Source of the DNA: Vallicoccus soli
Lineage (GTDB): Bacteria > Actinomycetota > Actinomycetes > Motilibacterales > Motilibacteraceae
Direction of reading: 5' to 3'
Length of the DNA: 64,000 bases
NCBI RefSeq assembly: GCF_003594885.1
Contig: NZ_QZEZ01000003.1
Location: forward strand, 62,001 to 126,000
Each line of letters starts with the position of its first letter. Positions within the stretch are counted from its first letter, which is position 1. The notes beneath the pieces were generated by a model. The model saw only the letters and a list, made by a program, of their open reading frames with translations, searched no databases and was not told the origin of the DNA. A program made the translations under genes and the position numbers. Below, piece after piece: positions 1 to 64,000 of this stretch.

Positions 1-321
1 CGGGGCCTCGACCGGCGCGTCGCCCTCCTCGGGGGCCGGGCGCGTCACGGCGGCCGTGGCGCGCTTCGCGGCGGCGGCCGCGACGACCTTGCGGGTGCGC
101 GGCGCGGGGGCGGCGAGCCCCTCGTCGACCTTCACGGTGACGCCCTCCTCGCTGAGGCTGCGCAGGACGGCCTTCATGCGGGACATGGGGATCGCCGCCT
201 GCTCGAGGACCTGGCGCAGGTCGTCGGGCGTGACGAAGCCCTGGCCCTTGCCCCGCTGGAACAGGTCCTGGACCTGCGGGATGGAGAACTCGGGCGGCAG
301 CGGACGACTCACCGACGACAC
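1..321 (-). CDS. Primary RNA polymerase sigma factor, N-terminal part only (sigma-70 region 1.1), runs off left edge
   Basis: Reading leftward from 321 the frame gives a start followed by PLPPEFSIPQVQDLFQRGKG, then a helix around SRMKAVLRSLSEEGV and an Ala/Lys-rich stretch (KVVAAAAAKRATAAV). The sequence resembles sigma region 1.1, which in primary (RpoD/SigA/HrdB-type) sigma factors inhibits DNA binding by free sigma. The Ala/Lys linker after it is common in actinobacterial SigA. Start: a GTG at 319-321 has GAGAGG six bases upstream; a second in-frame GTG at 310-312 is possible. The frame stays open to base 1, so only about 107 residues are visible and the core regions 2-4 lie outside. Region 1.1 is usually confined to group 1 sigma factors, which separates this gene from the sigma gene at 38990. 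The identification rests on a short domain, so it is good but not certain. Confidence 0.7.
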   Translation of the reverse strand, partial: MSSVSRPLPPEFSIPQVQDLFQRGKGQGFVTPDDLRQVLEQAAIPMSRMKAVLRSLSEEGVTVKVDEGLAAPAPRTRKVVAAAAAKRATAAVTRPAPEEGDAPVEAP

Positions 322-658
322 GAACAACCTCTCGACGAACGGGCGACGGGGCGAGGGCTCCGGCGGCCCGCGGGGATGACCCGCGGGGACGTCCGGGGCG
401 CACGGCCCGGCTGGCAGCGGTCCCCTGCAGCCAGCATGCCCCGGGGACCGGGGCAGGGGCGAGCGCAGGCAACATCCGATTCTGACACGCCGCAGCGGCG
501 GTGGGCGCCCGCCGAGCGCGTGGCGGCACCCGGACGGGGGCGCGGGGCGGGGTCTCGACCGGCCCCCGACCGTCCCTGTACCGGTCCTTTGCCCGCGGTA
601 CCGGTCCTCGGCCCGCGCCGCCGGCCCCGGCGCGCTCGCGGGCCGGGCGCGCCGCCCG
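322..658. other. Non-coding gap between the sigma factor start and the usp stop
   Basis: About 340 bases lie between two leftward genes. Both strands have open frames here, but they carry no recognisable domain or good start. The gap presumably holds the promoter of the sigma gene. It includes a CCCCGGGG-centred inverted region near 438-455 and a 20-bp tandem repeat (578-617, listed separately). I could not identify a convincing -35/-10 pair. Confidence 0.5.
578..617. repeat. Two tandem copies of a 20-bp unit (GTACCGGTCC core)
   Basis: Bases 578-597 and 598-617 are near-identical 20-mers of the form GTACCGGTCCTnnGCCCGCG, differing only at the two n positions. They lie about 20 bases beyond the usp stop and about 260 bases upstream of the sigma factor start, on the side where a sigma promoter would be. 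The function is unknown. Confidence 0.7.
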
Positions 659-1063
659 CTAGTCCTCCTCGGCCTTCACCGCCAGGACGGGGCACGGGGC
701 GTCGAGCAGGATGCGCTGGGCGTTGCTGCCGAGGATGAGCTTGCCGACCGGGCTGCGCCGGCGCAGGCCGATGACGATGAAGTCCGCCGACTCCTCCTCG
801 GCCACGGCGATGAGGTCCTCGGCCGGCTCGAGGCCGCGGACGAGCTGGCGCACCTCGTGCTCGACGCCGGCGGCGGCGAGCTCCTCGCCGACGCGGGCCA
901 GCTCCGCCTCCGAGCGCGCGTTCTCCTCCGCGTCGAGGTCGCGCCCGCCGCGGTGCGAGTTGAGGACGACGAGCTTCGTCCGGCGCAGCCGCGCCTCCTC
1001 GGCCGCGCGGCGCAGGGCGGCGCGCCCCTCGGCCTTGGGCACGTAGCCCACCACGATCGTCAT
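659..1063 (-). CDS. Universal stress protein (UspA family), single domain
   Basis: 134 residues beginning MTIVVGYVPKAEGRAALRRA. The fold is the typical Usp alpha/beta sandwich: strand TIVVGYV, a helix of Ala/Arg repeats, then FIVIGLRRRSPVGKLILGS near the C-terminus. That last segment contains the G-(2x)-G-(9x)-G-S/T-like ATP-binding loop, ending NAQRILLDAPCPVLAV. Family knowledge: cytosolic nucleotide-binding proteins induced in stress and stationary phase. Start: the ATG at 1061-1063 is preceded by GGAGGAG at good spacing. The gene stands alone, transcribed leftward and divergent from the CYTH-CHAD gene. The length matches one-domain members, whereas many actinobacterial Usps are tandem two-domain proteins. 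Confidence 0.9.
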   Translation of the reverse strand: MTIVVGYVPKAEGRAALRRAAEEARLRRTKLVVLNSHRGGRDLDAEENARSEAELARVGEELAAAGVEHEVRQLVRGLEPAEDLIAVAEEESADFIVIGLRRRSPVGKLILGSNAQRILLDAPCPVLAVKAEED

Positions 1064-1234
1064 CCCCGGCTCCTCCTCCGCCTCGCTGCGTCGGGCCCCC
1101 GCGGGCGGCGGGGGCGGCACGGACGCTACTGCACCCCCGGCGTGCCCGCCGCTCCCGCGCGTGCAGCCGACCCGAGGTGAACAGCAGGTGAACGCCCGGG
1201 TACGGGCGCGTGGCGTCGGACGGCTCCGGTGGGG

Positions 1235-1240
1235 CACCAT
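1235..1240 (+). promoter_or_regulatory. Putative -10 hexamer CACCAT for a leaderless CYTH-CHAD mRNA
   Basis: CACCAT ends six bases before the ATG at 1247. The same arrangement is seen before many other starts in this window. The hexamer differs from TANNNT only at the first base. Confidence 0.45.
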
Positions 1241-1246
1241 GGGCCC

Positions 1247-2872
1247 ATGCCGCGCCGCACCACCAGCCCCAGCAGCACCGGGACGGGCCCCGCGGGCTCC
1301 CCGACCGGTCGCACCGCCGCCGTGCCCACCAGCTCCTACGAGGTGGAGCGCACGTACGCCCTCGCCCCCGACGCCCCGCTGCCCGACCTGGCCGGCGCCG
1401 GCGAGGTGGCCGCGGTCGGTGCGGTGAGCACCCACCGGCTCGACGCGACGTACTGGGACACCGCCGACCTGCGCCTCGCCGCCCGCGGGGTGCGCCTGCG
1501 CCGGCGCACGGGCGGCACGGACGCCGGCTGGCACGTGAAGCTGCCCGACGGCAGCGGCACCACGGAGGTGCATCTCCCGCCGGGCCGGTCGGGGTCGGTC
1601 CCCCGGCCGCTGGCCTCCCTCGTGGCGGCCCTGGTCCGCGACGCCGAGCTCGTGCCCGTGGCGCGGCTGCGCACGCGGCGCACCGAGCACGCGCTGGTGG
1701 ACGCCGGGGGGACGGTGCTCGCCCTCGTGGCGGACGACGACGTGCAGGGCGAGGCGTACCCCCGGGGGGACGACGGCGGGGACGGCGCCGGCAGCGCTGC
1801 GGTCCTCGAGCACTGGCGGGAGGTCGAGGTCGAGCTCGCCCCCGACGCGGACGGGCGCGGCACCGCCGTGCTCGACGCCGTGCAGGAGCGGCTGCTCGCC
1901 GCGGGCGCGGAGGCGGCGGAGCACCCGTCCAAGGTCGGGCGCGTCCTGGGGACCACCGGCGCGTCCCCGTGGCCCGGCCGGGCGCCCCGCCCGCGGCCCA
2001 AGGCCGCGGCCGGGGACGTGCTGACCGCGCACCTGCGCGAGCAGGTCGACGCCCTGCTGGCGCAGGACGTGCGGGTCCGGCGCGACCAGCCCGACGCCGT
2101 GCACAAGATGCGGGTGGCCACCCGCCGCCTGCGCTCGGCGCTGCGCACCTTCCGCCCGCTCCTGGACGAGGAGCGCACCCGGCCGCTGGGCGACGAGCTG
2201 CGCTGGCTCGCCGGCGAGCTCGGCGGGATGCGCGACCGCGAGGTGCTGCTGGCCCGCCTCCTCGGCGACGTCGCCGAGCTGCCGGCCGAGCAGGTCCTCG
2301 GCCCGGTCGCCGCCCGCGTCGAGTCGAGCCTCACCTCGGACTTCGCGGCGGCGCGGCGCGCGGCGCTCGTCGAGCTGGACGGCCCCCGCTACCGCGAGCT
2401 CGTCGGCGCCCTCGTCGAGCTCGCCGCGGCCCCGCCGCTCACCCCGGCCGCCGGCGAGCGGGCCGACCGGGTGCTGCCCCCGCTCGTGCGCAAGGTCCAC
2501 CGCCGGCTGCTCGCGGAGGTGGAGGCCGCGCGCGCCGGGACGACCGACGAGGCGTACCACGAGGCCCGCAAGACGGCCAAGCGCCTGCGCTACGCCGCCG
2601 AGGCGCTCACCCCGGCCTTCGGGGCCGACGCCCGCGAGCTCGCCGGGCGCGCCGAGCAGGTGCAGGAGGTGCTCGGCGAGCACCAGGACTCCGTGGTGGC
2701 CCGCGACGAGCTGCGCCGGCTCGCCGGGACCGCCCACCGGGCGGGCGAGGACGGGTTCACGTACGGCCTGCTGTGGGCGCGCGAGGCGGCGCGGGCGGCC
2801 GCGGCCGAGGCGGCGGTCGTCGGCGTGGCGGCCCGCCTGCGCGGGGGGAAGGCGAAGGCGCTCTACCGCTGA
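1247..2872 (+). CDS. CYTH and CHAD domain-containing protein
   Basis: 541 residues. After a low-complexity Ser/Thr/Pro leader, the CYTH domain starts with EVERTY near residue 32. This is the ExE signature of triphosphate tunnel enzymes, and it is followed by basic/acidic strands such as RLRRRT and WHVKLP. The C-terminal half is a CHAD helical domain with the characteristic histidines in VHKMRVATRRLRS (near 285) and YHEARKTAKRLRYAAE (near 437). CHAD domains bind polyphosphate, and CYTH domains hydrolyse triphosphates or polyphosphate in related proteins. A role in polyphosphate metabolism is therefore likely but inferred. An upstream in-frame GTG (1229) would add six residues; the ATG was preferred because of the -10-like CACCAT. 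The protein is soluble with no signal peptide. Confidence 0.9.
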   Translation: MPRRTTSPSSTGTGPAGSPTGRTAAVPTSSYEVERTYALAPDAPLPDLAGAGEVAAVGAVSTHRLDATYWDTADLRLAARGVRLRRRTGGTDAGWHVKLPDGSGTTEVHLPPGRSGSVPRPLASLVAALVRDAELVPVARLRTRRTEHALVDAGGTVLALVADDDVQGEAYPRGDDGGDGAGSAAVLEHWREVEVELAPDADGRGTAVLDAVQERLLAAGAEAAEHPSKVGRVLGTTGASPWPGRAPRPRPKAAAGDVLTAHLREQVDALLAQDVRVRRDQPDAVHKMRVATRRLRSALRTFRPLLDEERTRPLGDELRWLAGELGGMRDREVLLARLLGDVAELPAEQVLGPVAARVESSLTSDFAAARRAALVELDGPRYRELVGALVELAAAPPLTPAAGERADRVLPPLVRKVHRRLLAEVEAARAGTTDEAYHEARKTAKRLRYAAEALTPAFGADARELAGRAEQVQEVLGEHQDSVVARDELRRLAGTAHRAGEDGFTYGLLWAREAARAAAAEAAVVGVAARLRGGKAKALYR

Positions 2873-2908
2873 GCACCGGGCCGGCCGGGTGCTGTCAGCC
2901 CCCGCTGG

Positions 2909-2914
2909 CAGCAT
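2909..2914 (+). promoter_or_regulatory. Putative -10 hexamer CAGCAT before dinB
   Basis: CAGCAT lies exactly seven bases before the GTG at 2922. The identical hexamer and spacing recur before the sulfotransferase gene at 61327. No ribosome-binding site is visible, which supports a leaderless transcript. Confidence 0.45.
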
Positions 2915-2921
2915 GGTCGGC

Positions 2922-4283
2922 GTGCGCAGCGGACCGAGCGTGCTGCACGTCGACCTCGACGCGTTCTACGCCAGCGTCGAGCAGCTCGACAAGCCGTCCC
3001 TCGCGGGGCGGGCGGTCGTCGTGGGCGGCACCGGGCCCCGGGGCGTCGTGGCGACGGCGAGCTACGAGGCGCGCCGGCACGGCGTGCGCTCGGCCATGTC
3101 CGGCGCCGAGGCCCGGGCGCGCGCGCCGCACGCCGCCTTCCTCGCACCCCGGTTCGCGGCCTACGCGGCGGTCAGCGGCGTCGTCATGCGGGTCCTGCGC
3201 GAGCTGTCGCCGCTCGTCGAGCCGCTGAGCCTGGACGAGGCCTTCGTCGACCTGGCCGCGGGCCCGCTCGGCGACCTCGACGAGGACGGGGTCCGCGCGG
3301 CCGCGCACGCGGTCAAGGAGCGGGTGCACGCGCTCACCGGGGTGCGGGCCTCGGTCGGCGCGGCGGGCACCAAGCTGCTCGCCAAGGTGGCGAGCGACCT
3401 GGACAAGCCCGACGGCCTCGTCGTCGTGCCGCTCGGCACGGAGGCCGCGCTGCTCGCCCCGCTGCCCGTGACCCGCCTGTGGGGGGTCGGCCCCGCGACG
3501 GCCGAGCGGCTGCGCCGCGCCGGGGTGCACACGGTCGGCGAGCTCGCCCAGGTGCCCGAGGCCGAGCTCGTGGGCCTGCTCGGGCAGGCGCACGGCACCG
3601 CGCTGTCCCGGCACGCGCGGGGCCTCGACGAGCGGTCGGTGGAGCCCGAGCGCGAGGCGAAGTCGGTGAGCGCCGAGGACACGTTCCCGCGCGACCTCGT
3701 CGAGCCGGCGCTGCTCGCCCACGAGCTCGAGCGGCTCGTCGTACGGGTGGTGGACCGGCTGCGCCGCGACGGGCAGACCGGGCGGACGGTCACGCTCAAG
3801 GTCCGCCGGCACGACTTCTCGACGCTGACCCGGTCGGTGACGCTCCCGGGCCCCACCGACGACCGGCGCACGGTCGGGCGGGTGGCCCGCGACCTGCTCG
3901 CCGGCACCGACGTCTCCGGCGGGGTGCGGCTGCTCGGGGTCGGCGTGTCGGGGCTCGCGGACTGGGCGCAGGCCGACCTGTTCGACGCCGCCGCGGAGGA
4001 GCCGGCCGCGGCGGGCGCGGACCCCGCGCCCGCCGCGCCGGTCGCCACCGGGCCCGAGCGGCCGGACTGGTCGCCGGGGCTCGACGTCGTCCACGACGAG
4101 CACGGGCGCGGGTGGGTCTGGGGCGGGGGCCTCGGGCGGGTGACGGTGCGCTTCGAGCACCGCGGCACGGCGCCCGGGCCGGTGCGCACCCTGCGTGCGG
4201 ACGACCCCGCGCTGCACCCGCTGCCCGCGGCGGAGGTCGCGGCGACCGCCGTCCGGGCGCCGCTGGCCGCCGCGGGCGCGTAG
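2922..4283 (+). CDS. dinB: DNA polymerase IV (Y-family translesion polymerase)
   Basis: 453 residues. The N-terminus VLHVDLDAFYASVEQ carries the first catalytic Asp. The second acidic cluster is SLDEAFVDL near residue 102. Little-finger sequences follow, and QADLFD near residue 350 matches a beta-clamp-binding motif (QxxLF). A further 90 or so residues (VTVRFEHRG..., VRTLRADD) form the C-terminal extension often found in actinobacterial DinB2-type proteins. The enzyme copies past damaged template bases at the fork. Start: the ORF opens at GTG 2889, but GTG 2922 fits the family N-terminus and the CAGCAT hexamer. No SOS box is visible upstream, so damage induction of this copy is not supported by the sequence. 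Its stop codon overlaps the -10 hexamer of the next gene. Confidence 0.93.
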   Translation: MRSGPSVLHVDLDAFYASVEQLDKPSLAGRAVVVGGTGPRGVVATASYEARRHGVRSAMSGAEARARAPHAAFLAPRFAAYAAVSGVVMRVLRELSPLVEPLSLDEAFVDLAAGPLGDLDEDGVRAAAHAVKERVHALTGVRASVGAAGTKLLAKVASDLDKPDGLVVVPLGTEAALLAPLPVTRLWGVGPATAERLRRAGVHTVGELAQVPEAELVGLLGQAHGTALSRHARGLDERSVEPEREAKSVSAEDTFPRDLVEPALLAHELERLVVRVVDRLRRDGQTGRTVTLKVRRHDFSTLTRSVTLPGPTDDRRTVGRVARDLLAGTDVSGGVRLLGVGVSGLADWAQADLFDAAAEEPAAAGADPAPAAPVATGPERPDWSPGLDVVHDEHGRGWVWGGGLGRVTVRFEHRGTAPGPVRTLRADDPALHPLPAAEVAATAVRAPLAAAGA

Positions 4284-4286
4284 GGT
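4281..4286 (+). promoter_or_regulatory. -10 hexamer TAGGGT overlapping the dinB stop codon
   Basis: TAGGGT begins with the dinB TAG stop and ends eight bases before the GTG start at 4295. The downstream gene therefore probably has its own leaderless promoter. Confidence 0.55.
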
Positions 4287-4294
4287 CGCGCGCC

Positions 4295-5422
4295 GTGACG
4301 GGACGCATCGTGCTCTTCGGCGCCACCGGCTTCACCGGCGGCCTGGTCGCCGCCGCCCTCGCGCCGCTGCGCGGGGACGCACCCCTGGTCCTCGCCGGCC
4401 GCGACCGGGCCCGCCTCGAGGCGCTCGCGTCCCGCCTGGGCGGGTCCGCCGTCGAGGTCGCCGTCGCCGACGCGACCGACGAGGCGCAGGTGGCGGGGCT
4501 GGTGGGCCGCGACGACGTGCTCGTCAGCACCGTCGGGCCGTTCGCGCGGCTGGGGCGCCCGGCGGTCGCCGCCGCCACCGGCGCCGGGGCGGCGTACCTC
4601 GACTCGACCGGCGAGCCGGCCTTCCTCGAGGAGGTCTTCCGCCGGCACGGCCCCCGCGCCGCCGCCACGGGCGCCCGGCTGCTGCCGGCGTTCGGCTACG
4701 ACTACGTCCCCGGCAACCTCGCCGCCGCGCTCGCGCTGCGCGAGGCGGGCGGGGAGGCCCGGCGGGTCGACGTCGGCTACTTCCTGCGCGGGCGCGGCGG
4801 GCTGTCCACCGGGACGCTGGCCTCGGCGGCCGGCGCGGCGCTGCAGCCCGGCCTGGCCTGGCGCACGGGCGCGCTGCGCCACGAGCGCCCGGCCGCGCGG
4901 GTGCGCTCCTTCCACCTCGGCGGCCGCGAGCGGGCCGCGGTCTCGGTCGCCGGCTCGGAGCACCTCGTGCTCCCCCGGTCGTTCCCCCAGCTGCTCGAGG
5001 TCGACGTGCTCCTCGGCTGGGCCGGCGACCTCGCCCGCCCCCTGCAGGGCGCGTCGGCGCTCGCGGGCCTGGCCGGGCGCGTCCCCGGGGTCCGCGCCGG
5101 CGCCGGCGCCCTCGCCGGGCGCCTCGCCGGGGCCCTGCCCGGCGGCACGGGCCAGGGGCCCTCCCCGCAGGCCCGCGCCCGCACCCGCTCGGTCGCCGTC
5201 GCCGAGGCGTTCACCGTCGACGACCGGCTCCTCGCGCGGGTCGTGCTGCAGGGGCCCGACCCGTACGGGCTCACCGGCGCCCTGCTCGCGCGCGGCGCGC
5301 TCGCCGCCGCGCAGGGACGGCTGCGGGGCGCGGGGGCGCTCGGGCCGGTCGACGCGCTGGGGCTCGACGGCCTGGGGGCCCTCGCCCGGGACGCGGGCCT
5401 CGTCCCGCTCGAGGAGGGCTGA
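4295..5422 (+). CDS. Saccharopine dehydrogenase-like NAD(P)-dependent oxidoreductase
   Basis: 375 residues. The N-terminus [20 protein letters not shown] is a Rossmann dinucleotide-binding loop (GATGFTG). It is followed by [15 protein letters not shown], whose Arg after the second strand suggests NADP(H) preference. [18 protein letters not shown] is typical of saccharopine-dehydrogenase-fold proteins, including the trans-acting enoyl reductases of mycobacterial lipid biosynthesis. No membrane segments are present. The substrate cannot be predicted. The spacing and promoter suggest an independent transcription unit, although the dinB stop is only eleven bases upstream. Confidence 0.8.
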
Positions 5423-5452
5423 GGAGGGGACGGAGCCGTCGGACCCGGCGCC

Positions 5453-5458
5453 TACTGT
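5453..5458 (+). promoter_or_regulatory. -10 hexamer TACTGT before the recQ-like gene
   Basis: TACTGT ends seven bases before the GTG at 5466, which supports a leaderless mRNA. The next upstream GTG (5457) overlaps the hexamer itself and is therefore an unlikely start. Confidence 0.55.
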
Positions 5459-5465
5459 GCTCGAC

Positions 5466-7622
5466 GTGCCTGCCGACCCCGCCCCGCCCGCCCCGACCGC
5501 CGACCCCGTCGCCCTGCGCGCGCGGGCCGACGAGCTGCTCCGCGCCCTCGCCGGGCCGGCGGCGCGCCTGCGCGAGGACCAGTGGACGGCGATCGAGGCG
5601 CTGGCGGTGCACCGCCGCCGCGCGCTCGTCGTGCAGCGCACCGGCTGGGGCAAGTCCGCGGTCTACTTCCTCGCCACGGCCCTGCTGCGCGAGCAGGGCG
5701 CGGGCCCCACGGTCATCGTGTCGCCGCTGCTCGCGCTCATGCGCAACCAGGTCGAGGCGGCCTCGCGCGCCGGCATCCGGGCCCGCACCATCAACTCGGC
5801 CAACGTCGAGGAGTGGGACGCGGTGTCCGCGGAGGTGCGCGCGGGCGAGGTCGACGTGCTGCTCGTCAGCCCCGAGCGCCTCAACTCCCCCGGCTTCCGC
5901 GACGACGTGCTGCCGCGCCTCGCCGCCGAGACCGGCCTCGTCGTCGTCGACGAGGCGCACTGCATCAGCGACTGGGGCCACGACTTCCGCCCCGACTACC
6001 GGCGGCTGCGCGACCTGCTCACCGACCTGCGCCCGGGGGTCCCGGTGCTCGCGACGACGGCCACCGCCAACGCCCGCGTGACCGCCGACGTCGCCGAGCA
6101 GCTCGAGGCCGGCGGCGACGGCTCGGCGCCGCTCGTGCTGCGCGGCACGCTCGACCGGCCCAGCCTGCACCTCGGGGTCCTGGCCCTGCCGACGGCGGCC
6201 CACCGGCTGGCCTGGCTGTCCGAGCACCTCGACGCCCTGCCGGGCTCCGGGATCGTCTACGCGCTCACGGTCGCCCAGGCCGAGGACGCCGCGGCCCACC
6301 TGCGCGAGCGCGGGCACGTCGTCGCGTCGTACACGGGACGCACCGAGGCCGCCGAGCGCGCCCAGGCCGAGCAGGACCTCGTCGCCAACCGGGTCAAGGC
6401 GCTCGTGGCCACGTCCGCGCTCGGGATGGGGTTCGACAAGCCCGACCTCGGCTTCGTCGTGCACCTCGGCGCGCCGCAGTCGCCCATCGCCTACTACCAG
6501 CAGGTCGGCCGCGCCGGCCGCGGCGTCGACCGGGCGGTGGCCCTGCTCCTGCCGGGGCACGAGGACCAGGACATCTGGCGCTACTTCGCCTCCCTCGCCT
6601 TCCCGCCGGAGCCGGTCGTGCAGCACGCGCTCGACGCGCTCGCCGAGGCCGGCCGGCCGGTGTCGACGGCGGCGCTGGAGACCCGCGTCGAGCTCGGGCG
6701 CACGCGCCTGGAGCAGATGCTCAAGGTGCTCGACGTCGAGGGCGCCGTGCAGCGGGTCCGCGGCGGCTGGGTCGCGACGGGCCGGCCCTGGGCCTACGAC
6801 GCCGAGCGGTACGCCCGGGTCGCCGAGGCCCGCTCCCGGGAGCAGCGGGCGATGCTCGACTACCTCGTCGCGCCCGGCTGCCGCATGGCCTTCCTGCGCG
6901 ACCAGCTCGACGACGAGGGCGTGCAGCCCTGCGGCCGCTGCGACCGGTGCACGGCCCCCTCCTGGCCCACCAGCGTCGACGACGCCGCGGTCGGCGCCGC
7001 GGTCGAGGGCACGCGCCGCCCCGGCGTCGAGGTGGCGCCGCGCGCGATGTGGCCGACGGCCATGGCCTCGCTCGGCGTCGACCTCTCCGGGCGCATCCCG
7101 GCGGCCGAGCAGGCCGCCCCCGGGCGCGCGCTGGGCCGGCTCAGCGACATCGGCTGGGGACCGCGGCTGCGCGAGGTCGTGGGCCCGGCGGCCGGCGACG
7201 GCCCGCTCCCCGACGACCTCTTCGACGGCCTGGTGCAGGTGCTGCGGCACTGGGGCTGGGACGAGCGCCCGCAGGCGGTCGCCTGGGTCGGGTCCGCGCG
7301 GCGCCCCGGGCTGGTGCGCGCCACCGCCGAGCGCCTCGCCGCGGTCGGCCGGCTCGCCCTGCTCGGCTCCGTCCGGCGCTCCGGCGGGCCCGACGTCCCC
7401 GAGCAGGTCGCCCGGGTGAACTCCGCCCAGCGGGTCCGCGCCCTGCACGGCGCCCTGCGCCCCGACCCCGACCTCGCCGCCGCCCTGCCCGGGCTGCGCG
7501 GCCCCCTGCTCCTCGTCGACGACGTCGTCGGCACCGGCTGGACCATGGCCGTCGCCGCCCGCGAGCTGCGCCGCGCCGGCGCCCCCGCCGTCCTGCCGCT
7601 GGCCCTGGCCCTCGACGCCTGA
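5466..7622 (+). CDS. RecQ-family ATP-dependent DNA helicase with C-terminal phosphoribosyltransferase-like domain
   Basis: 718 residues. Helicase motifs in order are the Walker A loop TGWGKSAV near 58, the DEAH box with the RecQ signature [18 protein letters not shown] near 161, TTATAN (motif III) near 197, and QVGRAGR (motif VI) near 345. A four-cysteine zinc region follows (CRMAF near 471, CGRCDRC near 488) with winged-helix-like sequence around it. The last 60 residues contain [15 protein letters not shown] near 680, the PRPP-binding loop of type I phosphoribosyltransferases. RecQ proteins unwind 3'-tailed and branched DNA in repair. The extra PRT-like tail is not part of E. coli RecQ, and its function here is unknown. 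It ends just before a block of tandem repeats. Confidence 0.9.
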
Positions 7623-7670
7623 GGCGCGGGGCCGGCGGCTCACGGGCGTTCGGGGGCTCCGAGGGTCCGG

Positions 7671-7749
7671 CGGCTCGGGGGGTTCGAGGGCTCGGGGGGT
7701 TCGAGGGCTCGGGGGGTTCGAGGGCTCGGGGGGTTCGACGGCTCGGGGG
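7671..7749. repeat. 17-bp tandem repeat, about 4.5 copies
   Basis: The unit GGGCTCGGGGGGTTCGA repeats with an exact 17-bp period at 7671, 7688, 7705, 7722 and partly at 7739. The strand is strongly G-biased. It lies between the recQ stop and the 22-bp array at 7780. GGTTCGA resembles a tRNA T-arm, but no tRNA fold is present. Confidence 0.85.
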
Positions 7750-7779
7750 TCCGGGGGCTCGGGCGGCACCGCACGCCTC

Positions 7780-7865
7780 ACCCCGCCGCGATCATGCACC
7801 TCGCCGGCGGCGATCATGCACTCCTCCGGCGCCGATCATGCACTCCTCCGGCGCCGATCATGCAG
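7780..7865. repeat. 22-bp repeat array A (CGATCATGC core), four copies
   Basis: CGATCATGCA occurs at 7789, 7811, 7833 and 7855, exactly 22 bases apart. Each copy is preceded by a GC block of the form CCGGCGSC. The first copy is slightly degenerate on its left. The array sits between the convergent recQ and NUDIX-NYN genes. The same unit recurs at 8849-8914 (inverted), 31741-31776, 37793-37897 and 58264-58303. There are no unique spacers, so this is not a CRISPR array. Confidence 0.85.
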
Positions 7866-7908
7866 CCACCCGACGCCGCTCCTGCCTCGCGAGCGGGGGT
7901 CCGCGAAG

Positions 7909-8763
7909 TCAGGCCGCGTCGACGAGGTCCAGCAGCCACCGGGGTCCGGCGGCCACCGCCCCGTCGGGCAGCCGGTCGCGCAGGCCCCGGTCAGCGGTCA
8001 CCACGACGAGCCCGCCCGCACTCCCGGCGACCACGGCCCCGGCGACGGTGTCGTCGCCGCTGCCCGGCGCCCGGAGCACCTCGACGCCGGCCACGTCCTC
8101 CACCGCTGCGGCCCGGCCCTCCACGACGACGACGACCTCCCCGACCCGTACCAGCGCGCCCGCCGGCAGGCGCACGACGCGACCGGGCCGCACCGCGGGC
8201 GACAGCGCGCGGAGCCGCTCGAGCAGGCGGGTCGTCGCGCCCGCACGGTCCCTCCACCAGCCGTCCGGGCGGCTGCCGACGACGTTGGCCGCGTCGACGA
8301 CGAGCCGTACGGCCGGGGCCCGCAGCACGGGCCAGGAGGCCGCGAAGCCCGGGTGCAGGGGCAGGGCGTCCACGTCGGCCTCCGCGACCCAGCGCAGCTC
8401 CACGCTCTCCCGCTGCAGCACGGTGGGCAGGAGGGCGTCGGCGTCGGCCAGCACCGTCGTGTAGGTCCAGCCGCCGTGGTCGACGACGTGCTCCTCGCCG
8501 GTGCGCACCCGCTCCAGCGGCAGGGAGGCCTCCTCGGCGGCCTCGCGCAGCGCGGCGTCCGCCATCGTCTCGTGGCTGTCGCGCGCACCGCCGGGGATGC
8601 CCCAGGTGCCGCCCTCGTGGGTCCACTCGGCGCGGTGCTGCAGCAGGACGCGGACGTCACCCTCGGTACCGGGGGCCCGGAGCAGCAGTCCGGCCGCCCC
8701 GTTGCGCCCCCAGTGCCGGTGCCCCTGGGCGCACTGCACCCAGCCGTCGCCGTCGCCCTGCAC
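7909..8763 (-). CDS. NUDIX hydrolase fused to a NYN/PIN-like domain
   Basis: 284 residues. The N-terminus WVQCAQGHRHWGRNGAAGLL is followed by a Nudix box GGARDSHETMADAALREAAE, matching GX5EX7REUXEE with the usual final Gly region altered to EEASLP. The C-terminal third begins VRLVVDAANVVGSRPDGWW, then GSGDDTVAG and VVVTADRGLRDRL. This pattern of separated aspartates is typical of NYN/PIN-like nuclease folds. Nudix domains cleave nucleoside diphosphates linked to a moiety, and NYN domains are RNase-like. A joint RNA-processing role is inference. Start: GTG 8763, chosen because the frame upstream runs through repeat DNA and family members start just before the CxxGHxHWG motif. Repeat arrays in opposite orientation flank the gene. 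Confidence 0.75.
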   Translation of the reverse strand: MQGDGDGWVQCAQGHRHWGRNGAAGLLLRAPGTEGDVRVLLQHRAEWTHEGGTWGIPGGARDSHETMADAALREAAEEASLPLERVRTGEEHVVDHGGWTYTTVLADADALLPTVLQRESVELRWVAEADVDALPLHPGFAASWPVLRAPAVRLVVDAANVVGSRPDGWWRDRAGATTRLLERLRALSPAVRPGRVVRLPAGALVRVGEVVVVVEGRAAAVEDVAGVEVLRAPGSGDDTVAGAVVAGSAGGLVVVTADRGLRDRLPDGAVAAGPRWLLDLVDAA

Positions 8764-8848
8764 GTCGCGCAGCCTCGCACAGGGCCTCGGGGCACGGGAC
8801 CCCTGGTACCGCCGGGCACCCCTCGGGGGCGCCGCGCTCCGGAGAACC

Positions 8849-8914
8849 GCATGATCGCCGCCGGGCGGCTGCATGATCACCGCCGGAGAGCTGCATGATC
8901 ACGGCCGGGTCGTC
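8849..8914. repeat. 22-bp repeat array B (inverted orientation), three copies
   Basis: GCATGATC occurs at 8849, 8871 and 8893, again exactly 22 bases apart. It reads as the reverse complement of array A. It lies between the whiB stop and the NUDIX-NYN start, both on the minus strand. Arrays A and B therefore form a large inverted repeat around the NUDIX-NYN gene. Confidence 0.85.
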
Positions 8915-8948
8915 GGCGCAGGGTGCCCGCCCGGCGCGGGGCGCGCGC

Positions 8949-9281
8949 TCAGGCGGCCTCGTGGGGGTGGGGGCGACGTACGCGCGGGAGGGCGCCGGTG
9001 GCGAGGGCGGCGCCGGTGGGCAGCTCGCGGCGCTCCTCCTCGGTGGTGCCGCCCCAGACGCCGTAGCGCTCGGGGACGACGAGGGCGTGGCGCAGGCAGG
9101 CGTCGCGCACGGGGCACCCGCCGCAGAGCGCGGCGGCGCGCTGCTCGCGCTCGGCGCGCTCGCGCCGGGACTCCCCCTCGTGCCCGAAGAAGAGGTCGAG
9201 GTCGGCGCCCTGGCAGGCGGCGCTGTCCTGCCACCCGTAGCGGGGGATGTGCGTCGCCGGTGCAAGCCTCGTGGTCGCCAG
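8949..9281 (-). CDS. WhiB-family iron-sulfur transcriptional regulator, apparent CTG start
   Basis: 110 residues. The WhiB signature is complete: WQDSAAC, then ALCGGCPVRDAC giving the four Cys ligands of a 4Fe-4S cluster, then the turn YGVWGGTTEEERREL that contacts sigma-A. WhiB proteins are redox-responsive cofactors of the primary sigma factor. The C-terminus is short and basic (VRRPHPHEAA). Start: no ATG, GTG or TTG lies near the expected N-terminus (LATTRLAPATHIPRYG). CTG 9281 sits six bases after GAGGGAAGGG, a good ribosome-binding site. The in-frame GTG and TTG further upstream would add 20-30 atypical residues inside a terminator-like hairpin. The family call is sure; the start is an inference. 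Confidence 0.9.
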   Translation of the reverse strand: MATTRLAPATHIPRYGWQDSAACQGADLDLFFGHEGESRRERAEREQRAAALCGGCPVRDACLRHALVVPERYGVWGGTTEEERRELPTGAALATGALPRVRRPHPHEAA

Positions 9282-9320
9282 GCAGAGCCCTTCCCTCAGC
9301 CGGCCGGCGCGGCCACCGCG

Positions 9321-9356
9321 CGGCCCCTCTGCCCGACCCAACGGGCGGAGGGGCCG
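9321..9356 (-). terminator. GC hairpin between the carboxypeptidase and whiB
   Basis: CGGCCCCTCTGCCCG and CGGGCGGAGGGGCCG form a 15-bp stem with one mismatch around the loop ACCCAA. There is no T-tract. It follows the stop of the M14 gene and precedes whiB, both on the minus strand. Confidence 0.65.
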
Positions 9357-9406
9357 CACGGTTTCCGCGCAGCGGGGCCGACCGGGCAGGGCCCGGTCCG
9401 CCGGCG

Positions 9407-11950
9407 TCAGCCGGCGGTGGCGTCCGTCCAGTAGAGGGCGTTCGCCCACTGGGCGTAGAGGCCCTTCGGGTGGTCGCGGAACAGCGGCCGGGTGCCGAAG
9501 AGGACGACCGAGGCGCCCGTCTCGTCGAGCCCGCGCACGACGCTGGCCGCGCCGGCCGCGTCCTCGGGGGCGCCGCCCCCGTCCTCGAGCGGGCGCCAGT
9601 GCCCGGCGACGAGCGGGTCGGCGGCGTACGACTGCTCGGTCACGACGCCCTCGCCCATCCCGGTGAACCACACCGGGGAGTAGACGAAGGAGTGCCCGGG
9701 CGCGCGGGCGGTGAGCTCGCCGGACCCGTCGACGTCGACGACGCCGTTGGCCGTGCCGGGGCCGCCGCCGGCCTCCACCTCGAGCAGGTCGAGGGCCGCG
9801 TTGAACGCCGCGCCCGTCGTGCCGCGGGCGACGACGCCGCCGTCGGCGAGGAACGCGTCGAGCGCCGCCCGTGCGGGGGCGCCGAGGGTGGCGCCGTCCA
9901 GGCCCGCCCCCACGACGAGGACGTCGACCCCGGTCCAGTCGAACCCGGCGTCGAGCACCGCGTTGCTGACCGGGCGCACCTCGAAGCCCATCTCCCGCAT
10001 GGCGTAGAGCTCGTCGCCCTCGGCCGCGGCCGCGACGGTGACCGGGTCCATCGGCGTGCCGGTGAGCCCCGCGGGGGCGAGGGAGAGCCGGACGCCCTGC
10101 TCGCGGGCCACGCGCACGGCGTCGGCGCGGGCGGCCGCCGGCACGACGACGCGCCCCCCGGAGGCGAGCTGCAGCACGTGCCCGCGGGCGAGCAGCGCGT
10201 TGACGGCGGCCACGTCGGCGGCGTCGTCCAGGCCGATGAGGAGGTCGCGGCCGGGCGCGGCCGGCACGACGCCCCAGGAGCGGGCGCCCGCGACCTCGCG
10301 CAGGCCGCCGGGCAGGGAGTCGCCGCCCTGCTCCACCGGGGTCACGGTCGCGCCCCAGAGCAGGCCGTGGCTCCAGCCCGAGATGTCGTACATCACGGGG
10401 ACGTCGTCGCTGATGTCGCGCCCGGACTCGAGCATGACGTTGGCCAGGCCCCGCTTGGCCTGGTGCATGTCGACGACCCAGGAGCCCGCCGCGTAGCGGG
10501 TGCCGCCGAGGCTGGACGCCCGCGACGCGCGGTGCACCTCGACGTCGTTGTCGAGCAGGTGCTGCACGAGCCGCGCCGCGGCGGGCGTGGAGCGCTGGTC
10601 GCGCCCGGCGGGGATCACGTACGCCCGCGGGAACTCGGTGGAGTAGCGGTCCTCCGGCCCGAAGCCGTCGACGTAGCCGTCCGGGACCTCGCGCTGGGCC
10701 TCGCCGGCCTCGCCGCGGCGGAACACCTCGATCTGGTCGGCGACGAGCTCGCTGCGGTGCTCGTCGGCGTACGCGATGGAGGCGCGGATGGTCGCCGCCG
10801 CGATGTCGGTGTTGATGCTCGAGCGGCGCCGGAGCTCCTCGACGGGCAGCGCGTCGTACTCGCGGTTGTTGACCCGCAGCGGGAACTCGACGGTGTGCCC
10901 GACGGCCCCGTGGTAGATCGAGTACATCGGCGTGAAGATCGGCGGCCAGTCGTCCCACTCGCCGGGCGGGAAGTCCCGGAAGGGGATGTCGGCGCGGGCG
11001 GACTCGGGGTAGCCGAGCGCCTGGATCGCCGCCTCCATGCCGAGCGCGTTGGGCAGCGCGTGCTTGATGTAGAGGTCGTACTCGTAGTTCTGCCCGTGCG
11101 GCGGCGTGCCCGGCTCGATGAGCGTCGTGCCGGTGTAGCCGTGCTCGTCGACGAGGACGACGGGCTGGGTGCGGATGATCGCGTCGCGCATCACCCGCGT
11201 CTCCGGCTGCGAGGCCGTGATGAAGTCGCGGTTGAGGTCGAAGTCGCGCGCGTTGCGCCGGGTGCCGGCGTTGCGCCCGTCGGGGTTGGCCGAGACGGTG
11301 AAGTAGACGCGCGTGGTGCGCAGCAGCGCGGCCACCTCGCGGTCGCTGCTCGTGGCGAGCTCCTCGATGACGCGCAGCGACGCGTCGGTGCCCTCCCACT
11401 CGTTGCCGTGGATGTTCGCGTTGACGAACACCGGCACCTTGTAGTCGCGCGCGATGGCCCGGTCCTGCGCCGCCCGCTCGGGGTCGGCGAGGATCCGCTG
11501 CTTCATCGCCTCCTGCCGGCGCGCCTGCGCGGGCGTCTCGGGGGCGGTCACCGTGACGAGGTAGAGGTCGCGCCCGAGGGCGCTGCGCCCGGTGACCTCG
11601 ACGCTGACCCGGTCGCTGGTGCGCTGCAGCGCGTTGAGCCGGCGGGCGATCTCGTGGTACGGGACGAGGCCCAGCTTGATCGAGCGGTCGGCCTCGTCGA
11701 CCGGGAACGTCCGCAGCACGGTCTGGCGCGGGAAGCCCCCCGTGCGCGGGCCGGCGACCTCGGCGGTGAGGGCCCGCACGGCGTCGCGGGCGGGGGCGGC
11801 GGCGCGCTCGGCGCGCGGGTCGTACCGGCGCTCGGCGAGCGCGTCGGCGGCGAGGCCGGCGTCGGCGCCGGGAGCGGCGGCGACGGGCGCCGGCGCGACG
11901 AGGACGGCGCCCAGCGCGAGGGCGGCGAGGGACAGTGGACGGCGACGCAC
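9407..11950 (-). CDS. Secreted M14-family zinc carboxypeptidase, large form
   Basis: 847 residues. The Sec-type signal VRRRPLSLAALALGAVLVAP ends at an Ala-rich cleavage region (PVAAAPG). The peptidase domain contains VFVNANIHGNEWEGTDASL, the HxxE zinc pair, then TVSANPDGR and a distant VDEHGY. Later sequence PMYSIYHGAVGHTVEFPL carries the catalytic-Glu region (HTVEFP). The remaining 400 residues include a DJ-1/ThuA-like segment (VDVLVVGAGLDGA). Family knowledge: M14 enzymes remove C-terminal residues from peptides, here probably outside the cell. Start: GTG 11950 has AGGAG five bases upstream and gives a proper signal peptide, unlike the ATG at 12001. A sigma-70-type promoter lies at 12024-12053. 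Confidence 0.88.
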   Translation of the reverse strand: MRRRPLSLAALALGAVLVAPAPVAAAPGADAGLAADALAERRYDPRAERAAAPARDAVRALTAEVAGPRTGGFPRQTVLRTFPVDEADRSIKLGLVPYHEIARRLNALQRTSDRVSVEVTGRSALGRDLYLVTVTAPETPAQARRQEAMKQRILADPERAAQDRAIARDYKVPVFVNANIHGNEWEGTDASLRVIEELATSSDREVAALLRTTRVYFTVSANPDGRNAGTRRNARDFDLNRDFITASQPETRVMRDAIIRTQPVVLVDEHGYTGTTLIEPGTPPHGQNYEYDLYIKHALPNALGMEAAIQALGYPESARADIPFRDFPPGEWDDWPPIFTPMYSIYHGAVGHTVEFPLRVNNREYDALPVEELRRRSSINTDIAAATIRASIAYADEHRSELVADQIEVFRRGEAGEAQREVPDGYVDGFGPEDRYSTEFPRAYVIPAGRDQRSTPAAARLVQHLLDNDVEVHRASRASSLGGTRYAAGSWVVDMHQAKRGLANVMLESGRDISDDVPVMYDISGWSHGLLWGATVTPVEQGGDSLPGGLREVAGARSWGVVPAAPGRDLLIGLDDAADVAAVNALLARGHVLQLASGGRVVVPAAARADAVRVAREQGVRLSLAPAGLTGTPMDPVTVAAAAEGDELYAMREMGFEVRPVSNAVLDAGFDWTGVDVLVVGAGLDGATLGAPARAALDAFLADGGVVARGTTGAAFNAALDLLEVEAGGGPGTANGVVDVDGSGELTARAPGHSFVYSPVWFTGMGEGVVTEQSYAADPLVAGHWRPLEDGGGAPEDAAGAASVVRGLDETGASVVLFGTRPLFRDHPKGLYAQWANALYWTDATAG

Positions 11951-12023
11951 GGCGGCTCCTGGGCCTGTCGTTGCAGCGGGTGCACGGGCGCGCGACGGCA
12001 CGCACCCGAGCAGCGGTGGCGCA

Positions 12024-12053
12024 TGACTACAGCGCGGCGAGCCGGACGGTCAA
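12024..12053 (-). promoter_or_regulatory. Sigma-70-type promoter of the M14 carboxypeptidase gene
   Basis: On the minus strand TTGACC (12048-12053) and TAGTCA (12024-12029) are separated by 18 bases. This predicts a 5' leader of about 65 bases before the GTG at 11950, which has a ribosome-binding site. Confidence 0.55.
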
Positions 12054-12115
12054 GGTCCGGCGCGCGCCCGGAGGCAGGAGTGCGCGGGGCACGACGGGCG
12101 GGTGCGCCGGTGCAG

Positions 12116-12121
12116 CAGGAT
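12116..12121 (+). promoter_or_regulatory. Putative -10 hexamer CAGGAT before the DNA ligase
   Basis: CAGGAT ends six bases before the GTG at 12128, a leaderless-type arrangement. It is divergent from the M14 promoter, so the 177-base gap serves both genes. Confidence 0.4.
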
Positions 12122-12127
12122 GGCGGC

Positions 12128-13672
12128 GTGCTGCTCGACGACCTCGCCGCCGCGTCGGACGCCCTCGCCGCGACGACGTCGCGCCTGCGCAAGGTCGAGG
12201 TGCTCGCCGACGTGCTGCGCCGCGCGGCCCTCGACGAGCCGGACGAGGTCGGCCTCGCCGTCGCGTGGCTCTCCGGGTCGCTGCGCCAGCGCCGCACCGG
12301 GCTCGGGCCGGCGGCGCTGCGCGACCTGCCGCCCCCGGCGGACGCGCCGTCCCTGCGCCTGCCCGAGGTGGACGCGGCGTTCGAGCGCGCCGCCCGGGAG
12401 GCGGGGCCCGGCTCGGGCGCCCGCCGCCTCGAGGGGTTCCGCGCGCTGGTCGCCCGGGCGACGGCCCGCGAGCAGCGCCTGCTCGCCGGGCTGGTCGTCG
12501 GCGAGGTCCGCCACGGGGCGCTGGGCGGGGTCGCGCTCGACGCCGTCGCGCGGGCGGCCGGCCTGCCCGGCGCGGACGTGCGGCGGGCCGCGATGCTCGG
12601 CGGGGCCCTGGGCCCGGTCGCGCAGGCGGCGCTCGCCGACGGCGCGGCCGGGCTCGCCCGGTTCCGGCTCCGGGTCGGCCGCCCCCTGCAGCCGATGCTG
12701 GCCCAGGCGGCGGACGACGTGGGCGGGGCGCTGGCGCGCACCGGGCCGGCGCGGGTCGAGGAGAAGCTCGACGGGGTGCGGGTGCAGGTGCACCGCGACG
12801 GTGGCGCCGTGCTCGTCGTGACCCGGTCGCTGGACGACGTCACCGCCCGCCTGCCGGAGGTCGTGGCGGCCGTGCGCGGCCTCGACGTGGGCTCGGCCGT
12901 CCTCGACGGGGAGGTGCTCGCCCTCGGCCCCGACGGGCGGCCCCTGCCGTTCCAGCTCACCGCGTCACGGGTCGGGCGGCACGACGGCGACGCCGCGGTG
13001 CCGCTGTCGGTGCGCTTCTTCGACGTGCTCCACCTCGACGGCGACGACCTGGTCGCCGAGCCCGCCCGGGAGCGCCAGGCGGCGCTCGAGCGGGCGGTCC
13101 CCGCGGCCCTGCGGGTGCGCGCGCGGGAGGTCGACGGGGTCGACGGGGTCGAGGAGGCGCAGGCGTTCCTCGACGCGGCGCTGGCGCGGGGGCACGAGGG
13201 CGTCGTCGTCAAGGCGCTCGGGGCGCCGTACGAGGCCGGGCGGCGCGGCGCCGCCTGGGTCAAGGTGAAGCCGCGCCACACCCTCGACCTCGTCGTCCTC
13301 GCCGCGGAGTGGGGCCACGGCCGGCGGCGCGGGACGCTGTCGAACCTGCACCTGGGCGCCCGCGACGACCACGCGCCGACCGGCTTCACGATGCTCGGCA
13401 AGACGTTCAAGGGCCTGACCGACGCGATGCTCTCCTGGCAGACCGAGCGCCTCCTCGCGCTGGAGGCCGGCCGCGAGGGCCACGTGGTGCGCGTGCGGCC
13501 CGAGCTCGTCGTCGAGGTGGCCTTCGACGGGGTCCAGACGAGCCCGCGCTACCCGGGCGGGGTCGCGCTGCGCTTCGCCCGGGTGCTGCGGCACCGCCCG
13601 GACAAGCGGGCCGAGGACGCCGACGGGATCGCCGCCGTCCGCGCGATCCACGCCCGCCCCGGGGAAGGCTGA
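12128..13672 (+). CDS. ATP-dependent DNA ligase, LigB-like
   Basis: 514 residues. A helical N-terminal domain (about 1-190) is followed by RPLQPMLAQ and the nucleotidyl-transfer motif EEKLDGVRVQVH, whose Lys (about 213) becomes adenylated. Further ligase motifs are VLDGEVLAL, FFDVLHLDG, EGVVVKALGAPYEAGRRGAAWVKVKP (split here as EGVVVKAL and WVKVKP) and an OB-fold region ending SPRYPGGVALRFARVLRHRPDK. The size and N-terminal domain match archaeal-type/LigB ligases rather than short LigC/LigD cores. The enzyme seals nicks and is a probable repair accessory to the NAD-dependent LigA. Everything upstream of GTG 12128 in the same open frame is antisense shadow. Confidence 0.9.
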   Translation: MLLDDLAAASDALAATTSRLRKVEVLADVLRRAALDEPDEVGLAVAWLSGSLRQRRTGLGPAALRDLPPPADAPSLRLPEVDAAFERAAREAGPGSGARRLEGFRALVARATAREQRLLAGLVVGEVRHGALGGVALDAVARAAGLPGADVRRAAMLGGALGPVAQAALADGAAGLARFRLRVGRPLQPMLAQAADDVGGALARTGPARVEEKLDGVRVQVHRDGGAVLVVTRSLDDVTARLPEVVAAVRGLDVGSAVLDGEVLALGPDGRPLPFQLTASRVGRHDGDAAVPLSVRFFDVLHLDGDDLVAEPARERQAALERAVPAALRVRAREVDGVDGVEEAQAFLDAALARGHEGVVVKALGAPYEAGRRGAAWVKVKPRHTLDLVVLAAEWGHGRRRGTLSNLHLGARDDHAPTGFTMLGKTFKGLTDAMLSWQTERLLALEAGREGHVVRVRPELVVEVAFDGVQTSPRYPGGVALRFARVLRHRPDKRAEDADGIAAVRAIHARPGEG

Positions 13673-13703
13673 CGCCGCCGGAGGGGTTGTCGGTGGCGGG
13701 GCC

Positions 13704-13709
13704 TAGCGT
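13704..13709 (+). promoter_or_regulatory. -10 hexamer TAGCGT of the rhodanese-sufE operon
   Basis: TAGCGT lies 32 bases before the GTG at 13742, which has the ribosome-binding site GAGGAGAGGGA. No clear -35 box is seen. Confidence 0.4.
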
Positions 13710-13741
13710 GTGGCCCGCCGACGTCGAGGAGAGGGAGCAGC

Positions 13742-14668
13742 GTGAGCCTGAGGGACGGTGCCGTGCCGCACGAGCAGGGTGAGCAGGGGCCGGTGGCGCC
13801 CGACCCGGCAGCGGGGCTGCAGGGCTACGCGCACCCCGAGCGGCTCGTGACGACGGACTGGCTGGCCGAGCACCTCGGCGACCCGCGCGTGGTCGTCGTC
13901 GAGTCCGACGAGGACGTGCTGCTCTACGACACCGGGCACGTCCCCGGGGCGGTGAAGGTCGACTGGCACACCGAGCTCAACGACCCCACGACGCGCGACT
14001 ACGTCGACGGCGAGGGCTTCGCCCGGCTCATGGCGGCCAAGGGCATCGACCGGGGCACGACCGTGGTCCTCTACGGCGACCGCAGCAACTGGTGGGCGGC
14101 CTACGCGCTGTGGGTGTTCGAGCTCTTCGGGCACCCCGACGTGCGCCTGCTCGACGGCGGCCGGGCGGCCTGGGTCGCCGAGGGCCGGCCCCTGGTCACC
14201 GAGGTCCCGGACCGCCCCCGCACCGACTACCCGGTGGTCGAGCGCGACGACGCGCGGGTGCGCGCCTTCAAGGAGGACGTGCTCGCGCACCTGGGGCGCC
14301 CCCTCGTCGACGTGCGCTCCTCCGGCGAGTTCAGCGGCGAGCTGCTGCACATGCCGGACTACCCCCAGGAGGGCGCGGTCCGCGGCGGGCACGTCCCCGG
14401 CGCGCGCAACGTGCCGTGGGCCCGGGCGGCCCGCGAGGACGGGCGGTTCCGCAGCCGCGAGGAGCTCGAGGCGCTCTACGCGGGCGAGGCCGGCCTGTCC
14501 CCCGAGGACGACGTGGTCGTCTACTGCCGCATCGGCGAGCGCTCGTCGCACACCTGGTTCGTGCTGACCCACCTGCTGGGCTGGGACCGCGTGCGCAACT
14601 ACGACGGCTCGTGGACCGAGTGGGGCAACTCCGTGCGCACCCCGATCGAGCGCGGGAGCGGCGCGTGA
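13742..14668 (+). CDS. Thiosulfate/3-mercaptopyruvate sulfurtransferase (tandem rhodanese)
   Basis: 308 residues with two rhodanese domains. The inactive N-terminal one ([21 protein letters not shown]) is followed by a C-terminal catalytic domain with [12 protein letters not shown] and the active-site loop CRIGERS (Cys near 262). The CR-G-E-R-S loop resembles CysA-type thiosulfate sulfurtransferases of actinobacteria. The enzyme moves sulfane sulfur onto an acceptor in the cytosol. Start: GTG with a strong purine-rich ribosome-binding site. The stop overlaps the sufE-like start in GTGA, so the two are translationally coupled; SufE is a plausible sulfur acceptor. Confidence 0.93.
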
Positions 14669-15102
14669 GCACGCTGACCCCGGCCCTCGAGGGCGTGGTC
14701 GAGGACTTCCGGGCCGTCGGCCCGCAGGACCGGCTGCAGCTGCTGCTCGAGCTCTCCCGCGAGCTGCCCCCGCTGCCCGAGCGCTACGCCGGGGCTCCCG
14801 AGCGCATGGAGCGGGTCGACGAGTGCCAGTCGCCGCTGTTCCTCGCCGTCGAGGTCGACGGCGAGGGCGGCGCGCGCGCCGTGCACCTCTACTTCGACGC
14901 CCCCGCGGAGGCGCCGACGACCCGCGGCTTCGCGGGCATCCTGCGCGAGGGCCTCGACGGCAGCACCCCCGAGGAGGTGCTGGCCGTCCCCGACGACTTC
15001 TACGTCGGCCTGGGGCTCGCCGAGGCGGTGAGCCCGCTGCGGCTGCGCGGGATGGCGGCGATGCTGGCCCGCATCAAGCGGCAGGTGCGCGCCGCGGCCT
15101 GA
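14665..15102 (+). CDS. SufE-family sulfur acceptor protein
   Basis: 145 residues. The family core [13 protein letters not shown] and [15 protein letters not shown] is present. The Cys in DECQSP corresponds to the sulfur-accepting cysteine of SufE, and the C-terminus has [17 protein letters not shown]. SufE accepts persulfide from cysteine desulfurases and passes it to Fe-S assembly. Here the coupling to a sulfurtransferase gene (4-base overlap) suggests it receives sulfur from the rhodanese. The GTG start is fixed by the overlap. No other suf genes are near. Confidence 0.9.
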
Positions 15103-15121
15103 CGCTGCGGCTGGACCTCGT

Positions 15122-15137
15122 TCGAACGGGTGTTCTA
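15122..15137 (+). promoter_or_regulatory. LexA/SOS-box-like palindrome over the radical SAM promoter
   Basis: TCGAAC-GGGT-GTTCTA matches the actinobacterial LexA operator consensus TCGAAC-N4-GTTCGA at 11 of 12 specified positions. Its right arm overlaps the -10 hexamer at 15136-15141, the expected place for a repressor. No equally good copy was noticed elsewhere in the window. Confidence 0.65.
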
Positions 15138-15141
15138 GCAT
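15136..15141 (+). promoter_or_regulatory. -10 hexamer TAGCAT of the radical SAM gene
   Basis: TAGCAT ends seven bases before the ATG at 15149. There is no ribosome-binding site, so the message is probably leaderless. Confidence 0.6.
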
Positions 15142-15148
15142 CGGTGCC

Positions 15149-16294
15149 ATGCGCTGGGACGCCCTGCAGCTCCACGACCCCGCCGAGGCCGGTGCCGCCG
15201 ACGGCGGAGCGGGCTCCGGCGCGCCCGGCCCCGCCGCGCCGGAGCCGCTGCCGCTGCTCCCCCGCGGGGCCGTCGCGCGGACCTTCGACACCCCGCAGTT
15301 CCGCGGCATGACGTTCTACGAGGTGCAGGCGCGCTCGGTCCTCAACCGGGTGCCCGAGGCCTCCGCGGTGCCGTTCCGCTGGACCGTCAACCCCTACCGG
15401 GGCTGCTCGCACGCCTGCGTCTACTGCTTCGCGCGCGGCACGCACGCGTACCTCGAGCTCGGCACCGGCCTCGACTTCGACCGCAAGGTCGTGGTGAAGA
15501 CCAACGCCGCGGAGGTCCTGCGGCGCGAGCTGGCCCGCCCGCGGTGGGCCCGCGAGCACGTCGCCATGGGCACCAACGTGGACTGCTACCAGCGCGCGGA
15601 GGGCCGCTACCGGCTCATGCCGGGGATCCTGCGCGCGCTCACCGACGCCCGCACCCCGTTCTCGGTGCTGACCAAGGGCACGCTGGTGCTGCGCGACCTG
15701 CCGCTGCTGCAGGAGGCGGCGCAGGTCGTGCCGGTCGCCACGAACGTCTCGGTGGGCTTCCTCGACGAGGACCTCTGGCGCCTGCTCGAGCCGGGGACGC
15801 CCAGCCCGCGCCGCCGCCTCGAGGTGTGCGCCCGCCTCAACGACGCCGGCGTCCCCTGCGGCGTGCTCATGGCCCCCGTCGTGCCGGGACTGAGCGACTC
15901 CCCCGCCGAGGTCGAGCGCACGGTGCGCGCGATCGCCGACGCCGGCGCGACCCACGTGACGCCGCTGCTGCTGCACCTGCGCCCCGGTGCCCGCGAGTGG
16001 TTCCTCGCCTGGCTCGACGCGCACCACCCCCGGCTGCGCCCCCTCTACGACCGGCTCTACGGCCGCGGGGCGTACGCGCCCCGGGCGTACCAGGACGAGG
16101 TCCGCGCCCGCGTGCTCGCCGCGGCCGAGCGGTGCGGGCTGGGTGGGGCAGGGCCCCGGCGCTCCCGGCGCCTCGGCTACGGCGTGGCGGCGCTGCCGGA
16201 CGACGCTGCCGGTCGCACCGGCGCGGACGCCGGGAGGCCCCCGGCGCCCGCTGCGGCCGCCCCGCCGGCGTACGCGCAGGACGCCCTGCTCTGA
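15149..16294 (+). CDS. Radical SAM protein, Rv2578c/SPL-like family
   Basis: 381 residues. The radical SAM cluster motif CSHACVYCFAR (CxxxCxxC) lies near residue 88, preceded by WTVNPYRG. This order is typical of the Rv2578c-type branch related to spore photoproduct lyase-like proteins. The enzyme should bind a 4Fe-4S cluster and cleave S-adenosylmethionine; the substrate is unknown. The Gly/Pro/Ala-rich N-terminal 35 residues and the C-terminal tail are probably disordered. The SOS-like box over its promoter suggests DNA-damage induction, which would fit a nucleic-acid repair or modification role. That functional link is inference. Confidence 0.88.
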   Translation: MRWDALQLHDPAEAGAADGGAGSGAPGPAAPEPLPLLPRGAVARTFDTPQFRGMTFYEVQARSVLNRVPEASAVPFRWTVNPYRGCSHACVYCFARGTHAYLELGTGLDFDRKVVVKTNAAEVLRRELARPRWAREHVAMGTNVDCYQRAEGRYRLMPGILRALTDARTPFSVLTKGTLVLRDLPLLQEAAQVVPVATNVSVGFLDEDLWRLLEPGTPSPRRRLEVCARLNDAGVPCGVLMAPVVPGLSDSPAEVERTVRAIADAGATHVTPLLLHLRPGAREWFLAWLDAHHPRLRPLYDRLYGRGAYAPRAYQDEVRARVLAAAERCGLGGAGPRRSRRLGYGVAALPDDAAGRTGADAGRPPAPAAAAPPAYAQDALL

Positions 16295-16370
16295 CCCGGC
16301 GCGCCGGACGCGACCGGTCGTGCCCCGTATGTCCGTCGCGCAAGGTCCCTGTTTCGTCCGTGGTGGACCC

Positions 16371-16400
16371 TTGACGCGGTGTGACGCGCGGTGGTGGGTT
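16371..16400 (+). promoter_or_regulatory. Sigma-70-type promoter of the glycine-riboswitch transcript
   Basis: TTGACG (16371-16376) and TGGGTT (16395-16400) are 18 bases apart. Transcription would begin near 16407, just before the first aptamer. Confidence 0.5.
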
Positions 16401-16423
16401 CGTCCCAGCCGATCGAGGAGACG

Positions 16424-16617
16424 CAGGAGAGACCCGGCCCGTCCGGCGGTGGCCACCGCCGGAGGACCGGGCGCCGAAGGAGCAACCTCCCCGGGAAACT
16501 CTCAGGCACCCAGGACTGCGTCGCCGAGGCGACTCTGGAGAGAGCGGCACGGGCCGCTCACCGAAGGGCGAAGCCGGCCCGCGCCGGCGAAGGCCTCAGG
16601 TGCCAGGACAGAGCGGG
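16424..16617 (+). ncRNA. Tandem glycine riboswitch (two gcvT-type aptamers)
   Basis: Aptamer 1 (about 16424-16519) shows GGAGAG, then GCGCCGAAGGAGCAA, then GGGAAACTCTCAGGCACC and AGGAC. Aptamer 2 (about 16531-16617) repeats the order: CTGGAGAGAGC, CACCGAAGGGCGAAGCC, GGCGAAGGCCTCAGGTGCC and AGGACAGAG. These are the conserved blocks of the glycine riboswitch, including the CTCTCAGG-type segment and the AGGAC ending, with the short linker typical of cooperative tandem aptamers. Glycine binding usually turns on downstream genes. Here the downstream gene is an M20 amidohydrolase, not gcvT/gcvP or a transporter. Confidence 0.88.
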
Positions 16618-16646
16618 GACGGCGGGCGCCCGACGCGCCCTCGGCA

Positions 16647-16700
16647 GGCACCACCGCGCGCCCGCGCCGCGACCCCTGCCACCCCTCCACCGGAGGTGCC
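16647..16700 (+). promoter_or_regulatory. Probable riboswitch expression platform masking the ribosome-binding site
   Basis: The ribosome-binding site GGAGG (16692-16696) can pair with CCTCC (16684-16688) across a 3-base loop. The overlapping GGTGCC (16695-16700) can pair with GGCACC at 16647-16652. Either pairing would hide the site, which suggests translational control. No terminator with a T-tract is seen before the gene. Confidence 0.45.
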
Positions 16701-16702
16701 AC

Positions 16703-18463
16703 GTGTGCGAGACCGACCACATCGAGGCGAGGGGCCTGAGCCGGCGCGACCTGCTCGGCCTCCTGGGCGGGGCGGGGGCGGCGCTGGCCGCCGGGCCCGC
16801 GCTGCTCGCCGACCCGGCCGCGGCCGCGGCGAGCGACCTGGCGCTGGACCCGCGCAGCGCGCCGTCGTCCAGCGGGGACTACGAGGCGCCGGCGGGCCTG
16901 GCCCTGGACTCCAAGGCCAAGGACGCGGCGCTGTCGTTCCTCGACCGGCAGAGCGGGCGCATCCTGGGGCTCAACGACCGCATCTGGGAGTACGCCGAGC
17001 CGTCGATGAAGGAGTGGAACTCCGCGCTCGCCGAGGCGACGTACCTGGAGTCGCAGGGCTTCAAGATCACGTGGGGCACGGCCGGGATGCCTACCGCCTT
17101 CGTGGCGACCTTCAGCCAGGGCACCGGCTCCCCCGTCATCGGGTTCAGCGGCGAGTACGACGCCCTGCCGGGGGTCTCGCAGGAGAAGGGCAACCCCGAG
17201 CACAACCCGCTGGTCTACGACGACGACCCGTACGCCCCCACGTACGGCTACGGCCACGGCTGCGGGCACAACTCGCTCGGCGCGGCGGCGGCCGGTGCCG
17301 CCGCCGCGGTGGCGGCCGCGATGCGCCGCCAGCGCCTCGACGGCACCCTGAAGTTCTTCGGCTCGGCCGGCGAGGAGCAGCTCGTCGGCAAGTCGGTGGC
17401 GGTCCGGGCGGGGGCGTACGACGGCCTGGACGCGTTCGTCGACTGGCACCCGGGCAGCAGCAACAGCACGAGCTGGGGCTCGAGCAACGCGATGTACAGC
17501 ACGACGTTCCACTTCCACGGCACCGACGGGCACGGCGGGTCGCCCCTCGGCGCGCGCTCCACCCAGGACGCGGTCGAGGCGATGGCGATGCTCACCGAGT
17601 ACCTGCGGGAGAGCTCGATGGCGCCGTCCGCGCGCATGCACCACGCGGTGCGGGCGACCGGCGTGCAGCCGAACGTCTACCCGACCCTGTCGAGCATCTG
17701 GTTCTACGCCCGCGAGGCCAGCCCCGAGCGCGCCAAGGTCCTCATGGACAAGATCACCCGCTGCGCGGAGGCGGCCGCGCTGGCGACCGGCACCCGCATG
17801 GAGACCAAGCTCCAGGGCGCGGTGTGGAACAAGCTCGGCAACAAGCGCGGCACCGAGCTGATGCACGCGAACATGGTGCAGATCGGCGCGCCCTCGTTCT
17901 CCGCCGCCGACCAGCGCTTCGGCCGGGCGCTGCAGCGGGCGAACGGGGCACCGGAGGACGGCTTCCCCGAGGAGATCGCCGACCTGCGCCCGCCGTCCCC
18001 GGTGTTCACCGGCGGCGGCTCGACCGACGTCGCGGACATCAGCTGGCAGGTGCCCACGATCCAGATGGGCACGGCGCACGAGCCGCCGGGGACCTTCAAC
18101 CACTCGTGGCACCGCACCGCCTGCGGCGCCGCCAGCCCCGGGCACGTGGCCACCATGGCGGCCGCGCGCTACCTCGCCGGCACCGTCGTCGACCTGCTCA
18201 CGCAGCCCGCGGTCGTGCGCGAGATGCGCGAGGAGTTCGAGCAGCGCCGGTCCCAGGTCGAGTGGCGCAGCCTGCTGCCCTCGGACTACCGGATCCCGCT
18301 GTACCAGCCGCCCGCGTGGTTCCTCGAGCGCACCGGTCAGGCCTGGCCGCCCACCGCGGAGGGGGTCGAGTGGCCGCCGCGCCGGCTGGTGCAGACCGTG
18401 CCGCGCGACGACCTCGGCCCGTCGGTGCCGCCGGAGAACCAGCCGGTGCCGCAGCTGGAGTGA
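16703..18463 (+). CDS. Tat-exported M20-family amidohydrolase, AbgB-like
   Basis: 586 residues. The twin-arginine signal SRRDLLGLLGGAGAALAAG precedes an Ala-rich cleavage region. M20 metal and catalytic motifs follow: SGEYDALPG, GHGCGHNSLG (near 184), SAGEEQLVGK with the paired Glu, VDWHPG, and GTDGHGGSP. The late NHSWHRTACGA fits the C-terminal metal His. The long insert and the order resemble aminobenzoyl-glutamate utilization protein B. Such enzymes hydrolyse amide bonds of small N-acyl amino acids, so the product here could be glutamate, glycine or another amino acid. The GTG start has GGAGG six bases away. The glycine riboswitch upstream makes its expression glycine-responsive. Exact substrate unknown. 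Confidence 0.85.
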   Translation: MCETDHIEARGLSRRDLLGLLGGAGAALAAGPALLADPAAAAASDLALDPRSAPSSSGDYEAPAGLALDSKAKDAALSFLDRQSGRILGLNDRIWEYAEPSMKEWNSALAEATYLESQGFKITWGTAGMPTAFVATFSQGTGSPVIGFSGEYDALPGVSQEKGNPEHNPLVYDDDPYAPTYGYGHGCGHNSLGAAAAGAAAAVAAAMRRQRLDGTLKFFGSAGEEQLVGKSVAVRAGAYDGLDAFVDWHPGSSNSTSWGSSNAMYSTTFHFHGTDGHGGSPLGARSTQDAVEAMAMLTEYLRESSMAPSARMHHAVRATGVQPNVYPTLSSIWFYAREASPERAKVLMDKITRCAEAAALATGTRMETKLQGAVWNKLGNKRGTELMHANMVQIGAPSFSAADQRFGRALQRANGAPEDGFPEEIADLRPPSPVFTGGGSTDVADISWQVPTIQMGTAHEPPGTFNHSWHRTACGAASPGHVATMAAARYLAGTVVDLLTQPAVVREMREEFEQRRSQVEWRSLLPSDYRIPLYQPPAWFLERTGQAWPPTAEGVEWPPRRLVQTVPRDDLGPSVPPENQPVPQLE

Positions 18464-18488
18464 GCCCCGCCCCCGCCCCCGCTCCCGC

Positions 18489-18516
18489 CCGGCCCCGGCG
18501 TGCGCGCCGGGGCCGG
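18489..18516. terminator. Bidirectional hairpin between the M20 and transglycosylase genes
   Basis: CCGGCCCCGGCG and CGCCGGGGCCGG form a perfect 12-bp stem with loop TGCG. It lies between convergent genes and has no T-tract. Confidence 0.7.
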
Positions 18517-18542
18517 CCGCGGGGTGACGTGCGGCGGGAGGG

Positions 18543-19325
18543 TCAGGCCGGCCGGTCGAGCCAGCCGTAGCCGGGCACCCAGCCGGTGACGCGCTCGACG
18601 TACGTGCGGGTCTCCTCGAAGTCGGGCACCCCGCCGGCCTCCTGCACCGCGCCGGGCCCGGCGTTGTACGCCGCGATGACCCGCTCGTCGCTGACCGGCA
18701 GGTCGAGCTGCTCGCCGATCCAGGTGAGGTACGCCGCCGCCGTCTCCACCGAGTCGGCCGGGTCGAACGGGTCGGCCTCGCCGTCGCCGTCGGCGTCGCG
18801 CCCGAAGTCGCCGAACGTCCCCGGGACGATCTGCATGAGGCCCTGCGCGCCGGCCGGGCTCACCGCGTCGGGGTCGAAGCCGGACTCCGCGCGGGCGTGG
18901 GCGGCCAGCTGCGCCGCGCTGACCGCGGGGTAGCGCTCGGCGGCGGCGCGGAAGAGGTCGGCGTACGGCGTCGTGCGCGGCGAGGACGGGCGGTAGCGCT
19001 GCTCGAGCCCGTCCAGCGCACCGGTGAGGTGCAGCACGACGGTCACCGCGGCGAGGAGCAGGCCCACGCGCAGCGCGACCCGGCCGAGCAGCCGGGCCCC
19101 GCGGCGCCCCGGTCCCGACGGTCCCCGCCGCGCGCCGCCGCCGGAGGGGCGCCGGCCCGCCGGCGGCCGGGACGACCCGGCACGGGCAGCCTGCGCCGGA
19201 CGCGCCGCGGCCCGCTGCTGGGGCCGGGCGGGGGTGCGACCGCGGGAGGGGGTGCCGGAGCGCGGGGCCCCGGGGCGGCGCTCGCCGCGGGCGCGGGGGC
19301 CGCCGGCGGTGGGTCGCGTCGTCAT
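18543..19325 (-). CDS. Membrane-anchored lytic transglycosylase (SLT domain)
   Basis: 260 residues. A basic, Pro/Arg-rich cytosolic leader of about 80 residues is followed by one membrane segment (VALRVGLLLAAVTVVLHLTG). The extracellular SLT domain has the catalytic Glu in HARAESGFDP, then GAQGLMQIVPGTF, and AYNAGPGAVQE. These are the ordered motifs of lysozyme-like lytic transglycosylases, which cut the glycan strands of peptidoglycan. DADGDGEADPFDP inside the domain looks like an acidic Ca-binding-type loop. The ATG start at 19325 agrees with the topology. The M15-like lipoprotein gene upstream on the same strand also looks like a cell-wall enzyme. Confidence 0.88.
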   Translation of the reverse strand: MTTRPTAGGPRARGERRPGAPRSGTPSRGRTPARPQQRAAARPAQAARAGSSRPPAGRRPSGGGARRGPSGPGRRGARLLGRVALRVGLLLAAVTVVLHLTGALDGLEQRYRPSSPRTTPYADLFRAAAERYPAVSAAQLAAHARAESGFDPDAVSPAGAQGLMQIVPGTFGDFGRDADGDGEADPFDPADSVETAAAYLTWIGEQLDLPVSDERVIAAYNAGPGAVQEAGGVPDFEETRTYVERVTGWVPGYGWLDRPA

Positions 19326-19492
19326 CCCCGCCAGTCTCCCACCCGACGGTGCGCTGCACACCCGCCCGCTCGCCCCACCCTCGCCCGCCCGCGCTCGTCG
19401 GCGAGGCGCAGCCGCTGGGACCGGGGGCGCGGTCCCCCCGCTCCCCCCTCGGCGGCCGGGCCGCCCGGCTCGAGCCGCCCTACGGGTGCGGC

Positions 19493-20554
19493 TCAGCCGC
19501 AGGTCGGCTTGGGCACCCGGTCGAAGCCGAAGTGCACGTGGTCGCGGTGCAGCTCGTTGGCGAAGAACACCCGGCCCCGGCAGCCCTCCTGCGGGCCGTC
19601 CGGGTCCGCGGGCGAGCCGATCTCCGTCGCCCCGAGGTCGCGGCCCTCGGCGAGGAACGCGAGCAGCCGCCGGTCGTCGGGCTCCATCGTCACGACGGGC
19701 ACGCCGTCGACGGCCCAGATGTCCACGGCGCGCCCGCGCCAGTGGTTGCTGTCGCGCGTCGTGCCGTAGACCTCGCGCGGGTGACCGGAGCGCAGGCACA
19801 CCACCTGCAGCTCGTGCCGCTCACCCAGGGCGGTGAGGAGCGCGAGCAGCTCGGGCACGGCCAGGCGCGCCACGTCCTGGCGCGCCGGGTCCGGCAGCTG
19901 CAGGGAGGGCGCCTCGAGCACCGCCCGGGCCGCCGGCTCGACGCGGGCCAGGTCGACGGCCCCGGCGACCGCCGGCCGGACCTCGCGGACCCGCCACCCG
20001 CCCGAGCGCCGCCGGAGCCGCACGTCGGCGATCACCTCGCGCTCGGCGACCTCGCCGTCCTGCACCCACCACTGGCGCACCACCGTGATGACCGACGCGT
20101 CGTCGTCGAGGAGGCCGCCGTACGAGGGGTAGACCACCTGCGCGACCGACGGCCCGGAGGGCGGGAGCAGCGACCCCGCGCCGTCGAGCAGCCCCGGGTC
20201 GACGCCCGCCGCGTCGAGCCGCGCCCGCGCCGCCGCGGCGCCGCCGCCGCCGGCGGGCACCGCGAGCAGGGCCTGCACCGCGGCGGTCGCGGCGAGCTTG
20301 ACCTCGGGCCGCTGCTCGTCGCCGACCGGCCGCCACGGCTCCACGGACGGCAGGGCGACGGTCGGCGAGGGCGCCGGGGCGCTCGGCGAGGGGCTCGGGG
20401 GCGTGGCCGTGGGGCGGGCCGAGGGGGTGCCCGGCGCGGGCGCGCTCGGCGCCGCGCTGCCGCCGCCCGCGCCGTCCGACGAGCAGCCCGCGACCGCCAG
20501 CCCGAGGCCGGCGGCGAGCACCGCCCGCCGGCTCAGGCCGTCGGCTCGAGCCAC
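19493..20554 (-). CDS. Lipoprotein with M15-like (VanY/DacB-type) peptidase C-terminal domain
   Basis: 353 residues. The N-terminus LSRRAVLAAGLGLAVAGCSS contains a lipobox (VAGC) and a twin-arginine pair. A Ser/Pro/Thr-rich linker follows. The C-terminal part has SNHWRGRAVDIWAVDG and DHVHFGFD, which match the H-x6-D and HxH zinc ligands of M15/LAS-type D,D- or L,D-carboxypeptidases. The middle (about 75-220) is of unknown fold. It probably acts outside the membrane on peptidoglycan stem peptides, but activity is inferred from ligand spacing alone. The GTG start at 20554 lies 22 bases inside the 3' end of the GNAT gene upstream, suggesting translational coupling. Confidence 0.65.
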   Translation of the reverse strand: MARADGLSRRAVLAAGLGLAVAGCSSDGAGGGSAAPSAPAPGTPSARPTATPPSPSPSAPAPSPTVALPSVEPWRPVGDEQRPEVKLAATAAVQALLAVPAGGGGAAAARARLDAAGVDPGLLDGAGSLLPPSGPSVAQVVYPSYGGLLDDDASVITVVRQWWVQDGEVAEREVIADVRLRRRSGGWRVREVRPAVAGAVDLARVEPAARAVLEAPSLQLPDPARQDVARLAVPELLALLTALGERHELQVVCLRSGHPREVYGTTRDSNHWRGRAVDIWAVDGVPVVTMEPDDRRLLAFLAEGRDLGATEIGSPADPDGPQEGCRGRVFFANELHRDHVHFGFDRVPKPTCG

Positions 20555-21387
20555 GTGCCGCCCCCCTCCGCCCCCTGCCGACCGGCCGCGGACCGGTCCC
20601 CGGCGCGCTCGCCGGCGGGCCGGTCCAGGTCGAGGTGCGTCCCCGTCCCCGGCGCACCGCCGCGGGTGCTCGCGACGAAGCGGCGGACCAGCTCGCCGTC
20701 GCGGTTCGGGTGCTCCTCCAGCGCCTGCCAGCCCAGGGCCGCGTAGAAGTCCGACGCGCCCCCGGCACCGGCCAGCGTCACGAGCTCGGCGCGCGCGGTC
20801 CCCGCCGCGGCGGAGCGGGCCAGGAACTCCTCGACGAGGAGCCGCCCGGCACCCGTCCCGCGGGCCGTGGGGTCGACGACGACAGCCGCGACGACCGCCA
20901 CCGGCGCGGGCTCGCCCGCCGGCCCCGCCGGCGCGCTCGCCGGGGTGGCGGGGCGGGACGCGCCCCCGCCCGACGCCGGGGCCGCGGGCAGCGGGAGCAG
21001 GCGGCGGGCGTACCGGACGAGGCGCGTGCGGACGAAGACGGCGAGGACGGCCGGGTGCAGGGCGAGGCCCAGGACGCCGCGCAGGGCGAGCGCGAGCCGC
21101 TCGTGCTCGAGCGTCCAGGCCACGTGCCGGCGCTGGTCGACCGCGCCGACGAGGAACCCGACGGGCCGCCCGTCGCGCTCGGCGACGAGGGCGACGCCGT
21201 ACGGGCTCGTGCGGTGGCCCAGGTGCCAGCGGCGCACGAAGGCGCCGCCGAGGCGCGGGAACAGCCCGTGCGGCAGGAGCCGCACGTGCGTGGCCGCGGT
21301 CCAGGGCAGGTCCGCCGGGCGCAGGTCGCGCACGACGGACGGGCTCGGCGCTGGGGGCACGGGGCTCCTGTCGGCGGGGGTCGTCAC
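20533..21387 (-). CDS. GNAT-family N-acetyltransferase
   Basis: 284 residues. An N-terminal arm (VVRDLRPADLPWTAATHVRL) and strand GRPVGFLVGAVDQ lead to the acetyl-CoA-binding segment AAVVVDPTARGTGAGRLLVE, equivalent to the R/Q-x-x-G-x-G/A loop. FYAALGW follows, the usual C-terminal GNAT motif. A Pro/Ala-rich insertion (about 125-160) separates the two halves. The last 45 residues are charged and probably disordered. The substrate is unknown. GTG 21387 was chosen over upstream possibilities. The 3' end overlaps the lipoprotein gene, so the two are likely co-expressed. Confidence 0.82.
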   Translation of the reverse strand: MTTPADRSPVPPAPSPSVVRDLRPADLPWTAATHVRLLPHGLFPRLGGAFVRRWHLGHRTSPYGVALVAERDGRPVGFLVGAVDQRRHVAWTLEHERLALALRGVLGLALHPAVLAVFVRTRLVRYARRLLPLPAAPASGGGASRPATPASAPAGPAGEPAPVAVVAAVVVDPTARGTGAGRLLVEEFLARSAAAGTARAELVTLAGAGGASDFYAALGWQALEEHPNRDGELVRRFVASTRGGAPGTGTHLDLDRPAGERAGDRSAAGRQGAEGGGTWLEPTA

Positions 21388-21529
21388 GTGGCGTCCATCC
21401 TCGCACGGCAGGGGGTGGTCCGCCGCTGCGCCGCGGCGGACCGGCGGGGCGCGGCCGGTTCCGCCGCCGCGCCGCGGGTACGCCGGGACGGACGGACACC
21501 ACGCACGACGGCACAGCGACGGAGGCGGC

Positions 21530-22714
21530 ATGAAGGCGCTCACCTGGCAGGGCAAGCGGGACGTGCGGGTCGAGGAGGTGCCCGACCCCCGCATCCAGGA
21601 GCCGACCGACGCGGTCATCCGGGTCACGAGCACGGCGATCTGCGGCTCCGACCTGCACCTGTACGAGGTCCTCGCGCCGTACCTCACGCCCGGGGACGTC
21701 CTCGGCCACGAGCCGATGGGCGTCGTGGAGGAGGTGGGGTCCGAGGTCACGCACATCGAGCCGGGCGACCGGGTCGTCGTGCCGTTCAACATCTCCTGCG
21801 GGCGCTGCTGGATGTGCGACCGCCAGCTCTTCGCGCAGTGCGAGACGACGCAGAACCGCGCGACCGGCAAGGGCGCCTCGCTGCTGGGCTACACCTCGCT
21901 CTACGGCGCGGTCCCCGGCGGGCAGGCGGAGTACCTGCGGGTGCCGCAGGCGCACTTCGGCCCGATCAAGGTGCCGGACGCGCACAGCGACCAGCGCTGG
22001 CTCTACCTCTCCGACGTGCTGCCGACGGCTTGGCAGGCGGTGCAGTACGCCCACGTCGACCTCGACGGCACCCTGGCGATCATGGGCCTGGGCCCGGTCG
22101 GGCAGATGGCCGGGCGCATCGCCCGCCACCTCGGCGTGGAGCGGGTCATCGGCGTGGAGCCCGAGGCGTACCGCCGGGCCCTCGCGCAGCGGCACGGCAT
22201 CGAGGTGCTCGACCCGGCCGACGTCGACGACACCGCGGCCGCCCTCATCGAGATGACCGGCGGGCGCGGCCCCGACGCGGTCGTCGAGGCGGTGGGCATG
22301 GAGGCCCACGGGTCGCCCCGCGGCAAGCTCGCGCAGGCGGCCGTCGGCCTGCTGCCGGACAGGATCGCCGACCCGCTGACGGACCGGTTCGCCATCGACC
22401 GGCTCGACGCCCTGCACACCGCCATCAAGGCCTGCCGGCGCGGCGGCACGGTGTCGGTGAGCGGTGTGTACGGCGGCGAGATGGACCCGATGCCGATGAT
22501 GGAGATGTTCGACCGGGGCCTGCAGCTGCGCATGGGCCAGGCGCACGTGCACCGCTGGACCGACGCCATCCTGCCGCTGCTGCTCGACGACACCGATCCG
22601 CTGGGCACCGAGGACTTCGCCACGCACCTCATGCCGCTGGCCGAGGCGCCGCACGGCTACGAGATCTTCCAGGAGAAGCGGGACGACTGCTTCAAGGTCG
22701 TCCTGCAGCCGTGA
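21530..22714 (+). CDS. Zinc-dependent alcohol dehydrogenase, formaldehyde-dehydrogenase-like
   Basis: 394 residues. The catalytic-zinc region AICGSDLHLYE and GHEPMGVVEEVG is followed by a structural zinc loop with four cysteines (ISCGRCWMCDRQLFAQC). The cofactor loop is MGLGPVGQMAGRIAR. The family typically uses NAD to oxidise alcohols or aldehyde adducts. The ~390-residue length and the long loop after residue 105 resemble the glutathione-independent formaldehyde dehydrogenase-like branch. The ATG has GGAGG at the right spacing. The stop overlaps the following SDR start in GTGA, so the two form an operon. The substrate is not predictable. Confidence 0.9.
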   Translation: MKALTWQGKRDVRVEEVPDPRIQEPTDAVIRVTSTAICGSDLHLYEVLAPYLTPGDVLGHEPMGVVEEVGSEVTHIEPGDRVVVPFNISCGRCWMCDRQLFAQCETTQNRATGKGASLLGYTSLYGAVPGGQAEYLRVPQAHFGPIKVPDAHSDQRWLYLSDVLPTAWQAVQYAHVDLDGTLAIMGLGPVGQMAGRIARHLGVERVIGVEPEAYRRALAQRHGIEVLDPADVDDTAAALIEMTGGRGPDAVVEAVGMEAHGSPRGKLAQAAVGLLPDRIADPLTDRFAIDRLDALHTAIKACRRGGTVSVSGVYGGEMDPMPMMEMFDRGLQLRMGQAHVHRWTDAILPLLLDDTDPLGTEDFATHLMPLAEAPHGYEIFQEKRDDCFKVVLQP

Positions 22715-23676
22715 GCGCGCTGCCGGAGCACCCGGTCGTCGTCGTCACCGGCGCCTCGAGCGGCATCGGGCGGGCCAGCGCGCTCGCCTTCGCCGCGCAG
22801 GGCGCCACCCTCGTGCTCGCCGCCCGCGGCGGCTCGGCGCTGCGCGCGGCGGCCGCGGAGTGCCGCGCCGCCGGGGCCCGGCACGTCGAGCCGGTCGTCA
22901 CCGACGTGTCCGACCGCGACGCCGTCGACGGGCTCGTCGACGGCGCGCGGCGGCGCTGGGGCCGCGTCGACGTGTGCGTGCACGCCGCCGCCGTCATGGC
23001 GTACGGGCGCGTCGACGAGGTGCCGCCGGAGGTCTTCGACCGGGTCGTGACGACCAACCTGCTCGGCACCGCGAACGTCGCGCGGGCCTGCCTCGCCCAG
23101 TTCCGCCGCCAGCGCAGCGGCACCCTCGTCGTCGTCGGCTCGCTGCTGGGCCGGGTCACCACGCCGCGCATGGGGGCGTACGTCACGAGCAAGTGGGGCG
23201 TGCGCGGGCTCGCGCGCATCCTGTCCCAGGAGGTGCGCGACCTCGGCGACGTGCACGTGTGCATCGTCGAGCCCGCGGGCACCGACACCCCGATCTACCG
23301 GCAGGCCGCCAACTACACCGGCCGGTACGGCCGCCCCCCGGTGCCGGTCGACTCCCCCGAGCGCGTCGCCCGCTCGGTGCTGCGCGCCGCGCGGCACCCC
23401 CGCCGGCACTCACGCCTGCTCGGCCCGACGAGCCCGTTCATCGTCGCGGGCTTCACCCTGCTGCCCGGGGTGTACGACGCCCTCGTCGGCCCGCTCGTCG
23501 CGGTCGGCGCGCTCGCCCGCGAGCGGGTCGCCCCGCACGACGGCACCGTCTTCGCCCCGCGCCCCGAGGGCGACGCCACGCACGGGCTCTGGGGCCGGCA
23601 CTGGCTGCGCGCCGTCGCCGCTGCCGGGGCCGCCGGGGCCGCGGGGGCCGGCGCGGCGCTCGTACGCCGCCGCTGA
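22711..23676 (+). CDS. SDR-family oxidoreductase with C-terminal hydrophobic tail
   Basis: 321 residues. The cofactor loop VVVTGASSGIGRASALAFAA is followed by catalytic GSLLGRVTTPRMGAYVTSK (Ser and YxxxK) and EPAGTDTP. The C-terminal 80 residues include a hydrophobic segment (FIVAGFTLLPGVYDALVG) and an Ala/Gly stretch ending in RRR, which could attach it to the membrane. The GTG start overlaps the alcohol dehydrogenase stop by four bases, indicating coupled translation. The pair may act on successive oxidation steps of one substrate, but that is inference. Confidence 0.88.
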   Translation: MSALPEHPVVVVTGASSGIGRASALAFAAQGATLVLAARGGSALRAAAAECRAAGARHVEPVVTDVSDRDAVDGLVDGARRRWGRVDVCVHAAAVMAYGRVDEVPPEVFDRVVTTNLLGTANVARACLAQFRRQRSGTLVVVGSLLGRVTTPRMGAYVTSKWGVRGLARILSQEVRDLGDVHVCIVEPAGTDTPIYRQAANYTGRYGRPPVPVDSPERVARSVLRAARHPRRHSRLLGPTSPFIVAGFTLLPGVYDALVGPLVAVGALARERVAPHDGTVFAPRPEGDATHGLWGRHWLRAVAAAGAAGAAGAGAALVRRR

Positions 23677-23700
23677 CGGCACCGGCCGACGGTTCCCCGG

Positions 23701-23760
23701 GAACCGCAGAAGGCGCCCATCTGGCGATCTAGTCGCCAGGAGGGCGCCTTCTGCGGTCCC
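23701..23760. terminator. Very strong bidirectional terminator hairpin
   Basis: Two arms of about 26 bases pair almost perfectly around the loop TCTAG. The arms contain ACCGCAGAAGGCGCCC on the left and GGGCGCCTTCTGCGGT on the right, and continue as TGGCGA/TCGCCA. The hairpin lies between convergent SDR and citrate synthase genes. Confidence 0.85.
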
Positions 23761-23794
23761 GGCGGGACCGCTGGACGCTCAGCGCCTCAGCGCC

Positions 23795-25078
23795 TCAGCG
23801 CTCGCCGATCGCCGTCACGTGCCGCTCGGTCTCGCCGACGTACACCTGGCGCGGGCGGCCGATCTTCGTCGCCGGGTCGTTGATCATCTCTCGCCACTGG
23901 GCGATCCAGCCGGGGAGCCGGCCGAGGGCGAAGAGCACGGTGAACATCTTCGGCGGGAAGCCCATCGCCTTGTAGATGAGGCCCGTGTAGAAGTCGACGT
24001 TCGGGTAGAGCTTGCGCGAGACGAAGTAGTCGTCCGCGAGGGCGACCTCCTCGAGGCGCATCGCGATGTCGAGCAGCTGGTCCTGCGCGCCGAGCTTGCC
24101 GAGGACCTCGTCCGCCGTGCGCTTCACGATGGCCGCGCGCGGGTCGTAGTTCTTGTAGACGCGGTGCCCGAAGCCCATGAGCTTGACGCCGGGCTCCTTG
24201 TCCTTGACCCGGCGCACGAACGCGTCGACGTCGCCGCCCTCGGCCTGGATGCGCCCGAGCATCTGCAGCACGGCCTCGTTGGCGCCGCCGTGCAGCGGGC
24301 CGAAGAGCGCGTTGATGCCGGCGGAGACCGACGCGAACATGTTCGCGTTCGACGAGCCGACGAGGCGCACGGTGGAGGTGGAGCAGTTCTGCTCGTGGTC
24401 CGCGTGCAGGACGAAGAGCATGTCGAGCGCGCGCACCATGGCGGGGTCGGGCTCGTACGGCTCCGGCGGCACGCCGAAGGTGAGCCGCAGGAAGTTCTCG
24501 GTGAGGTCGAGCCGGTTGTCCGGGTAGAGGAACGGCTGACCGATGGACTTCTTGTACGCGTACGCCGCGATGGTCGGCACCTTGGCCAGGAGCCGGACCG
24601 TGGAGATCTCGACCTGCTCGGGGTCGAACGGGTCGAGCGAGTCCTGGTAGAAGGTCGACAGCGCGCTGACCGCCGAGGAGAGCACCGCCATGGGGTGCGC
24701 GTCGCGGGGGAAGCCGCTGAAGAAGCCGGTGAGGTCCTCGTGCAGCAGCGTGTGCCGGCGGATCCGCTCGTCGAACGCGGCGAGCTCGTCCTGCGTCGGC
24801 AGCTCGCCGTAGATGAGCAGGTAGCTGGTCTCGAGGAACGAGGCGTGCTCGGCGAGCTCGTCGATCGGGTAGCCGCGGTAGCGCAGGACGCCCGCGTCGC
24901 CGTCGATGTACGTGATCGCCGAGGAGCAGGCCGCGGTGTTGACGAAGCCGACGTCGAGCGTGACGTGCCCGGTCTCCTTCAGCAGCTTCCCGGCCTCGAG
25001 GCCCGAGGGCCCCTCGGTCGCCGGGACCTCCGGCATCGGCAGCACCCCGCCGGGGTGCTTGAGCTCGAAGTCGGGCAT
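23795..25078 (-). CDS. gltA: Citrate synthase
   Basis: 427 residues, the usual length of bacterial hexameric type II citrate synthase. Motifs include ITYIDGDAGVLRYRGYPIDE, then LHADHEQNCSTSTVRLVGSS with the catalytic His, GPLHGGANEAV with the second His, and GFGHRVYKNYDPRA with substrate-binding residues and a later catalytic Asp region. The enzyme condenses acetyl-CoA with oxaloacetate to start the TCA cycle in the cytosol. Start: ATG 25078 has GAGAGG upstream. The strong hairpin at 23701-23760 terminates the message. The region just before the stop contains a short GCGCCTCA triplication (23775-23800). Confidence 0.96.
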   Translation of the reverse strand: MPDFELKHPGGVLPMPEVPATEGPSGLEAGKLLKETGHVTLDVGFVNTAACSSAITYIDGDAGVLRYRGYPIDELAEHASFLETSYLLIYGELPTQDELAAFDERIRRHTLLHEDLTGFFSGFPRDAHPMAVLSSAVSALSTFYQDSLDPFDPEQVEISTVRLLAKVPTIAAYAYKKSIGQPFLYPDNRLDLTENFLRLTFGVPPEPYEPDPAMVRALDMLFVLHADHEQNCSTSTVRLVGSSNANMFASVSAGINALFGPLHGGANEAVLQMLGRIQAEGGDVDAFVRRVKDKEPGVKLMGFGHRVYKNYDPRAAIVKRTADEVLGKLGAQDQLLDIAMRLEEVALADDYFVSRKLYPNVDFYTGLIYKAMGFPPKMFTVLFALGRLPGWIAQWREMINDPATKIGRPRQVYVGETERHVTAIGER

Positions 25079-25211
25079 CCGGCCTCTCCCTGGGTGTGCT
25101 CGGGTGTGCGTGCGGTGCGTGGACGTGCGGGCGCGGCGGGGTCCCCGCCGCGCTGGCCCGAGTCTTGCACGGGCAGGCGTGGGCGTGACGAGCCCGGGGT
25201 ACGCCCGCGGG

Positions 25212-25976
25212 GTGACCCCCTCCCCCGCGCCCCGGTTGGGCTGGCCCGCGCGCCTCTGGCTGGTGCGCCACGGCGAGAGCGAGGGCAACCTCGCGGACCG
25301 GCGCGCGCACGAGGAGGGGCTCGGGACGGTCGACGTGGCCGACCGCGACCCGGACGTGGCGCTCACCGCGCTGGGCGAGCGGCAGGCCCGCGCGCTCGGC
25401 GAGCGCCTGGCCGCCCTCGGCGGCGACGGCCCGCAGGTGGTGGTCAGCTCGCCGTACGTGCGCGCCCGGCGCACCGCCGAGCTCGCCGTCGCGGCCGCCG
25501 GGCTCGACGTGCCGGTGCTGCTCGACGAGCGGCTGCGCGAGCGCGACCTGGGCGTGCTCGACGGCCTGACGGGCCGAGGCATCCGCGAGCGGCTCCCCGA
25601 CGAGGCCGAGCGCCGCGCGCGCCTGGGCAAGCTCTACTACCGCCCGCCCGGCGGGGAGAGCTGGGTGGACGTCGCGCTGCGGGTGCGCGCCGTCCTCACC
25701 GACCTGCGGCGCGAGCACGCCGACCGCCGCCTCCTCGTCACGACGCACCAGGCGGTCGTCATGGTGTTCCGGTACGTCCTCGAGGGGCTCACCGAGGACG
25801 AGGTCCTCGCCGTCGACCGGCGGGTGCAGGTGGCCAACACGGCCGTGACGGCGTACGAGGGGGACGGCGACCGGGTGCGGCTGCTCGCCTTCAACGACGC
25901 CGACCACCTCGGCGACGTCGGCGAGGACGTCACGGCGGAGCCGGGCACCGAGGCGAGGGCGCACGCCGGTGCCTGA
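25212..25976 (+). CDS. Histidine phosphatase family protein (phosphoglycerate mutase-like)
   Basis: 254 residues. The catalytic RHG motif appears early in LWLVRHGESEGNLADRRAH. SSPYVRARRTAEL supplies the second phosphate-binding Arg, and LVTTHQAVVMVFRYVLEG contains the second catalytic His. A block RERDLGVLDGLTGRG matches the usual acid/base Glu region. Members remove phosphate from small metabolites or proteins. GTG 25212 is the nearest start before the domain. The 3' end overlaps the next gene by eight bases, so the two are co-translated. It is divergent from citrate synthase. Confidence 0.85.
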   Translation: MTPSPAPRLGWPARLWLVRHGESEGNLADRRAHEEGLGTVDVADRDPDVALTALGERQARALGERLAALGGDGPQVVVSSPYVRARRTAELAVAAAGLDVPVLLDERLRERDLGVLDGLTGRGIRERLPDEAERRARLGKLYYRPPGGESWVDVALRVRAVLTDLRREHADRRLLVTTHQAVVMVFRYVLEGLTEDEVLAVDRRVQVANTAVTAYEGDGDRVRLLAFNDADHLGDVGEDVTAEPGTEARAHAGA

Positions 25977-26862
25977 GCCGTCGCCCTCCCCCGTCGTCGT
26001 CACCCCCGGCCTGCTGCGCGAGCGGTGGCCCCTGCCCGAGCCCGGCTCGGACAAGGAGTCCCGCGGGCGCACCCTCGTCATCGGCGGCAGCACCTCCACG
26101 CCGGGGGCCGTGCTGCTGGCCGCCGAGGCGGCGCTGCGCGCCGGCGCGGGCAAGCTCCAGGTCGCGACCACGGCGTCCACCGCCGTCGCGCTCGGCGTCG
26201 CCCTGCCCGAGGCGATGGTCCTGGGCCTGCCCGAGGCGGGCGACGGCGGTCTGGACCCGGCCGGCGCGGACCGGGTGGGCGAGCTCGTCGAGCAGGCCTC
26301 GGCCGTGCTCGTCGGGCCGGGGGCGACCGGCCCGGACGCCACCCGCGAGCTCGTGGTCGCGCTGCTGCCGCGGGTGCGCGGCGCCCTCGTCCTGGACGCG
26401 CTCGGGCTCGTCGCCGTGACGGCCGACCCGGACTGCCTCGCCGAGCTGTCCGGGCGGGTGGTGCTGACGCCCAACGTGCGCGAGCTCGCCCTGACCCTGC
26501 AGCGCGGGGAGGACGAGGTCGGCGAGGACCCGCTGGGCGCGGCGCTGGAGCTGGCGCGGCGCTCCGGCGCGGTGGTGGCGACCGGCGGCGGGACGTCGTA
26601 CACGGCGCGCCCCGACGGCGCCTGCTGGCAGGACGACACCGGCGGCGGCGGGCTCGGCGTCTCCGGCTCCGGCGACGTCATGGCCGGGATCGTCACCGGG
26701 CTGGCGGCCCGCGGCGCGGACCCCGCGCAGGCCGCGGTGTGGGCGCAGCACGTGCACGGGCGCTGCGGCGACCGGCTCGCCGCCGCGGTCGGGCACCTCG
26801 GCTTCCTCGCCCGGGAGCTGCCGCCCGAGGTGCCGCGGGTCCTCGCCGAGCTCGGGGGGTGA
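25969..26862 (+). CDS. nnrD: ADP-dependent NAD(P)H-hydrate dehydratase
   Basis: 297 residues. The carbohydrate-kinase-like fold carries RGRTLVIGGSTSTPGAVLLA, then AALRAGAGKLQVAT, LTPNVREL and the nucleotide/catalytic loop GVSGSGDVMAGIVTG. This is the NnrD/CARKD signature. The enzyme dehydrates damaged hydrated NADH or NADPH using ADP, a metabolite-repair step. Many actinobacteria have NnrD fused to the NnrE epimerase; here the N-terminal epimerase domain is absent and the protein is of single-domain length. The GTG start lies inside the 3' end of the phosphatase gene. Confidence 0.92.
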   Translation: MPEPSPSPVVVTPGLLRERWPLPEPGSDKESRGRTLVIGGSTSTPGAVLLAAEAALRAGAGKLQVATTASTAVALGVALPEAMVLGLPEAGDGGLDPAGADRVGELVEQASAVLVGPGATGPDATRELVVALLPRVRGALVLDALGLVAVTADPDCLAELSGRVVLTPNVRELALTLQRGEDEVGEDPLGAALELARRSGAVVATGGGTSYTARPDGACWQDDTGGGGLGVSGSGDVMAGIVTGLAARGADPAQAAVWAQHVHGRCGDRLAAAVGHLGFLARELPPEVPRVLAELGG

Positions 26863-26891
26863 TCTCGGTCCCCGCCGGGCACGGGAGGGGC

Positions 26892-27098
26892 ATGAGCGAG
26901 CCGAAGAAGGGCGACCACGTCTCCTGGAAGAGCCACGGCGGCACCGCCGAGGGCGTCGTCGAGGAGAAGATCACCGAGGACACGGAGGCCGGGGGCCGCC
27001 AGGTCCGCGCGTCCGAGGACGACCCCCAGTTCCTCGTGAAGAGCGAGAAGAGCGGCGGGGAGGCGGTCCACAAGCCCTCGGCGCTGAAGCAGGAGTAG
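26892..27098 (+). CDS. Small hypervirulence-associated TUDOR-domain protein (DUF2945-type)
   Basis: 68 residues: KKGDHVSWKSHGGTAEGVVE is the conserved small beta-barrel start, followed by polar strands ending FLVKSEKSGGEAVHKPSALK. Such proteins are common single-domain proteins of unknown role, proposed to bind nucleic acid or protein. The ATG follows the ribosome-binding site GGGAGGGG. The stop is only two bases from the stop of the convergent gene at 27101, so transcripts must overlap. Confidence 0.88.
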   Translation: MSEPKKGDHVSWKSHGGTAEGVVEEKITEDTEAGGRQVRASEDDPQFLVKSEKSGGEAVHKPSALKQE

Positions 27099-27100
27099 CG

Positions 27101-29462
<2,362 letters not shown>

Positions 29463-29469
29463 GGCTACC

Positions 29470-29513
29470 GGGCCGGCCGGCCGGGGTGCGTCCTCACCCG
29501 GCCGGCCGGCCCC
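29470..29513. terminator. GC hairpin after guaB1
   Basis: GGGCCGGCCGGCCGGG and CCCGGCCGGCCGGCCC pair over 16 bases around a short loop. It separates guaB1 from the convergent small gene. Confidence 0.8.
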
Positions 29514-29529
29514 GCTCGTGGCGCCGCCC

Positions 29530-29850
29530 TCAGGCGGCGCGGGCGGCCGTCACGCTCGCCCGGCAGCGGCGCAGCAGCTCGGCCCATGCCTCGCGGCCGA
29601 CCTCGCGGTCCTGCACGGCGGCCGACCCGGCGTGCCGGCCCCAGCGCACCTGCACCTCGTCGCAGGCGAAGAGCCCGGGCGCGAGCAGGAAGGTGCCGCC
29701 GTCGTACGCCGCCCCGGTGTTGCTCGCCGGGTTGGCCTCGACGAGGCCGTGCGCGACGAGCAGCTCGCCGAGCCGGCAGACGCCCGCCGCGACCCACGGG
29801 TCGGCGGGCTGCCAGTGCGCGGTCGGCACCTGGAGCAGTGCGGTGGTCAT
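29530..29850 (-). CDS. Small hypothetical protein
   Basis: 106 residues beginning MTTALLQVPTAHWQPADPWV. No known domain is recognised. It is soluble, with two cysteines (GVCRLGE, LFACDEV and a third in RRCRAS), and mixed helix/strand by appearance. ATG 29850 has GGAGG directly upstream, which supports translation. It is convergent with guaB1 and divergent from pgm. Confidence 0.65.
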   Translation of the reverse strand: MTTALLQVPTAHWQPADPWVAAGVCRLGELLVAHGLVEANPASNTGAAYDGGTFLLAPGLFACDEVQVRWGRHAGSAAVQDREVGREAWAELLRRCRASVTAARAA

Positions 29851-29980
29851 GGGGTCCTCCTCGCGGGCCCCGCGCTCCGCGGTGCCCCGCCCGCCGTCCG
29901 GCGGGCCTCGCTGTGTCGTCCCCCACAGCGTCGGCAGCCCAGGTCGCGCCCTTGAGCCGTACGGGTGGCGCGGCGCGGGC

Positions 29981-30029
29981 CGGCCGGTGAACTCACCGGC
30001 CGCGGGGCCGCCCCGTGACCCGGGGGTCA
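29981..30029. promoter_or_regulatory. Two palindromes upstream of phosphoglucomutase
   Basis: CGGCCGGTGA and TCACCGGCCG (29981-29990 and 29993-30002) form a 10-bp inverted repeat with a two-base centre. TGACCC-GG-GGGTCA follows at 30016-30029. Both lie 65-115 bases before the pgm start in a 245-base divergent gap and could be operators. No regulator is identified. Confidence 0.5.
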
Positions 30030-30095
30030 TGGACCGCGCGGCACCGGGCACGATGCCCCCGTCGAGCAACGCCCGTACGCGACGAGGAGGCCCCG

Positions 30096-31730
30096 ATGGC
30101 CCACGAGAGAGCCGGTCAGCCCGCCCGCCCCGAGGACCTGGTCGACGTCGCGTCCCTCGTGACGAAGTACTACGCCCTGCACCCGGACGTGCAGGACCCG
30201 GCGCAGCGGGTGTCCTTCGGCACGAGCGGGCACCGCGGGTCGAGCCTGGCCGGCGCGTTCCAGGACGACCACATCGCGGCGACCACGCAGGCGATCTGCG
30301 AGTACCGCCGCGAGCAGGGCACGACCGGTCCGCTCTTCCTCGGCCGGGACACCCACGCGCTGTCGGAGCCGGCGTGGACGACGGCGATCGAGGTCCTGGC
30401 CGCCAACGGCGTCACGGTCCTCCTCGACCGCGACATGCGCTACACGCCGACCCCCGCGGTGTCGCACGCGATCCTGCGCCACAACGCCGAGGGCGGCATC
30501 CAGGCCGACGGCATCGTCGTCACCCCGTCGCACAACCCCCCGAGCGACGGCGGCTTCAAGTACAACCCGCCGGACGGCGGCCCCGCCGGCAGCGACATCA
30601 CCCGGCGGATCCAGGACCGGGCCAACACCATCCTCGCCGACGGGCTGTCGGGCGTGGAGCGCATCCCCTTCGCGCGGGCCATGGCGGCGGACACCACCCG
30701 GACGTACGACTTCCTCGGCACGTACGTCGAGGACCTCCCGTCGGTCGTCGACCTCGACGCGGTCCGCGACGCCGGCGTCCGGATCGGCGCGGACCCGCTC
30801 GGCGGGGCGAGCGTCGACTACTGGGGCGCGATCGCCGAGCGGCACCGGCTCGACCTCACCGTCGTCAACCCGCTCGTCGACCCGACCTGGCGCTTCATGA
30901 CGCTGGACTGGGACGGCAAGATCCGCATGGACTGCTCGTCGCCGGACGCGATGGCCTCGCTCATCGGCCAGCGCGCGGACTACGGCATCGCCACGGGCAA
31001 CGACGCCGACGCCGACCGGCACGGCATCGTGACGCCGGACGCGGGGCTCATGAACCCGAACCACTACCTCGCCGTCGCGATCGAGTACCTCTTCGCCCAC
31101 CGCCCGGACTGGCCGCAGGGGGCCGCCATCGGCAAGACCCTGGTGAGCTCGTCGATGATCGACCGGGTCGCCGAGAAGCTGGGCAAGCGCTTGCTCGAGG
31201 TCCCGGTCGGCTTCAAGTGGTTCGTGCCGGGCCTGCTCGACGGGTCCGTGGCCTTCGGCGGCGAGGAGTCCGCGGGCGCGTCGTTCCTGCGCCGGGACGG
31301 GCGGCCGTGGAGCACCGACAAGGACGGCATCATCCTGTGCCTGCTGGCCAGCGAGATGACCGCGGTGACCGGGCAGACCCCCAGCGAGCGCTACCGGGAG
31401 CTCACCCGCGAGCACGGCGACCCCGCGTACGCCCGCGTCGACGCCCCCGCCTCCCGCGAGCAGAAGGCGGTGCTCGCCGGCCTCTCCCCCGAGCAGGTCA
31501 CGGCGACCGAGCTCGCCGGGGAGCCGATCGTCGACAAGCTCACGAGCGCGCCGGGCAACGGCGCCGCGATCGGCGGGCTCAAGGTGACGACGGCGTCCGG
31601 CTGGTTCGCCGCGCGCCCGTCCGGCACCGAGGACGTCTACAAGGTCTACGCCGAGAGCTTCCAGGGGCCCGAGCACCTCGCCCGGATCCAGCAGGAGGCG
31701 CGCGAGGTCGTCAGCGCCGCCCTCGGCTGA
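30096..31730 (+). CDS. pgm: Phosphoglucomutase (alpha-D-glucose-phosphate specific)
   Basis: 544 residues. The N-terminal [11 protein letters not shown] is followed by the active-site Ser loop [12 protein letters not shown], the metal loop [11 protein letters not shown], the sugar-binding loop [12 protein letters not shown] and the phosphate-binding [12 protein letters not shown]. All four hexomutase signatures are present in order. The length matches bacterial Pgm of the E. coli type. It interconverts glucose-1-phosphate and glucose-6-phosphate, linking glycogen, trehalose and cell-wall sugar synthesis to glycolysis. ATG 30096 has GAGGAGG upstream. A 22-bp-family hairpin follows the stop. 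Confidence 0.96.
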
Positions 31731-31740
31731 CCCGCCGCGG

Positions 31741-31776
31741 CGATCGTGCGCGCATGGTGCCACGCGCGCATGATCG
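31741..31776. repeat. 22-bp-family repeat as an inverted pair (locus C), possible terminator
   Basis: CGATCGTGCGCG (31741-31752) and CGCGCATGATCG (31765-31776) are reverse complements except one position that allows G-U pairing. The core CGATCATGC matches arrays A, B and D. It lies between the convergent pgm and hypothetical genes. Confidence 0.75.
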
Positions 31777-31832
31777 CGGCCGAGGGCGCGCGCTCGCGGC
31801 CGCCTCCCGCGAGGCCGCGCCCGGCGCGGCGG

Positions 31833-32183
31833 TCAGGCGGAGGCGCGCAGGGACGGCGGGCCGCCCGGGGGCCGGCGCGGCTCGCGGACCCCGGCGCTCC
31901 CGTCGTCCCCGTCGCCCCAGGAGAGGACCAGCGGGCGGGCGCGGCGCAGCGCCAGCCGCCGGACCCGCCGCACGTGGGTCCCGACCCGCCGCACCGGCGC
32001 GCCGCTCGCCAGGCCCAGGCGGGCGTCGACCCGCACCAGCGCCTCGTCCACCGAGCGGGCGCCGACCCGCACGACGACCACGGCCCGCCCCCGGCGCGTC
32101 CCGCCCGCGAGCAACCCGGGCACGCGGCCCACCCGGGCACCCTCGGGCACCTCGTACGTCGCCTGCACCTGCCACCGCGCCAT
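31833..32183 (-). CDS. Hypothetical basic protein
   Basis: 116 residues starting MARWQVQATYEVPEGARVGR. It is rich in Arg and Val, with alternating strands (RAVVVVRVGARSVDEALVRV) that look like an alpha/beta or ferredoxin-like fold. No family is recognised. No cysteines or membrane segments are present. ATG 32183 has weak GGTGG upstream. It follows the TetR gene on the same strand by 17 bases, so it may be co-transcribed and under TetR control. Confidence 0.6.
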   Translation of the reverse strand: MARWQVQATYEVPEGARVGRVPGLLAGGTRRGRAVVVVRVGARSVDEALVRVDARLGLASGAPVRRVGTHVRRVRRLALRRARPLVLSWGDGDDGSAGVREPRRPPGGPPSLRASA

Positions 32184-32200
32184 GCCGCCACCCTGCGCCC

Positions 32201-32842
32201 TCAGCGCGGTGCTGTCGAGCCCCCGCGCGGGCCGTACCGCTGCTGCCACAGGTCGAGGGCGTCGTGGACGAGCGGGGCGAACCGCCCCTCGTCGAACCCG
32301 CTGCCCGGGTCGTTGGTGACCTGCAGGGTGGCCACGCCCGCCGTGAGGGCGACGAGCAGGTCGACGCCGCGCCGGCTCGCCGCGTCCCGGTGCAGCTCTC
32401 CCCGGCGGACCGCCTCCTGCACGGCGCCGCCGACGAGGGCGGCCACCTCGAGGCTGGGGGCGTACGCCTCCGCGGAGGGCGTGAAGCCGGGCACGACGCG
32501 CTGGAAGAGCAGCTGCGCCAGCACCGGTTGCTCGACGGCGAACCGCACGGTCGCGACCATGGCGCGGCGCACCGCCGCCAGGCCCGGGGCCCCGTCCCCC
32601 AGCGCGGCGCGCACGGTGCCCGCGTGCTGCTCCATGCCCCGCCGGAACAGCTCGTCGTACAGCGCCTCGCGCGAGGCGACGTAGGCGTACAGCGACGGCT
32701 GGCGCAGCCCGACGCGGGAGGCCACCTCGCTCAGGACGAGGCCGGCCACGCCGCGCTCGGCCATGACCTCGAGCGAGGCCTCGAGCACCCGCTCCCGCGT
32801 CCGCTCCCGCTGCTGCTGCCGCGGGGTCGGCGTCCCGCTCAT
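32201..32842 (-). CDS. TetR/AcrR-family transcriptional repressor
   Basis: 213 residues. The N-terminal helix-turn-helix RERVLEASLEVMAERGVAGL continues SEVASRVGLRQPSLYAYV, the classic TetR DNA-binding domain. The C-terminal ligand domain is helical (VLAQLLFQRVVPGF). ATG 32842 has AGGAAGG upstream, so the ORF's eight earlier codons are not needed. It is divergent from an SRPBCC gene across an 88-base gap that holds two adjacent palindromes, the likely autoregulatory operator. The ligand is unknown. Confidence 0.92.
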   Translation of the reverse strand: MSGTPTPRQQQRERTRERVLEASLEVMAERGVAGLVLSEVASRVGLRQPSLYAYVASREALYDELFRRGMEQHAGTVRAALGDGAPGLAAVRRAMVATVRFAVEQPVLAQLLFQRVVPGFTPSAEAYAPSLEVAALVGGAVQEAVRRGELHRDAASRRGVDLLVALTAGVATLQVTNDPGSGFDEGRFAPLVHDALDLWQQRYGPRGGSTAPR

Positions 32843-32861
32843 CGCGCGCCTTCCTCGATAG

Positions 32862-32888
32862 TCCATTGATGGATCGATGCGTCATCGA
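32862..32888. promoter_or_regulatory. Probable TetR operator: two adjacent palindromes
   Basis: TCCAT-TG-ATGGA (32862-32873) abuts TCGATG-CGT-CATCGA (32874-32888); both have perfect arms. They lie 20-46 bases before the TetR start and about 42 bases before the SRPBCC start, the usual place for a TetR-type operator that controls both genes. Confidence 0.65.
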
Positions 32889-32930
32889 GCATAGTGGCAG
32901 GACCACCGGCCCGGCCCCGAGGAGACCGCC

Positions 32931-33428
32931 GTGCAGCGCCTCAGCCACGACAGCGCGAGCCGGCTGGTGCCGGCCCTGCCCGACGAGGTCTACGCCCTCG
33001 TCTCCGACGTCACGCGGACCCCCGAGTGGAGCCCGGAGGTCGTCTCCAGCACCTGGGACGCCCCGCCCGGGCCCGGCGGGCCGCGCCCCGGCGACCGCTT
33101 CACCGCCCGGCTGCGCAAGGGGTGGGCCCGCTGGTCCAACCGCCCCGTCGTGGTGGAGGCCGATCCGGGCCGCACGTTCGCGGTGAGCCGCACCGAGCGC
33201 GGCGGCGGGACCATGGTGTGGCGCTACGACCTCGTCCCGGTGCCGGGCGGCACGCGCGTGACGCTGTCGTACGACGTCGAGCGGCCCGTGCCCCTCGGCC
33301 TGCACGTCGCCCTGCGGGTGCTGCTCGGCGTCCGCGACCTGCGCGCCGACCTGCACGCCAACATCGAGACGTCCCTGGACCGGCTCGAGCGCGTCCTCGC
33401 CGGGGCCGGGCGCGCGGCGAGCGGCTAG
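32931..33428 (+). CDS. SRPBCC (START-like) family protein
   Basis: 165 residues. LVPALPDEVYALVSDVTRTPEWSPEV (split: DEVYALVSDV and TRTPEWSPEV) is the typical SRPBCC start, where a helix and Trp pack over the ligand cavity. RTFAVSRTERGGGTMVWRYD and the long C-terminal helix (ANIETSLDRLERVLAG) complete the fold. Members bind hydrophobic ligands or act as cyclases/dehydratases; the ligand here is unknown. GTG 32931 has GAGGAG upstream. It is divergent from the TetR gene and probably regulated by it. The stop overlaps the stop of the next, convergent gene. Confidence 0.85.
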   Translation: MQRLSHDSASRLVPALPDEVYALVSDVTRTPEWSPEVVSSTWDAPPGPGGPRPGDRFTARLRKGWARWSNRPVVVEADPGRTFAVSRTERGGGTMVWRYDLVPVPGGTRVTLSYDVERPVPLGLHVALRVLLGVRDLRADLHANIETSLDRLERVLAGAGRAASG

Positions 33429-34876
33429 GAGCCCGCCCGGCCGCCCAGCAGGTGCCGCGCCCCGAGCGCGACGGCGGCGGGCAGGACCGAGCGGGGCTCG
33501 TACGGCAGCCGCCAGAGCCCGCCGTGCGCCGCGCCGGCGGCGAGCAGGTCGCCCGCCGGCGGCGGCGACGTGAGGTCGTGCACGAGCAGCGCGGCCATGA
33601 GCGTGGCGGCGGTCGCCGGCGCGAAGGTCTCGACGCCGAAGCGGCGCGCGCCGGAGTACGCCGCCGCGAGCACCCGGTTCTGCAGCACCGAGCGGGTCGC
33701 GGTGGGAGGGGCGACGCCGACGGACACCGGGACCCCGTCGGCCTGCGCGACGACGCCGCGCCAGCGCTGCAGCGCCTTGGCCAGCGCGTAGTTCGGTCCC
33801 TGCTGCACGACGAGCACGTCCGCGACGGCGTCCCCGTCGGCGTACGCCGGCCGGAACGCGCGCCCCCGCGAGAGCACCCGGACCGGCGCCTGCAGCGCGC
33901 CGAGCGGCCCGCGCCGCCGCCACCGGGCGCGGGCGGCGGCGACGACCTCGGGCGGCACGGCGTACGCGTCGGTGGGGGTCGCGAGCGAGGCGACGCCCGT
34001 GCCGGCGCGCTCCTCGAGCAGCGCGGCGACGACCGCGTCGGCGGCGACGGCGAGGCGCACGAAGGCCGCGCCGGGGGCGTAGGCGTGGTTGCCGACGACG
34101 AGGTCGCCCTCCTGGCGGGCGAGCAGGTCGCGTACGGCCGCGGCCTCGGTGAGCAGGTCCGCGCCGGCGCCGTCGGCGAGCGCGTCCGGCCCGGTCCACT
34201 CGTCCGCGAGCTCGCCGCGCACCGGCAGGACGACCCGCCCCGCGCCGGCCCGCGCCGTCGCCAGGAGGCGGCGCTGCACGTCCGGCCGGGGCAGGTCGAC
34301 GGCCACCACCGAGGCGCCCCAGCGGGTGAGGGCCGCGTACGGGCTCATCTCGGCGCCGGCGCCGAGCAGCGCCACGGTCCGCCCGGCGAGGTCCAGCCGC
34401 TCCGGCTCGGCCACGAGGTCGCGCAGCGCCGCGGCGACCGACGGCTCGACGACGTCGCGGGCGACCCAGGCGTCGGCGAGGCGCAGCAGCGCGTCACCGC
34501 GCACGACACCGCCGGCGTGCGGCAGCGCCAGCTCCCGCTCGCGCTCCCCCTCGCCCCGCACGACGACGGTCCCGAGCGGCGCGGCGGGCGCCGAGCGGAC
34601 CGCCTCCCGCACCGGCCGGCCGTCGAGCTCGTGCTCGTCCTGCGCGGCCGCCAGCCCGGCGCGCGCCACGGCGACCGGGTCGGCGCGGCCGGCGACGACG
34701 AGGTCGCGCACGTGGCGGGCGTACGCCTGGCGCCAGCGCGGCTCGGCCAGGACCCGCTCGGCCAGGGCCGGGTCGACCGGGCGGGCCGCGGCCGCGAGCA
34801 CGGCCCGCGCCGCCCGCGTGCTCGAGCGCCGACCGTCCGCCGCGCGCACCTGCACGCCCTGCACGCCCTCGTCCAT
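33425..34876 (-). CDS. Uncharacterised protein with Rossmann-like GAGAEMSP loop
   Basis: 483 residues. A helical N-terminal 150 residues lead to TVALLGAGAEMSPYAALTRWGASVVAVDLPRP, best read as a dinucleotide-binding strand-loop-helix (LLGAGAEMSP) followed by an acidic residue after strand 2 (VAVDL). Further blocks are DLVVGNHAYAPGAAFVRLAVAADA and DVLVVQQGPNYALAKALQRW. I do not recognise a characterised family. NAD(P)- or SAM-type binding is possible. The -10-like TAGGAC six bases before the ATG suggests a leaderless transcript. The C-terminal codons overlap the SRPBCC stop. Confidence 0.7.
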   Translation of the reverse strand: MDEGVQGVQVRAADGRRSSTRAARAVLAAAARPVDPALAERVLAEPRWRQAYARHVRDLVVAGRADPVAVARAGLAAAQDEHELDGRPVREAVRSAPAAPLGTVVVRGEGERERELALPHAGGVVRGDALLRLADAWVARDVVEPSVAAALRDLVAEPERLDLAGRTVALLGAGAEMSPYAALTRWGASVVAVDLPRPDVQRRLLATARAGAGRVVLPVRGELADEWTGPDALADGAGADLLTEAAAVRDLLARQEGDLVVGNHAYAPGAAFVRLAVAADAVVAALLEERAGTGVASLATPTDAYAVPPEVVAAARARWRRRGPLGALQAPVRVLSRGRAFRPAYADGDAVADVLVVQQGPNYALAKALQRWRGVVAQADGVPVSVGVAPPTATRSVLQNRVLAAAYSGARRFGVETFAPATAATLMAALLVHDLTSPPPAGDLLAAGAAHGGLWRLPYEPRSVLPAAVALGARHLLGGRAGS

Positions 34877-34905
34877 GCGGCAGTCCTACCGCACGGCGCG
34901 GCGGG

Positions 34906-35733
34906 TCAGGAGGTGACGTCCCGGGTGGTGAAGCGCGCCCAGGCGAGCGACCCGACCACGGCCACCCAGCCCGCCTGCAGCAGCGCGTTGTCCAGGGTCG
35001 TCCCCCAGGAGACGGGGTCGCGCAGCAGGTCCGCGAAGCCGAGCCAGTGGTGGGTCAGCAGCCACGGGTGCAGCCAGGCCAGCTGCGGCACGCTGTCGAG
35101 CAGCTGCGAGGCGATCGCCACGACGACGGTCGCCGCCATGGCCCCGACCGGCACCTCGGTGAGGGTGGAGACGAAGAGGCCGACGGCGCAGAGCCCGAGC
35201 AGCGACAGGGTCGCGTACGCCGCCACGAGGACGACGCGCCACGCCGCCCCGCTGGCGCTCACCACGTCGCCGGACAGCAGGGCGACCTCGCCCACGGGGA
35301 ACAGCGCGAGGCCGGTCACGACGCCGGTCAGCGCGACGGTGCCGGTGGCGCAGAGGCAGAAGACGACGGCGGTGGCGTACTTGACGAGCAGCAGGCGGGT
35401 GCGCCCCACCGGCACGGCCAGCAGGTAGCGCAGCGTCCCGAGCTGCGCCTCCCCCGCGACCGCGTCGCCGGCGACCACCCCCACCGCGAGCGGCAGGAAG
35501 AACGGGACGGTCGCCCCGAGCGCCGTGACGGCCAGGAAGAGCCCGTTGTCGGTGATCCGCCCGAGCAGCGGCGGGCCGCCGCCGTCGCCGCCGCCGTCGT
35601 CGCCCGAGAGCTCGACGGCCACGCCGAGCAGCACGGTGACGGCGACGAGCACGCCGAGCAGCGCCCACGTGCGGCGCCGGCCCAGCAGCAGGCGCACCTC
35701 GGCGGCGAGCAGGCGCAGGTCAGCCCGCGACAT
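34906..35733 (-). CDS. ABC-2-type transporter permease
   Basis: 275 residues with about six hydrophobic segments: WALLGVLVAVTVLLGVAVEL, FLAVTALGATVPFFLPLAVG, AVVFCLCATGTVALTGVVTG, VVLVAAYATLSLLGLCAVGL, GAMAATVVVAIASQLL and AGWVAVVGSLAWARF. Between the second and third is the EAQLGTLRYLLAVPVGRTRLL coupling region typical of ABC-2 permeases. It forms the membrane part of an exporter with the ATPase encoded just upstream. ATG 35733 lies inside the ATPase gene (14-base overlap), so the two are translationally coupled. The substrate is unknown. Confidence 0.9.
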   Translation of the reverse strand: MSRADLRLLAAEVRLLLGRRRTWALLGVLVAVTVLLGVAVELSGDDGGGDGGGPPLLGRITDNGLFLAVTALGATVPFFLPLAVGVVAGDAVAGEAQLGTLRYLLAVPVGRTRLLLVKYATAVVFCLCATGTVALTGVVTGLALFPVGEVALLSGDVVSASGAAWRVVLVAAYATLSLLGLCAVGLFVSTLTEVPVGAMAATVVVAIASQLLDSVPQLAWLHPWLLTHHWLGFADLLRDPVSWGTTLDNALLQAGWVAVVGSLAWARFTTRDVTS

Positions 35734-36652
35734 CGAAGCCCTCCCCCGTCAGCGCGACGAAGCGCTCCTCCAGCGAGGGCCGCTCGAGGGCGACCCCGCG
35801 GACCCGTACGCGCTCGGCGACCAGCGCCGCGACCACGTCCTCGACCGGCACCGCGGGCGCCTCCGCCGTCAGCACCACGCCGTCCACGGACGGCTCGAGC
35901 CCCAGCCGGCGCAGCACCCCGTGCGCCGCGCCGACGTCGGGCGTCTCGACGCGGACCCGCGGGCGCGCGGCGCCGCGCAGCTCGTCGATCGGCCCCTGCG
36001 CGACGAGGCGCCCGGCGCTCATCACCCCGACGTGCGTCGAGACCTGCTCGACCTCCGCGAGCAGGTGCGACGACACGAAGACGGTCGTGCCGTCCGCGGC
36101 GAGGTCGCGCACGAGGTGCCGCACCTCGCGCGTGCCCTGCGGGTCCAGCCCGTTGGTCGGCTCGTCGAGGACGAGCAGGTCGCGGCGCACGAGCAGCGCC
36201 GCGGCGATGCCGAGCCGCTGGCGCATGCCGAGCGAGTAGGCGCGCACCCGCTTGCCCGCCGCCGCCGTCAGGCCGACCCGCTCCAGCGCCCCGCCCACCC
36301 GGGCGTCCCGGGTGCGCGGGTCCGCGTCGCGGTCGGCGGCGTCGAACCGCCGCAGGACCGCGGCGCCGGACAGCCACGGGTACGCCGCCGGCCCCTCGAC
36401 GAGCGCCCCGACCCGCGGCAGCACCTCGCGCGCGTGGGCCGGCATGGCCCGCCCGAGCAGCTCCACGTCACCGCTCGTCGCGGACGCCAGGCCCAGGACG
36501 ATGCGGATGGTCGTGGTCTTGCCGCTCCCGTTCGGGCCGAGGAAGCCGTACACCGCGCCCCGCGGCACCGCCAGGTCGATGCCGTCGACGGCCGCGCGCC
36601 CGCCGAAGCGCTTGACGAGGCCGTGCGTCGCGAGCGCGAGGTCCGCGCTCAG
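35720..36652 (-). CDS. ABC transporter ATP-binding protein, apparent CTG start
   Basis: 310 residues. Walker A is FLGPNGSGKTTTIRIVLGL, the signature motif YSLGMRQRLGIAAALL, Walker B DLLVLDEPTNGLDPQGTREV, and the switch His is in TVFVSSHLLAEVEQ. The C-terminal 80 residues (VETPDVGAAHGVLRRLGLEP) are the accessory domain of exporter ATPases. The only suitable start is CTG 36652, which gives a 4-base CTGA overlap with the upstream LolA-like stop. No in-frame ATG, GTG or TTG occurs before the first conserved strand (LATHGLVKRFGG). The three genes make one operon with overlapping ends. Confidence 0.9.
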   Translation of the reverse strand: MSADLALATHGLVKRFGGRAAVDGIDLAVPRGAVYGFLGPNGSGKTTTIRIVLGLASATSGDVELLGRAMPAHAREVLPRVGALVEGPAAYPWLSGAAVLRRFDAADRDADPRTRDARVGGALERVGLTAAAGKRVRAYSLGMRQRLGIAAALLVRRDLLVLDEPTNGLDPQGTREVRHLVRDLAADGTTVFVSSHLLAEVEQVSTHVGVMSAGRLVAQGPIDELRGAARPRVRVETPDVGAAHGVLRRLGLEPSVDGVVLTAEAPAVPVEDVVAALVAERVRVRGVALERPSLEERFVALTGEGFDVAG

Positions 36653-37722
36653 CGGGCCGCCGCCTCGACGAGCGCCGCGGTGGGCACCGCGCCGGCCAGC
36701 ACCCGGCCGTCGTCGGTCAGCAGCACGCCGAGCAGGTCGCTCTCGAGCACCCGCCCGCCCTCGACCCGCCGGGTCAGCGCGTCGACCTGGCGCGGGTCGA
36801 GCGCGTCGAGGGCACCGCGGGCGTCGACCTCGAGCACCGCGGCCCAGCCCTCGCCGGTGACGTCGACCCGGGGCGCGCCGGCCCCCGGGACGCCGCGCGG
36901 GGCGGGGGCGGGGTCCGCCGTCCGCGGGGCCGGGGCGAGCTCGCCCACCCGCACGCCGTCCGGCGGGTCGAGGCGGAACCGCTCGGCGGCGGGCCGGTCG
37001 AGGTCCAGGCTCGTGAACCCGACGCGCAGCGCCGGCTCGGACGCCCCCCGCGCCGTGACCGAGACGCGCAGCGCGAGCCCGGTCTCGGCGTCGACGGCGA
37101 CCGCCACCTGGCCGACGAGGGTGCCGTCGGTGCGGGGGGCGAGCCGCAGCTCGTACGCCTCGCGCCCCGCGACCTCGAGGTCCTCGCCGACGGTGACCCG
37201 CGTCGACGGCTCGACCGCGGCGAGCGCGCGGTCGGCCAGCTCCTGCGGGGTCAGCGCCTGCGCCGGGGGCTCGTACGCCCGCTCCCCCGCGCGCGGCCCG
37301 TCCCCGCCGCGGTCGGGCAGCTCCGCGGCGCGGTACGCGTCCTCGTCGCTGTCGTAGGTCCACACCGTCGCGCCGTCGTGCGCCACGTCGAGCTGGGAGA
37401 AGCCGCGCAGCACCTGCAGCCGCTGCCGCTCCGGGCCGTCGACCCACAGCCGCAGGCGGGTGTCACCGGTCAGCAGCGCGGTGGGGTCGGCGGCGCCCCC
37501 GCCGCCACCCGGGAGCTCGGGCAGGCCGAGGTCGGCCTCGACGAACACCTCGCCGGAGAGCGCCTCGACGTCGGCGCCCTGCGCGAGGACGAGCACGTCG
37601 GCCGGCGACAGGTCGGGCAGGTCCACGGCGCCCGCGGGCAGCGCGCCCGCGCCGGCCGCGCCGGCGACGGCGGCGGCCACGACGGCGGGGACGGCCCAGC
37701 GGCGGGAGGGGGTGCGGCTCAC
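36649..37722 (-). CDS. Secreted LolA/RseB-like protein
   Basis: 357 residues. The signal peptide SRRWAVPAVVAAAVAGAAGA leads into a beta-rich domain with TRLRLWVDGPERQRLQVLRG, VAHDGATVWTYDSDEDAYR and VDAETGLALRVSVTARG. This alternation resembles the half-barrel of LolA/RseB-type lipoprotein- or lipid-binding proteins. Lack of an outer membrane of the E. coli kind means its partner is unknown. GTG 37722 follows the -10 hexamer TACCGT by seven bases. Its stop overlaps the CTG start of the ABC ATPase, suggesting it serves the exporter as an extracytoplasmic partner. Confidence 0.8.
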   Translation of the reverse strand: MSRTPSRRWAVPAVVAAAVAGAAGAGALPAGAVDLPDLSPADVLVLAQGADVEALSGEVFVEADLGLPELPGGGGGAADPTALLTGDTRLRLWVDGPERQRLQVLRGFSQLDVAHDGATVWTYDSDEDAYRAAELPDRGGDGPRAGERAYEPPAQALTPQELADRALAAVEPSTRVTVGEDLEVAGREAYELRLAPRTDGTLVGQVAVAVDAETGLALRVSVTARGASEPALRVGFTSLDLDRPAAERFRLDPPDGVRVGELAPAPRTADPAPAPRGVPGAGAPRVDVTGEGWAAVLEVDARGALDALDPRQVDALTRRVEGGRVLESDLLGVLLTDDGRVLAGAVPTAALVEAAAR

Positions 37723-37729
37723 CCCTCCG

Positions 37730-37735
37730 ACGGTA
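37730..37735 (-). promoter_or_regulatory. -10 hexamer TACCGT of the LolA-ABC operon
   Basis: On the minus strand TACCGT ends seven bases before the GTG at 37722, a leaderless-type arrangement. Confidence 0.55.
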
Positions 37736-37792
37736 CGGCGCCCGCGCCGCGAGCGCAGGCCCGGGCGAGCGCCCTGCCCGCCACGGCGGGCT

Positions 37793-37897
37793 GCATGATC
37801 GCGGCCGGGCCGGCGCCGGCGGCGACCCTGCGCCTCCCCGGCGGCGATCATGCGCCTCCCCGGCGGCGATCATGCGCCTCCCCGGCGGTGACCCTGC
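37793..37897. repeat. 22-bp repeat array D, four forward units plus one inverted copy
   Basis: CGATCATGCGC occurs at 37845 and 37867. Diverged copies with GACCCTGC in place of GATCATGC occur at 37823 and 37889. All four are exactly 22 bases apart. A copy in the opposite orientation (GCATGATCGCGGCCGGG) begins at 37793 and can pair with the forward units. The array overlaps the last codons and stop of the RNase Z frame. Confidence 0.85.
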
Positions 37898-38835
37898 AGC
37901 CGGCGGCGCGGCACGGGGACGCGGGACAGGTCCCGGGCGACGACGACGTCGGGGTGCGCGGCGGACGCCTCGGCGGCGAACTCGGCGTCGACGGCGTCGC
38001 CGTGGCCGTACCGCTGGGAGAAGTGCGTGAGGACGAGGCGCCGCGCGCCTGCGGCGGCGGCGAGCTCGCCGGCCTGGCGGGCGGTGAGGTGGGCGTGCTC
38101 GTCCGCCAGGGCGGCGTCGCGGTGCAGGAACGTGGACTCGCAGACCAGCAGGTCGACCCCGCGGGCCAGCAGGGCCGCGCCGTCGCAGGGGCGGGTGTCC
38201 ATGACGAAGCCGAAGGACTGCCCGGCGCGCGGCACCGAGACGTCCTCGACCCGTACCGTCCGCCCGCCCACCCGCAGCGACCCGGCGCGGGCGAGCTCGC
38301 CCACGGCGGGGCCGCCCACGCCGGCCGCGGCCAGCCGCTCGGGCAGGAACGTGCGCCCGTCGGGCTCGTCCACGCGCCAGCCGACCGTCGGGACGCGGTG
38401 GTCCAGGGACGCGGCCGACAGGGCGTACGTCCGGCCGCGCCCCACCTCCACGAGCGCGCCCGGCGCCGGGTCGACCGGGTGCTCGACGACCTCGCACGTC
38501 TCGTGGAAGGCGGTGGCGGTGCGCAGCCGGGTGACGTACGGCTGCGCGGCGGCCGGGAAGTGCAGGTCGACCGGCCCCGGCGCCCGGTCGAGGCTGAGGC
38601 GCTGCACCACCCCGGCCAGGCCCAGGCAGTGGTCCCCGTGCGCGTGCGTGATGCAGACCCGGTGCAGCGACGGGCTCGCGACGCCGGCGAGGAGCATCTG
38701 GCGCTGCGTCCCCTCCCCGGGGTCGAGCAGCAGGGACGCGTCGTCCCAGCGCAGCACGTAGCCGTTGTGGTTGCGGGTCCGGGTCGGCGCCTGCGAGGCG
38801 GTGCCCAGCACGACGAGCTCGCGCACGCCCGCCAT
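37870..38835 (-). CDS. rnz: Ribonuclease Z (tRNA 3'-processing endonuclease)
   Basis: 321 residues. The metallo-beta-lactamase core appears as ITHAHGDHCLGLAG (HxHxDH). Additional metal ligands follow in FVMDTRP and a late LTHFSQRY. An early LVVLGTASQAPTRTRNHNGY is typical of RNase Z. The enzyme cuts tRNA precursors after the discriminator base. ATG 38835 gives the conventional N-terminus. The final residues (LQGHRRGGA) are encoded by array D, and the stop TGA is part of a repeat unit (GATCATG). The natural C-terminus may therefore have been replaced or extended by repeat insertion. Confidence 0.9.
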   Translation of the reverse strand: MAGVRELVVLGTASQAPTRTRNHNGYVLRWDDASLLLDPGEGTQRQMLLAGVASPSLHRVCITHAHGDHCLGLAGVVQRLSLDRAPGPVDLHFPAAAQPYVTRLRTATAFHETCEVVEHPVDPAPGALVEVGRGRTYALSAASLDHRVPTVGWRVDEPDGRTFLPERLAAAGVGGPAVGELARAGSLRVGGRTVRVEDVSVPRAGQSFGFVMDTRPCDGAALLARGVDLLVCESTFLHRDAALADEHAHLTARQAGELAAAAGARRLVLTHFSQRYGHGDAVDAEFAAEASAAHPDVVVARDLSRVPVPRRRLQGHRRGGA

Positions 38836-38989
38836 GCTCGCAGCGCCGCGCTCGCAGCCCGCACCGGCCCGCTCGCGGGGTGTGCCGCGTCACCCTGGGG
38901 GAACGGCAGGGGTCGGGAAGGATAACCGGTCATCGACCGTTGTCGACACTGTCCACCTCACGCACTTACCCCGAGAGGGGGGTCCCACC

Positions 38990-40090
38990 GTGTCCCCGAC
39001 CACGGCGACCAGCGCCCGCCCCGCCAGCGCCCGCTCCGCCGCCCCCCGTGGCACCGCGCGCGTCCCGCGCCCGGCGGCCGCGGCCCCCGCACCGGCCGAC
39101 GCCGTCGAGGTGAGCACGCTCGCGGAGTCCCCGGAGCTCGAGGCGACCCGCGACCTCGACGAGGTCGCGCCGACCGCCGACCTCGTGCGCGTCTACCTCA
39201 CCGAGGTGGGCCGCACGCCGCTGCTCACCGCCGAGCAGGAGGTCGACCTGTCCGAGCGCATCGAGGCCGGCCTCTACGCCGACCACCTGCTGCGCGAGGC
39301 CGAGGAGCAGGGCGTCGAGCTCGACCCGCTGCGCCTGCGCGACCTGCGGGCCCTGGCCCACGACGGCCGCGACGCCAAGCTGCACATGGTCCGCGCGAAC
39401 CTGCGCCTCGTCGTCAGCGTGGCGAAGAAGTACAGCCACCGCGGCGTGCCCTTCCTCGACGTGGTGCAGGAGGGCAACCTCGGGCTCATCCGCGCGGTCG
39501 AGAAGTTCGACTACCGCAAGGGCTACAAGTTCTCCACGTACGCCATGTGGTGGGTCCGCCAGGCGATCGGCCGCGGCCTCGCCGAGCAGGCCCGCACCAT
39601 CCGCCTGCCGGTCCACGTGCAGGAGGAGCTGTCCAAGGTCAACCGCGTGCGCCGCGACCTGTCCCAGGAGCTGGGGCGGCCCGCGACGGACGAGGAGGTC
39701 GCGGAGCAGACCGGGCACGCGCCCGAGCGCGTCGCCGAGCTGCTGCGCGTCAGCCGGGACCCGATCTCGCTCGACAGCCCGGTGGGCGACGAGGGCGACA
39801 CCTCGTTCGGCGACCTGGTGGTCGACGACGGCGGCGTCTCCGCGCTCGACACCGTCGAGCACCAGGCGATGATCGGCGAGCTGGGCAAGATCATCGACCA
39901 GCTGCCGGCGCGCGAGGCGCTCATCGTGCGCATGCGCTACGGCCTGGCCGACGGCCGCCCGCGCACGCTCGACGAGATCGGCGCGCAGCTCGGGCTCACC
40001 CGCGAGCGCATCCGCCAGCTCGAGAAGCTCGCGCTGGCCAAGCTGCGCCACCCGAGCGCGACCCGCCAGCTGCTCGACTGGGCCAGCTGA
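38990..40090 (+). CDS. RNA polymerase sigma-70 factor without region 1.1 (group 1/2)
   Basis: 366 residues. A disordered Ala/Pro-rich leader (about 1-55) is followed by region 1.2 (DLVRVYLTEVGRTPLLTAEQ), region 2 with NLRLVVSVAKKY, FLDVVQEGNLGLIRAVEKFD and YKFSTYAMWWVRQAIGR, region 3, and region 4 with MRYGLADGRPRTLDEIGAQL and the final helix-turn-helix LTRERIRQLEKLALAKLRHP. The full regions 2-4 mean it should recognise -35/-10 promoters of the SigA/SigB type. The missing region 1.1 suggests a non-essential, stress or growth-phase group 2 factor (SigB/HrdA-like). GTG 38990 has a purine-rich ribosome-binding site. A strong terminator follows. Confidence 0.93.
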   Translation: MSPTTATSARPASARSAAPRGTARVPRPAAAAPAPADAVEVSTLAESPELEATRDLDEVAPTADLVRVYLTEVGRTPLLTAEQEVDLSERIEAGLYADHLLREAEEQGVELDPLRLRDLRALAHDGRDAKLHMVRANLRLVVSVAKKYSHRGVPFLDVVQEGNLGLIRAVEKFDYRKGYKFSTYAMWWVRQAIGRGLAEQARTIRLPVHVQEELSKVNRVRRDLSQELGRPATDEEVAEQTGHAPERVAELLRVSRDPISLDSPVGDEGDTSFGDLVVDDGGVSALDTVEHQAMIGELGKIIDQLPAREALIVRMRYGLADGRPRTLDEIGAQLGLTRERIRQLEKLALAKLRHPSATRQLLDWAS

Positions 40091-40110
40091 CCCGTACGGC
40101 CCGCACCCCC

Positions 40111-40145
40111 CGACGCCCCCGTGCCGCCCCGGCACGGGGGCGTCG
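40111..40145 (+). terminator. Perfect GC hairpin after the sigma factor gene
   Basis: CGACGCCCCCGTGCC and GGCACGGGGGCGTCG form a 15-bp perfect stem around GCCCC, 20 bases after the stop at 40090. Confidence 0.85.
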
Positions 40146-40279
40146 TCGTGCCGGCGCGCCGGCGCGGGAGGGGACGAAGTCGGACAACCCGTGGCGCGGT
40201 GCGCGGTTCGCGACCGCGCGACCGGGCACCCGGTCGGCGCAGCCGGCCCGACGGGGGGCGGCCGACCCTGGAGGTACGC

Positions 40280-40993
40280 GTGACCCGCACCAGCACCCGC
40301 CGCACCCTCGCCGCGGTCCTCGCACCGGCAGCGCTGCTCGCTCCCGCCGCGCTCGTGGGCGCCGCGGCCCCCGCGTCCGCCGACGTCGTCCTCGCCGCCG
40401 CCGCGCAGCAGGTCAGCGCGCAGGACGAGGAGTTCCTCGTGGCCGCGCACCAGAGCAACCTGGCCGAGATCGCCGCCGGCGAGGCCGCGCAGGCGCAGGC
40501 CACGACGGACGTCGTGCGCGAGCACGGCGCGCTCTTCATCCGCGACCACACGCGCCTGGACCAGGACGTCACCGCGCTCGCCGAGGAGCTCGGGGTCGAG
40601 CTGCCCGACGCGCCGAGCGAGGCGCAGCAGGCGTCGCTGGCCGACGTCACCGAGGAGTCCGGCAGCGCCTTCGACGAGGCGTGGGTCGCGCAGCAGCTCA
40701 CCTCGCACCGCCAGAGCCTGGCGAACGGCGAGGAGGAGCTGGCCGAGGGCAGCGACGAGCGGGTCGTCGCCCTGGCCGGGGCCGCGGCACCGGTCATCAC
40801 CTCGCACCTGGAGATGCTCCAGCACGCCGCCGAGGAGCTCGGCGTCCCCGGCGGCGCGGACGCCGGCGGCGCCGGCCTCGTGGCCACCGACGGCGCCACC
40901 CCGGCGCTCGCCACCGGCCTGGTCGCCGTCGGCGTCGTCGTGGCCGTCGCGGGCGGCGTCGCGCTGCGCCGCCAGCGGGCCGCGGAGCGCTGA
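40280..40993 (+). CDS. Secreted DUF4142-family protein with C-terminal anchor
   Basis: 237 residues. The signal peptide RRTLAAVLAPAALLAPAALV is followed by the helical DUF4142 domain: DEEFLVAAHQSNLAEIAAGE, then FIRDHTRLDQDVTALAEEL and EMLQHAAEEL. DUF4142 proteins are ferritin-like four-helix bundles of unknown function. The C-terminus ends in a hydrophobic segment (LATGLVAVGVVVAVAGGVAL) and basic RRQRAAER. This looks like a sortase-type sorting signal without a canonical LPxTG. A sortase gene starts eight bases after the stop. GTG 40280 has GGAGG six bases away. Confidence 0.85.
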   Translation: MTRTSTRRTLAAVLAPAALLAPAALVGAAAPASADVVLAAAAQQVSAQDEEFLVAAHQSNLAEIAAGEAAQAQATTDVVREHGALFIRDHTRLDQDVTALAEELGVELPDAPSEAQQASLADVTEESGSAFDEAWVAQQLTSHRQSLANGEEELAEGSDERVVALAGAAAPVITSHLEMLQHAAEELGVPGGADAGGAGLVATDGATPALATGLVAVGVVVAVAGGVALRRQRAAER

Positions 40994-41001
40994 CGCGACC
41001 C

Positions 41002-41745
41002 GTGGCACCCCGCCGACCCGGCCGGACCGGGCGCCCCCGCGCCCTGGCCGGGACCGCCGTCGCCCTCGGGCTCGCGCTCGCGGGCGGCGGCGGCGCCCTG
41101 CTCGCAGCGGGGGCGCCGGGGGCCGGCGCGCCGGCGGGCACCGTCCCGGCAGCCGCACCCCCGGCCCCCGCCGGACCGGGCGGGACCGCGACCGGGCCCA
41201 CCGCCGGGCCCACCGCCGGGCCCACCGCCGGGCCCACCGCCGACGCGCCGGTCCGCGCCCGGCCCCGCACCGCGGCGCCGGCCCCGTCCGCCGCACCCCG
41301 CGGCGCGTACGCGGCACCGCCCGAGCTGCTGCGCCTGCCCGGCGGCGACGTGCCGGTCGACCCGACGTGGGCGGGGCCCGACGGCGACCTGCGCCTGCCG
41401 GAGACCGGGCGCCGCGCCGTCTGGTGGGCCGGCGGGGCGGCCCCGGGCGACGCCCGGGGCACCGCCGTGGTCGCCGGGCACGTCGACACCCTCGACGAGG
41501 GGCTGGGCGCCTTCGCCGCGCTCGCGGGGCTCCGCGTGGGGCAGGAGGTCGTGGTCCGCGACGGGGCCGGCGAGCGCCACCGCTACTCCGTGCAGGCGCT
41601 GCGGACGTACGACGAGGGGGAGCTCCCGCCCGACCTCTTCACGAGCCGGGGCAGCCCGCGCCTGGCCCTGCTCACGTGCGCCGGGTCCTGGGACCCGCGC
41701 AGCGGCTACGACAGCAGCCTCGTGGTCTGGGCGGTGCCGGTGTGA
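41002..41745 (+). CDS. Class F-type sortase (sortase family transpeptidase)
   Basis: 247 residues. A basic N-terminus and one membrane segment ([20 protein letters not shown]) precede a Pro/Thr/Gly linker containing four GPTA repeats. The catalytic domain has the His in [12 protein letters not shown], the Cys in [19 protein letters not shown], with Arg four residues later. The layout is that of short actinobacterial class F sortases. It should cleave a sorting motif and attach proteins to peptidoglycan. The DUF4142 gene immediately upstream is the obvious candidate substrate. GTG 41002 has little ribosome-binding sequence, so it may depend on coupling to the upstream gene. Confidence 0.88.
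41194..41241. repeat. 12-bp in-frame tandem repeat in the sortase linker
   Basis: GGGCCCACCGCC occurs four times in succession and encodes the GPTA repeats between the membrane segment and the catalytic domain. Such repeats are prone to length change. Confidence 0.85.
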
Positions 41746-41812
41746 GCGCCCGGGGGTAGGGGTGGTGGCGCGCGGCCCCGCGGCAGGGGCCCGACGACAC
41801 CAGGGAGAGCAG

Positions 41813-42802
41813 ATGGAGCGACGCACGCTGGGCCGCGGTGACCACGCCCTCGAGGTCTCCGCCGAGGGCCTCGGGTGCATGGGGATGAGCGAGTTCTACG
41901 GCACGGCCGACGAGTCCGAGGCGGTGGCGACGATCCACCGGGCCCTCGACCTCGGGGTCACGTTCCTCGACACCGCGGACATGTACGGCCCCTTCACCAA
42001 CGAGCGGCTCGTCGGCCGCGCGGTCGCGGGGCGGCGCGACGAGGTGCAGCTGGCGACGAAGTTCGGCAACGAGCGCGCCGAGGACGGCACGCGGCTCGGG
42101 GTCAACGGGCGGCCCGAGTACGTCCGCCGGGCCTGCGACGCCTCGCTGCAGCGCCTCGGCGTCGACCACGTCGACCTCTACTACCAGCACCGGGTCGACC
42201 GCACCGTGCCCGTGGAGGAGACCTGGGGCGCGCTGCACGAGCTCGTCGAGGCCGGCAAGGTGCGCCGGCTCGGGATCAGCGAGGCCGCGCCGGCGACGAT
42301 CCGCCGCGCGCACGCCGTGCACCCGGTGACCGCGCTGCAGACCGAGTACAGCCTCTGGACCCGCGACCCCGAGGAGAACGACGTCCTCGCGACGGTGCGC
42401 GAGCTGGGCATCGGCTTCGTCGCCTACTCCCCGCTGGGGCGCGGCTTCCTGTCCGGGCAGATCCGCACGGTCGAGGACCTCGACCCCGACGACTTCCGGC
42501 GGAACCACCCGCGCTTCCAGGGCGAGGCGTTCGCGCAGAACCTGGTCCTCGTCGACCGCGTGCGCGAGGTCGCGCAGGAGAAGGGCGTGGCGGCCTCGCA
42601 GCTCGCCCTCGCCTGGGTCCTCGCGCAGGGCGGGGACGTCGTGCCGATCCCCGGCACCAAGCGGGTCCGCTGGCTCGAGGAGAACGTCGCCGCGCTCGAC
42701 GTGCGGCTCACCGACGAGGACCTGCGGCGCATCGACGAGGCGGCCCCGGTGGGCGCCGCGGCCGGGCAGCGCTACCCGGACATGTCCTCGGTCCACGTCT
42801 GA
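41813..42802 (+). CDS. Aldo/keto reductase
   Basis: 329 residues. The catalytic tetrad is visible: Asp and Tyr in [11 protein letters not shown], Lys in QLATKFGNE, and His in [10 protein letters not shown]. The C-terminal cofactor segment [20 protein letters not shown] binds NADP(H). The AKR13-like order and length fit general aldehyde/ketone reductases. It acts in the cytosol and the substrate is not defined. ATG 41813 has AGGGAGA upstream; the 17 codons before it in the open frame are not conserved-looking. A second, different AKR is encoded at 44326. Confidence 0.92.
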
Positions 42803-42853
42803 CGCCCTCCGGCGCAGCACGGCCCGAGCGCAAGGTCCGGCAGCGCGGCCCGG

Positions 42854-42900
42854 GCGCGCGGTCCGGGCGCGCGGTCCGGGCGCGCGGTCCGGGCGCGTGG
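42854..42900. repeat. 13-bp tandem repeat, about 3.5 copies
   Basis: GCGCGCGGTCCGG repeats at 42854, 42867 and 42880, with a partial copy at 42893. It lies between the aldo/keto reductase and PAC2 genes. The gap of about 200 bases shows no other feature. Confidence 0.8.
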
Positions 42901-43003
42901 GGGCGCGGCGGCGCCCCGGGATGGATCCTCCGCCCCGGGGCGTTGTCGCCCTCGCAGGACCCGCACCACCCGCGCGACCGCGCGACCGACGGAGGAGGAC
43001 GCC

Positions 43004-43927
43004 GTGCTCGACCCCCAGGGCCTCTACGCGCTCGACCCGCAGCTCGACGAGATCGTCGAGGGCATGGCGGAGCCCGTGCTCGTGCACGCGCTCACCGGCT
43101 TCGTCGACGCGGGCTCCGCGGTCCGCCTGGCGCGCGAGCACCTGGAGACCTCGTTCGAGCACCGCGTCGTCGCGACCTTCGACGTCGACCAGCTGCACGA
43201 CTACCGGGCGCGCCGGCCGATGATGACCTTCGACCGCGACCACTTCTCCTCGTACGACCGGCCGCAGCTGGTCCTGCGCCGCGTCCTCGACGCGACCGGC
43301 ACCCCGTTCCTGCTGCTGACCGGCCCGGAGCCGGACGTGCAGTGGGAGCGCTTCGCCGCCGCGGTCGGCCAGCTCGTGCAGCGCCTCGGCGTGCGGCTGA
43401 GCATCGGCCTCAACGCCATCCCCATGGCGGTGCCGCACACCCGCCCGCTGGGCGTCACCCTGCACGGCACCCGTCCCGAGCTGCTCGGCGACCACGAGCC
43501 GTGGCTGCAGAGCGTCCAGGTGCCGGCGAGCATCGGCAACCTGCTGGAGCTGCGGCTCGGCCACTCCGGGCACGACGCCATGGGCGTCGCCGCGCACGTG
43601 CCGCACTACCTCGCCCAGACCGACTACCCGCTGGCCGCGGAGACCCTGGTCCAGCACGTCTCGCGCGCCACCGGGCTCGTCCTGCCGACCGCCTCGCTGC
43701 ACGAGGCGGCCGAGGAGCTGCGGGCCGGCATCGACGAGCAGGTCGCGGGGTCGGAGGACGTCCGCGAGGTCGTGCGCGCCCTCGAGACGCAGTACGACGC
43801 GTACGTCGGCTCGCGCAGCCGCGGCGGCCTGCTCGCCGCCGAGCGGGCCCAGCTGCCCTCGGCCGACGAGCTGGGCGCCGAGCTCGAGGCGTTCCTCGCC
43901 GAGCAGGGCGAGCAGCCCGAGGGGTGA
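43004..43927 (+). CDS. PAC2-family protein (proteasome-assembly-chaperone-like)
   Basis: 307 residues. VLVHALTGFVDAGSAVRLAREHL, the family's Gly-Asp start (TGFVDAG), is followed by FLLLTGPEPDVQWERF and LNAIPMAVPHTRPLGVTLHG. Actinobacterial members are grouped with PAC2/archaeal proteasome-associated proteins. The function is not established, though actinobacteria with this family usually have a 20S proteasome. GTG 43004 has GGAGGAGG upstream. Its stop overlaps the next start in GTGA, so both are coupled. Confidence 0.9.
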   Translation: MLDPQGLYALDPQLDEIVEGMAEPVLVHALTGFVDAGSAVRLAREHLETSFEHRVVATFDVDQLHDYRARRPMMTFDRDHFSSYDRPQLVLRRVLDATGTPFLLLTGPEPDVQWERFAAAVGQLVQRLGVRLSIGLNAIPMAVPHTRPLGVTLHGTRPELLGDHEPWLQSVQVPASIGNLLELRLGHSGHDAMGVAAHVPHYLAQTDYPLAAETLVQHVSRATGLVLPTASLHEAAEELRAGIDEQVAGSEDVREVVRALETQYDAYVGSRSRGGLLAAERAQLPSADELGAELEAFLAEQGEQPEG

Positions 43928-44265
43928 GCCCGCGGGCCGCGCTCGAGGAGCGCTACCGCCGGCTCGTCCTCGACGAGCTCCCCCGCCGCGCCGCCGCCGA
44001 GGGCTGGTCGCTGCGGCACGACCACTGCTTCGGGCGGGTCGTGCTCGACCACGCCGTCGGCGGCTGCTGGTACGACGTGCTCGACCGCCGCCGCTCCCCC
44101 GCCTTCCGCCAGCTCGACGACGCCGCGCTGGCGCGGGCGGTGGGCGTCGCCGAGCGCATCGCGGAGGGCGGCGACCCGGTGCTGCGCGCGCTCGACGCGC
44201 AGAGCCTCGCCTGGCGCGGCAAGGCCGGCCCGCGGCGGCGGTCCGGTGGTGCGCGACGGGCGTGA
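43924..44265 (+). CDS. Conserved-looking small hypothetical protein coupled to PAC2
   Basis: 113 residues: ERYRRLVLDELPRRAAAEGW, HDHCFGRVVLDHAVGGCWYD, then FRQLDDAALARAVGVAERIA. The regular His/Cys/Trp content (HCFGR, GGCWYD) looks conserved rather than random, but no family is recognised. It has no membrane segment. The tail is basic (PRRRSGGARRA). The GTG start overlaps the PAC2 stop by four bases, implying co-translation and a possible functional link. Confidence 0.78.
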   Translation: MSPRAALEERYRRLVLDELPRRAAAEGWSLRHDHCFGRVVLDHAVGGCWYDVLDRRRSPAFRQLDDAALARAVGVAERIAEGGDPVLRALDAQSLAWRGKAGPRRRSGGARRA

Positions 44266-44325
44266 CGCCCGCCCCGACCGGGCAGGCACGTGGGGTCCAC
44301 GCCCCCACGACAGGAGGACCCCTCC

Positions 44326-45186
44326 GTGCGCACCCGCACCCTCGGCGACGTCCAGGTCTCGGCCATCGGGCTCGGCGCCATGCCGATGTCCATCGAGGGC
44401 CGCCCCGACGAGCAGCGCTCGGTCGCGACGATCCACGCCGCGCTCGACGCGGGCATCACGCTCATCGACACCGCCGACGCGTACCACCTGCACGCCGACG
44501 AGGTCGGCCACAACGAGGCGCTCATCGCGCGCGCCCTGGCGTCGTACGGCGGCGACGCCTCCGACGTGCTCGTGGCCACCAAGGGCGGGCACCTGCGCCC
44601 CGGTGACGGCTCCTGGACGCTCGACGGCAGCCCGCAGCACCTGCGCGAGGCCTGCGAGGCGAGCTTGCAGCGGCTCGGCGTCGAGGCCATCGGGCTCTAC
44701 CAGTTCCACCGCCCCGACCCGCAGGTCCCGTACGAGGAGTCGGTCGGTGCCGTCCGCGACCTCCTCGACGAGGGCAAGATCCGCATGGCCGGCGTCTCCA
44801 ACGCCGACCCCGAGCAGATCCGCCTCGCGCAGGAGGTGCTCGGCGGGCGACTCGTCTCGGTGCAGAACCAGTTCTCGCCGGCCTTCCGCTCCAGCGAGCC
44901 GGAGCTGCGGCTCTGCGACGAGCTCGGCATCGCCTTCCTGCCGTGGAGCCCGCTCGGCGGCATCACGAACGCCGGCGAGCTCGGCGCCAAGCACGCCGCG
45001 TTCCAGGAGGTCGCCCAGGACCGCGGCGTGAGCCCGCAGCAGGTGTGCCTCGCCTGGGAGCTGGCCAAGAGCCCGGTCGTCCTGCCGATCCCCGGCTCGA
45101 GCCGCCCGGAGACCATCCGCGACTCGGCCGCCGCGGCGGAGCTGCAGCTCTCCCCGGACGAGGTCGCGCGGCTCGACGCGGCGTGA
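44326..45186 (+). CDS. Aldo/keto reductase family protein
   Basis: 286 residues. The N-terminus VSAIGLGAMPMSIEGRP leads to TLIDTADAYHLHADEVGHNE with catalytic Asp and Tyr, LVATKGGHLRP with Lys, and LYQFHRPDPQVP with His. The C-terminal cofactor site is VVLPIPGSSRPETIRDS. The cytosolic enzyme probably uses NADP(H); the substrate is unknown. It differs clearly from the AKR at 41813, so this is not a recent tandem duplication. GTG 44326 has GGAGG eight bases upstream. Confidence 0.92.
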   Translation: MRTRTLGDVQVSAIGLGAMPMSIEGRPDEQRSVATIHAALDAGITLIDTADAYHLHADEVGHNEALIARALASYGGDASDVLVATKGGHLRPGDGSWTLDGSPQHLREACEASLQRLGVEAIGLYQFHRPDPQVPYEESVGAVRDLLDEGKIRMAGVSNADPEQIRLAQEVLGGRLVSVQNQFSPAFRSSEPELRLCDELGIAFLPWSPLGGITNAGELGAKHAAFQEVAQDRGVSPQQVCLAWELAKSPVVLPIPGSSRPETIRDSAAAAELQLSPDEVARLDAA

Positions 45187-45196
45187 GCCCGCGCCC

Positions 45197-45235
45197 GGCG
45201 CGCCCCGGCCCCGCTCGCGGGTGCCGGGGCGCGCC
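45197..45235 (+). terminator. GC hairpin after the second aldo/keto reductase
   Basis: GGCGCGCCCCGGC and GCCGGGGCGCGCC are perfect 13-base arms around a 13-base loop. Confidence 0.75.
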
Positions 45236-45283
45236 CGCGCGGCGCCGGAGCGGTCCGGTCCCGCGGCGGGCGGGTGGGGCGCG

Positions 45284-45907
45284 GTGAGCGCGGCGCAGGG
45301 CGGCCCGCGGCACGAGGTCGACGTGGCGGGGCTGCCGCCGGGCGCGGCCTACCGCTGGCTGACCGCGTCCGTCGTCCCGCGGCCCGTCGCCTGGGTGTCG
45401 ACGACGTCGGCCGACGGCGTCGACAACCTCGCGCCGCACTCGTTCTTCACCGTCGCGTCGGCCGACCCGCCCGTCGTGTGCTTCACCTCGGTGGGCACCA
45501 AGGACACGCTGCGCAACGTCCGCGCGACCGGGGAGCTCGTCGTCTGCCTCGCGCCGCGCGGGCTCAGCGACGCGGTCAACGCGACGGCCACCGACTACCC
45601 GCCGGGCACCAGCGAGTTCGACGCCGTGGGGCTCGCCCGCGAGCCCTCGGCGCGGGTGCGGCCGCCGCGCGTCGCCGGGTCCCCGCTCGCCCTGGAGTGC
45701 CGGTCCGCGGGCGAGCGGTCCTTCGGCCGCAGCACGGTGGTCTTCGCCGAGGTCGTGCACGTCGCGGTCGCCCCGGGGGTCCTCGCCGCCGACGGCCTGC
45801 CGGACCCGCGCCGCCTCGACCCGGCGAGCCGGCTCGGGCGCCACGAGTGGGGCGCGCTGGGCGAGGTGTACGACCTGCGCCGGGTCCCGTACGCCGACCT
45901 GCGCTGA
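45284..45907 (+). CDS. Flavin reductase-like domain protein (FMN-binding split barrel)
   Basis: 207 residues. YRWLTASVVPRPVAWVSTTS is the conserved start of flavin-reductase-like split barrels, followed by NLAPHSFFTVASADPPVVCF and KDTLRNVRATGELVVCLA, which form the FMN site. These proteins bind FMN and reduce it or use it in oxidoreduction. The DIM6/NTAB-type group includes many of unknown substrate. GTG 45284 fits the family start; the 21 earlier codons of the open frame are Pro/Arg-rich and unlikely. Hairpins lie on both sides, so it is probably monocistronic. Confidence 0.88.
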   Translation: MSAAQGGPRHEVDVAGLPPGAAYRWLTASVVPRPVAWVSTTSADGVDNLAPHSFFTVASADPPVVCFTSVGTKDTLRNVRATGELVVCLAPRGLSDAVNATATDYPPGTSEFDAVGLAREPSARVRPPRVAGSPLALECRSAGERSFGRSTVVFAEVVHVAVAPGVLAADGLPDPRRLDPASRLGRHEWGALGEVYDLRRVPYADLR

Positions 45908-45929
45908 GCCGCGGGTCCCCCCGGCACGA

Positions 45930-45964
45930 CGGCGGGGCGGGCGCCCCCCGCGCCCGCCCCGCCG
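45930..45964. terminator. Bidirectional GC hairpin between flavin reductase and FAD oxidoreductase
   Basis: CGGCGGGGCGGGCGC and GCGCCCGCCCCGCCG form a perfect 15-bp stem between convergent genes. The following bases up to 46083 are C-rich with no further feature. Confidence 0.8.
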
Positions 45965-46083
45965 CTCCCCCGTCCCCCGTGCTCCCCCCGCTCCCCCGTG
46001 GTCCCCCCTCGGAGCGTGCCCCCGGTGCGCTCCCCTGCGCCGCACCGGCGACGGCCCCGGGCCCGCCGGACCCGCGCGCGCCG

Positions 46084-47532
46084 CTACGGCGCGAGCGCGT
46101 GCCCGGTGCGGAAGAGGTCCTGCGGGTCGTACGCCCGCTTGACCGCCCGCAGCCGCTCGGCCGCCTCCGGCGACCAGGCGGAGGCGACCTCGGCGCGGTC
46201 CCCCACCGCGCCGAGGAAGTTCAGCAGCGAGCCCGGCGCCCGCCACGGGGCCAGCGCGCCGAGCACCCGCTGCGCGGCCGCCGGACCGGCCTCCTCGAGG
46301 CCCGGCAGCAGCGGGGCCAGGGCGAGGACGGACCACGCCCCGTGCCGGCCGGCGACCGCGTTCGGGCTGCCCTGCGGCGCGCTCAGGGCCCCGCCGAGCT
46401 GGCGCAGCTCCACGATCGTGCCGGGCAGCCCGGCGCCGGGCCCCGCCACGTCGGCGAGCACCTCGACGGCCTCGGCGGGCAGGTCGGTGAGCAGGCCGCC
46501 GCGCTCCCACACCGGCATCGGGTCGCTCGGGTCCATGTGCACCGCGTCGAGCTCGGGCCCGGTGAGCTCGCGGACCGCGTCGGCGAGCACCGGGCCGGCC
46601 GCGCGCAGCGGCGCGAGGAGCGCCTGCGCCTCCTCGGCGGGCCCGCAGTGCGCGAAGCGCACCATGACCACGTGACGCCCCCGCAGCGGCTCGGGCACCG
46701 CGGGCAGCGGCGGCAGCTGCAGCACCGCGACCGACGTGCTGGACGTCGTCGGCAGGCCGGCGGCCCACTGGCGGTACGCGTGGAGCACCTCGCGGGTCGC
46801 CGCGCCGTCGAAGAACAGCGGGCCGCCGTGCACCCGCGGCTGCTCGACGAGCTCCAGCTCGAGCGCGGTGACGATCCCGAAGGCCCCCTTGCCGCCGCGC
46901 AGCGCCCAGAACAGGTCGGACTCGTGCCGGTCGTCGACCCGCACCTGCCGCCCGTCGGCGAGGACGACCTCGGCGGCGGTCACCCGGTCCGCCGCGCTGC
47001 CGTAGGTGCGCACGAGCGGGCCCACGCCGCCGCCGAGCGCCATCCCGACGACGCCGACCGAGGACGACGAGCCGCAGACCGGGAGCAGCCCGTACGGGGC
47101 CGCGGCCTCGAGCACCGCGCGCCAGCGGACGCCGGCCTCGACGCGCGCGGAGCGCGTCGCCGGGTCGACCCGCACCGCCTGCATCCGCGCCGTGCTGACG
47201 ACGACGGCGTCCTCGCGCGGGGCGACGATGCCGTGCCCGGTGGCCTGCACGGCGACCGGGAGGCTGTGGCGGGCCGCGACCCGCACGGCGGCCGCGACGT
47301 CGCCGGCGCAGGTCGCGCCCACCACCGCGGCGACCCGCTGGCGGTGCGCGACGTTGAACGGCGCGACCTCGGCGTCGGCCTCGGGCCCCGGGCCGTGCAC
47401 CGGGCCGGCGACCTGCCGGGCGAGCTCGGCGAGCTCCTCGGCGGGCAGGGCGGCGGCGCCGCGCGGGCGCGGCAGCGCGGCGCCCGGGCGGGCGCCCGCG
47501 GTCGCGGCGGGGGTGGCGGGGGTGGTGCTCAC
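46084..47532 (-). CDS. FAD-binding oxidoreductase, berberine-bridge-enzyme-like
   Basis: 482 residues. The FAD domain has VAVQATGHGIVAPREDAVVV (a flavin-linking His is plausible in GHG), GVRWRAVLEAAAPYGLLPVC, SSSVGVVGMALGGGVGPLVR and LFWALRGGKGAFGIVTALEL. The C-terminus ends with a BBE-type motif KRAYDPQDLFRTGHAL (NPxxxFR equivalent). Only one flavin linkage can be suggested; the second Cys of bicovalent members is not clear. Members oxidise sugars or secondary metabolites. GTG 47532 has GGAGG seven bases away. It lies downstream of a SARP-type regulator on the same strand. Confidence 0.88.
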   Translation of the reverse strand: MSTTPATPAATAGARPGAALPRPRGAAALPAEELAELARQVAGPVHGPGPEADAEVAPFNVAHRQRVAAVVGATCAGDVAAAVRVAARHSLPVAVQATGHGIVAPREDAVVVSTARMQAVRVDPATRSARVEAGVRWRAVLEAAAPYGLLPVCGSSSSVGVVGMALGGGVGPLVRTYGSAADRVTAAEVVLADGRQVRVDDRHESDLFWALRGGKGAFGIVTALELELVEQPRVHGGPLFFDGAATREVLHAYRQWAAGLPTTSSTSVAVLQLPPLPAVPEPLRGRHVVMVRFAHCGPAEEAQALLAPLRAAGPVLADAVRELTGPELDAVHMDPSDPMPVWERGGLLTDLPAEAVEVLADVAGPGAGLPGTIVELRQLGGALSAPQGSPNAVAGRHGAWSVLALAPLLPGLEEAGPAAAQRVLGALAPWRAPGSLLNFLGAVGDRAEVASAWSPEAAERLRAVKRAYDPQDLFRTGHALAP

Positions 47533-47721
47533 AGGGGTGTCCTCCAGGTCTGCGGCGCGGGGCCTCGTCACCCCGCCGGCCGGGCTGCAGCGTCCGCCCG
47601 GCGGCTTGCGGCTGACGTGCGCCCCGCTTGCAGAGCACCGCAGCCCGCCCCTGATACGGCGGGCACCGGGCGCGGGGGGCGCCGCCCCCGTCGCCCGGGG
47701 GCCGCCCGGCGCCGGGCGGGC

Positions 47722-50700
47722 TCAGCCCAGCGCGGCGAGGTCCGCGGCGGTGCGCGCGGCCCACGGGGCGGCCCCGAGGGCCCGCTCCGCGGCGAGCGCG
47801 GCCCGCAGGTGCGCCCGGGCGGCGGGCAGGTCCCCCGTGCGCGCCGCGAGGCGCCCGAGCGTCGCCCGCACCGTGCCCCACGAGGCGTTCGCCGTGCCGG
47901 CGACGACGAGCAGGCCCGACATCGGCTCGAGCGCGCGGGCGACCACCGCCGGGTCGGGGGCACCCAGGGCCGCGGACACCTCGCCCCAGCAGGCGAGCGC
48001 GAAGTCGCTCGACCAGTCGTCGCCCACGTCGGGCGGCCGGCGCGCGACGAGCCGGCGCGCCTCGGCCACCTCGCCCGCCTCGACGAGGCCCAGCAGCGCC
48101 AGCGGCCGGTGCACGTCCGCGCCGAGCAGCTCCTCGAGCAGGTCGTCGTCCCAGCCGTCGACGGCGCGCGCCAGCGTCGCGCGCTGCACCAGCTCGCACC
48201 ACGCGAGCCCCCACAGCGCGCCCCCGGAGGCCATGAGCTCGCGGGCCCGGGCGCTGCGCTCGCGCACCCGCTCCCAGTCCCCGACCAGCGTGGCCCGCCC
48301 GCACTCCTGCAGGGCCACCTGCGCCTGCAGCTCGGGCAGGGCGAGCTCGCCGGTGAGCCGGCGGGCGGCGGCCACCTCGGCGTCGAAGGCGTCGAGCCGC
48401 CCGCGGCGCAGGAGCAGCGGCGCGCGGTGCAGCCGGGCCACGAGCTCGGTGCGCCGGGGCAGGCCCGCGCCGACGAGCGCGAGCGCCTCGTCGGTGGCGG
48501 CCTCGCGCTCGCCGTCGCGGCCCGGGCGCCACGCGGCCAGGCAGAGGTTGTTGAGGGTGCGCCCGCGCAGCGCCGGGTCGCCCGTGGCCCGCGCGAGCGC
48601 CACCGCCTCGCGGGCCCGCTCCTCGCCCTCGCGCTGGCGGTCGCCGTAGTAGAGCTCCACGGCCAGCGTGCCGAGCAGCCGGGCGCGGCGGGCCGGGTCG
48701 GCCGGCGCCGAGGCCACGAGCCCCTCCAGGGCGGCGACCGCGTCCTCGTCGACGTGGCGGTACGGCCGCAGGTTCCACAGCGTCACGTCGCCGGCGACCG
48801 TCATGGCCTCCTCGGCCAGCGCCAGGTCGCCGAGCCCCCGGGCCAGCGCGGCCGCCTCGCCCAGCGCGGCGAGCGAGCCGACGACGTCGCCGGCCAGCCG
48901 GCGGTCGCGCCCCAGCTGCACGAGGACGGCGTGCCGCCGCCGCAGCGCTCCGGGCTCGGAGCGGTCGAGCACGTCGAGGGCCCGCTCGAGCCAGCCCGCC
49001 GCGCGCTCGTACGCGCAGAAGCGCCGCGCCTCGTCGGCCGCGGCGAGGCTGTGCTCGAGCGCCGCGCCGGGCCGGGCGAACGGCCCGGCGCGGTGGAAGT
49101 GGTGCGCCATCGCCTCGACCGGGCGGTGGGGCGCCGCGGGGTCGCTGAGCCGCTCGAGGGCCTCGCCGACCTGGCGGTGCAGGCGCGCGCGCTGCAGCCG
49201 GGGCACGGTGGCGGCGATGGCGTCCTGCACCAGCGCGTGGCTGAAGCGCCAGGTCCAGCGGTCGGCGTCCTCGACGAGCAGCCCGGTGACGACGGCCGGC
49301 TCCAGGACGTCCATCACCCGCTCCGGGCCGAGGTCGGCGGCCTGCTCCAGCAGGTCGAGCCCGACCTCGCGCCCGGCGACGGCGGCGAGGCGCAGCAGGC
49401 TCACGGTGTCCTCGGGCAGCCGGGCGAGGCGCCGCTCCAGGACGTCGCGCACCGAGGCGGGCACCGCGGAGCGCGCGGTGCCGCCCTGCTCGCTGGCGAG
49501 CAGCCGCAGCAGCTCCACGAGGAAGAACGGGTTGCCCTCGGTGCGCCGGTGCAGCTCCGCGGCGAGCGCCGGCAGGTCGCCGCCCGCGCCGCGGCGGGCC
49601 AGCAGCTGCTCCACGTCGCCCGCGGCGAGCCCGTGCAGGACGAGGCGGGTCGCGCTGCGCTCGCGGGCCAGCGCCGAGAGGGCCTCGACGAGCTCGGGGC
49701 GGCGCGGCGCCCCGCTGCTGCGCAGCGTCGCGACGACGGCCAGGGGCACGTGGCTGACCCGCCGCACGAGGTAGGTCAGCAGCTGCAGCGAGGTCGGGTC
49801 GGCCGCGTGCAGGTCCTCCAGCACGAGCAGCAGCGGCGCCTGGGCGGCCCGGTCGCGCAGCATCCCCGCGAGAGCCTCGAAGCCGGCCATCCGGGCCGCG
49901 TCGAGGTCCGCGCCGTCCGGCTGCAGGTCCGGCGGCACGGCACCCGGGTCCAGCTCGCGCACGACCTGGCTCCACGGCCACAGGGCGGGCACCGGCAGGT
50001 CCTCGGCGCAGCGGCTCCACACCACGCGCGCCCCGTCGGCGGCGGCGAGCCCCGCGACGGCCTCGGCCAGCCGGGTCTTGCCGATGCCGGGCTCGCCCTC
50101 GAGGAGCACGACGACGGCCGGGCCGGCGCCCGCGGCGGCGAGCGCGGCCCGCACCGCCGCGAGGTCGCCGGCCCGGCCCACGAGGTCGTCCGGGACGGCC
50201 GCGGCAGCGGGCGGCGCGGGCGGCGGGGGCACGGCCCGCGGCTGGGGCACGGCCGCGCGCACCCGGACGAGGGTCGTGCCCGGCGGCCCGGCGGGCGCCG
50301 CGGGGCCGGCCGCCGCGGCGAGCGGGCCGGGCGGGGCGGGTCCGTCGAGCGACGGGTCCTGCGCGAGCACGGCCCGGTGCAGGGCCTCGAGCTCCGGGCC
50401 GGGGTCCAGGCCGAGCTCGTCGCCGAGGTGCCGCCGGCAGCGGTGGTACGCCGCGAGGGCGTCCGCCTGCCGCCCGCTGCGGTAGAGCGCGAGCATGAGC
50501 CGGCCCCACAGCCGCTCGCGCAGCGGGTGCGCGCCGACGAGCAGCTCCAGCTCGGCGGCGGCCGCCCCGGGGCGCCCGAGCGCGAGCACGGCGTCGAGGC
50601 GGTGCTCCTGCGCGGCCAGGCGCAGCTGCCCCAGGCGGGTGCGCTCCGCCGCGACCGCGGGGTCGTCGTCGCCGAGGTCCGGGTACGGCTCGCCGCGCCA

Positions 50701-51111
50701 CAGCGCGAGCGCCGTGTCGAGCGCGGCCTCGGCGCCCGCGGCGTCGCCGGCGGCGAGCAGCCGCTCGCCCTCCTCGGCCCGCCGCGGCAGGGCGAGCGCG
50801 TCGACGTCCTCCGGACCGGCCGCCAGCCGGTAGCCCGGCGGGCAGGTCAGCAGCACCCGCGCGGGGGCGCGCGGCGGCCGGTCGGGCTCGAGCAGGCGGC
50901 GCAGGTGCGACACGTACGACTGCAGCGTGCCGGTCGAGCTCGCCGGGGGCTCCTCGCCCCAGAGCCGGCCGGTGATGCGGTCGAGCGGCACCACCCGGTC
51001 GGCGTCGACGAGCAGGAGCGTGAGGAGCGCGCGCAGGCGCGGGCTGCCCAGGTCGACCGGGCGCCCGTCCTCGGCCTCGACCTCCAGGGGGCCGAGCACG
51101 CGGAAGCGCAC
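47722..51111 (-). CDS. AfsR/SARP-type transcriptional regulator with NTPase and TPR-like regions
   Basis: 1129 residues. The N-terminal winged helix (RFRVLGPLEVEAEDGRPVDL, SPRLRALLTLLLVDA) and a bacterial transcriptional activation domain (LWRGEPYPDL, LVGAHPLRERLWGRLMLALY) form the SARP unit. A Pro/Ala linker leads to an AAA-type ATPase with Walker A LLEGEPGIGKTRLAEA (near 338) and a Walker B-like LLLVLEDLHAADPTS. The C-terminal 550 residues are helical repeats. Such proteins activate secondary-metabolite or stress genes in response to ATP-dependent signals. GTG 51111 is seven bases after TAGCCT. The target is unknown; the oxidoreductase at 46084 is the nearest downstream gene. Confidence 0.92.
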   Translation of the reverse strand: MRFRVLGPLEVEAEDGRPVDLGSPRLRALLTLLLVDADRVVPLDRITGRLWGEEPPASSTGTLQSYVSHLRRLLEPDRPPRAPARVLLTCPPGYRLAAGPEDVDALALPRRAEEGERLLAAGDAAGAEAALDTALALWRGEPYPDLGDDDPAVAAERTRLGQLRLAAQEHRLDAVLALGRPGAAAAELELLVGAHPLRERLWGRLMLALYRSGRQADALAAYHRCRRHLGDELGLDPGPELEALHRAVLAQDPSLDGPAPPGPLAAAAGPAAPAGPPGTTLVRVRAAVPQPRAVPPPPAPPAAAAVPDDLVGRAGDLAAVRAALAAAGAGPAVVVLLEGEPGIGKTRLAEAVAGLAAADGARVVWSRCAEDLPVPALWPWSQVVRELDPGAVPPDLQPDGADLDAARMAGFEALAGMLRDRAAQAPLLLVLEDLHAADPTSLQLLTYLVRRVSHVPLAVVATLRSSGAPRRPELVEALSALARERSATRLVLHGLAAGDVEQLLARRGAGGDLPALAAELHRRTEGNPFFLVELLRLLASEQGGTARSAVPASVRDVLERRLARLPEDTVSLLRLAAVAGREVGLDLLEQAADLGPERVMDVLEPAVVTGLLVEDADRWTWRFSHALVQDAIAATVPRLQRARLHRQVGEALERLSDPAAPHRPVEAMAHHFHRAGPFARPGAALEHSLAAADEARRFCAYERAAGWLERALDVLDRSEPGALRRRHAVLVQLGRDRRLAGDVVGSLAALGEAAALARGLGDLALAEEAMTVAGDVTLWNLRPYRHVDEDAVAALEGLVASAPADPARRARLLGTLAVELYYGDRQREGEERAREAVALARATGDPALRGRTLNNLCLAAWRPGRDGEREAATDEALALVGAGLPRRTELVARLHRAPLLLRRGRLDAFDAEVAAARRLTGELALPELQAQVALQECGRATLVGDWERVRERSARARELMASGGALWGLAWCELVQRATLARAVDGWDDDLLEELLGADVHRPLALLGLVEAGEVAEARRLVARRPPDVGDDWSSDFALACWGEVSAALGAPDPAVVARALEPMSGLLVVAGTANASWGTVRATLGRLAARTGDLPAARAHLRAALAAERALGAAPWAARTAADLAALG

Positions 51112-51118
51112 CCGCGGC

Positions 51119-51124
51119 AGGCTA
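51119..51124 (-). promoter_or_regulatory. -10 hexamer TAGCCT of the SARP-type regulator
   Basis: On the minus strand TAGCCT ends seven bases before the GTG at 51111. No ribosome-binding site is present. Confidence 0.5.
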
Positions 51125-51141
51125 GACGCCCCGGGCGGTCC

Positions 51142-51528
51142 TCACAGGGTGATCCGGAAGGTCCGCCGGCCCGCCGTGCCGCGGGCCGCGGGCACCGCCT
51201 GCTCCTCCAGCCCGCCCGCGCGCAGGGCCGGCAGCCAGGCGTCGGGCGGGTCCACGACGCCGACGGTCGTGCAGCCCTCGGCGCGCAGGGCGTCGAGGAC
51301 GTCGCGCAGCAGCCGCTCCGCCCGCTCGCAGCCCTGGTCGGGGGCGAGGGTGAGGCCCAGCACGAGCGCGAGGGGGCCCTCGTGCACGACGACGGCCGAG
51401 GCGAGGGCCGGCGCCCCCGCCTGCAGCGCGACCTCCTCGAGCGTGAAGACGACGGGCTGCCCGGCCGGTACCGCCCCCGGGGGGCGCCGGCGCAGGAGCA
51501 GCGACGTCGTCGCGGGGTCGTCCACCAT
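51142..51528 (-). CDS. Small GNAT-like or hypothetical protein
   Basis: 128 residues starting MVDDPATTSLLLRRRPPGAV. LALVLGLTLAPDQGCERAERLLRDVLDALRAEGCTTVGV reads like the acetyl-CoA-loop strand-helix of GNAT proteins (core ERAERLLRDVLDAL, then TTVGVVDPPDAW), but the canonical R-x-x-G-x-G is not intact (DQGCERAE). Acetyltransferase activity is doubtful. A CAGGCT hexamer seven bases before ATG 51528 suggests a leaderless start. It is followed 30 bases later by the SARP-type regulator. Confidence 0.55.
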   Translation of the reverse strand: MVDDPATTSLLLRRRPPGAVPAGQPVVFTLEEVALQAGAPALASAVVVHEGPLALVLGLTLAPDQGCERAERLLRDVLDALRAEGCTTVGVVDPPDAWLPALRAGGLEEQAVPAARGTAGRRTFRITL

Positions 51529-51605
51529 GCCCGACAGCCTGGGGCGCCCCCCTGGGAGGCGGCTTGCGGAGCGCTTGGAGCGGGCTGGAGCCGCCCCTGG
51601 CCGGG

Positions 51606-52274
51606 TCAGCCGAGCAGCGGCAGGCGCCCGGCGAGCGGCCCCAGCCCGGCGGCCTCGGCCGCGGTGGGCCGCTCCCGCCCGGTGCCGACCAGCGCCCAGC
51701 GCTCCGGCGCCCACGCCGGCGGGGCGCCGCCGGCGAGGGCCGCGAGCCCGTCGAGCGCCCGGACGAGCGCGGCGAGGACGTCCGGCGACGGCCCCGGCGC
51801 GCCGGGCAGGTCGACGACGAGGTCGAGGTGGTGCGCGGCGGCCTCGGCGCAGAGGGTGGCCACGAGGTCGTCGCGCCGGAGCCGGTGCCCCTGGGTGGCG
51901 ACGACCGGCGGCGCGGCGGCCACGGCCCGCACCGCCGCGGCCGCCGTGTCCCGCCAGACCGCCAGCAGCCCGTCCGGGCGGGCGTACGCCGAGGCCGCGC
52001 GCCGCACGTGCCAGGCGTGCGCGAGCGCACCCGCAGGGTCGTCGGGCGCGCCCTCGGCGCGCCAGTACGTCACCGCGTCGGTGTCCGGTGGCCCGTCGGC
52101 CGGGGTGGCGGCCGCCCGCAGCGCCCGCTGGGCGTCGAGCAGCAGGTGCGCCACGAGGTCGGCGACCACTCAGCCGTGGCACCGGGTGCGCGCCAGCCAG
52201 GCCCGGTCGTCGAGCCCCTCGAGGACGGCCGTGACGTCGCCGTACGCGCGCCCGAGCACCTCCACGCCGTCCAC
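51606..52274 (-). pseudogene. Maleylpyruvate isomerase N-terminal-domain (DinB-like) protein interrupted by an in-frame TGA
   Basis: Read through one stop, this is a 222-residue protein: VLGRAYGDVTAVLEGLDDRA, WLARTRCHG, stop, VVADLVAHLLLDAQRALRAA, then LVATLCAEAAAHHLDLVVDL. In this DinB-fold, mycothiol-dependent-enzyme-like family the motif is normally TRCxGWxVxDLVAHL. The TGA at 52170-52172 replaces exactly the Trp codon (TGG to TGA). Both flanks remain in one frame and conserved-looking, so the event is recent, a sequencing error, or read through. GTG 52274 is the likely original start; a GTG directly after the stop (52169) could make a 187-residue truncated product. It overlaps no other gene and follows ynfA by a few bases. 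Confidence 0.75.
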
Positions 52275-52276
52275 GC

Positions 52277-52609
52277 TCAGCCCCGCGGGGCGTACATGAG
52301 CAGGCCGACCCCGAGGAGGCAGACCGCGACGCCGGTGACGTCCCAGCGGTCCGGCCGGTAGCCGTCGACGAGCACGCCCCACAGCAGCGAGCCGGCGACG
52401 AACACGCCGCCGTAGGCGGCGAGCACCCGCCCGAACTCCGCGCTCGGCTGCAGGGTGGCCACGACCCCGTACGCGCCGAGCGCCAGCACCCCCGCCCCGA
52501 CCCACAGCAGGCCGCGCTGCTCGCGCAGGCCCTGCCAGACGAGCCAGGCCCCGCCGATCTCGGCGAGGGCGGCGAGCGCGAAGAGCAGCGCGGAGCGGGC
52601 GACGAGCAC
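52277..52609 (-). CDS. YnfA/UPF0060-family small membrane protein
   Basis: 110 residues with four hydrophobic helices: [60 protein letters not shown] and [17 protein letters not shown]. The motif [15 protein letters not shown] and the helix pair match YnfA, a member of the small drug/metabolite transporter fold. The natural substrate is uncertain. GTG 52609 lies a few bases after the SDR stop, so both genes are probably on one mRNA with the broken gene downstream. Confidence 0.93.
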
Positions 52610-52615
52610 GCCCGC

Positions 52616-53374
52616 CTACCGGGGGGCCATGCGGATCGCGCCGTCGAGCCGCACGACCTCTCCGTTGAGGTAGGCGTTGCGCACGAGGTGCTCGACGAGG
52701 GCGGCGTACTCCGGCGGCTCGCCGAGCCGGGCCGGGTGCGGCACCTGCTGCCCGAGCGAGTCCTGCGCGGGCTGCGGGAGCCCCGCGACCATCGGCGTGC
52801 GGAAGACGCCCGGCGCCACCGTGACCACCCGCACCAGCGAGCGGGCGAGCTCGCGGGCCAGCGGCAGCGTCATGGCGGCGACGCCGCCCTTGCTGGCGCT
52901 GTACGCGACCTGCCCGACCTGCCCGTCGAAGGCTGCCACGGAGGCGGTCATGACGACGACGCCCCGCTCGCCGTCGACCGGCTCGGCGCGGGCCATCGCC
53001 TCGGCGGCGAGGCGGGTGACGTTGAGCGTCCCGACGAGGTTGACCTCGACGACCCGCCGGAACTCCTCCAGCGCCAGCACGCCGTGCCGGCCGAGCAGCT
53101 TGCCGGGCGTGGCGACCCCTGCGCAGTTCACGGCGACCCGCAGGTCCCCCAGGGCCTCGGCGGTCCGTACGGCCGCGGCCACGCCCTCCTCGTCGGTCAC
53201 GTCCGCCCCGGCGAACACCAGGCCCTCGGCCTCGGCCGCCTCGCGCCCCGGCGCCCCGGGCAGGTCGAGCACCACCACCTGCGCGCCCGCCGCGCGCAGG
53301 GCGCGGGCGGTGGCCAGGCCCAGGCCGGAGGCCCCGCCCGTCACCAGCGCGGCGGTGCGGTCCGTGATCTGCAC
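52616..53374 (-). CDS. SDR-family dehydrogenase, 3-hydroxyacyl-CoA dehydrogenase type 2-like
   Basis: 252 residues. The loop ALVTGGASGLGLATARALRA is followed by VVVLDLPGAP, whose Asp after strand 2 indicates NAD. NCAGVATPGKLLGRHG and VVVMTASVAAFDGQVGQVAY with YSASKGG give the catalytic Ser-Tyr-Lys; VAPGVFRTPM and the C-terminal DGAIRM complete the fold. The closest well-known type is 17-beta-HSD10/3-hydroxy-2-methylbutyryl-CoA dehydrogenase of branched-chain and fatty-acid degradation. GTG 53374 has GAGGGAG upstream. It is divergent from alkB and shares a promoter region containing a 14-bp direct repeat. Confidence 0.9.
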   Translation of the reverse strand: MQITDRTAALVTGGASGLGLATARALRAAGAQVVVLDLPGAPGREAAEAEGLVFAGADVTDEEGVAAAVRTAEALGDLRVAVNCAGVATPGKLLGRHGVLALEEFRRVVEVNLVGTLNVTRLAAEAMARAEPVDGERGVVVMTASVAAFDGQVGQVAYSASKGGVAAMTLPLARELARSLVRVVTVAPGVFRTPMVAGLPQPAQDSLGQQVPHPARLGEPPEYAALVEHLVRNAYLNGEVVRLDGAIRMAPR

Positions 53375-53410
53375 GTCGAGCTCCCTCGGTCGTCGGCGTC
53401 TGCGCCCCGT

Positions 53411-53438
53411 TCCTACCGCACGGCTCCTACCGCACGGC
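53411..53438. repeat. Tandem 14-bp direct repeat in the alkB/SDR divergent promoter region
   Basis: TCCTACCGCACGGC occurs at 53411-53424 and 53425-53438. On the minus strand each copy reads GCCGTGCGGTAGGA, containing a TAGGA -10-like core for the SDR gene. The same 14-mer occurs once at 34884, just before the start of the uncharacterised gene at 34876. Confidence 0.7.
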
Positions 53439-53443
53439 GGACG

Positions 53444-53449
53444 TACGCT
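53444..53449 (+). promoter_or_regulatory. -10 hexamer TACGCT before alkB
   Basis: TACGCT ends six bases before the GTG at 53456; a leaderless start is likely. Confidence 0.5.
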
Positions 53450-53455
53450 CGACGG

Positions 53456-54088
53456 GTGGCGCTGGCGTGGCAGGACTCGCTGTTCGGCGAGGACCCCGCC
53501 GAGGGCGCCGGCGCGCTCGACCTGCACGCCCTGCAGCGCCGGCCCCTCGACGAGCGGTCGTGGCTCGACGTGGCCCGCGGCTGGGTGCCGGACCACGCCG
53601 ACCTGCTGGACGAGCTCGTCCGCACCGCTCCCTGGCGCCAGCGCGAGCGGCGCGTGTGGGACGCCGACGTCCTCGAGCCGCGGCTCGTCGCGGTGTGGGG
53701 CGCCGACGAGCTCGACCGCCTGCCGCCCATCCTGCGCGGGGCGCGCGAGCTGCTCGGCGAGCGGTACGGCGTGGAGTTCGACTCCGCGCTGGCCAACCTC
53801 TACCGCGACGGGCGCGACGGCGTGGCCTGGCACGGGGACACCGTGCGCAAGCGGTTGCCCGAGACCGTGGTCGTGACGATCGGCCTCGGGGAGCGGCGCC
53901 GGTTCCTGCTGCGCCCCGGCGCGGCCGGGCCGCCGGCGGTGCGCCTGGACAGCGGCGGCGGCGACCTCGTGGTCATGGGCGGGCGGTGCCAGCACGAGTG
54001 GCAGCACACCGTGCCGAAGGACGCGCGCGCAGGCACCCGGCTGTCGGTGACGATGCGCCACTCCCGCCCGCTCCCCGCCCGGCGCTGA
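53456..54088 (+). CDS. AlkB-like 2-oxoglutarate/Fe(II)-dependent dioxygenase
   Basis: 210 residues. ANLYRDGRDGVAWHGDTVRK carries the HxD iron ligands. GGRCQHEWQHTVPKDA carries the distal His, and GTRLSVTMRHSR the 2-oxoglutarate-binding Arg residues. FGEDPAEG at the N-terminus precedes the nucleotide-recognition lid (WVPDHADLLDEL). The family removes methyl groups from N1-methyladenine and N3-methylcytosine in nucleic acids. The short length and missing N-terminal lid insert are like actinobacterial AlkB2-type proteins. GTG 53456 is fixed by the TACGCT hexamer. It is divergent from the SDR gene. Confidence 0.92.
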   Translation: MALAWQDSLFGEDPAEGAGALDLHALQRRPLDERSWLDVARGWVPDHADLLDELVRTAPWRQRERRVWDADVLEPRLVAVWGADELDRLPPILRGARELLGERYGVEFDSALANLYRDGRDGVAWHGDTVRKRLPETVVVTIGLGERRRFLLRPGAAGPPAVRLDSGGGDLVVMGGRCQHEWQHTVPKDARAGTRLSVTMRHSRPLPARR

Positions 54089-54114
54089 CGCGGGCCGACG
54101 GGCCGGCGCCCCGC

Positions 54115-54834
54115 TCAGGACCGCGCGGGGAGCACGCAGAGCTCGTTGCCCGAGGGGTCGGCGTACGTGCGCCACGGCAGGTCGCCCCAGCCCGGGTGGA
54201 CCTCGCGGCCGCCCCGCTGCGCGACGGCGGCGGCGACCTCGTCGGGGTCCTCGCCCGCCTCGAGGCGGACGTCGAGGTGCAGCCGGTTCTTCACCGCCCC
54301 CTTGGGCCCGCCCTCGTGGCACAGCTCGAGGAGGGGGCCGCGCAGCGAGGGGTGCCGCAGCGACCGGGGCGCCGCCCCGGGCACCTCGACCCAGCCGGTG
54401 AGCCAGGACCAGAAGGCCGCGTCGCGCACCGGGTCCGCCGAGTCCAGCGGCAGCGCCGCGACCGGCCCGGTGCCCGCGGAGGCCGCGCGCTCCTCCACGA
54501 CGCAGAAGGGGCCGCCCTCGGGGTCGGCGAGCACCACCCAGGGCGCGTCGCCCTGGCCGACGTCGAGCCGGCGCGCGCCGAGCGCGAGCAGCCGGTCGAC
54601 CACCTCGCCCTGGCGGGCCCCGCCGGCGAGGTCGACGTGGAGCCGCGGCGGGGCCGTCGGCGGCTCGGGCACGGGCTGGAAGCACAGGTCGAGCACCGGC
54701 CCGTGCTCCAGGGCGAGCCGCGTCTCGAACCCGTCGGGACCGTCGCTCAGCCGCTCGGCACCGACCGCCGCCTCCCAGAAGCGGCCCAGCCGCTGCGGGT
54801 CGGCGGCGTCCACGACGAGGTTCTCCAGCTGCAC
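54115..54834 (-). CDS. VOC/glyoxalase-like protein with two domains
   Basis: 239 residues built from two similar halves. The first starts LENLVVDAADPQRLGRFWEA and ends VVLADPEGGPFCVVEE. The second has PLDSADPVRDAAFWSWLTGW and ends TYADPSGNELCVLPARS. Both show the glyoxalase_6 beta-alpha-beta-beta-beta pattern with ADPxG and a metal-type Glu. The function is unknown; related proteins bind small molecules or confer resistance. GTG 54834 follows the hexamer TACGGT by six bases. It is convergent with alkB. Confidence 0.85.
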   Translation of the reverse strand: MQLENLVVDAADPQRLGRFWEAAVGAERLSDGPDGFETRLALEHGPVLDLCFQPVPEPPTAPPRLHVDLAGGARQGEVVDRLLALGARRLDVGQGDAPWVVLADPEGGPFCVVEERAASAGTGPVAALPLDSADPVRDAAFWSWLTGWVEVPGAAPRSLRHPSLRGPLLELCHEGGPKGAVKNRLHLDVRLEAGEDPDEVAAAVAQRGGREVHPGWGDLPWRTYADPSGNELCVLPARS

Positions 54835-54840
54835 GGGCCC

Positions 54841-54846
54841 ACCGTA
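54841..54846 (-). promoter_or_regulatory. -10 hexamer TACGGT before the VOC gene
   Basis: On the minus strand TACGGT ends six bases before the GTG at 54834, again without a ribosome-binding site. Confidence 0.5.
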
Positions 54847-54949
54847 GGCCCGTCCGCGCCGACGCAGCCGCACGGAGCGTCGCCACCGGGTCACCCGCGC
54901 GTCGACCGGCGTGCACGCTCCCGTACGCCGTCGCCGCTTGGCTGCGCCC

Positions 54950-56827
54950 GTGGACGACACCCAGGCCCCCGCCCTCCCCGGTCCCGACCGGCGCAGCGTG
55001 CTGCGCGGCGCCCTCGCCGCGGCCGCCGCCGCCGCGGCCGCCCCCGCCCTCGCCGGCCCCGCCGCGGCCGGGACGACCGGCGCCGCCGGCACGGGCACGG
55101 CCGGCGCCGGGCGCCCGCCCCTGCTGCCCAGCGGCCCGCCGCTGCTGTGCGAGCCGTACCTGCTGGACCCCTCGGCGGACGCCGTCCGCGTCGTCTGGCA
55201 CACCGAGTCCGCCGGCATGGCGCAGGTCGTGCTCGTGGGCGGCGGCGTCGCCGACCTCGACGCGACGCAGGCCGTCGTCGCCGCCCTCGGCCCGCGCCCG
55301 CGCGGGCCCGGCTGGCGCCGGGTCGCCGCCGAGACCGTGCAGCTGAGCCGCACCCGCGAGGACGCCCAGTCCCAGGTGCCGGGGCGCGCCTACACCGCCG
55401 TGGTGGACCGGCCGGTGCACCGCAGCATGGCCCACGTGCGCGGGCTGGCGGGGCGGACGCCGTACCGCGTCGTGTCGGTCGACCAGCGGGGCCGGGTGAC
55501 GGTCACGGCGACGTACTCCCTCGCCCCGCGCGGGCGCACCCGCCGGCCGGTGCGGCTGCTGCTCACCAGCGACCACCAGCTCAAGACCATGACGCCGGCG
55601 AACCTGGAGAAGGTCGCCGCCACCGTCGGCACCGAGCTCGACGGCGTCCTCGTCGCCGGCGACCTGGTCAACGTGCCCGACCGCGCCAGCGAGTGGTTCG
55701 ACAGCACCACCGGCCTCGCGTTCTTCGCGGGCCTGTCGGGCCGTGCGGGCGTCGAGATCGCCGGTCGCACGTACCGCGGCGCGCCCATCGCGCCCTCCAC
55801 GCCGATCTACCCGTGCATCGGCAACCACGAGGTCATGGGGCGCTGGTCGGAGAGCGCTTCCCTGGGCGACCAGTTCAACGACCCGCAGCCGCGCCGCGTC
55901 GCCGAGCGCCGCTGGGCGCGCGGCGAGGCGCCCGAGGGCTACGCCCGCGCCGACTGGGTGCGCGACAACTCCTGGGACACCACGACGTACGAGGAGGTGT
56001 TCCCGTACCCGCGCAGCCCGCAGGGCGGCCCGCGCTGGTGGTCCCGCACCATCGGCGACGTCCACGTCGTCGCGCTCTTCGTCACGCAGATCTGGCGCGG
56101 CAAGGGCGCGACCGGGCGCGGCGCCTTCCAGGAGGACGCGGCGGCCCTCGACGACCCGACCCGCTGGGGGTACGGCCAGCACGTCTTCGAGCCGGTGCAG
56201 GAGGGGTCCGCCCAGTACCGGTGGCTCCAGCGCGAGCTGCGCAGCCCCGCGGCCCGTCGGGCGCGCTACCGGATCGTCATGTACCACCACCCGGCGCACG
56301 GGCTCGGCGACAACTCCGCGCCGCCGTTCACCGACCCGGTGCAGACCGTCGAGCGCGACCCGCTGACGGGCGCGGTGACCGCGGTGCGCTACGCGTACCC
56401 GAAGGAGCAGGACCACATCCTGCGCGACCTCGAGCCGCTCTTCGACGACGCCCGCGTGCACCTGGTGCACAACGGCCACTCGCACCTGTGGAACCGGTTC
56501 CGCAGCGCCGCCGGCACCAACTGGCTGGAGACCTCGAACGTCGGCAACAGCTACGGGGCGTACGACGGGACGTCCGGCGCCAGCCGCGCCCTGCCGCCGT
56601 CGCCGGACCACGTCCTGCAGGGCGACCCCGGCGGCCTGGAGCCGGTGGTGCCCACGGTCGCGCCGCTCACGGCGGCGGACGGCAGCCCGCTGCCGTACGT
56701 CGCGAGCAACGACGTCACGTGCTTCTCGGTGCTCGACTCCGCGGACGGCGTGGTGCGCTCGTGGCGCTTCGACACCCGGGAGCCGGGGTCCGACGTCGTG
56801 CTCTTCGACGAGATGCCGCTGGCCTGA
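54950..56827 (+). CDS. Tat-exported metallophosphoesterase with fibronectin-type N-terminal region
   Basis: 625 residues. The twin-arginine signal DRRSVLRGALAAAAAAAAAP is followed by a beta-rich domain (about 60-200). The phosphoesterase core has LLLTSDHQLK, GVLVAGDLVNV (GDxx), PCIGNHEVMG (GNHE), VMYHHPAHGLG and HNGHSHLWNR, the ordered metal-binding motifs of purple-acid-phosphatase-like enzymes. It is expected outside the cell, hydrolysing phosphomonoesters or diesters. GTG 54950 was chosen because it keeps the signal compact and follows TTGGCT; GTG 54911 is possible. No phosphate-regulation box was recognised. Confidence 0.88.
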   Translation: MDDTQAPALPGPDRRSVLRGALAAAAAAAAAPALAGPAAAGTTGAAGTGTAGAGRPPLLPSGPPLLCEPYLLDPSADAVRVVWHTESAGMAQVVLVGGGVADLDATQAVVAALGPRPRGPGWRRVAAETVQLSRTREDAQSQVPGRAYTAVVDRPVHRSMAHVRGLAGRTPYRVVSVDQRGRVTVTATYSLAPRGRTRRPVRLLLTSDHQLKTMTPANLEKVAATVGTELDGVLVAGDLVNVPDRASEWFDSTTGLAFFAGLSGRAGVEIAGRTYRGAPIAPSTPIYPCIGNHEVMGRWSESASLGDQFNDPQPRRVAERRWARGEAPEGYARADWVRDNSWDTTTYEEVFPYPRSPQGGPRWWSRTIGDVHVVALFVTQIWRGKGATGRGAFQEDAAALDDPTRWGYGQHVFEPVQEGSAQYRWLQRELRSPAARRARYRIVMYHHPAHGLGDNSAPPFTDPVQTVERDPLTGAVTAVRYAYPKEQDHILRDLEPLFDDARVHLVHNGHSHLWNRFRSAAGTNWLETSNVGNSYGAYDGTSGASRALPPSPDHVLQGDPGGLEPVVPTVAPLTAADGSPLPYVASNDVTCFSVLDSADGVVRSWRFDTREPGSDVVLFDEMPLA

Positions 56828-56848
56828 GGCCCGGCCGGGCCCGCGGCG

Positions 56849-57256
56849 TCAGCCCGACGTCGCGAGCCCGGCCAGCGCCTCCAGCGCGCGCTCCAGCTCG
56901 GCCTGCACGTCGCGGGCCGCGGCCCCGCCGTGCGCCTGCGGCTGGTCGCCGAGGAACGACAGGTGGAGGTTGACCTCGCTGGCCCGGTCGTCGGTCCCGG
57001 AGGCGTAGACCTGGAGCCAGCCGGCGTAGCTGCCGTCGGCCTCGGTGCCCCACTCGAGGCGGCGCTGCTCGGGGCGGGCGCGGAAGAGCGCGTCCTGCTC
57101 GCCGTCGCGGCCGTCGAGGTGGACCCGGTCCGCCCCGGCGCCGTGCACCTCGTCGGCCATCGGCACCCACGCCGCCATCCGCTCGACGTCGGCGGCGACC
57201 TCGAAGAGCCGCTCGGGGGGCACGGGGACGGTGCGGGACGCCTCGAACTCAGCCAT
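56849..57256 (-). CDS. SRPBCC-family protein
   Basis: 135 residues. ASRTVPVPPERLFEVAADVE and RMAAWVPMADEVH match the SRPBCC (polyketide cyclase/START-like) N-terminus. The centre (DGSYAGWLQVYASGTDDRAS) and the C-terminal helix AELERALEALAGLA complete the fold. The ligand is unknown. ATG 57256 is preceded by CAGGGT at six bases, a leaderless arrangement, and the upstream in-frame codons of the ORF are unlikely. It is convergent with the phosphoesterase gene across a short GGCCCGGCCGGGCC palindrome. Confidence 0.82.
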   Translation of the reverse strand: MAEFEASRTVPVPPERLFEVAADVERMAAWVPMADEVHGAGADRVHLDGRDGEQDALFRARPEQRRLEWGTEADGSYAGWLQVYASGTDDRASEVNLHLSFLGDQPQAHGGAAARDVQAELERALEALAGLATSG

Positions 57257-57303
57257 GGCGCCACCCTGCCCCGCCAGGGCGCGCCGGACACCCGCCGGGT
57301 GCC

Positions 57304-57309
57304 TAGGGT
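57304..57309 (+). promoter_or_regulatory. -10 hexamer TAGGGT of the epimerase/dehydrogenase gene
   Basis: TAGGGT lies 54 bases before the GTG at 57364, whose ribosome-binding site is GGGAGG. This gene therefore has a leader, which contains the 15-bp repeat at 57314-57343. Confidence 0.4.
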
Positions 57310-57313
57310 GGGC

Positions 57314-57343
57314 CGCCGTACCGCTCACCGCCGTACCGCTCAC
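57314..57343. repeat. Two tandem copies of a 15-bp unit in the epimerase leader
   Basis: GCCGTACCGCTCACC is present twice in direct succession between the TAGGGT -10 box and the ribosome-binding site. Confidence 0.8.
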
Positions 57344-57363
57344 CTGTCGTCCCGGGAGGCCCC

Positions 57364-58227
57364 GTGCCCGACCAGCCCCGCCGCGTCGCCGTCACCGGGG
57401 CCGCCGGCCGCCTCGGCCGCGCCGTCACCGCCGACCTCGCCGCCCACGGGTACGACGTCCTCTCCCTCGACCGGGTCCGCCCGGCCGAGGTCGTGGGCCA
57501 GTTCCTCGAGGTGGACCTCACGAGCTACGGCGAGGTCGTGGAGGCCCTCGCCGGCGTCGACGAGCACCGCCCCGCCGACGCCGTCGTGCACCTCGCGGCG
57601 ATCCCGGCCCCCGGGCTGCGCACGAACGCCGTGACCTTCGCGAACAACGCGCGCAGCAGCTACGACGTCTACGCCGCGGCCCGCGCGGTCGGCATCCGCG
57701 ACATCGTCTGGGCCTCGAGCGAGACCGTGCTCGGGCTGCCCTTCGACACCCCGCCGCCGTACGTCCCGGTCGACGAGGAGTACGCCCCGCGCCCGGAGTC
57801 GACGTACTCGCTCGTCAAGGTGCTCGAGGAGGAGATGGCCCGCCAGCTGTGCCGGTGGGACCCGGGGCTGAAGATGGTCGGGCTGCGCTTCTCCAACGTC
57901 ATGCACGTCGAGGACTACGCGCAGTTCCCGGCGTTCGACGCGGACCCGCTGCTGCGCAAGTGGAACCTCTGGGGCTACGTCGACGCCCGCGACGGCGCGC
58001 AGGCGGTGCGCCTCGCGCTGGAGCACCCCGCGCGCGGCGCCGACGTCTTCGTCGTCGCGAACGCCGACACGGTGATGTCGCGCAGCAGCGCCTCGCTCGT
58101 CGCGGAGGTGTTCCCCGGCGTCGAGGTGCGCGGCGACCTCGGCGAGCACGAGACCCTGCTCAGCATCGCCAAGGCCCGCCGCGTCCTCGGGTACGAGCCC
58201 CGGCACTCCTGGCGCGACCACGTCTAG
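57364..58227 (+). CDS. NAD-dependent epimerase/dehydratase, uronate-dehydrogenase-like
   Basis: 287 residues. The extended-SDR loop VAVTGAAGRLGRAVTADLAA is followed by YDVLSLDRVRP with the NAD-type Asp, HLAAIPAPGLRTNAVTFANN, WASSETVLGLPF and the catalytic YSLVK in ESTYSLVKVLEEEMA. This layout and the length resemble uronate dehydrogenase and related sugar-oxidising enzymes rather than UDP-sugar 4-epimerases of about 330 residues. The substrate is inferred only broadly as a sugar or uronic acid. GTG 57364 has GGGAGG upstream. A 22-bp-family hairpin follows the stop. Confidence 0.85.
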   Translation: MPDQPRRVAVTGAAGRLGRAVTADLAAHGYDVLSLDRVRPAEVVGQFLEVDLTSYGEVVEALAGVDEHRPADAVVHLAAIPAPGLRTNAVTFANNARSSYDVYAAARAVGIRDIVWASSETVLGLPFDTPPPYVPVDEEYAPRPESTYSLVKVLEEEMARQLCRWDPGLKMVGLRFSNVMHVEDYAQFPAFDADPLLRKWNLWGYVDARDGAQAVRLALEHPARGADVFVVANADTVMSRSSASLVAEVFPGVEVRGDLGEHETLLSIAKARRVLGYEPRHSWRDHV

Positions 58228-58263
58228 GGCCCCCCTCGGCAGGCGCACGACCACCGGCGGGGG

Positions 58264-58303
58264 GCTGCATGACCGCGGCGGGAGGACCCCGCCGCGATCA
58301 TGC
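58264..58303. repeat. 22-bp-family inverted pair forming a hairpin (locus E)
   Basis: GCATGACCGCGGCGGG (58267-58282) and CCCGCCGCGATCATGC (58288-58303) are 16-base arms with one mismatch around AGGAC. The right arm contains the family core CGATCATGC. It lies between the convergent epimerase and OYE genes, consistent with a bidirectional terminator. Confidence 0.85.
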
Positions 58304-58317
58304 GGCGATGGTGCTGC

Positions 58318-59674
<1,357 letters not shown>

Positions 59675-59691
59675 GCCGTCCGCCTCCTCGT

Positions 59692-59729
59692 CGTCTCGTG
59701 GTGCGTCTCGTGGTGCGTCTCGTCCGTGC
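59692..59729. repeat. 12-bp tandem repeat
   Basis: CGTCTCGTGGTG occurs twice (59692, 59704), followed by a diverged third copy. It lies in the promoter region of the small acidic gene. Confidence 0.75.
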
Positions 59730-59776
59730 GCTGCGTGCGCGCCCCGCGCCCCTTCCCCCGCCCCGCCCCCGTACGC

Positions 59777-59811
59777 ACGACGGCCCCCGGCGGTGCGCCG
59801 GGGGCCGTCGT
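59777..59811 (-). terminator. Perfect hairpin after the Ohr gene
   Basis: ACGACGGCCCCCGGCG and CGCCGGGGGCCGTCGT are perfect 16-base arms around a three-base loop, 20 bases after the Ohr stop on the minus strand. Confidence 0.85.
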
Positions 59812-59830
59812 GGGTGCTGCGGGTGCCCGC

Positions 59831-60271
59831 TCAGGACTCCAGGGCCGCGTCGAGCGTGATCTCCGTGCCGGTGAGGGCCTTGCTGACCGGGCAGCCGGCC
59901 TTGGCGCCCTCGGCGGCCTTCGCGAACCCGTCCGCGTCGAGCCCCTCGACCTCGCCGCGCACCGTCAGCGCGATCCCGCTGATGCGGAAGCCTCCGGCGG
60001 GGTCCGGCGAGAGGGTGACGTCGGCCCGCACGTCCAGGCTCTGGGGCGTGCCGCCAGCCTGGGCGATGAGCGCCGAGAGCTGCATGGCGTAGCAGGACGA
60101 GTGCGCGGCCGCGATGAGCTCCTCGGGGCTCGTCGTGCCGCCGGCGTCGTCGGCCGCGCGCTTGGGGAACGAGACGTCGTACGTGCCGACCTTCGAGCTC
60201 GACAGCTCGACCTGGCCGGAGCCGTCCTGCAGGGTGCCGTTCCAGGCGGTGCGGGCGGTGCGGGTGGGCAT
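59831..60271 (-). CDS. Organic hydroperoxide resistance protein (OsmC/Ohr family)
   Basis: 146 residues. The two reactive cysteines lie in AAAHSSCYAMQLSALIAQAG and AKAGCPVSKALTGTEITLDA, with the catalytic Arg near the N-terminus (ARTAWNG or SFPKR region). The length, Cys spacing and TSPEELIAAAHSSCYAM order match OsmC-type peroxidases. The enzyme reduces organic hydroperoxides using lipoyl or thiol donors. ATG 60271 has GAGGAG upstream. The MarR-type gene 125 bases upstream on the same strand carries a redox-Cys, so the pair is an Ohr/OhrR module. Confidence 0.9.
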   Translation of the reverse strand: MPTRTARTAWNGTLQDGSGQVELSSSKVGTYDVSFPKRAADDAGGTTSPEELIAAAHSSCYAMQLSALIAQAGGTPQSLDVRADVTLSPDPAGGFRISGIALTVRGEVEGLDADGFAKAAEGAKAGCPVSKALTGTEITLDAALES

Positions 60272-60328
60272 GCGTGCTCCTCGCTCTCACGGGGACCGCG
60301 CGCGGCTCGTGCGCGCGGCTCGGCGAGC

Positions 60329-60334
60329 ACGCTA
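60329..60334 (-). promoter_or_regulatory. -10 hexamer TAGCGT of the Ohr gene
   Basis: On the minus strand TAGCGT lies about 57 bases before the Ohr ATG, giving a short leader with a ribosome-binding site. Confidence 0.45.
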
Positions 60335-60364
60335 CCCCGCACCGGCCGGACCCGTGCGCCCGAC

Positions 60365-60380
60365 CGGTGGTGCACCACCG
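60365..60380. promoter_or_regulatory. Perfect 16-bp palindrome between ohrR and ohr, possible OhrR operator
   Basis: CGGTGGTGCACCACCG is its own reverse complement. It sits about 30 bases upstream of the Ohr -10 hexamer and 16 bases after the OhrR stop. A repressor or activator site for Ohr is plausible; terminator function is the alternative. Confidence 0.5.
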
Positions 60381-60395
60381 ACCGCTGGCGGGCGG

Positions 60396-60863
60396 CTAGC
60401 GCTGCCCGAGCCGGGCCGCGAGCGTGCGCAGCTCGACGATGAGCGCGTCGCGCTCGCGGTCGGACATGCCCACGGCCTCGCAGGCACCCTCGCGGACCGC
60501 GAGGGCCCGCTCGCGCAGCGCCCGCCCCTGCTCCGTCGGGTGCACGTCGACGACGCGGTCGTCGCCCACGTGCCGGCGCCGCTCGATGAGCCCGGCCGTC
60601 TCCAGGCGGGTCAGCAGCGGGCTCAGGGTGCCGGAGTCGAGCTGGAGCTTGCGCCCGAGCCGGCCCACCGTCGTCGGGCCGTCCTGCCACAGGACCAGCA
60701 TGACGAGGTACTGGGGGTAGGTCAGGCCCAGCGGCTCCAGGAGCGGGCGGTACGTGCCCGTCATGGCGCGTGACGCGCTGTAGAGCGCGAAGCAGAGCTG
60801 CGCCTCCAGCGACAGCGCAGCGTCGTCAGCCGTGCGCGGAACGGCCTCGGCAGGAGTCGTCAT
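60396..60863 (-). CDS. MarR-family regulator, OhrR-like
   Basis: 155 residues. LSLEAQLCFALYSASRAMTG carries the single N-terminal Cys that OhrR uses to sense organic peroxide. The winged helix is GPTTVGRLGRKLQLDSGTLSP with the wing RRRHVGDDRVVDVHPTEQG. Peroxide oxidation should release DNA and allow Ohr expression. ATG 60863 follows the hexamer TACTCT by six bases, a leaderless arrangement. The Ohr gene lies downstream on the same strand with its own -10. Confidence 0.92.
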   Translation of the reverse strand: MTTPAEAVPRTADDAALSLEAQLCFALYSASRAMTGTYRPLLEPLGLTYPQYLVMLVLWQDGPTTVGRLGRKLQLDSGTLSPLLTRLETAGLIERRRHVGDDRVVDVHPTEQGRALRERALAVREGACEAVGMSDRERDALIVELRTLAARLGQR

Positions 60864-60869
60864 GCACGG

Positions 60870-60875
60870 AGAGTA
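60870..60875 (-). promoter_or_regulatory. -10 hexamer TACTCT of ohrR
   Basis: On the minus strand TACTCT ends six bases before the ATG at 60863. No ribosome-binding site is present. Confidence 0.55.
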
Positions 60876-60918
60876 CCCGCCGCGTGATCGACTCGTCCCC
60901 CGACCGGGGGACGCGGCG

Positions 60919-61119
60919 TCAGGCGCCTGCGCTCGTGGCGCCCGCGGCCTCGCGCCCGGCGCCGGCCTGCGCGGCGTACCGGAAGCGGCGGGGGTTGGCC
61001 AGCATCCCCCCCGCCCGCCGCGCCGGGGCGCCGGCGCGGGTGGTGGTGCGGGCGTCGAGGTCGATGCGGTCCCCCGCGGTGGCCTGCGGCTGCTCCGGCG
61101 AGCTGTCCCAGCGGTCCAC
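60919..61119 (-). CDS. Small hypothetical protein
   Basis: 66 residues: MDRWDSSPEQPQATAGDRID then MLANPRRFRYAAQAGAGREA. It is hydrophilic with no recognised domain. GTG 61119 has AGGGGGA upstream, and a TAGCAT hexamer lies further upstream (near 61174). The coding status is uncertain. Confidence 0.45.
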   Translation of the reverse strand: MDRWDSSPEQPQATAGDRIDLDARTTTRAGAPARRAGGMLANPRRFRYAAQAGAGREAAGATSAGA

Positions 61120-61313
61120 GGCATCCCCCTGTCGCGTCGGACGGGCACCCGCCCCCGCGGGACCCGTGCCGCGATGCTAGTGAGGGGCACCTGCAGGGCG
61201 CACCCGCTGCGGCCTGTGAGGCTTCCCACCCCCGCGCAACCGTTGCGCAGGCGGTGCAGGGCGTGTGCGCGGCGCCGCTGCGGGGTACGCCCGCTCCCCG
61301 CCGGGGGCGCTGG

Positions 61314-61319
61314 CAGCAT
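61314..61319 (+). promoter_or_regulatory. Putative -10 hexamer CAGCAT before the sulfotransferase
   Basis: CAGCAT is seven bases before GTG 61327, identical in sequence and spacing to the dinB case. The alternative ATG 61318 would overlap the hexamer. Confidence 0.45.
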
Positions 61320-61326
61320 GGCCGCC

Positions 61327-62277
61327 GTGCCGGACACCGCCCCCCTCCCCGTGCTCTCCCCGCCGGCCTTCACCGGCGGCACCGGCCGCAGCGGCACGAC
61401 CGTCGTCGCCCGCATGCTCGACCGGCACCCGCGCATCGCCCGCACCCGGCCGTGGGAGGTCCGCTTCCTGACCGACCGCTTCGGCCTCTGCGACCTCGTC
61501 GAGGAGCGGGAGGGCGGCCCGCTGCGGCGCCTCGCCCGGGCCGCCCTGGCCACCGCCGCACCCCCGCGGCCGCTGCGCCCGGTGGGCGGGCCGAGCGCCT
61601 TCGAGGAGCGGCTGCGCGGGCCCTGGTGGCGCCGCACTGCGGGCAACGGCAAGGTCGTCGGGCTGCACCAGGGCCTGGAGCCGGAGGTGCTGGAGCGGGC
61701 GCTGGACGGCTTCCGCGACCGGCTGCGCGAGGACGCCCCGGCCGCGGCGCGCCGCCTCGTCCACGACCTGCTCGACCCGCCCGCCCGCGCGCTGGGCCGC
61801 GAGCGCTGGATCGAGACGACGCCGCTCAACGCCGCGCGCGTGGACTCGCTCGTGCGGTTCCTCCCGGACCTGCGCCTGGTCCACATGGTCCGCGACGGGC
61901 GCGACGTGTGCGCCTCGGTCGCCCCGCGCTACTGGGGCCCGGACGACATGGACTCGGCCCTGGACTGGTGGGAGGCCCGGATGCTCCGCGCCGGGCGCGC
62001 GCTGGCGCGGGTGCCCGCCGCGAACGTCCTGACGGTGCAGCTGGAGGACCTCGTCCTGCGCGACCGCGAGGCCACCCTGCACCGCGTGCTGGACTTCCTC
62101 GGGCTCGACCCGGCACCGGGCGTGCTGCGCTTCCACGCCGAGCACATGGCGCCGCGCGCGGCGAACCTGGGCCGCTGGGAGCAGGCGCTGCAGGGCGCCG
62201 ACCGCGACCGCTTCGCGGCGCGCTACGACGCCGCGCTCGAGCGCCTCAGGGTCGCCGGGGCGCCGGTCCCGCGCTGA
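61327..62277 (+). CDS. Sulfotransferase family protein
   Basis: 316 residues. The PAPS 5'-phosphosulfate loop is FTGGTGRSGTTVVARMLDRH. The 3'-phosphate motif is LVHMVRDGRDVCASVAPRYW, both typical of bacterial sulfotransferase (Stf/LPS-type) proteins. ERWIETTPLNAARVDSL is the usual intermediate block. The enzyme should move sulfate from PAPS to a hydroxyl or amine group; the acceptor is unknown. No PAPS synthesis genes are nearby. Its last 32 bases overlap the convergent App1-like gene. Confidence 0.88.
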   Translation: MPDTAPLPVLSPPAFTGGTGRSGTTVVARMLDRHPRIARTRPWEVRFLTDRFGLCDLVEEREGGPLRRLARAALATAAPPRPLRPVGGPSAFEERLRGPWWRRTAGNGKVVGLHQGLEPEVLERALDGFRDRLREDAPAAARRLVHDLLDPPARALGRERWIETTPLNAARVDSLVRFLPDLRLVHMVRDGRDVCASVAPRYWGPDDMDSALDWWEARMLRAGRALARVPAANVLTVQLEDLVLRDREATLHRVLDFLGLDPAPGVLRFHAEHMAPRAANLGRWEQALQGADRDRFAARYDAALERLRVAGAPVPR

Positions 62278-63289
62278 GCGCGCCCCCCGCCGGCAGGACG
62301 CCCTCGCGGCGCAGCGCCGCGGCGAGGCCGTACCCGTCCGGGGCGCTGACCCAGGTGACCGGCTCGCCGTGCGGACCGCCGGGCACCGCCGGCACGAGCC
62401 CGTGGGAGAGCGCGTGCTCGGTGGCGGTCAGCTCGCGGATCGCGACGGCCAGGACCGTCCCCGGCCGCTCCGCCGCTACCTCGCCGTAGATCACCGGGTC
62501 GCGCTGCCCGTCGTCGCCGACGAGCAGGAAGCGCACGCCGGGCAGCTCGCGGGCGAGGCGGGCCAGCGCCTGGCGCTTGTGCGCCGCCCCGTCCCGGAAC
62601 CACCCGGTCGCCGTCGGACCCCAGTCGGTGAGCAGCAGCGGGCCGGGCGGGAAGCCGTGCAGCGCGAGGAAGCGGCGCAGCGTCGGCGCGACGTTCCAGG
62701 CGCCGGTGGACAGGTAGAGCACCGGCGCGTCGCCGTGCGCGGCCGCCGCCTCGCGCAGCAGCGCCGCCATGCCGGGCACCGGCCGGCGGGCGTGCTCGCG
62801 GAGCACGAACGTGTTCCAGGCGGCGATGAGCGGGCGCGGCAGGAACGTCACCATCGCCGTGTCGTCGATGTCGCTCACGACGGCCACCTCGGCGCCGGGG
62901 TCGACGACCCGCACGTCGCCCGCGGCCGCCCGCCCGCCGGGGACGGCGAGCACGACCCGGTGCCACCCCGGACCCAGGTCCGACGGCACCTCGGCGTCGA
63001 CGTACCCGCCGCGGTCGCTCACGAGCGGGTGCACCGCGCCGCCGACCTCCGCCTCCACCCGCACGCCCGGTACGGGCATCGACAGGAACGCGCGCCAGCC
63101 CCGGTGCAGCTCGCCGGCGTCGTCGGCGCGCACCGACGGCGCGGTGAGCAGCACGCGGGCGAGCACGCGCACCCGCCCGCCGGCGCCGTACCCGGTGTAG
63201 GGCAGCACCCGGGGCCGCCAGCCCCGCCGCCGCAGCCAGCCCGCGAGCACGCCGCGGACCGCGTCCTCGACCAGGGCTCCGACGTGCAC
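62246..63289 (-). CDS. App1-family phosphatase-like protein (DUF2183)
   Basis: 347 residues. The HAD-type catalytic motif is AVVSDIDDTAMVTFLP (DxDDT). LYLSTGAWNVAPTLRRFLAL and LLVGDDGQRDPVIYGEV provide later motifs. This matches bacterial relatives of yeast App1 phosphatidate phosphatase. The N-terminal 100 residues (VLPYTGYGAGGRVRVLARVL) are the accessory beta domain of the family. Lipid phosphatase activity is suggested but unproven. GTG 63289 is near a TAGACC hexamer. Convergent overlap with the sulfotransferase gene. Confidence 0.88.
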   Translation of the reverse strand: MHVGALVEDAVRGVLAGWLRRRGWRPRVLPYTGYGAGGRVRVLARVLLTAPSVRADDAGELHRGWRAFLSMPVPGVRVEAEVGGAVHPLVSDRGGYVDAEVPSDLGPGWHRVVLAVPGGRAAAGDVRVVDPGAEVAVVSDIDDTAMVTFLPRPLIAAWNTFVLREHARRPVPGMAALLREAAAAHGDAPVLYLSTGAWNVAPTLRRFLALHGFPPGPLLLTDWGPTATGWFRDGAAHKRQALARLARELPGVRFLLVGDDGQRDPVIYGEVAAERPGTVLAVAIRELTATEHALSHGLVPAVPGGPHGEPVTWVSAPDGYGLAAALRREGVLPAGGALSAGPAPRRP

Positions 63290-63298
63290 GGTGCTGGT

Positions 63299-64000
63299 CT
63301 ACCCCGTGCGGCCGGGGCCGCCGCCCCCGGGGTCCCCCGGGTGCCCCGGCGGCACGGCCAGCGCCTCGGCGGCGCCGCCGCCGAGCAGGCGCGCGCCCTC
63401 GGCGGCGGCCAGGGCGCGCACGGCGCGCTCGGCGCCGTCCGCGCCGCCGAACTGGAAGCCGAGCTGGGTCGCGTACGCCCGGCACGCCGCCGCCTTCGCG
63501 TCGAGCGCGGCGGGGCCGACCGGCACGGCGAGGTCGCCCGGCGACGGCGCGGGGGCGCCGGGGCGCAGGACGTACGGGGTGTCGCGCCACAGCAGGAGCC
63601 GCAGCCCGCGGCGGGCGGCCAGGGCGAGGACGGCGTCGCGCACGTGGCGGTGGTCGACGTGGTCGCCGAGCGCCAGCGGGCCGAGCAGCAGGTCCGGCGC
63701 GGGCCCGGCGTCGAGGGCGCGCTCGAGCGCGGCGAGCACCGCGGCGGGCTGCGCGACGTCGCCGGGGAGCACCGGGCCGAAGAGCGCCGGCGCGTCGCCG
63801 TAGCCCCGGTGCGGGGCCTCGGGCAGCCCGAGGTGCTCGCCGCGCGCGCCGAGCGCGGCCATGGCGGCGTCGTCCTCGGCGCGCCGCAGCGCCATGTAGT
63901 CCACGTCCGCGGCCAGGCCCTTGTCGAGCTGGCAGGCCAGCGCGAAGCCCTGCGGGTCCGGCACGGTCGCCGTGAACACCGTGAGCACCCGCACGCGCGC
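63299..64000 (-). CDS. PIG-L family deacetylase, C-terminal part, runs off right edge
   Basis: The frame is open to base 64000 and ends at 63299. GPLALGDHVDHRHVRDAVLA supplies the HxxH metal motif typical of PIG-L/MshB deacetylases. The HPDDE motif expected near the N-terminus is not in the visible part, so the start lies beyond the window and the ATG-like VRVLTVF is internal. GGADGAERAVRALAAAEGAR is near the C-terminus. Members deacetylate N-acetylglucosamine derivatives; the substrate here is unknown. It is followed ten bases later by the App1-like gene, probably in one operon. Confidence 0.85.
   Translation of the reverse strand, partial: ARVRVLTVFTATVPDPQGFALACQLDKGLAADVDYMALRRAEDDAAMAALGARGEHLGLPEAPHRGYGDAPALFGPVLPGDVAQPAAVLAALERALDAGPAPDLLLGPLALGDHVDHRHVRDAVLALAARRGLRLLLWRDTPYVLRPGAPAPSPGDLAVPVGPAALDAKAAACRAYATQLGFQFGGADGAERAVRALAAAEGARLLGGGAAEALAVPPGHPGDPGGGGPGRTG

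Follow-up and report, generated by a model that had tools for sequence, protein, structure and literature searches.

A tandem glycine riboswitch ahead of a putatively exported AbgB-family amidohydrolase gene in Vallicoccus soli, and its recurrence with a second AbgB clade

The window analysed here, a 64,000-nucleotide stretch of the Vallicoccus soli genome, contains a tandem glycine riboswitch ahead of a gene for an AbgB-family M20 amidohydrolase that carries a putative Tat motif. Six relatives of the gene have the same arrangement, with paired changes in the leader helices, and a second clade of AbgB-type genes also lies under glycine riboswitches, in several genomes close to gcv or glyA genes. 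Judging from these comparisons, AbgB hydrolases under glycine control appear to form a small branch of the glycine regulon that is patchily distributed among Actinomycetes.

The riboswitch and the hydrolase gene

All features of the window described here are on the forward strand. The initial annotation had placed two complete aptamers ahead of the gene and had suggested a covariance-model search of the leader, and both are confirmed by such a search, with scores above the RF00504 gathering score of 32. Aptamer 1 (16414–16528) scores 53.3 bits in cmscan (E = 2.5e-10) and aptamer 2 (16525–16621; 78525–78621 on the contig) scores 44.6 bits (E = 1.1e-7) in a search of the whole genome. The cmscan of the window reports aptamer 1 alone and omits a single lower-scoring, overlapping hit from the clan, and the absence of aptamer 2 there fits its four-base overlap with aptamer 1, by which the lower match of the same clan would be dropped. 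Against the canonical core motifs of RF00504 (GGAGAG, CCGAAGG and CUCUCAGG), the core of aptamer 1 is canonical and that of aptamer 2 reads GGCCUCAGG in place of CUCUCAGG; aptamer 1 also has a long GC-rich hairpin insertion peculiar to the window. The whole-genome search finds a third glycine aptamer, a single one, elsewhere in V. soli before gcvP (L082). Rfam matches to CRISPR-DR28 and MIR5534 within the leader are below their cut-offs and were taken as chance. A possible but weak -35 promoter element, TTGACG, is at 16371–16376, and TTGAC can be read at the corresponding place in the leaders of six relatives (L006, L008, L009, L011, L017 and L019); a consensus promoter scan gave no match.

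The hydrolase gene (16703–18463, 586 aa) has a GTG start 81 bases beyond the end of aptamer 2, with a ribosome-binding site, GGAGG, at 16692–16696, and stands alone in the list of open reading frames as a single-gene unit. A longer mechanical open reading frame from 16391 spans the riboswitch and was rejected as the gene. The product matches the TIGR01891 amidohydrolase family (174.7 bits, cut-off 153.75) and Pfam M20 (35 bits, cut-off 24.6), and is 31% identical to Escherichia coli AbgB over 474 columns; its similarity to AbgA is partial (30% over only 249 columns). The window protein and AbgB have in common the motifs GHGCGHN (residues 184–190), EE (224–225) and WHP (248–250), which we take to be the metal and catalytic motifs of an M20 enzyme. 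The putative signal peptide starts with the sequence SRRDLLG (16739–16759), presumably a Tat motif, followed by a stretch that reads as hydrophobic, and the RR motif is retained in an alignment of the orthologues. The description of the gene as an AbgB-like M20 amidohydrolase behind a tandem glycine riboswitch is thus upheld by the aptamer scores, the TIGR01891 match and the identity to AbgB, and the enzyme is probably exported by the Tat route.

Orthologues of the exported type

Scanning the genome collection yielded 16 loci whose proteins are 67–77% identical to the window protein. Six have a tandem riboswitch with both aptamers visible on reading the leader sequence, five of them in Micromonospora (L006, L008, L009, L011 and L017) and the sixth (L019) in a MAG labelled Streptomyces, so that with the window there are seven riboswitch-bearing leaders of the exported type; the other 10 of the 16 orthologues lack the riboswitch. 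An orthologue of at least 70% identity is present in nine of 151 Micromonospora genomes, with the riboswitch in five of the nine. Across a class sample of 393 genomes a window-type gene (E of 1e-100 or better) occurs in 12, and a riboswitch adjoins only one, the window's own; nine of the others are a group at 56–58% identity, none with a riboswitch. No relative was found on viral contigs, and plasmids have distant relatives only (below 60% identity in all 186 records).

In the tree the five riboswitch-bearing Micromonospora genes cluster together (support 88/88), and L020, which has no riboswitch, is placed next to them (82/75). By eye, a stretch of the L020 leader resembles a decayed aptamer 1. 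The tree was built with L019 cut at residue 342 and with four M20D rows excluded, and the deep forks of the exported clade are weak and do not fix how often the riboswitch was gained or lost. No gcv or glyA gene is present near any of the exported-type genes (the window and the 16 loci), and the riboswitch is therefore the sole link to glycine for this clade.

Leader architecture and expression platform

The seven leaders share a hairpin after aptamer 2 (GGGCGC-CCGAC-GCGCCC, 16624–16640 in the window), which also appears in the minimum-energy and centroid folds and has no U tract. All six of its pairs are standard in each of the seven leaders, and at two of them both sides have changed. With the helices placed by hand and not via a structure search, paired changes are also seen at two pairs of P1a (16417–16426 with 16516–16525 in the window), one of P1b (16532–16537 with 16609–16614) and two of P3b, and P2b is invariant. 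Judged by these paired changes, P1a, P1b, P3b and the following hairpin appear to be under selection. The core is canonical in at least one aptamer of all seven leaders; that of aptamer 1 in four of the Micromonospora leaders (L006, L008, L009 and L017) departs from the consensus, with CUCACAGG.

According to the initial annotation, two alternative pairings could also mask the ribosome-binding site, and this is not supported. Two such pairings can be drawn in the window (CCUCC with GGAGG, and GGCACC with GGUGCC), but the strongest duplex that the start region can form with the bases following aptamer 2 is equalled in 160 of 200 shuffles, that between the first 25 bases after P1b and the start region in 344 of 500, and the alignment shows that neither pairing is kept in the leaders of the relatives. 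Duplexes in the other exported-type leaders are no better than in shuffles with the sole exception of L011, for which 4 of 200 shuffles are as good, or 269 of 500 when the search is limited to the first 25 bases after P1b. As a whole the window leader folds no more stably than its shuffles (z of -0.46), global folding energy being uninformative at the G+C of the window, and there is no intrinsic terminator with a U tract in 16290–18600.

Some leaders of the usual glycine genes behave differently. In the leaders of gcvT in genome G105 and of glyA in genome G665 the bases that follow P1b pair with the start region (1 of 500 shuffles as good in each), and this pairing is unremarkable for gcvT in G407 (379 of 500) and gcvP in G394 (48 of 500); the window leader, at 344 of 500, shows no sign of such an anti-Shine-Dalgarno platform. 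Between P1b and the start codon lie 65, 56, 58 and 173 bases in these four leaders respectively, 92 bases in the window and 174–197 bases in the other six leaders of the exported type. Because pairing of the post-P1b stretch with the start region is insignificant in the M20 leaders, we infer that they use a platform other than pairing with the ribosome-binding site, for which the hairpin after aptamer 2 is the best candidate.

A second clade with DUF5058

A second group of AbgB-type genes is found in a different setting. In Nocardioides insulae two glycine riboswitches are followed by a gene matching PF16481 (DUF5058, 195.6 bits), a gene for a second membrane protein that matches no Pfam family and, where the contig ends, an AbgB-like M20 gene. 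DUF5058 is present in seven of the 393 genomes of the class sample. In one of them, G105, a tandem glycine riboswitch is directly before DUF5058 and the third gene is AbgB-like; none of the other six loci has a riboswitch, and their third gene is an M20 of a different type in four and could not be typed in two. With E. coli AbgB the G105 enzyme shares 45% identity over 474 columns, and with the window protein 34%; the AbgB-type enzyme of this clade has no signal peptide.

Enzymes of the G105 type (E of 1e-80 or better) occur in nine of the 198 genomes of the genus of G105. Thirteen neighbourhoods were compared, comprising the places in this genus, two further genomes of the class and two Nocardioides cassettes; these loci are related and not independent, and their gene orders differ. 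Eight contain the complete series of riboswitch, DUF5058, membrane protein and AbgB (G105, G624, G634, G636, G665, G722 and the two Nocardioides), with the enzyme gene of G636 broken; one (G696) has the DUF5058 operon with no riboswitch, and the enzyme is alone in the remaining four (G116, G203, G635 and G712). Two more paralogues in G665 (L197 and L198, 53–54%) have neither riboswitch nor cassette. Some cassette leaders have a single Rfam aptamer match with both aptamers visible in the sequence; two aptamers are found by motif in seven of the eight, and the eighth (Nocardioides C1) has two Rfam matches. All 16 cassette aptamers have GGAGAG, CCGAAGG and CUCUCAGG. In none of the eight leaders of the cassettes is pairing of the post-P1b stretch with the start region notable (equalled by 51 to 500 of 500 shuffles).

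The neighbours provide a further connection to glycine. Within 0.8 kb of the enzyme or cassette, gcvT-H-P or glyA-sdaA genes are present in seven of the 13 neighbourhoods and in five different arrangements, the gcv and glyA families having been checked on examples. The G105 cassette is tail to tail with gcvTHP, the enzyme or cassette is upstream of glyA in G116 and G665, the G203 enzyme gene is divergent from gcvT, the G696 operon is upstream of gcvT, and the G624 and G636 cassettes are divergent from glyA. In addition, purU is convergent with the enzyme gene of one Nocardioides cassette.

Usual targets of glycine riboswitches

A background set of 43 riboswitch places (40 loci) in the class, drawn from genomes mostly chosen for many aptamers or for DUF5058 and biased accordingly, has as its first downstream gene gcv in 32, glyA in three, sdaA in three, an amino-acid permease in three, Gly_transporter in one and an unclear gene in one (L146). 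The permease, transporter, glyA, sdaA and gcv families were confirmed on examples, and the other names were read from the sequences. Genes of glycine or serine metabolism or amino-acid transporters thus account for 42 of the 43, and neither M20 nor DUF5058 is the first downstream gene at any of the 43. Since glycine riboswitches of the class precede glycine and serine genes, we read the link to AbgB as a metabolic one. A published survey gives a similar picture, with 74% of glycine riboswitches in Actinobacteria at gcv genes and 22% at other genes of glycine metabolism, and its main text does not contain the words peptidase or amidohydrolase (Crum et al., PMC6944388). Another report (PMC12452182) lists a gene for an amidase/aminoacylase, amhX, among the targets of SAM and T-box switches of Bacillota.

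A proposed role and its alternatives

The link between glycine and AbgB that the initial annotation had suggested gains from the seven exported-type leaders and from a second AbgB clade under riboswitches beside gcv and glyA, and it loses its proposed mechanism in the masking of the ribosome-binding site. We propose that the tandem riboswitch, in the 5' UTR, controls a unit of one gene whose product, an AbgB-type amidohydrolase, is exported and would cleave an amide or peptide outside the cytoplasmic membrane to give a product that enters the glycine pool. The substrate would most likely be an N-acyl-glycine or a glycine dipeptide, and the released glycine would be imported and passed to the glycine cleavage system; in V. 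soli the gcvP gene of that system is itself preceded by a glycine aptamer. In the sister clade the enzyme would have the same role in the cytoplasm, on a conjugate brought in by DUF5058 and the membrane protein that accompanies it. Glycine would raise expression, as for the gcv genes, acting via P1b and the following hairpin and not by covering the ribosome-binding site directly.

A functional glycine switch is very likely in our estimation. Whether the substrate yields glycine is an even call, and the ON direction, although probable, is the weakest part of the proposal. The whole of it, a working tandem riboswitch that is turned on by glycine and an exported AbgB hydrolase that feeds the glycine pool, is offered tentatively, as an account with a little under an even chance of being right in every part. 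AbgB acts together with AbgA on p-aminobenzoyl-glutamate; that it is known for this substrate and not for a glycine conjugate counts against the proposal, as do the departures in the aptamer cores of window aptamer 2 and of aptamer 1 in the four Micromonospora leaders. Also unfavourable are the absence of gcv and glyA genes around the exported-type genes, the lack of a riboswitch in 10 of the 16 orthologues and in all nine members of the 56–58% group, and its apparent decay in L020.

The enzyme could have the same role under a switch of the opposite sign, such that glycine shortage turns on the hydrolase, and the importer where there is one, for scavenging. Genes for exported hydrolases and for importers are typical of scavenging, and a symporter gene of Streptococcus pyogenes is described with a glycine riboswitch that represses at high glycine (PMC5829553). 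The spacing and hairpin of the exported-type leaders also differ from those of the gcvT and glyA leaders, and the direction of the switch therefore need not match theirs. However, the cassettes beside gcv and glyA-sdaA operons are in a catabolic setting, and in Streptomyces griseus the switches of the gcv genes are activating according to PMC5829553 and to a title cited in PMC5666159. We consider an OFF switch rather unlikely.

The main competing account of the enzyme itself takes glycine as a signal of folate shortage. Low tetrahydrofolate would stall glycine cleavage and GlyA, glycine would rise, and the riboswitch would turn on an AbgB-type salvage of p-aminobenzoate from p-aminobenzoyl-glutamate, which would be imported by DUF5058 or cut outside the cell by the exported form. 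The identities to AbgB (45% for the G105 cassette enzyme and 31% for the window protein, over 474 columns each) are in keeping with this, and the neighbouring gcvT-H-P, glyA and purU genes are folate-dependent, but these neighbours would be equally expected if glycine were the product. Moreover, AbgA is probably necessary beside AbgB, and on reading the cassette genes no AbgA-like or AbgT-like gene is seen, the membrane partner being DUF5058. We regard this account as unlikely, and return to the proposal of a glycine-yielding hydrolase as the preferred one.

It is less probable still, and we would give it only a small chance, that the tandem has drifted, with one or both aptamers having lost glycine binding or binding a related compound such as the substrate of the enzyme or another amino acid. 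The core changes GGCCUCAGG and CUCACAGG would allow for this, and variants of the glycine riboswitch that reject glycine are reported (PMC9481103); set against them are the canonical core in at least one aptamer of all seven leaders and in all 16 cassette aptamers, and the paired changes, which speak for selection on the fold. That the riboswitch is merely carried, by chance or inheritance, before an unrelated gene and has no function there would suit its patchiness (one of the 12 window-type genes in the 393-genome sample) but is highly improbable, given that a leader with paired changes is kept in three lineages (the window, L019 and the five Micromonospora) and that the same enzyme family is under riboswitches in a second clade.

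We regard it as possible, at a little less than even confidence, that these genes constitute a separate branch of the glycine regulon, consisting of a lone exported enzyme in one clade and of an importer, made up of DUF5058 and its partner membrane protein, with a cytoplasmic enzyme beside gcv and glyA-sdaA in the other, and serving either catabolism of glycine conjugates or a folate salvage alarmed by glycine; use of N-acyl amino acids or of folate breakdown products, the roles first suggested for the enzyme, may each be involved. Few clues to the metabolism of uncharacterized genes are as reliable as riboswitches. Should glycine indeed control these hydrolases, the substrates of two AbgB clades and of DUF5058 are narrowed to compounds connected with glycine or folate, and a separate branch would provide DUF5058 with a function. 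If the folate account is correct, an amino-acid riboswitch would be reporting the supply of a cofactor.

Comparison with known systems

The riboswitch class and the AbgB enzyme family are both known, and as far as we have seen the AbgB link, the DUF5058 cassette and the layout of the leader are new. No report of a glycine riboswitch with an AbgB-type, M20 or amidohydrolase gene was found in the open-licence literature searched, supplementary tables, which may list such a link, being outside the search; the view of the initial annotation that the link is new stands within that scope. DUF5058 is named in no paper of the same literature.

The nearest solved sequences to the window protein are Xaa-Arg dipeptidase (7yh4 and 8xzc, 99.2 bits) and HmrA (3ram, 79.7 bits), a resemblance that does not imply common substrates, and we know of no riboswitch link for either. 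CycA-type permeases and Gly_transporter (PF03458) are likewise targets of glycine riboswitches other than gcv in the same class, but they belong to known amino-acid transporter families, whereas DUF5058 is a family with no assigned function. The resemblance to E. coli AbgB and its abgAB-abgT operon lies in the family similarity and shared motifs, and in the joining of hydrolase and membrane-protein genes in the cassette; the differences are the glycine riboswitch, the absence of AbgA and AbgT on reading the cassettes, and a window enzyme that is encoded alone and has a putative Tat motif.

The closest relative of the regulatory element is the tandem glycine riboswitch of gcv operons (RF00504) in Actinomycetes such as Streptomyces griseus, which likewise has two adjacent aptamers ahead of one gene unit and, apart from the departures noted above, the same core motifs. 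The window and its relatives differ from it in having an AbgB-type amidohydrolase as target, in the spacing between P1b and the start codon (92 bases for the window and 174–197 for the six relatives, against 56–65 in three of the four gcv and glyA leaders and 173 in the fourth), in a conserved hairpin after aptamer 2, and in the lack of significant pairing with the start region.

Sequence features of the exported clade

The AbgB-family amidohydrolase of the window and its Tat-motif orthologues share a conserved N-terminal start ahead of the Tat motif (window positions 16703-16720), and among the rows aligned for the tree all those of the exported clade with clean starts begin with MCETD or MCDTD. 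Conservation upstream of a signal peptide is unusual.

In four Micromonospora loci with both an exported-type orthologue and the riboswitch (L006, L008, L009 and L017), the core listing gives the aptamer 1 core as CUCACAGG in place of CUCUCAGG; the aptamer 2 core is canonical in all four, and ligand binding may be altered in one of the two aptamers. By eye, these leaders also appear to contain a short ORF between riboswitch and gene, starting with MVSRLIVMP or similar, which is a possible candidate for a leader peptide. Ahead of the Micromonospora sp. U21 orthologue (L020, about 4690-4790) there is a stretch with a by-eye likeness to a decayed aptamer 1, and an Rfam scan gave no match to it.

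Partners of the DUF5058 genes

DUF5058 and its partner membrane protein are also encoded beside a different M20 amidohydrolase, with no riboswitch, at L122, L123, L125 and L126, and the membrane pair therefore probably handles several amide substrates. A TetR-type regulator gene lies alongside the DUF5058-AbgB cassette in L121, L189, L192 and L196, the family assignment being verified on the gene of one cassette-carrying genome (G105).

Other glycine riboswitch targets

In the background survey of the class, glycine riboswitches precede amino-acid permease genes at L127, L129 and L131, the last of CycA type by family check. The L131 permease is followed by another aptamer and then gcvP, and that of L127 by a gene resembling purU on reading. 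At L146 (376-2340) a glycine aptamer lies upstream of a gene for a long protein, which is not among the recognised glycine genes, and at L137 (519-1202) a glycine riboswitch precedes a gene assigned by family check to PF03458 (Gly_transporter).

What the first reader, a model, noticed from the sequence alone, without database searches (positions are those of the whole stretch)
37793..37897. A dispersed 22-bp repeat family (core CGATCATGC) at five gene ends, always with 22-bp period or as hairpins
The unit, consensus roughly n6-CCGGCGGCGATCATGC, occurs at 7780-7865, 8849-8914, 31741-31776, 37793-37897 and 58264-58303. At three loci copies are spaced exactly 22 bases apart, and at the others they form inverted pairs. 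All are in intergenic DNA at 3' ends of genes. A conserved period and core over five unrelated loci is more than compositional bias. It could be a terminator element, a nucleoid-protein site or a miniature repeat. I know of no named family with this consensus.
Basis: seen in the sequence. Interest (0 to 1): 0.8.

Follow-up and report, generated by a model that had tools for sequence, protein, structure and literature searches.

The report
Short repeats at ends of genes
This genome carries over a hundred copies of a short DNA repeat, mostly where two genes end facing each other, and unrelated-looking repeats in distant relatives share its ten-letter core, so it is probably one branch of an undescribed group of non-coding repeats.

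Summary
CGATCATGC occurs 10 times in the window (0.13 expected), and GCGATCATGC 134 times in the 4.04 Mb genome against 0 for the reversed control. There are 92 tandem pairs, nearly all exactly 22 bp apart. In 864 kb of unselected sequence the core is 45 times denser between genes than inside them. It lies in 14% of convergent gaps, 3% of co-directional gaps and 0.7% of divergent gaps.

The 22-bp period belongs to this lineage. Other genera, and five other families of the class, carry repeats with the same core (YGATCATGCR) but different arms, in tandem (23, 34 or 44 bp) or as inverted pairs. Copy number is patchy: 333 in one species, 1 in a congener.

Tandem arrays do not fold, no terminator-type U tract is present, and paired arms mostly do not covary. 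The Y1 transposase that mobilises REP repeats is absent from this genome and from 15 of 16 panel genomes.

Best reading: a REP-like, non-coding interspersed repeat family whose monomer carries a recognition core for an unidentified factor, accumulating at 3' gene ends because promoters and coding sequence do not tolerate it. A protein-binding insulator or terminator site is the main rival. New variant of a known kind.

The parts
7781..7885 (+). Tandem array of four 22-bp units with exact cores at 7789, 7811, 7833, 7855, in the convergent gap between a RecQ-type helicase gene (5457-7622 +) and a NUDIX gene (7909-8763 -)
8849..8914 (-). Tandem array of three 22-bp units (exact cores 8849, 8871, 8893), co-directional gap, 5' of the NUDIX gene; faces the 7781-7885 array across that gene
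31740..31777 (.). Inverted pair (+ core with one mismatch at 31740, exact - core at 31768) that folds into a strong hairpin on both strands; convergent gap between a phosphomannomutase-type gene and a small minus-strand ORF
37793..37897 (.). One - copy (37793) facing a + array of four units (37823 degenerate, 37845, 37867, 37889 degenerate); co-directional gap, overlapping the end of a metallo-beta-lactamase-fold ORF whose TGA stop lies in the 37867 unit
58264..58303 (.). Inverted pair (- core with one mismatch at 58267, exact + core at 58294), strongest hairpin of the five; convergent gap between an epimerase gene and a flavin oxidoreductase gene

Best explanation
A short, non-coding, interspersed repeat family with REP-like behaviour. 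The building block is a monomer of about 22 bp: a conserved core (C/T)GATCATGC(A/G) followed by a lineage-specific arm; in this genome the arm is spacer + CCGGC + two bases. Monomers occur alone, as direct tandem arrays (period = monomer length), and as inverted pairs. SHOWN: the sequence family, the copy number, the enrichment at 3' gene ends, the shared core across families of the class, and the sister-species differences in copy number. INFERRED: the core is the recognition sequence of a trans-acting factor, unidentified here, needed for the copies to multiply or persist. Copies arise by dispersal to new gaps and then by local tandem duplication. Selection removes copies from coding sequence and promoters, leaving convergent and co-directional 3' gaps. 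Inverted pairs may secondarily end transcription, and units sometimes supply a gene's stop codon.
For: Copy number and control. Unselected 864 kb: 55 cores in 74.9 kb noncoding against 13 in 789 kb coding; gaps with a core: convergent 13/90, co-directional 8/249, divergent 1/142; Fisher p = 2.4e-5 convergent vs divergent, 4.6e-4 convergent vs co-directional. The same direction of bias in two other genera. Same core with different arms in other families of the class, reversed control near zero; tandem array of the same core with a 23-bp period in another family. Patchy bursts of TGATCATGCA: 414 in G033, 333 in G004 against 1 in its congener G002, 36 against 5 in another congeneric pair, about 2-20 in most genomes. 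Neighbouring linkers in an array are 82% identical, linkers of different arrays 65%, consistent with local duplication plus dispersal. Paired arms are mostly no more alike within an element than between elements (five of seven sets), so the monomer, not the hairpin, is the unit. Duplicated composites with 7-unit arrays lie at the ends of two contigs.
Against: No mobilising enzyme was found: Y1_Tnp (PF01797) is absent from this genome and from 15 of 16 panel genomes. No empty site or target-site duplication could be shown; only 5 orthologues were found between the sampled G002 and G004 stretches. The core is conserved at 0.91-1.00 per position while spacers fall to 0.46-0.77 in the same arrays, which points to continuing constraint rather than simple decay. 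A few gene ends carry copies in two different genera, which would also fit a maintained function.
Confidence: 0.55

Rival explanations
1. Arrays of binding sites for a DNA-binding protein that separates converging transcription units (roadblock or insulator) or organises the nucleoid. Core and CCGGC are the contacts, the spacers are free, and tandem copies add affinity.
For: Bipartite conservation: GATCATGC 0.91-1.00 and CCGGC 0.89-0.97 per position against spacers of 0.46-0.77 in units chosen without regard to their own core. The same core sits in unrelated contexts, orientations and lineages. Convergent gaps are preferred. Some gene ends carry copies in two genera with different arms.
Against: Copy number differs 333 to 1 between congeners. 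Only 14% of convergent gaps have a copy. Spacing and relative orientation are free (22, 34, 44 bp; direct or inverted). Arrays in convergent gaps are not nearer to the gene on their own strand. No candidate protein was identified.
Confidence: 0.22
2. Bidirectional transcription terminators: the inverted pairs form hairpins in both converging transcripts.
For: Three of the five window loci fold well below shuffles on both strands (z about -2.0 to -5.5). Convergent gaps dominate. A relative's element is a near-perfect stem of about 35 bp.
Against: The two direct-repeat loci do not fold (z -0.8 to +1.0). No U-tract terminator at any locus. Arms do not covary in most sets: 82 one-sided against 22 paired changes. 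C-over-G skew after stops is the same with and without the element. A terminator does not need a conserved core sequence.
Confidence: 0.15
3. Uptake-type signal spread by molecular drive, as DNA uptake sequences are in Neisseria and Pasteurellaceae.
For: Short conserved core, frequent inverted pairs at gene ends, lineage-specific variants.
Against: At most 134-414 exact cores per genome, far fewer than classic uptake sequences (about 1,500-2,000, from memory). Head-to-tail arrays of fixed period are not expected from uptake. Competence was not examined.
Confidence: 0.04

Closest known systems
REP / BIME / REPIN elements with RAYT (TnpA-REP)
   Same: Short intergenic repeats with a conserved end tag and a lineage-variable arm, single or paired in opposite orientation, in patchy bursts, mostly between convergent and unidirectional genes (PMC3733652 for REPs).
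   Different: The tag is YGATCATGCR, not GTAG or CGTC. The monomer is not itself a palindrome. Head-to-tail arrays are common. No Y1 transposase in 15 of 16 panel genomes.
ERIC, BOX and RUP-type interspersed palindromes
   Same: Noncoding, intergenic, palindromic in some lineages (the 70-80 bp element of genus g2).
   Different: Different sequence, shorter monomer, tandem form (from knowledge of these families; not searched by sequence).
VNTR / MIRU-type tandem repeats
   Same: Array sizes range from 2 to 19 units and neighbouring units are homogenised.
   Different: One family dispersed over many loci with a core shared across the class; units are 22 bp (MIRU units are longer, from memory).
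Intrinsic bidirectional terminators
   Same: Hairpins in convergent gaps.
   Different: Direct arrays do not fold, no U tract, fixed core sequence.

Membership tests
REP/REPIN-RAYT | GTAG or CGTC tag at one end of the repeat | tested here: not met
   Unit and arm consensus carry YGATCATGCR instead
REP/REPIN-RAYT | Cognate RAYT (Y1 transposase, PF01797) in the genome | tested here: not met
   Absent in G000 and in 15 of 16 panel genomes; the search works in 5 of 14 control genomes
REP/REPIN-RAYT | Intergenic, between convergent or unidirectional genes | tested here: met
   Convergent 13/90, co-directional 8/249, divergent 1/142
REP/REPIN-RAYT | Monomer folds as a small palindrome | tested here: not met
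   Direct arrays do not fold better than shuffles; hairpins arise only from two monomers
Intrinsic terminator | Stem-loop followed by a U tract | tested here: not met
   No terminator-like site at any of the five loci
Intrinsic terminator | Pairing preserved by compensatory change | tested here: inconclusive
   Within-element arm identity exceeds between-element identity clearly in G060 and marginally in G009; not in the other five sets
Any Rfam RNA family | Match above the gathering score | tested here: not met
   No match at the window loci; only generic-hairpin microRNA models far below gathering in relatives
DNA uptake sequence | Preferential uptake by competent cells | not testable with these tools
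   Needs a transformation assay
Miniature mobile element | Occupied and empty sites at orthologous positions | tested here: inconclusive
   Too few orthologous gaps: G004/G000 2 shared, 2 only G004; G003/G000 3 shared, 5 only G003, 3 only G000; G002/G004 too few orthologues

The most novel reading that the evidence does not exclude
Across this bacterial class a conserved but unknown factor recognises (T/C)GATCATGC(A/G). It drives the spread or upkeep of interspersed repeats whose arms turn over between genera while the core stays fixed: a RAYT-independent counterpart of REP elements, with its own machinery.
Probability: 0.3. Interest if true: 0.8.

Novelty: new variant of a known kind. Interest (0 to 1): 0.55.

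Why it matters
Short interspersed repeats are well studied in proteobacteria, where a RAYT transposase explains their spread. Here a comparable group with a constant core and interchangeable arms runs through many families of a class with no such enzyme in nearly all genomes examined. That makes a direct question testable: which protein recognises the core. The 19-20 unit array and its relatives are also ready-made strain markers, and the repeats sit at contig ends in this assembly.

Tried and rejected
(1) RAYT-driven REPs: PF01797 absent. (2) Frame-independent stop-codon cassette (the minus strand of each unit carries TGA, and 22 is not a multiple of 3): rejected, because G004 same-strand spacings include 45, 57, 72 and 39. 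(3) Rho-type C-rich upstream signal: C-over-G skew after stops does not differ with and without the element. (4) Conserved hairpin: arms mostly do not covary. (5) microRNA-family matches in Rfam: structure-only matches far below gathering. (6) Phage origin: only scattered single hits in viral contigs. (8) Helical-phase requirement: spacing differs between lineages. (9) Array orientation tied to the nearest gene: no preference. (10) Literature searches for the core and for such repeats found nothing relevant in the held library.

Full report
WHAT WAS CLAIMED AND WHETHER IT IS THERE. The five loci are present as described. CGATCATGC occurs ten times in 64 kb against 0.13 expected in dinucleotide shuffles. 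In the 4.04 Mb genome the 10-mer GCGATCATGC occurs 134 times and its reversed control never. Two GATCATGC cores with 12-16 bases between them (20-24 bp apart) occur 92 times, control 0, nearly all exactly 22 bp apart. The longest array has 19-20 units on contig C9. Two contigs, C2 and C3, end shortly after related arrays inside a duplicated composite of about 500 bp.

WHERE COPIES LIE. I called genes with a codon-usage script (90.6% of the window coding). In 864 kb chosen without regard to the repeat (800 kb of contig C1 plus the window), the core GATCATGC occurs 55 times in 74.9 kb of noncoding DNA and 13 times in 789 kb of coding DNA. It lies in 13 of 90 convergent gaps, 8 of 249 co-directional gaps and 1 of 142 divergent gaps. 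Two other genera of the family show the same direction of bias, although those stretches were mostly picked around copies. In the window, three loci are convergent and two co-directional.

ANATOMY. Two flank types share one core. Tandem units read GATCATGC-R-spacer-CCGGC-NN-Y. Single copies often read CCCCGCSGYGATCATGCGCNNRTGGCG. Among 35 units chosen only because both neighbours 22 bp away are exact, core positions are 0.91-1.00 conserved, CCGGC 0.89-0.97, and the spacers fall to 0.46-0.77. Linkers of neighbouring units are 82% identical, those of different arrays 65%. So arrays grow locally, but core and CCGGC are held more strictly than the rest. Four called genes use a TGA inside a unit as their stop codon.

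RELATIVES. No other genus in the sampled class has the 22-bp arrays. The core, however, is widespread. Inverted pairs of TGATCATGC with lineage-specific arms form clear families in genomes of f1 (two other genera), f6, f9, f30, f31 and f40, with reversed controls near zero. Examples: TGATCATGCAATCCCGCCACC in G033, TGATCATGCACGTTCGCCCC in G157, TGATCATGCACATGTGGCGAGTTGTCCACAG in G003. G033 also has a direct array of its own arm with a 23-bp period. G004 holds 346 YGATCATGCA in both direct and inverted arrangement. TGATCATGCA counts are patchy: 414 in G033, 333 in G004, 94 in G157, 1 in G002 (congener of G004), mostly about 2-20 elsewhere.

STRUCTURE. The three window loci with inverted copies fold strongly on both strands (z about -2.0 to -5.5); the two direct arrays do not (z -0.8 to +1.0). 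No locus has a U-tract terminator. In seven sets of inverted pairs from relatives, arms of one element are clearly more alike than arms of different elements only in G060, marginally in G009, with 82 one-sided changes against 22 paired. The monomer, not the hairpin, appears to be the unit.

MOBILITY OR FUNCTION. The Y1 transposase that drives REPs is missing from this genome and from 15 of 16 panel genomes. A few gene ends carry copies in two genera with different arms (L033/L204, L045/L214, L053/L187, L060/L220, L048/L221), but a reciprocal-best-hit table is too small to decide. At L048/L221 the gene between two element loci appears inverted relative to its neighbours between the two genomes; with 42% identity this could also be replacement. 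Four genes in this genome sit between inward-facing arrays.

CONCLUSION. The repeat is real and is this lineage's version of a class-wide group. I favour a REP-like interspersed repeat whose core is recognised by an unidentified factor (0.55), then a protein-binding insulator site (0.22), then a bidirectional terminator (0.15). Limits: one gene caller of my own, anonymous relatives, no transcript data, one mis-specified collection scan, and a literature library that lacks most subscription papers. The REP comparison uses PMC3733652.

Noticed in passing
7628-7763: A second, unrelated tandem array (17/34-bp period, GGGGGTTCGAGGGCTCG, about 7 copies) lies in the same convergent gap as the 22-bp array.
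   Followed up: no
42820-42897: A 26-bp tandem repeat (CGGCCCGGGCGCGCGGTCCGGGCGCG, 3 copies) found by Tandem Repeats Finder.
   Followed up: no
L048 3049-4089 and L221 2017-2934: An AbiEi-like gene with repeat copies on both sides in two genera appears inverted relative to its neighbours between the genomes, possibly by recombination between inverted arrays.
   Followed up: partly
L056 and L062, last ~500 bases: Contigs C2 and C3 end in two copies of one composite repeat, each with a 7-unit array and the same terminal sequence; a likely assembly break point.
   Followed up: partly
L303 4365-4769: A 19-unit (or longer) nearly homogeneous 22-bp array downstream of a gene; a candidate strain-typing locus.
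   Followed up: no
16414-16528: Glycine riboswitch (Rfam RF00504).
   Followed up: no
window 7909-8763; L048 3049-4089; L314 4468-5163; L315 3988-4557: In four cases a single minus-strand gene is flanked by arrays that face it from both sides (NUDIX, AbiEi-like and two others of unknown function).
   Followed up: partly
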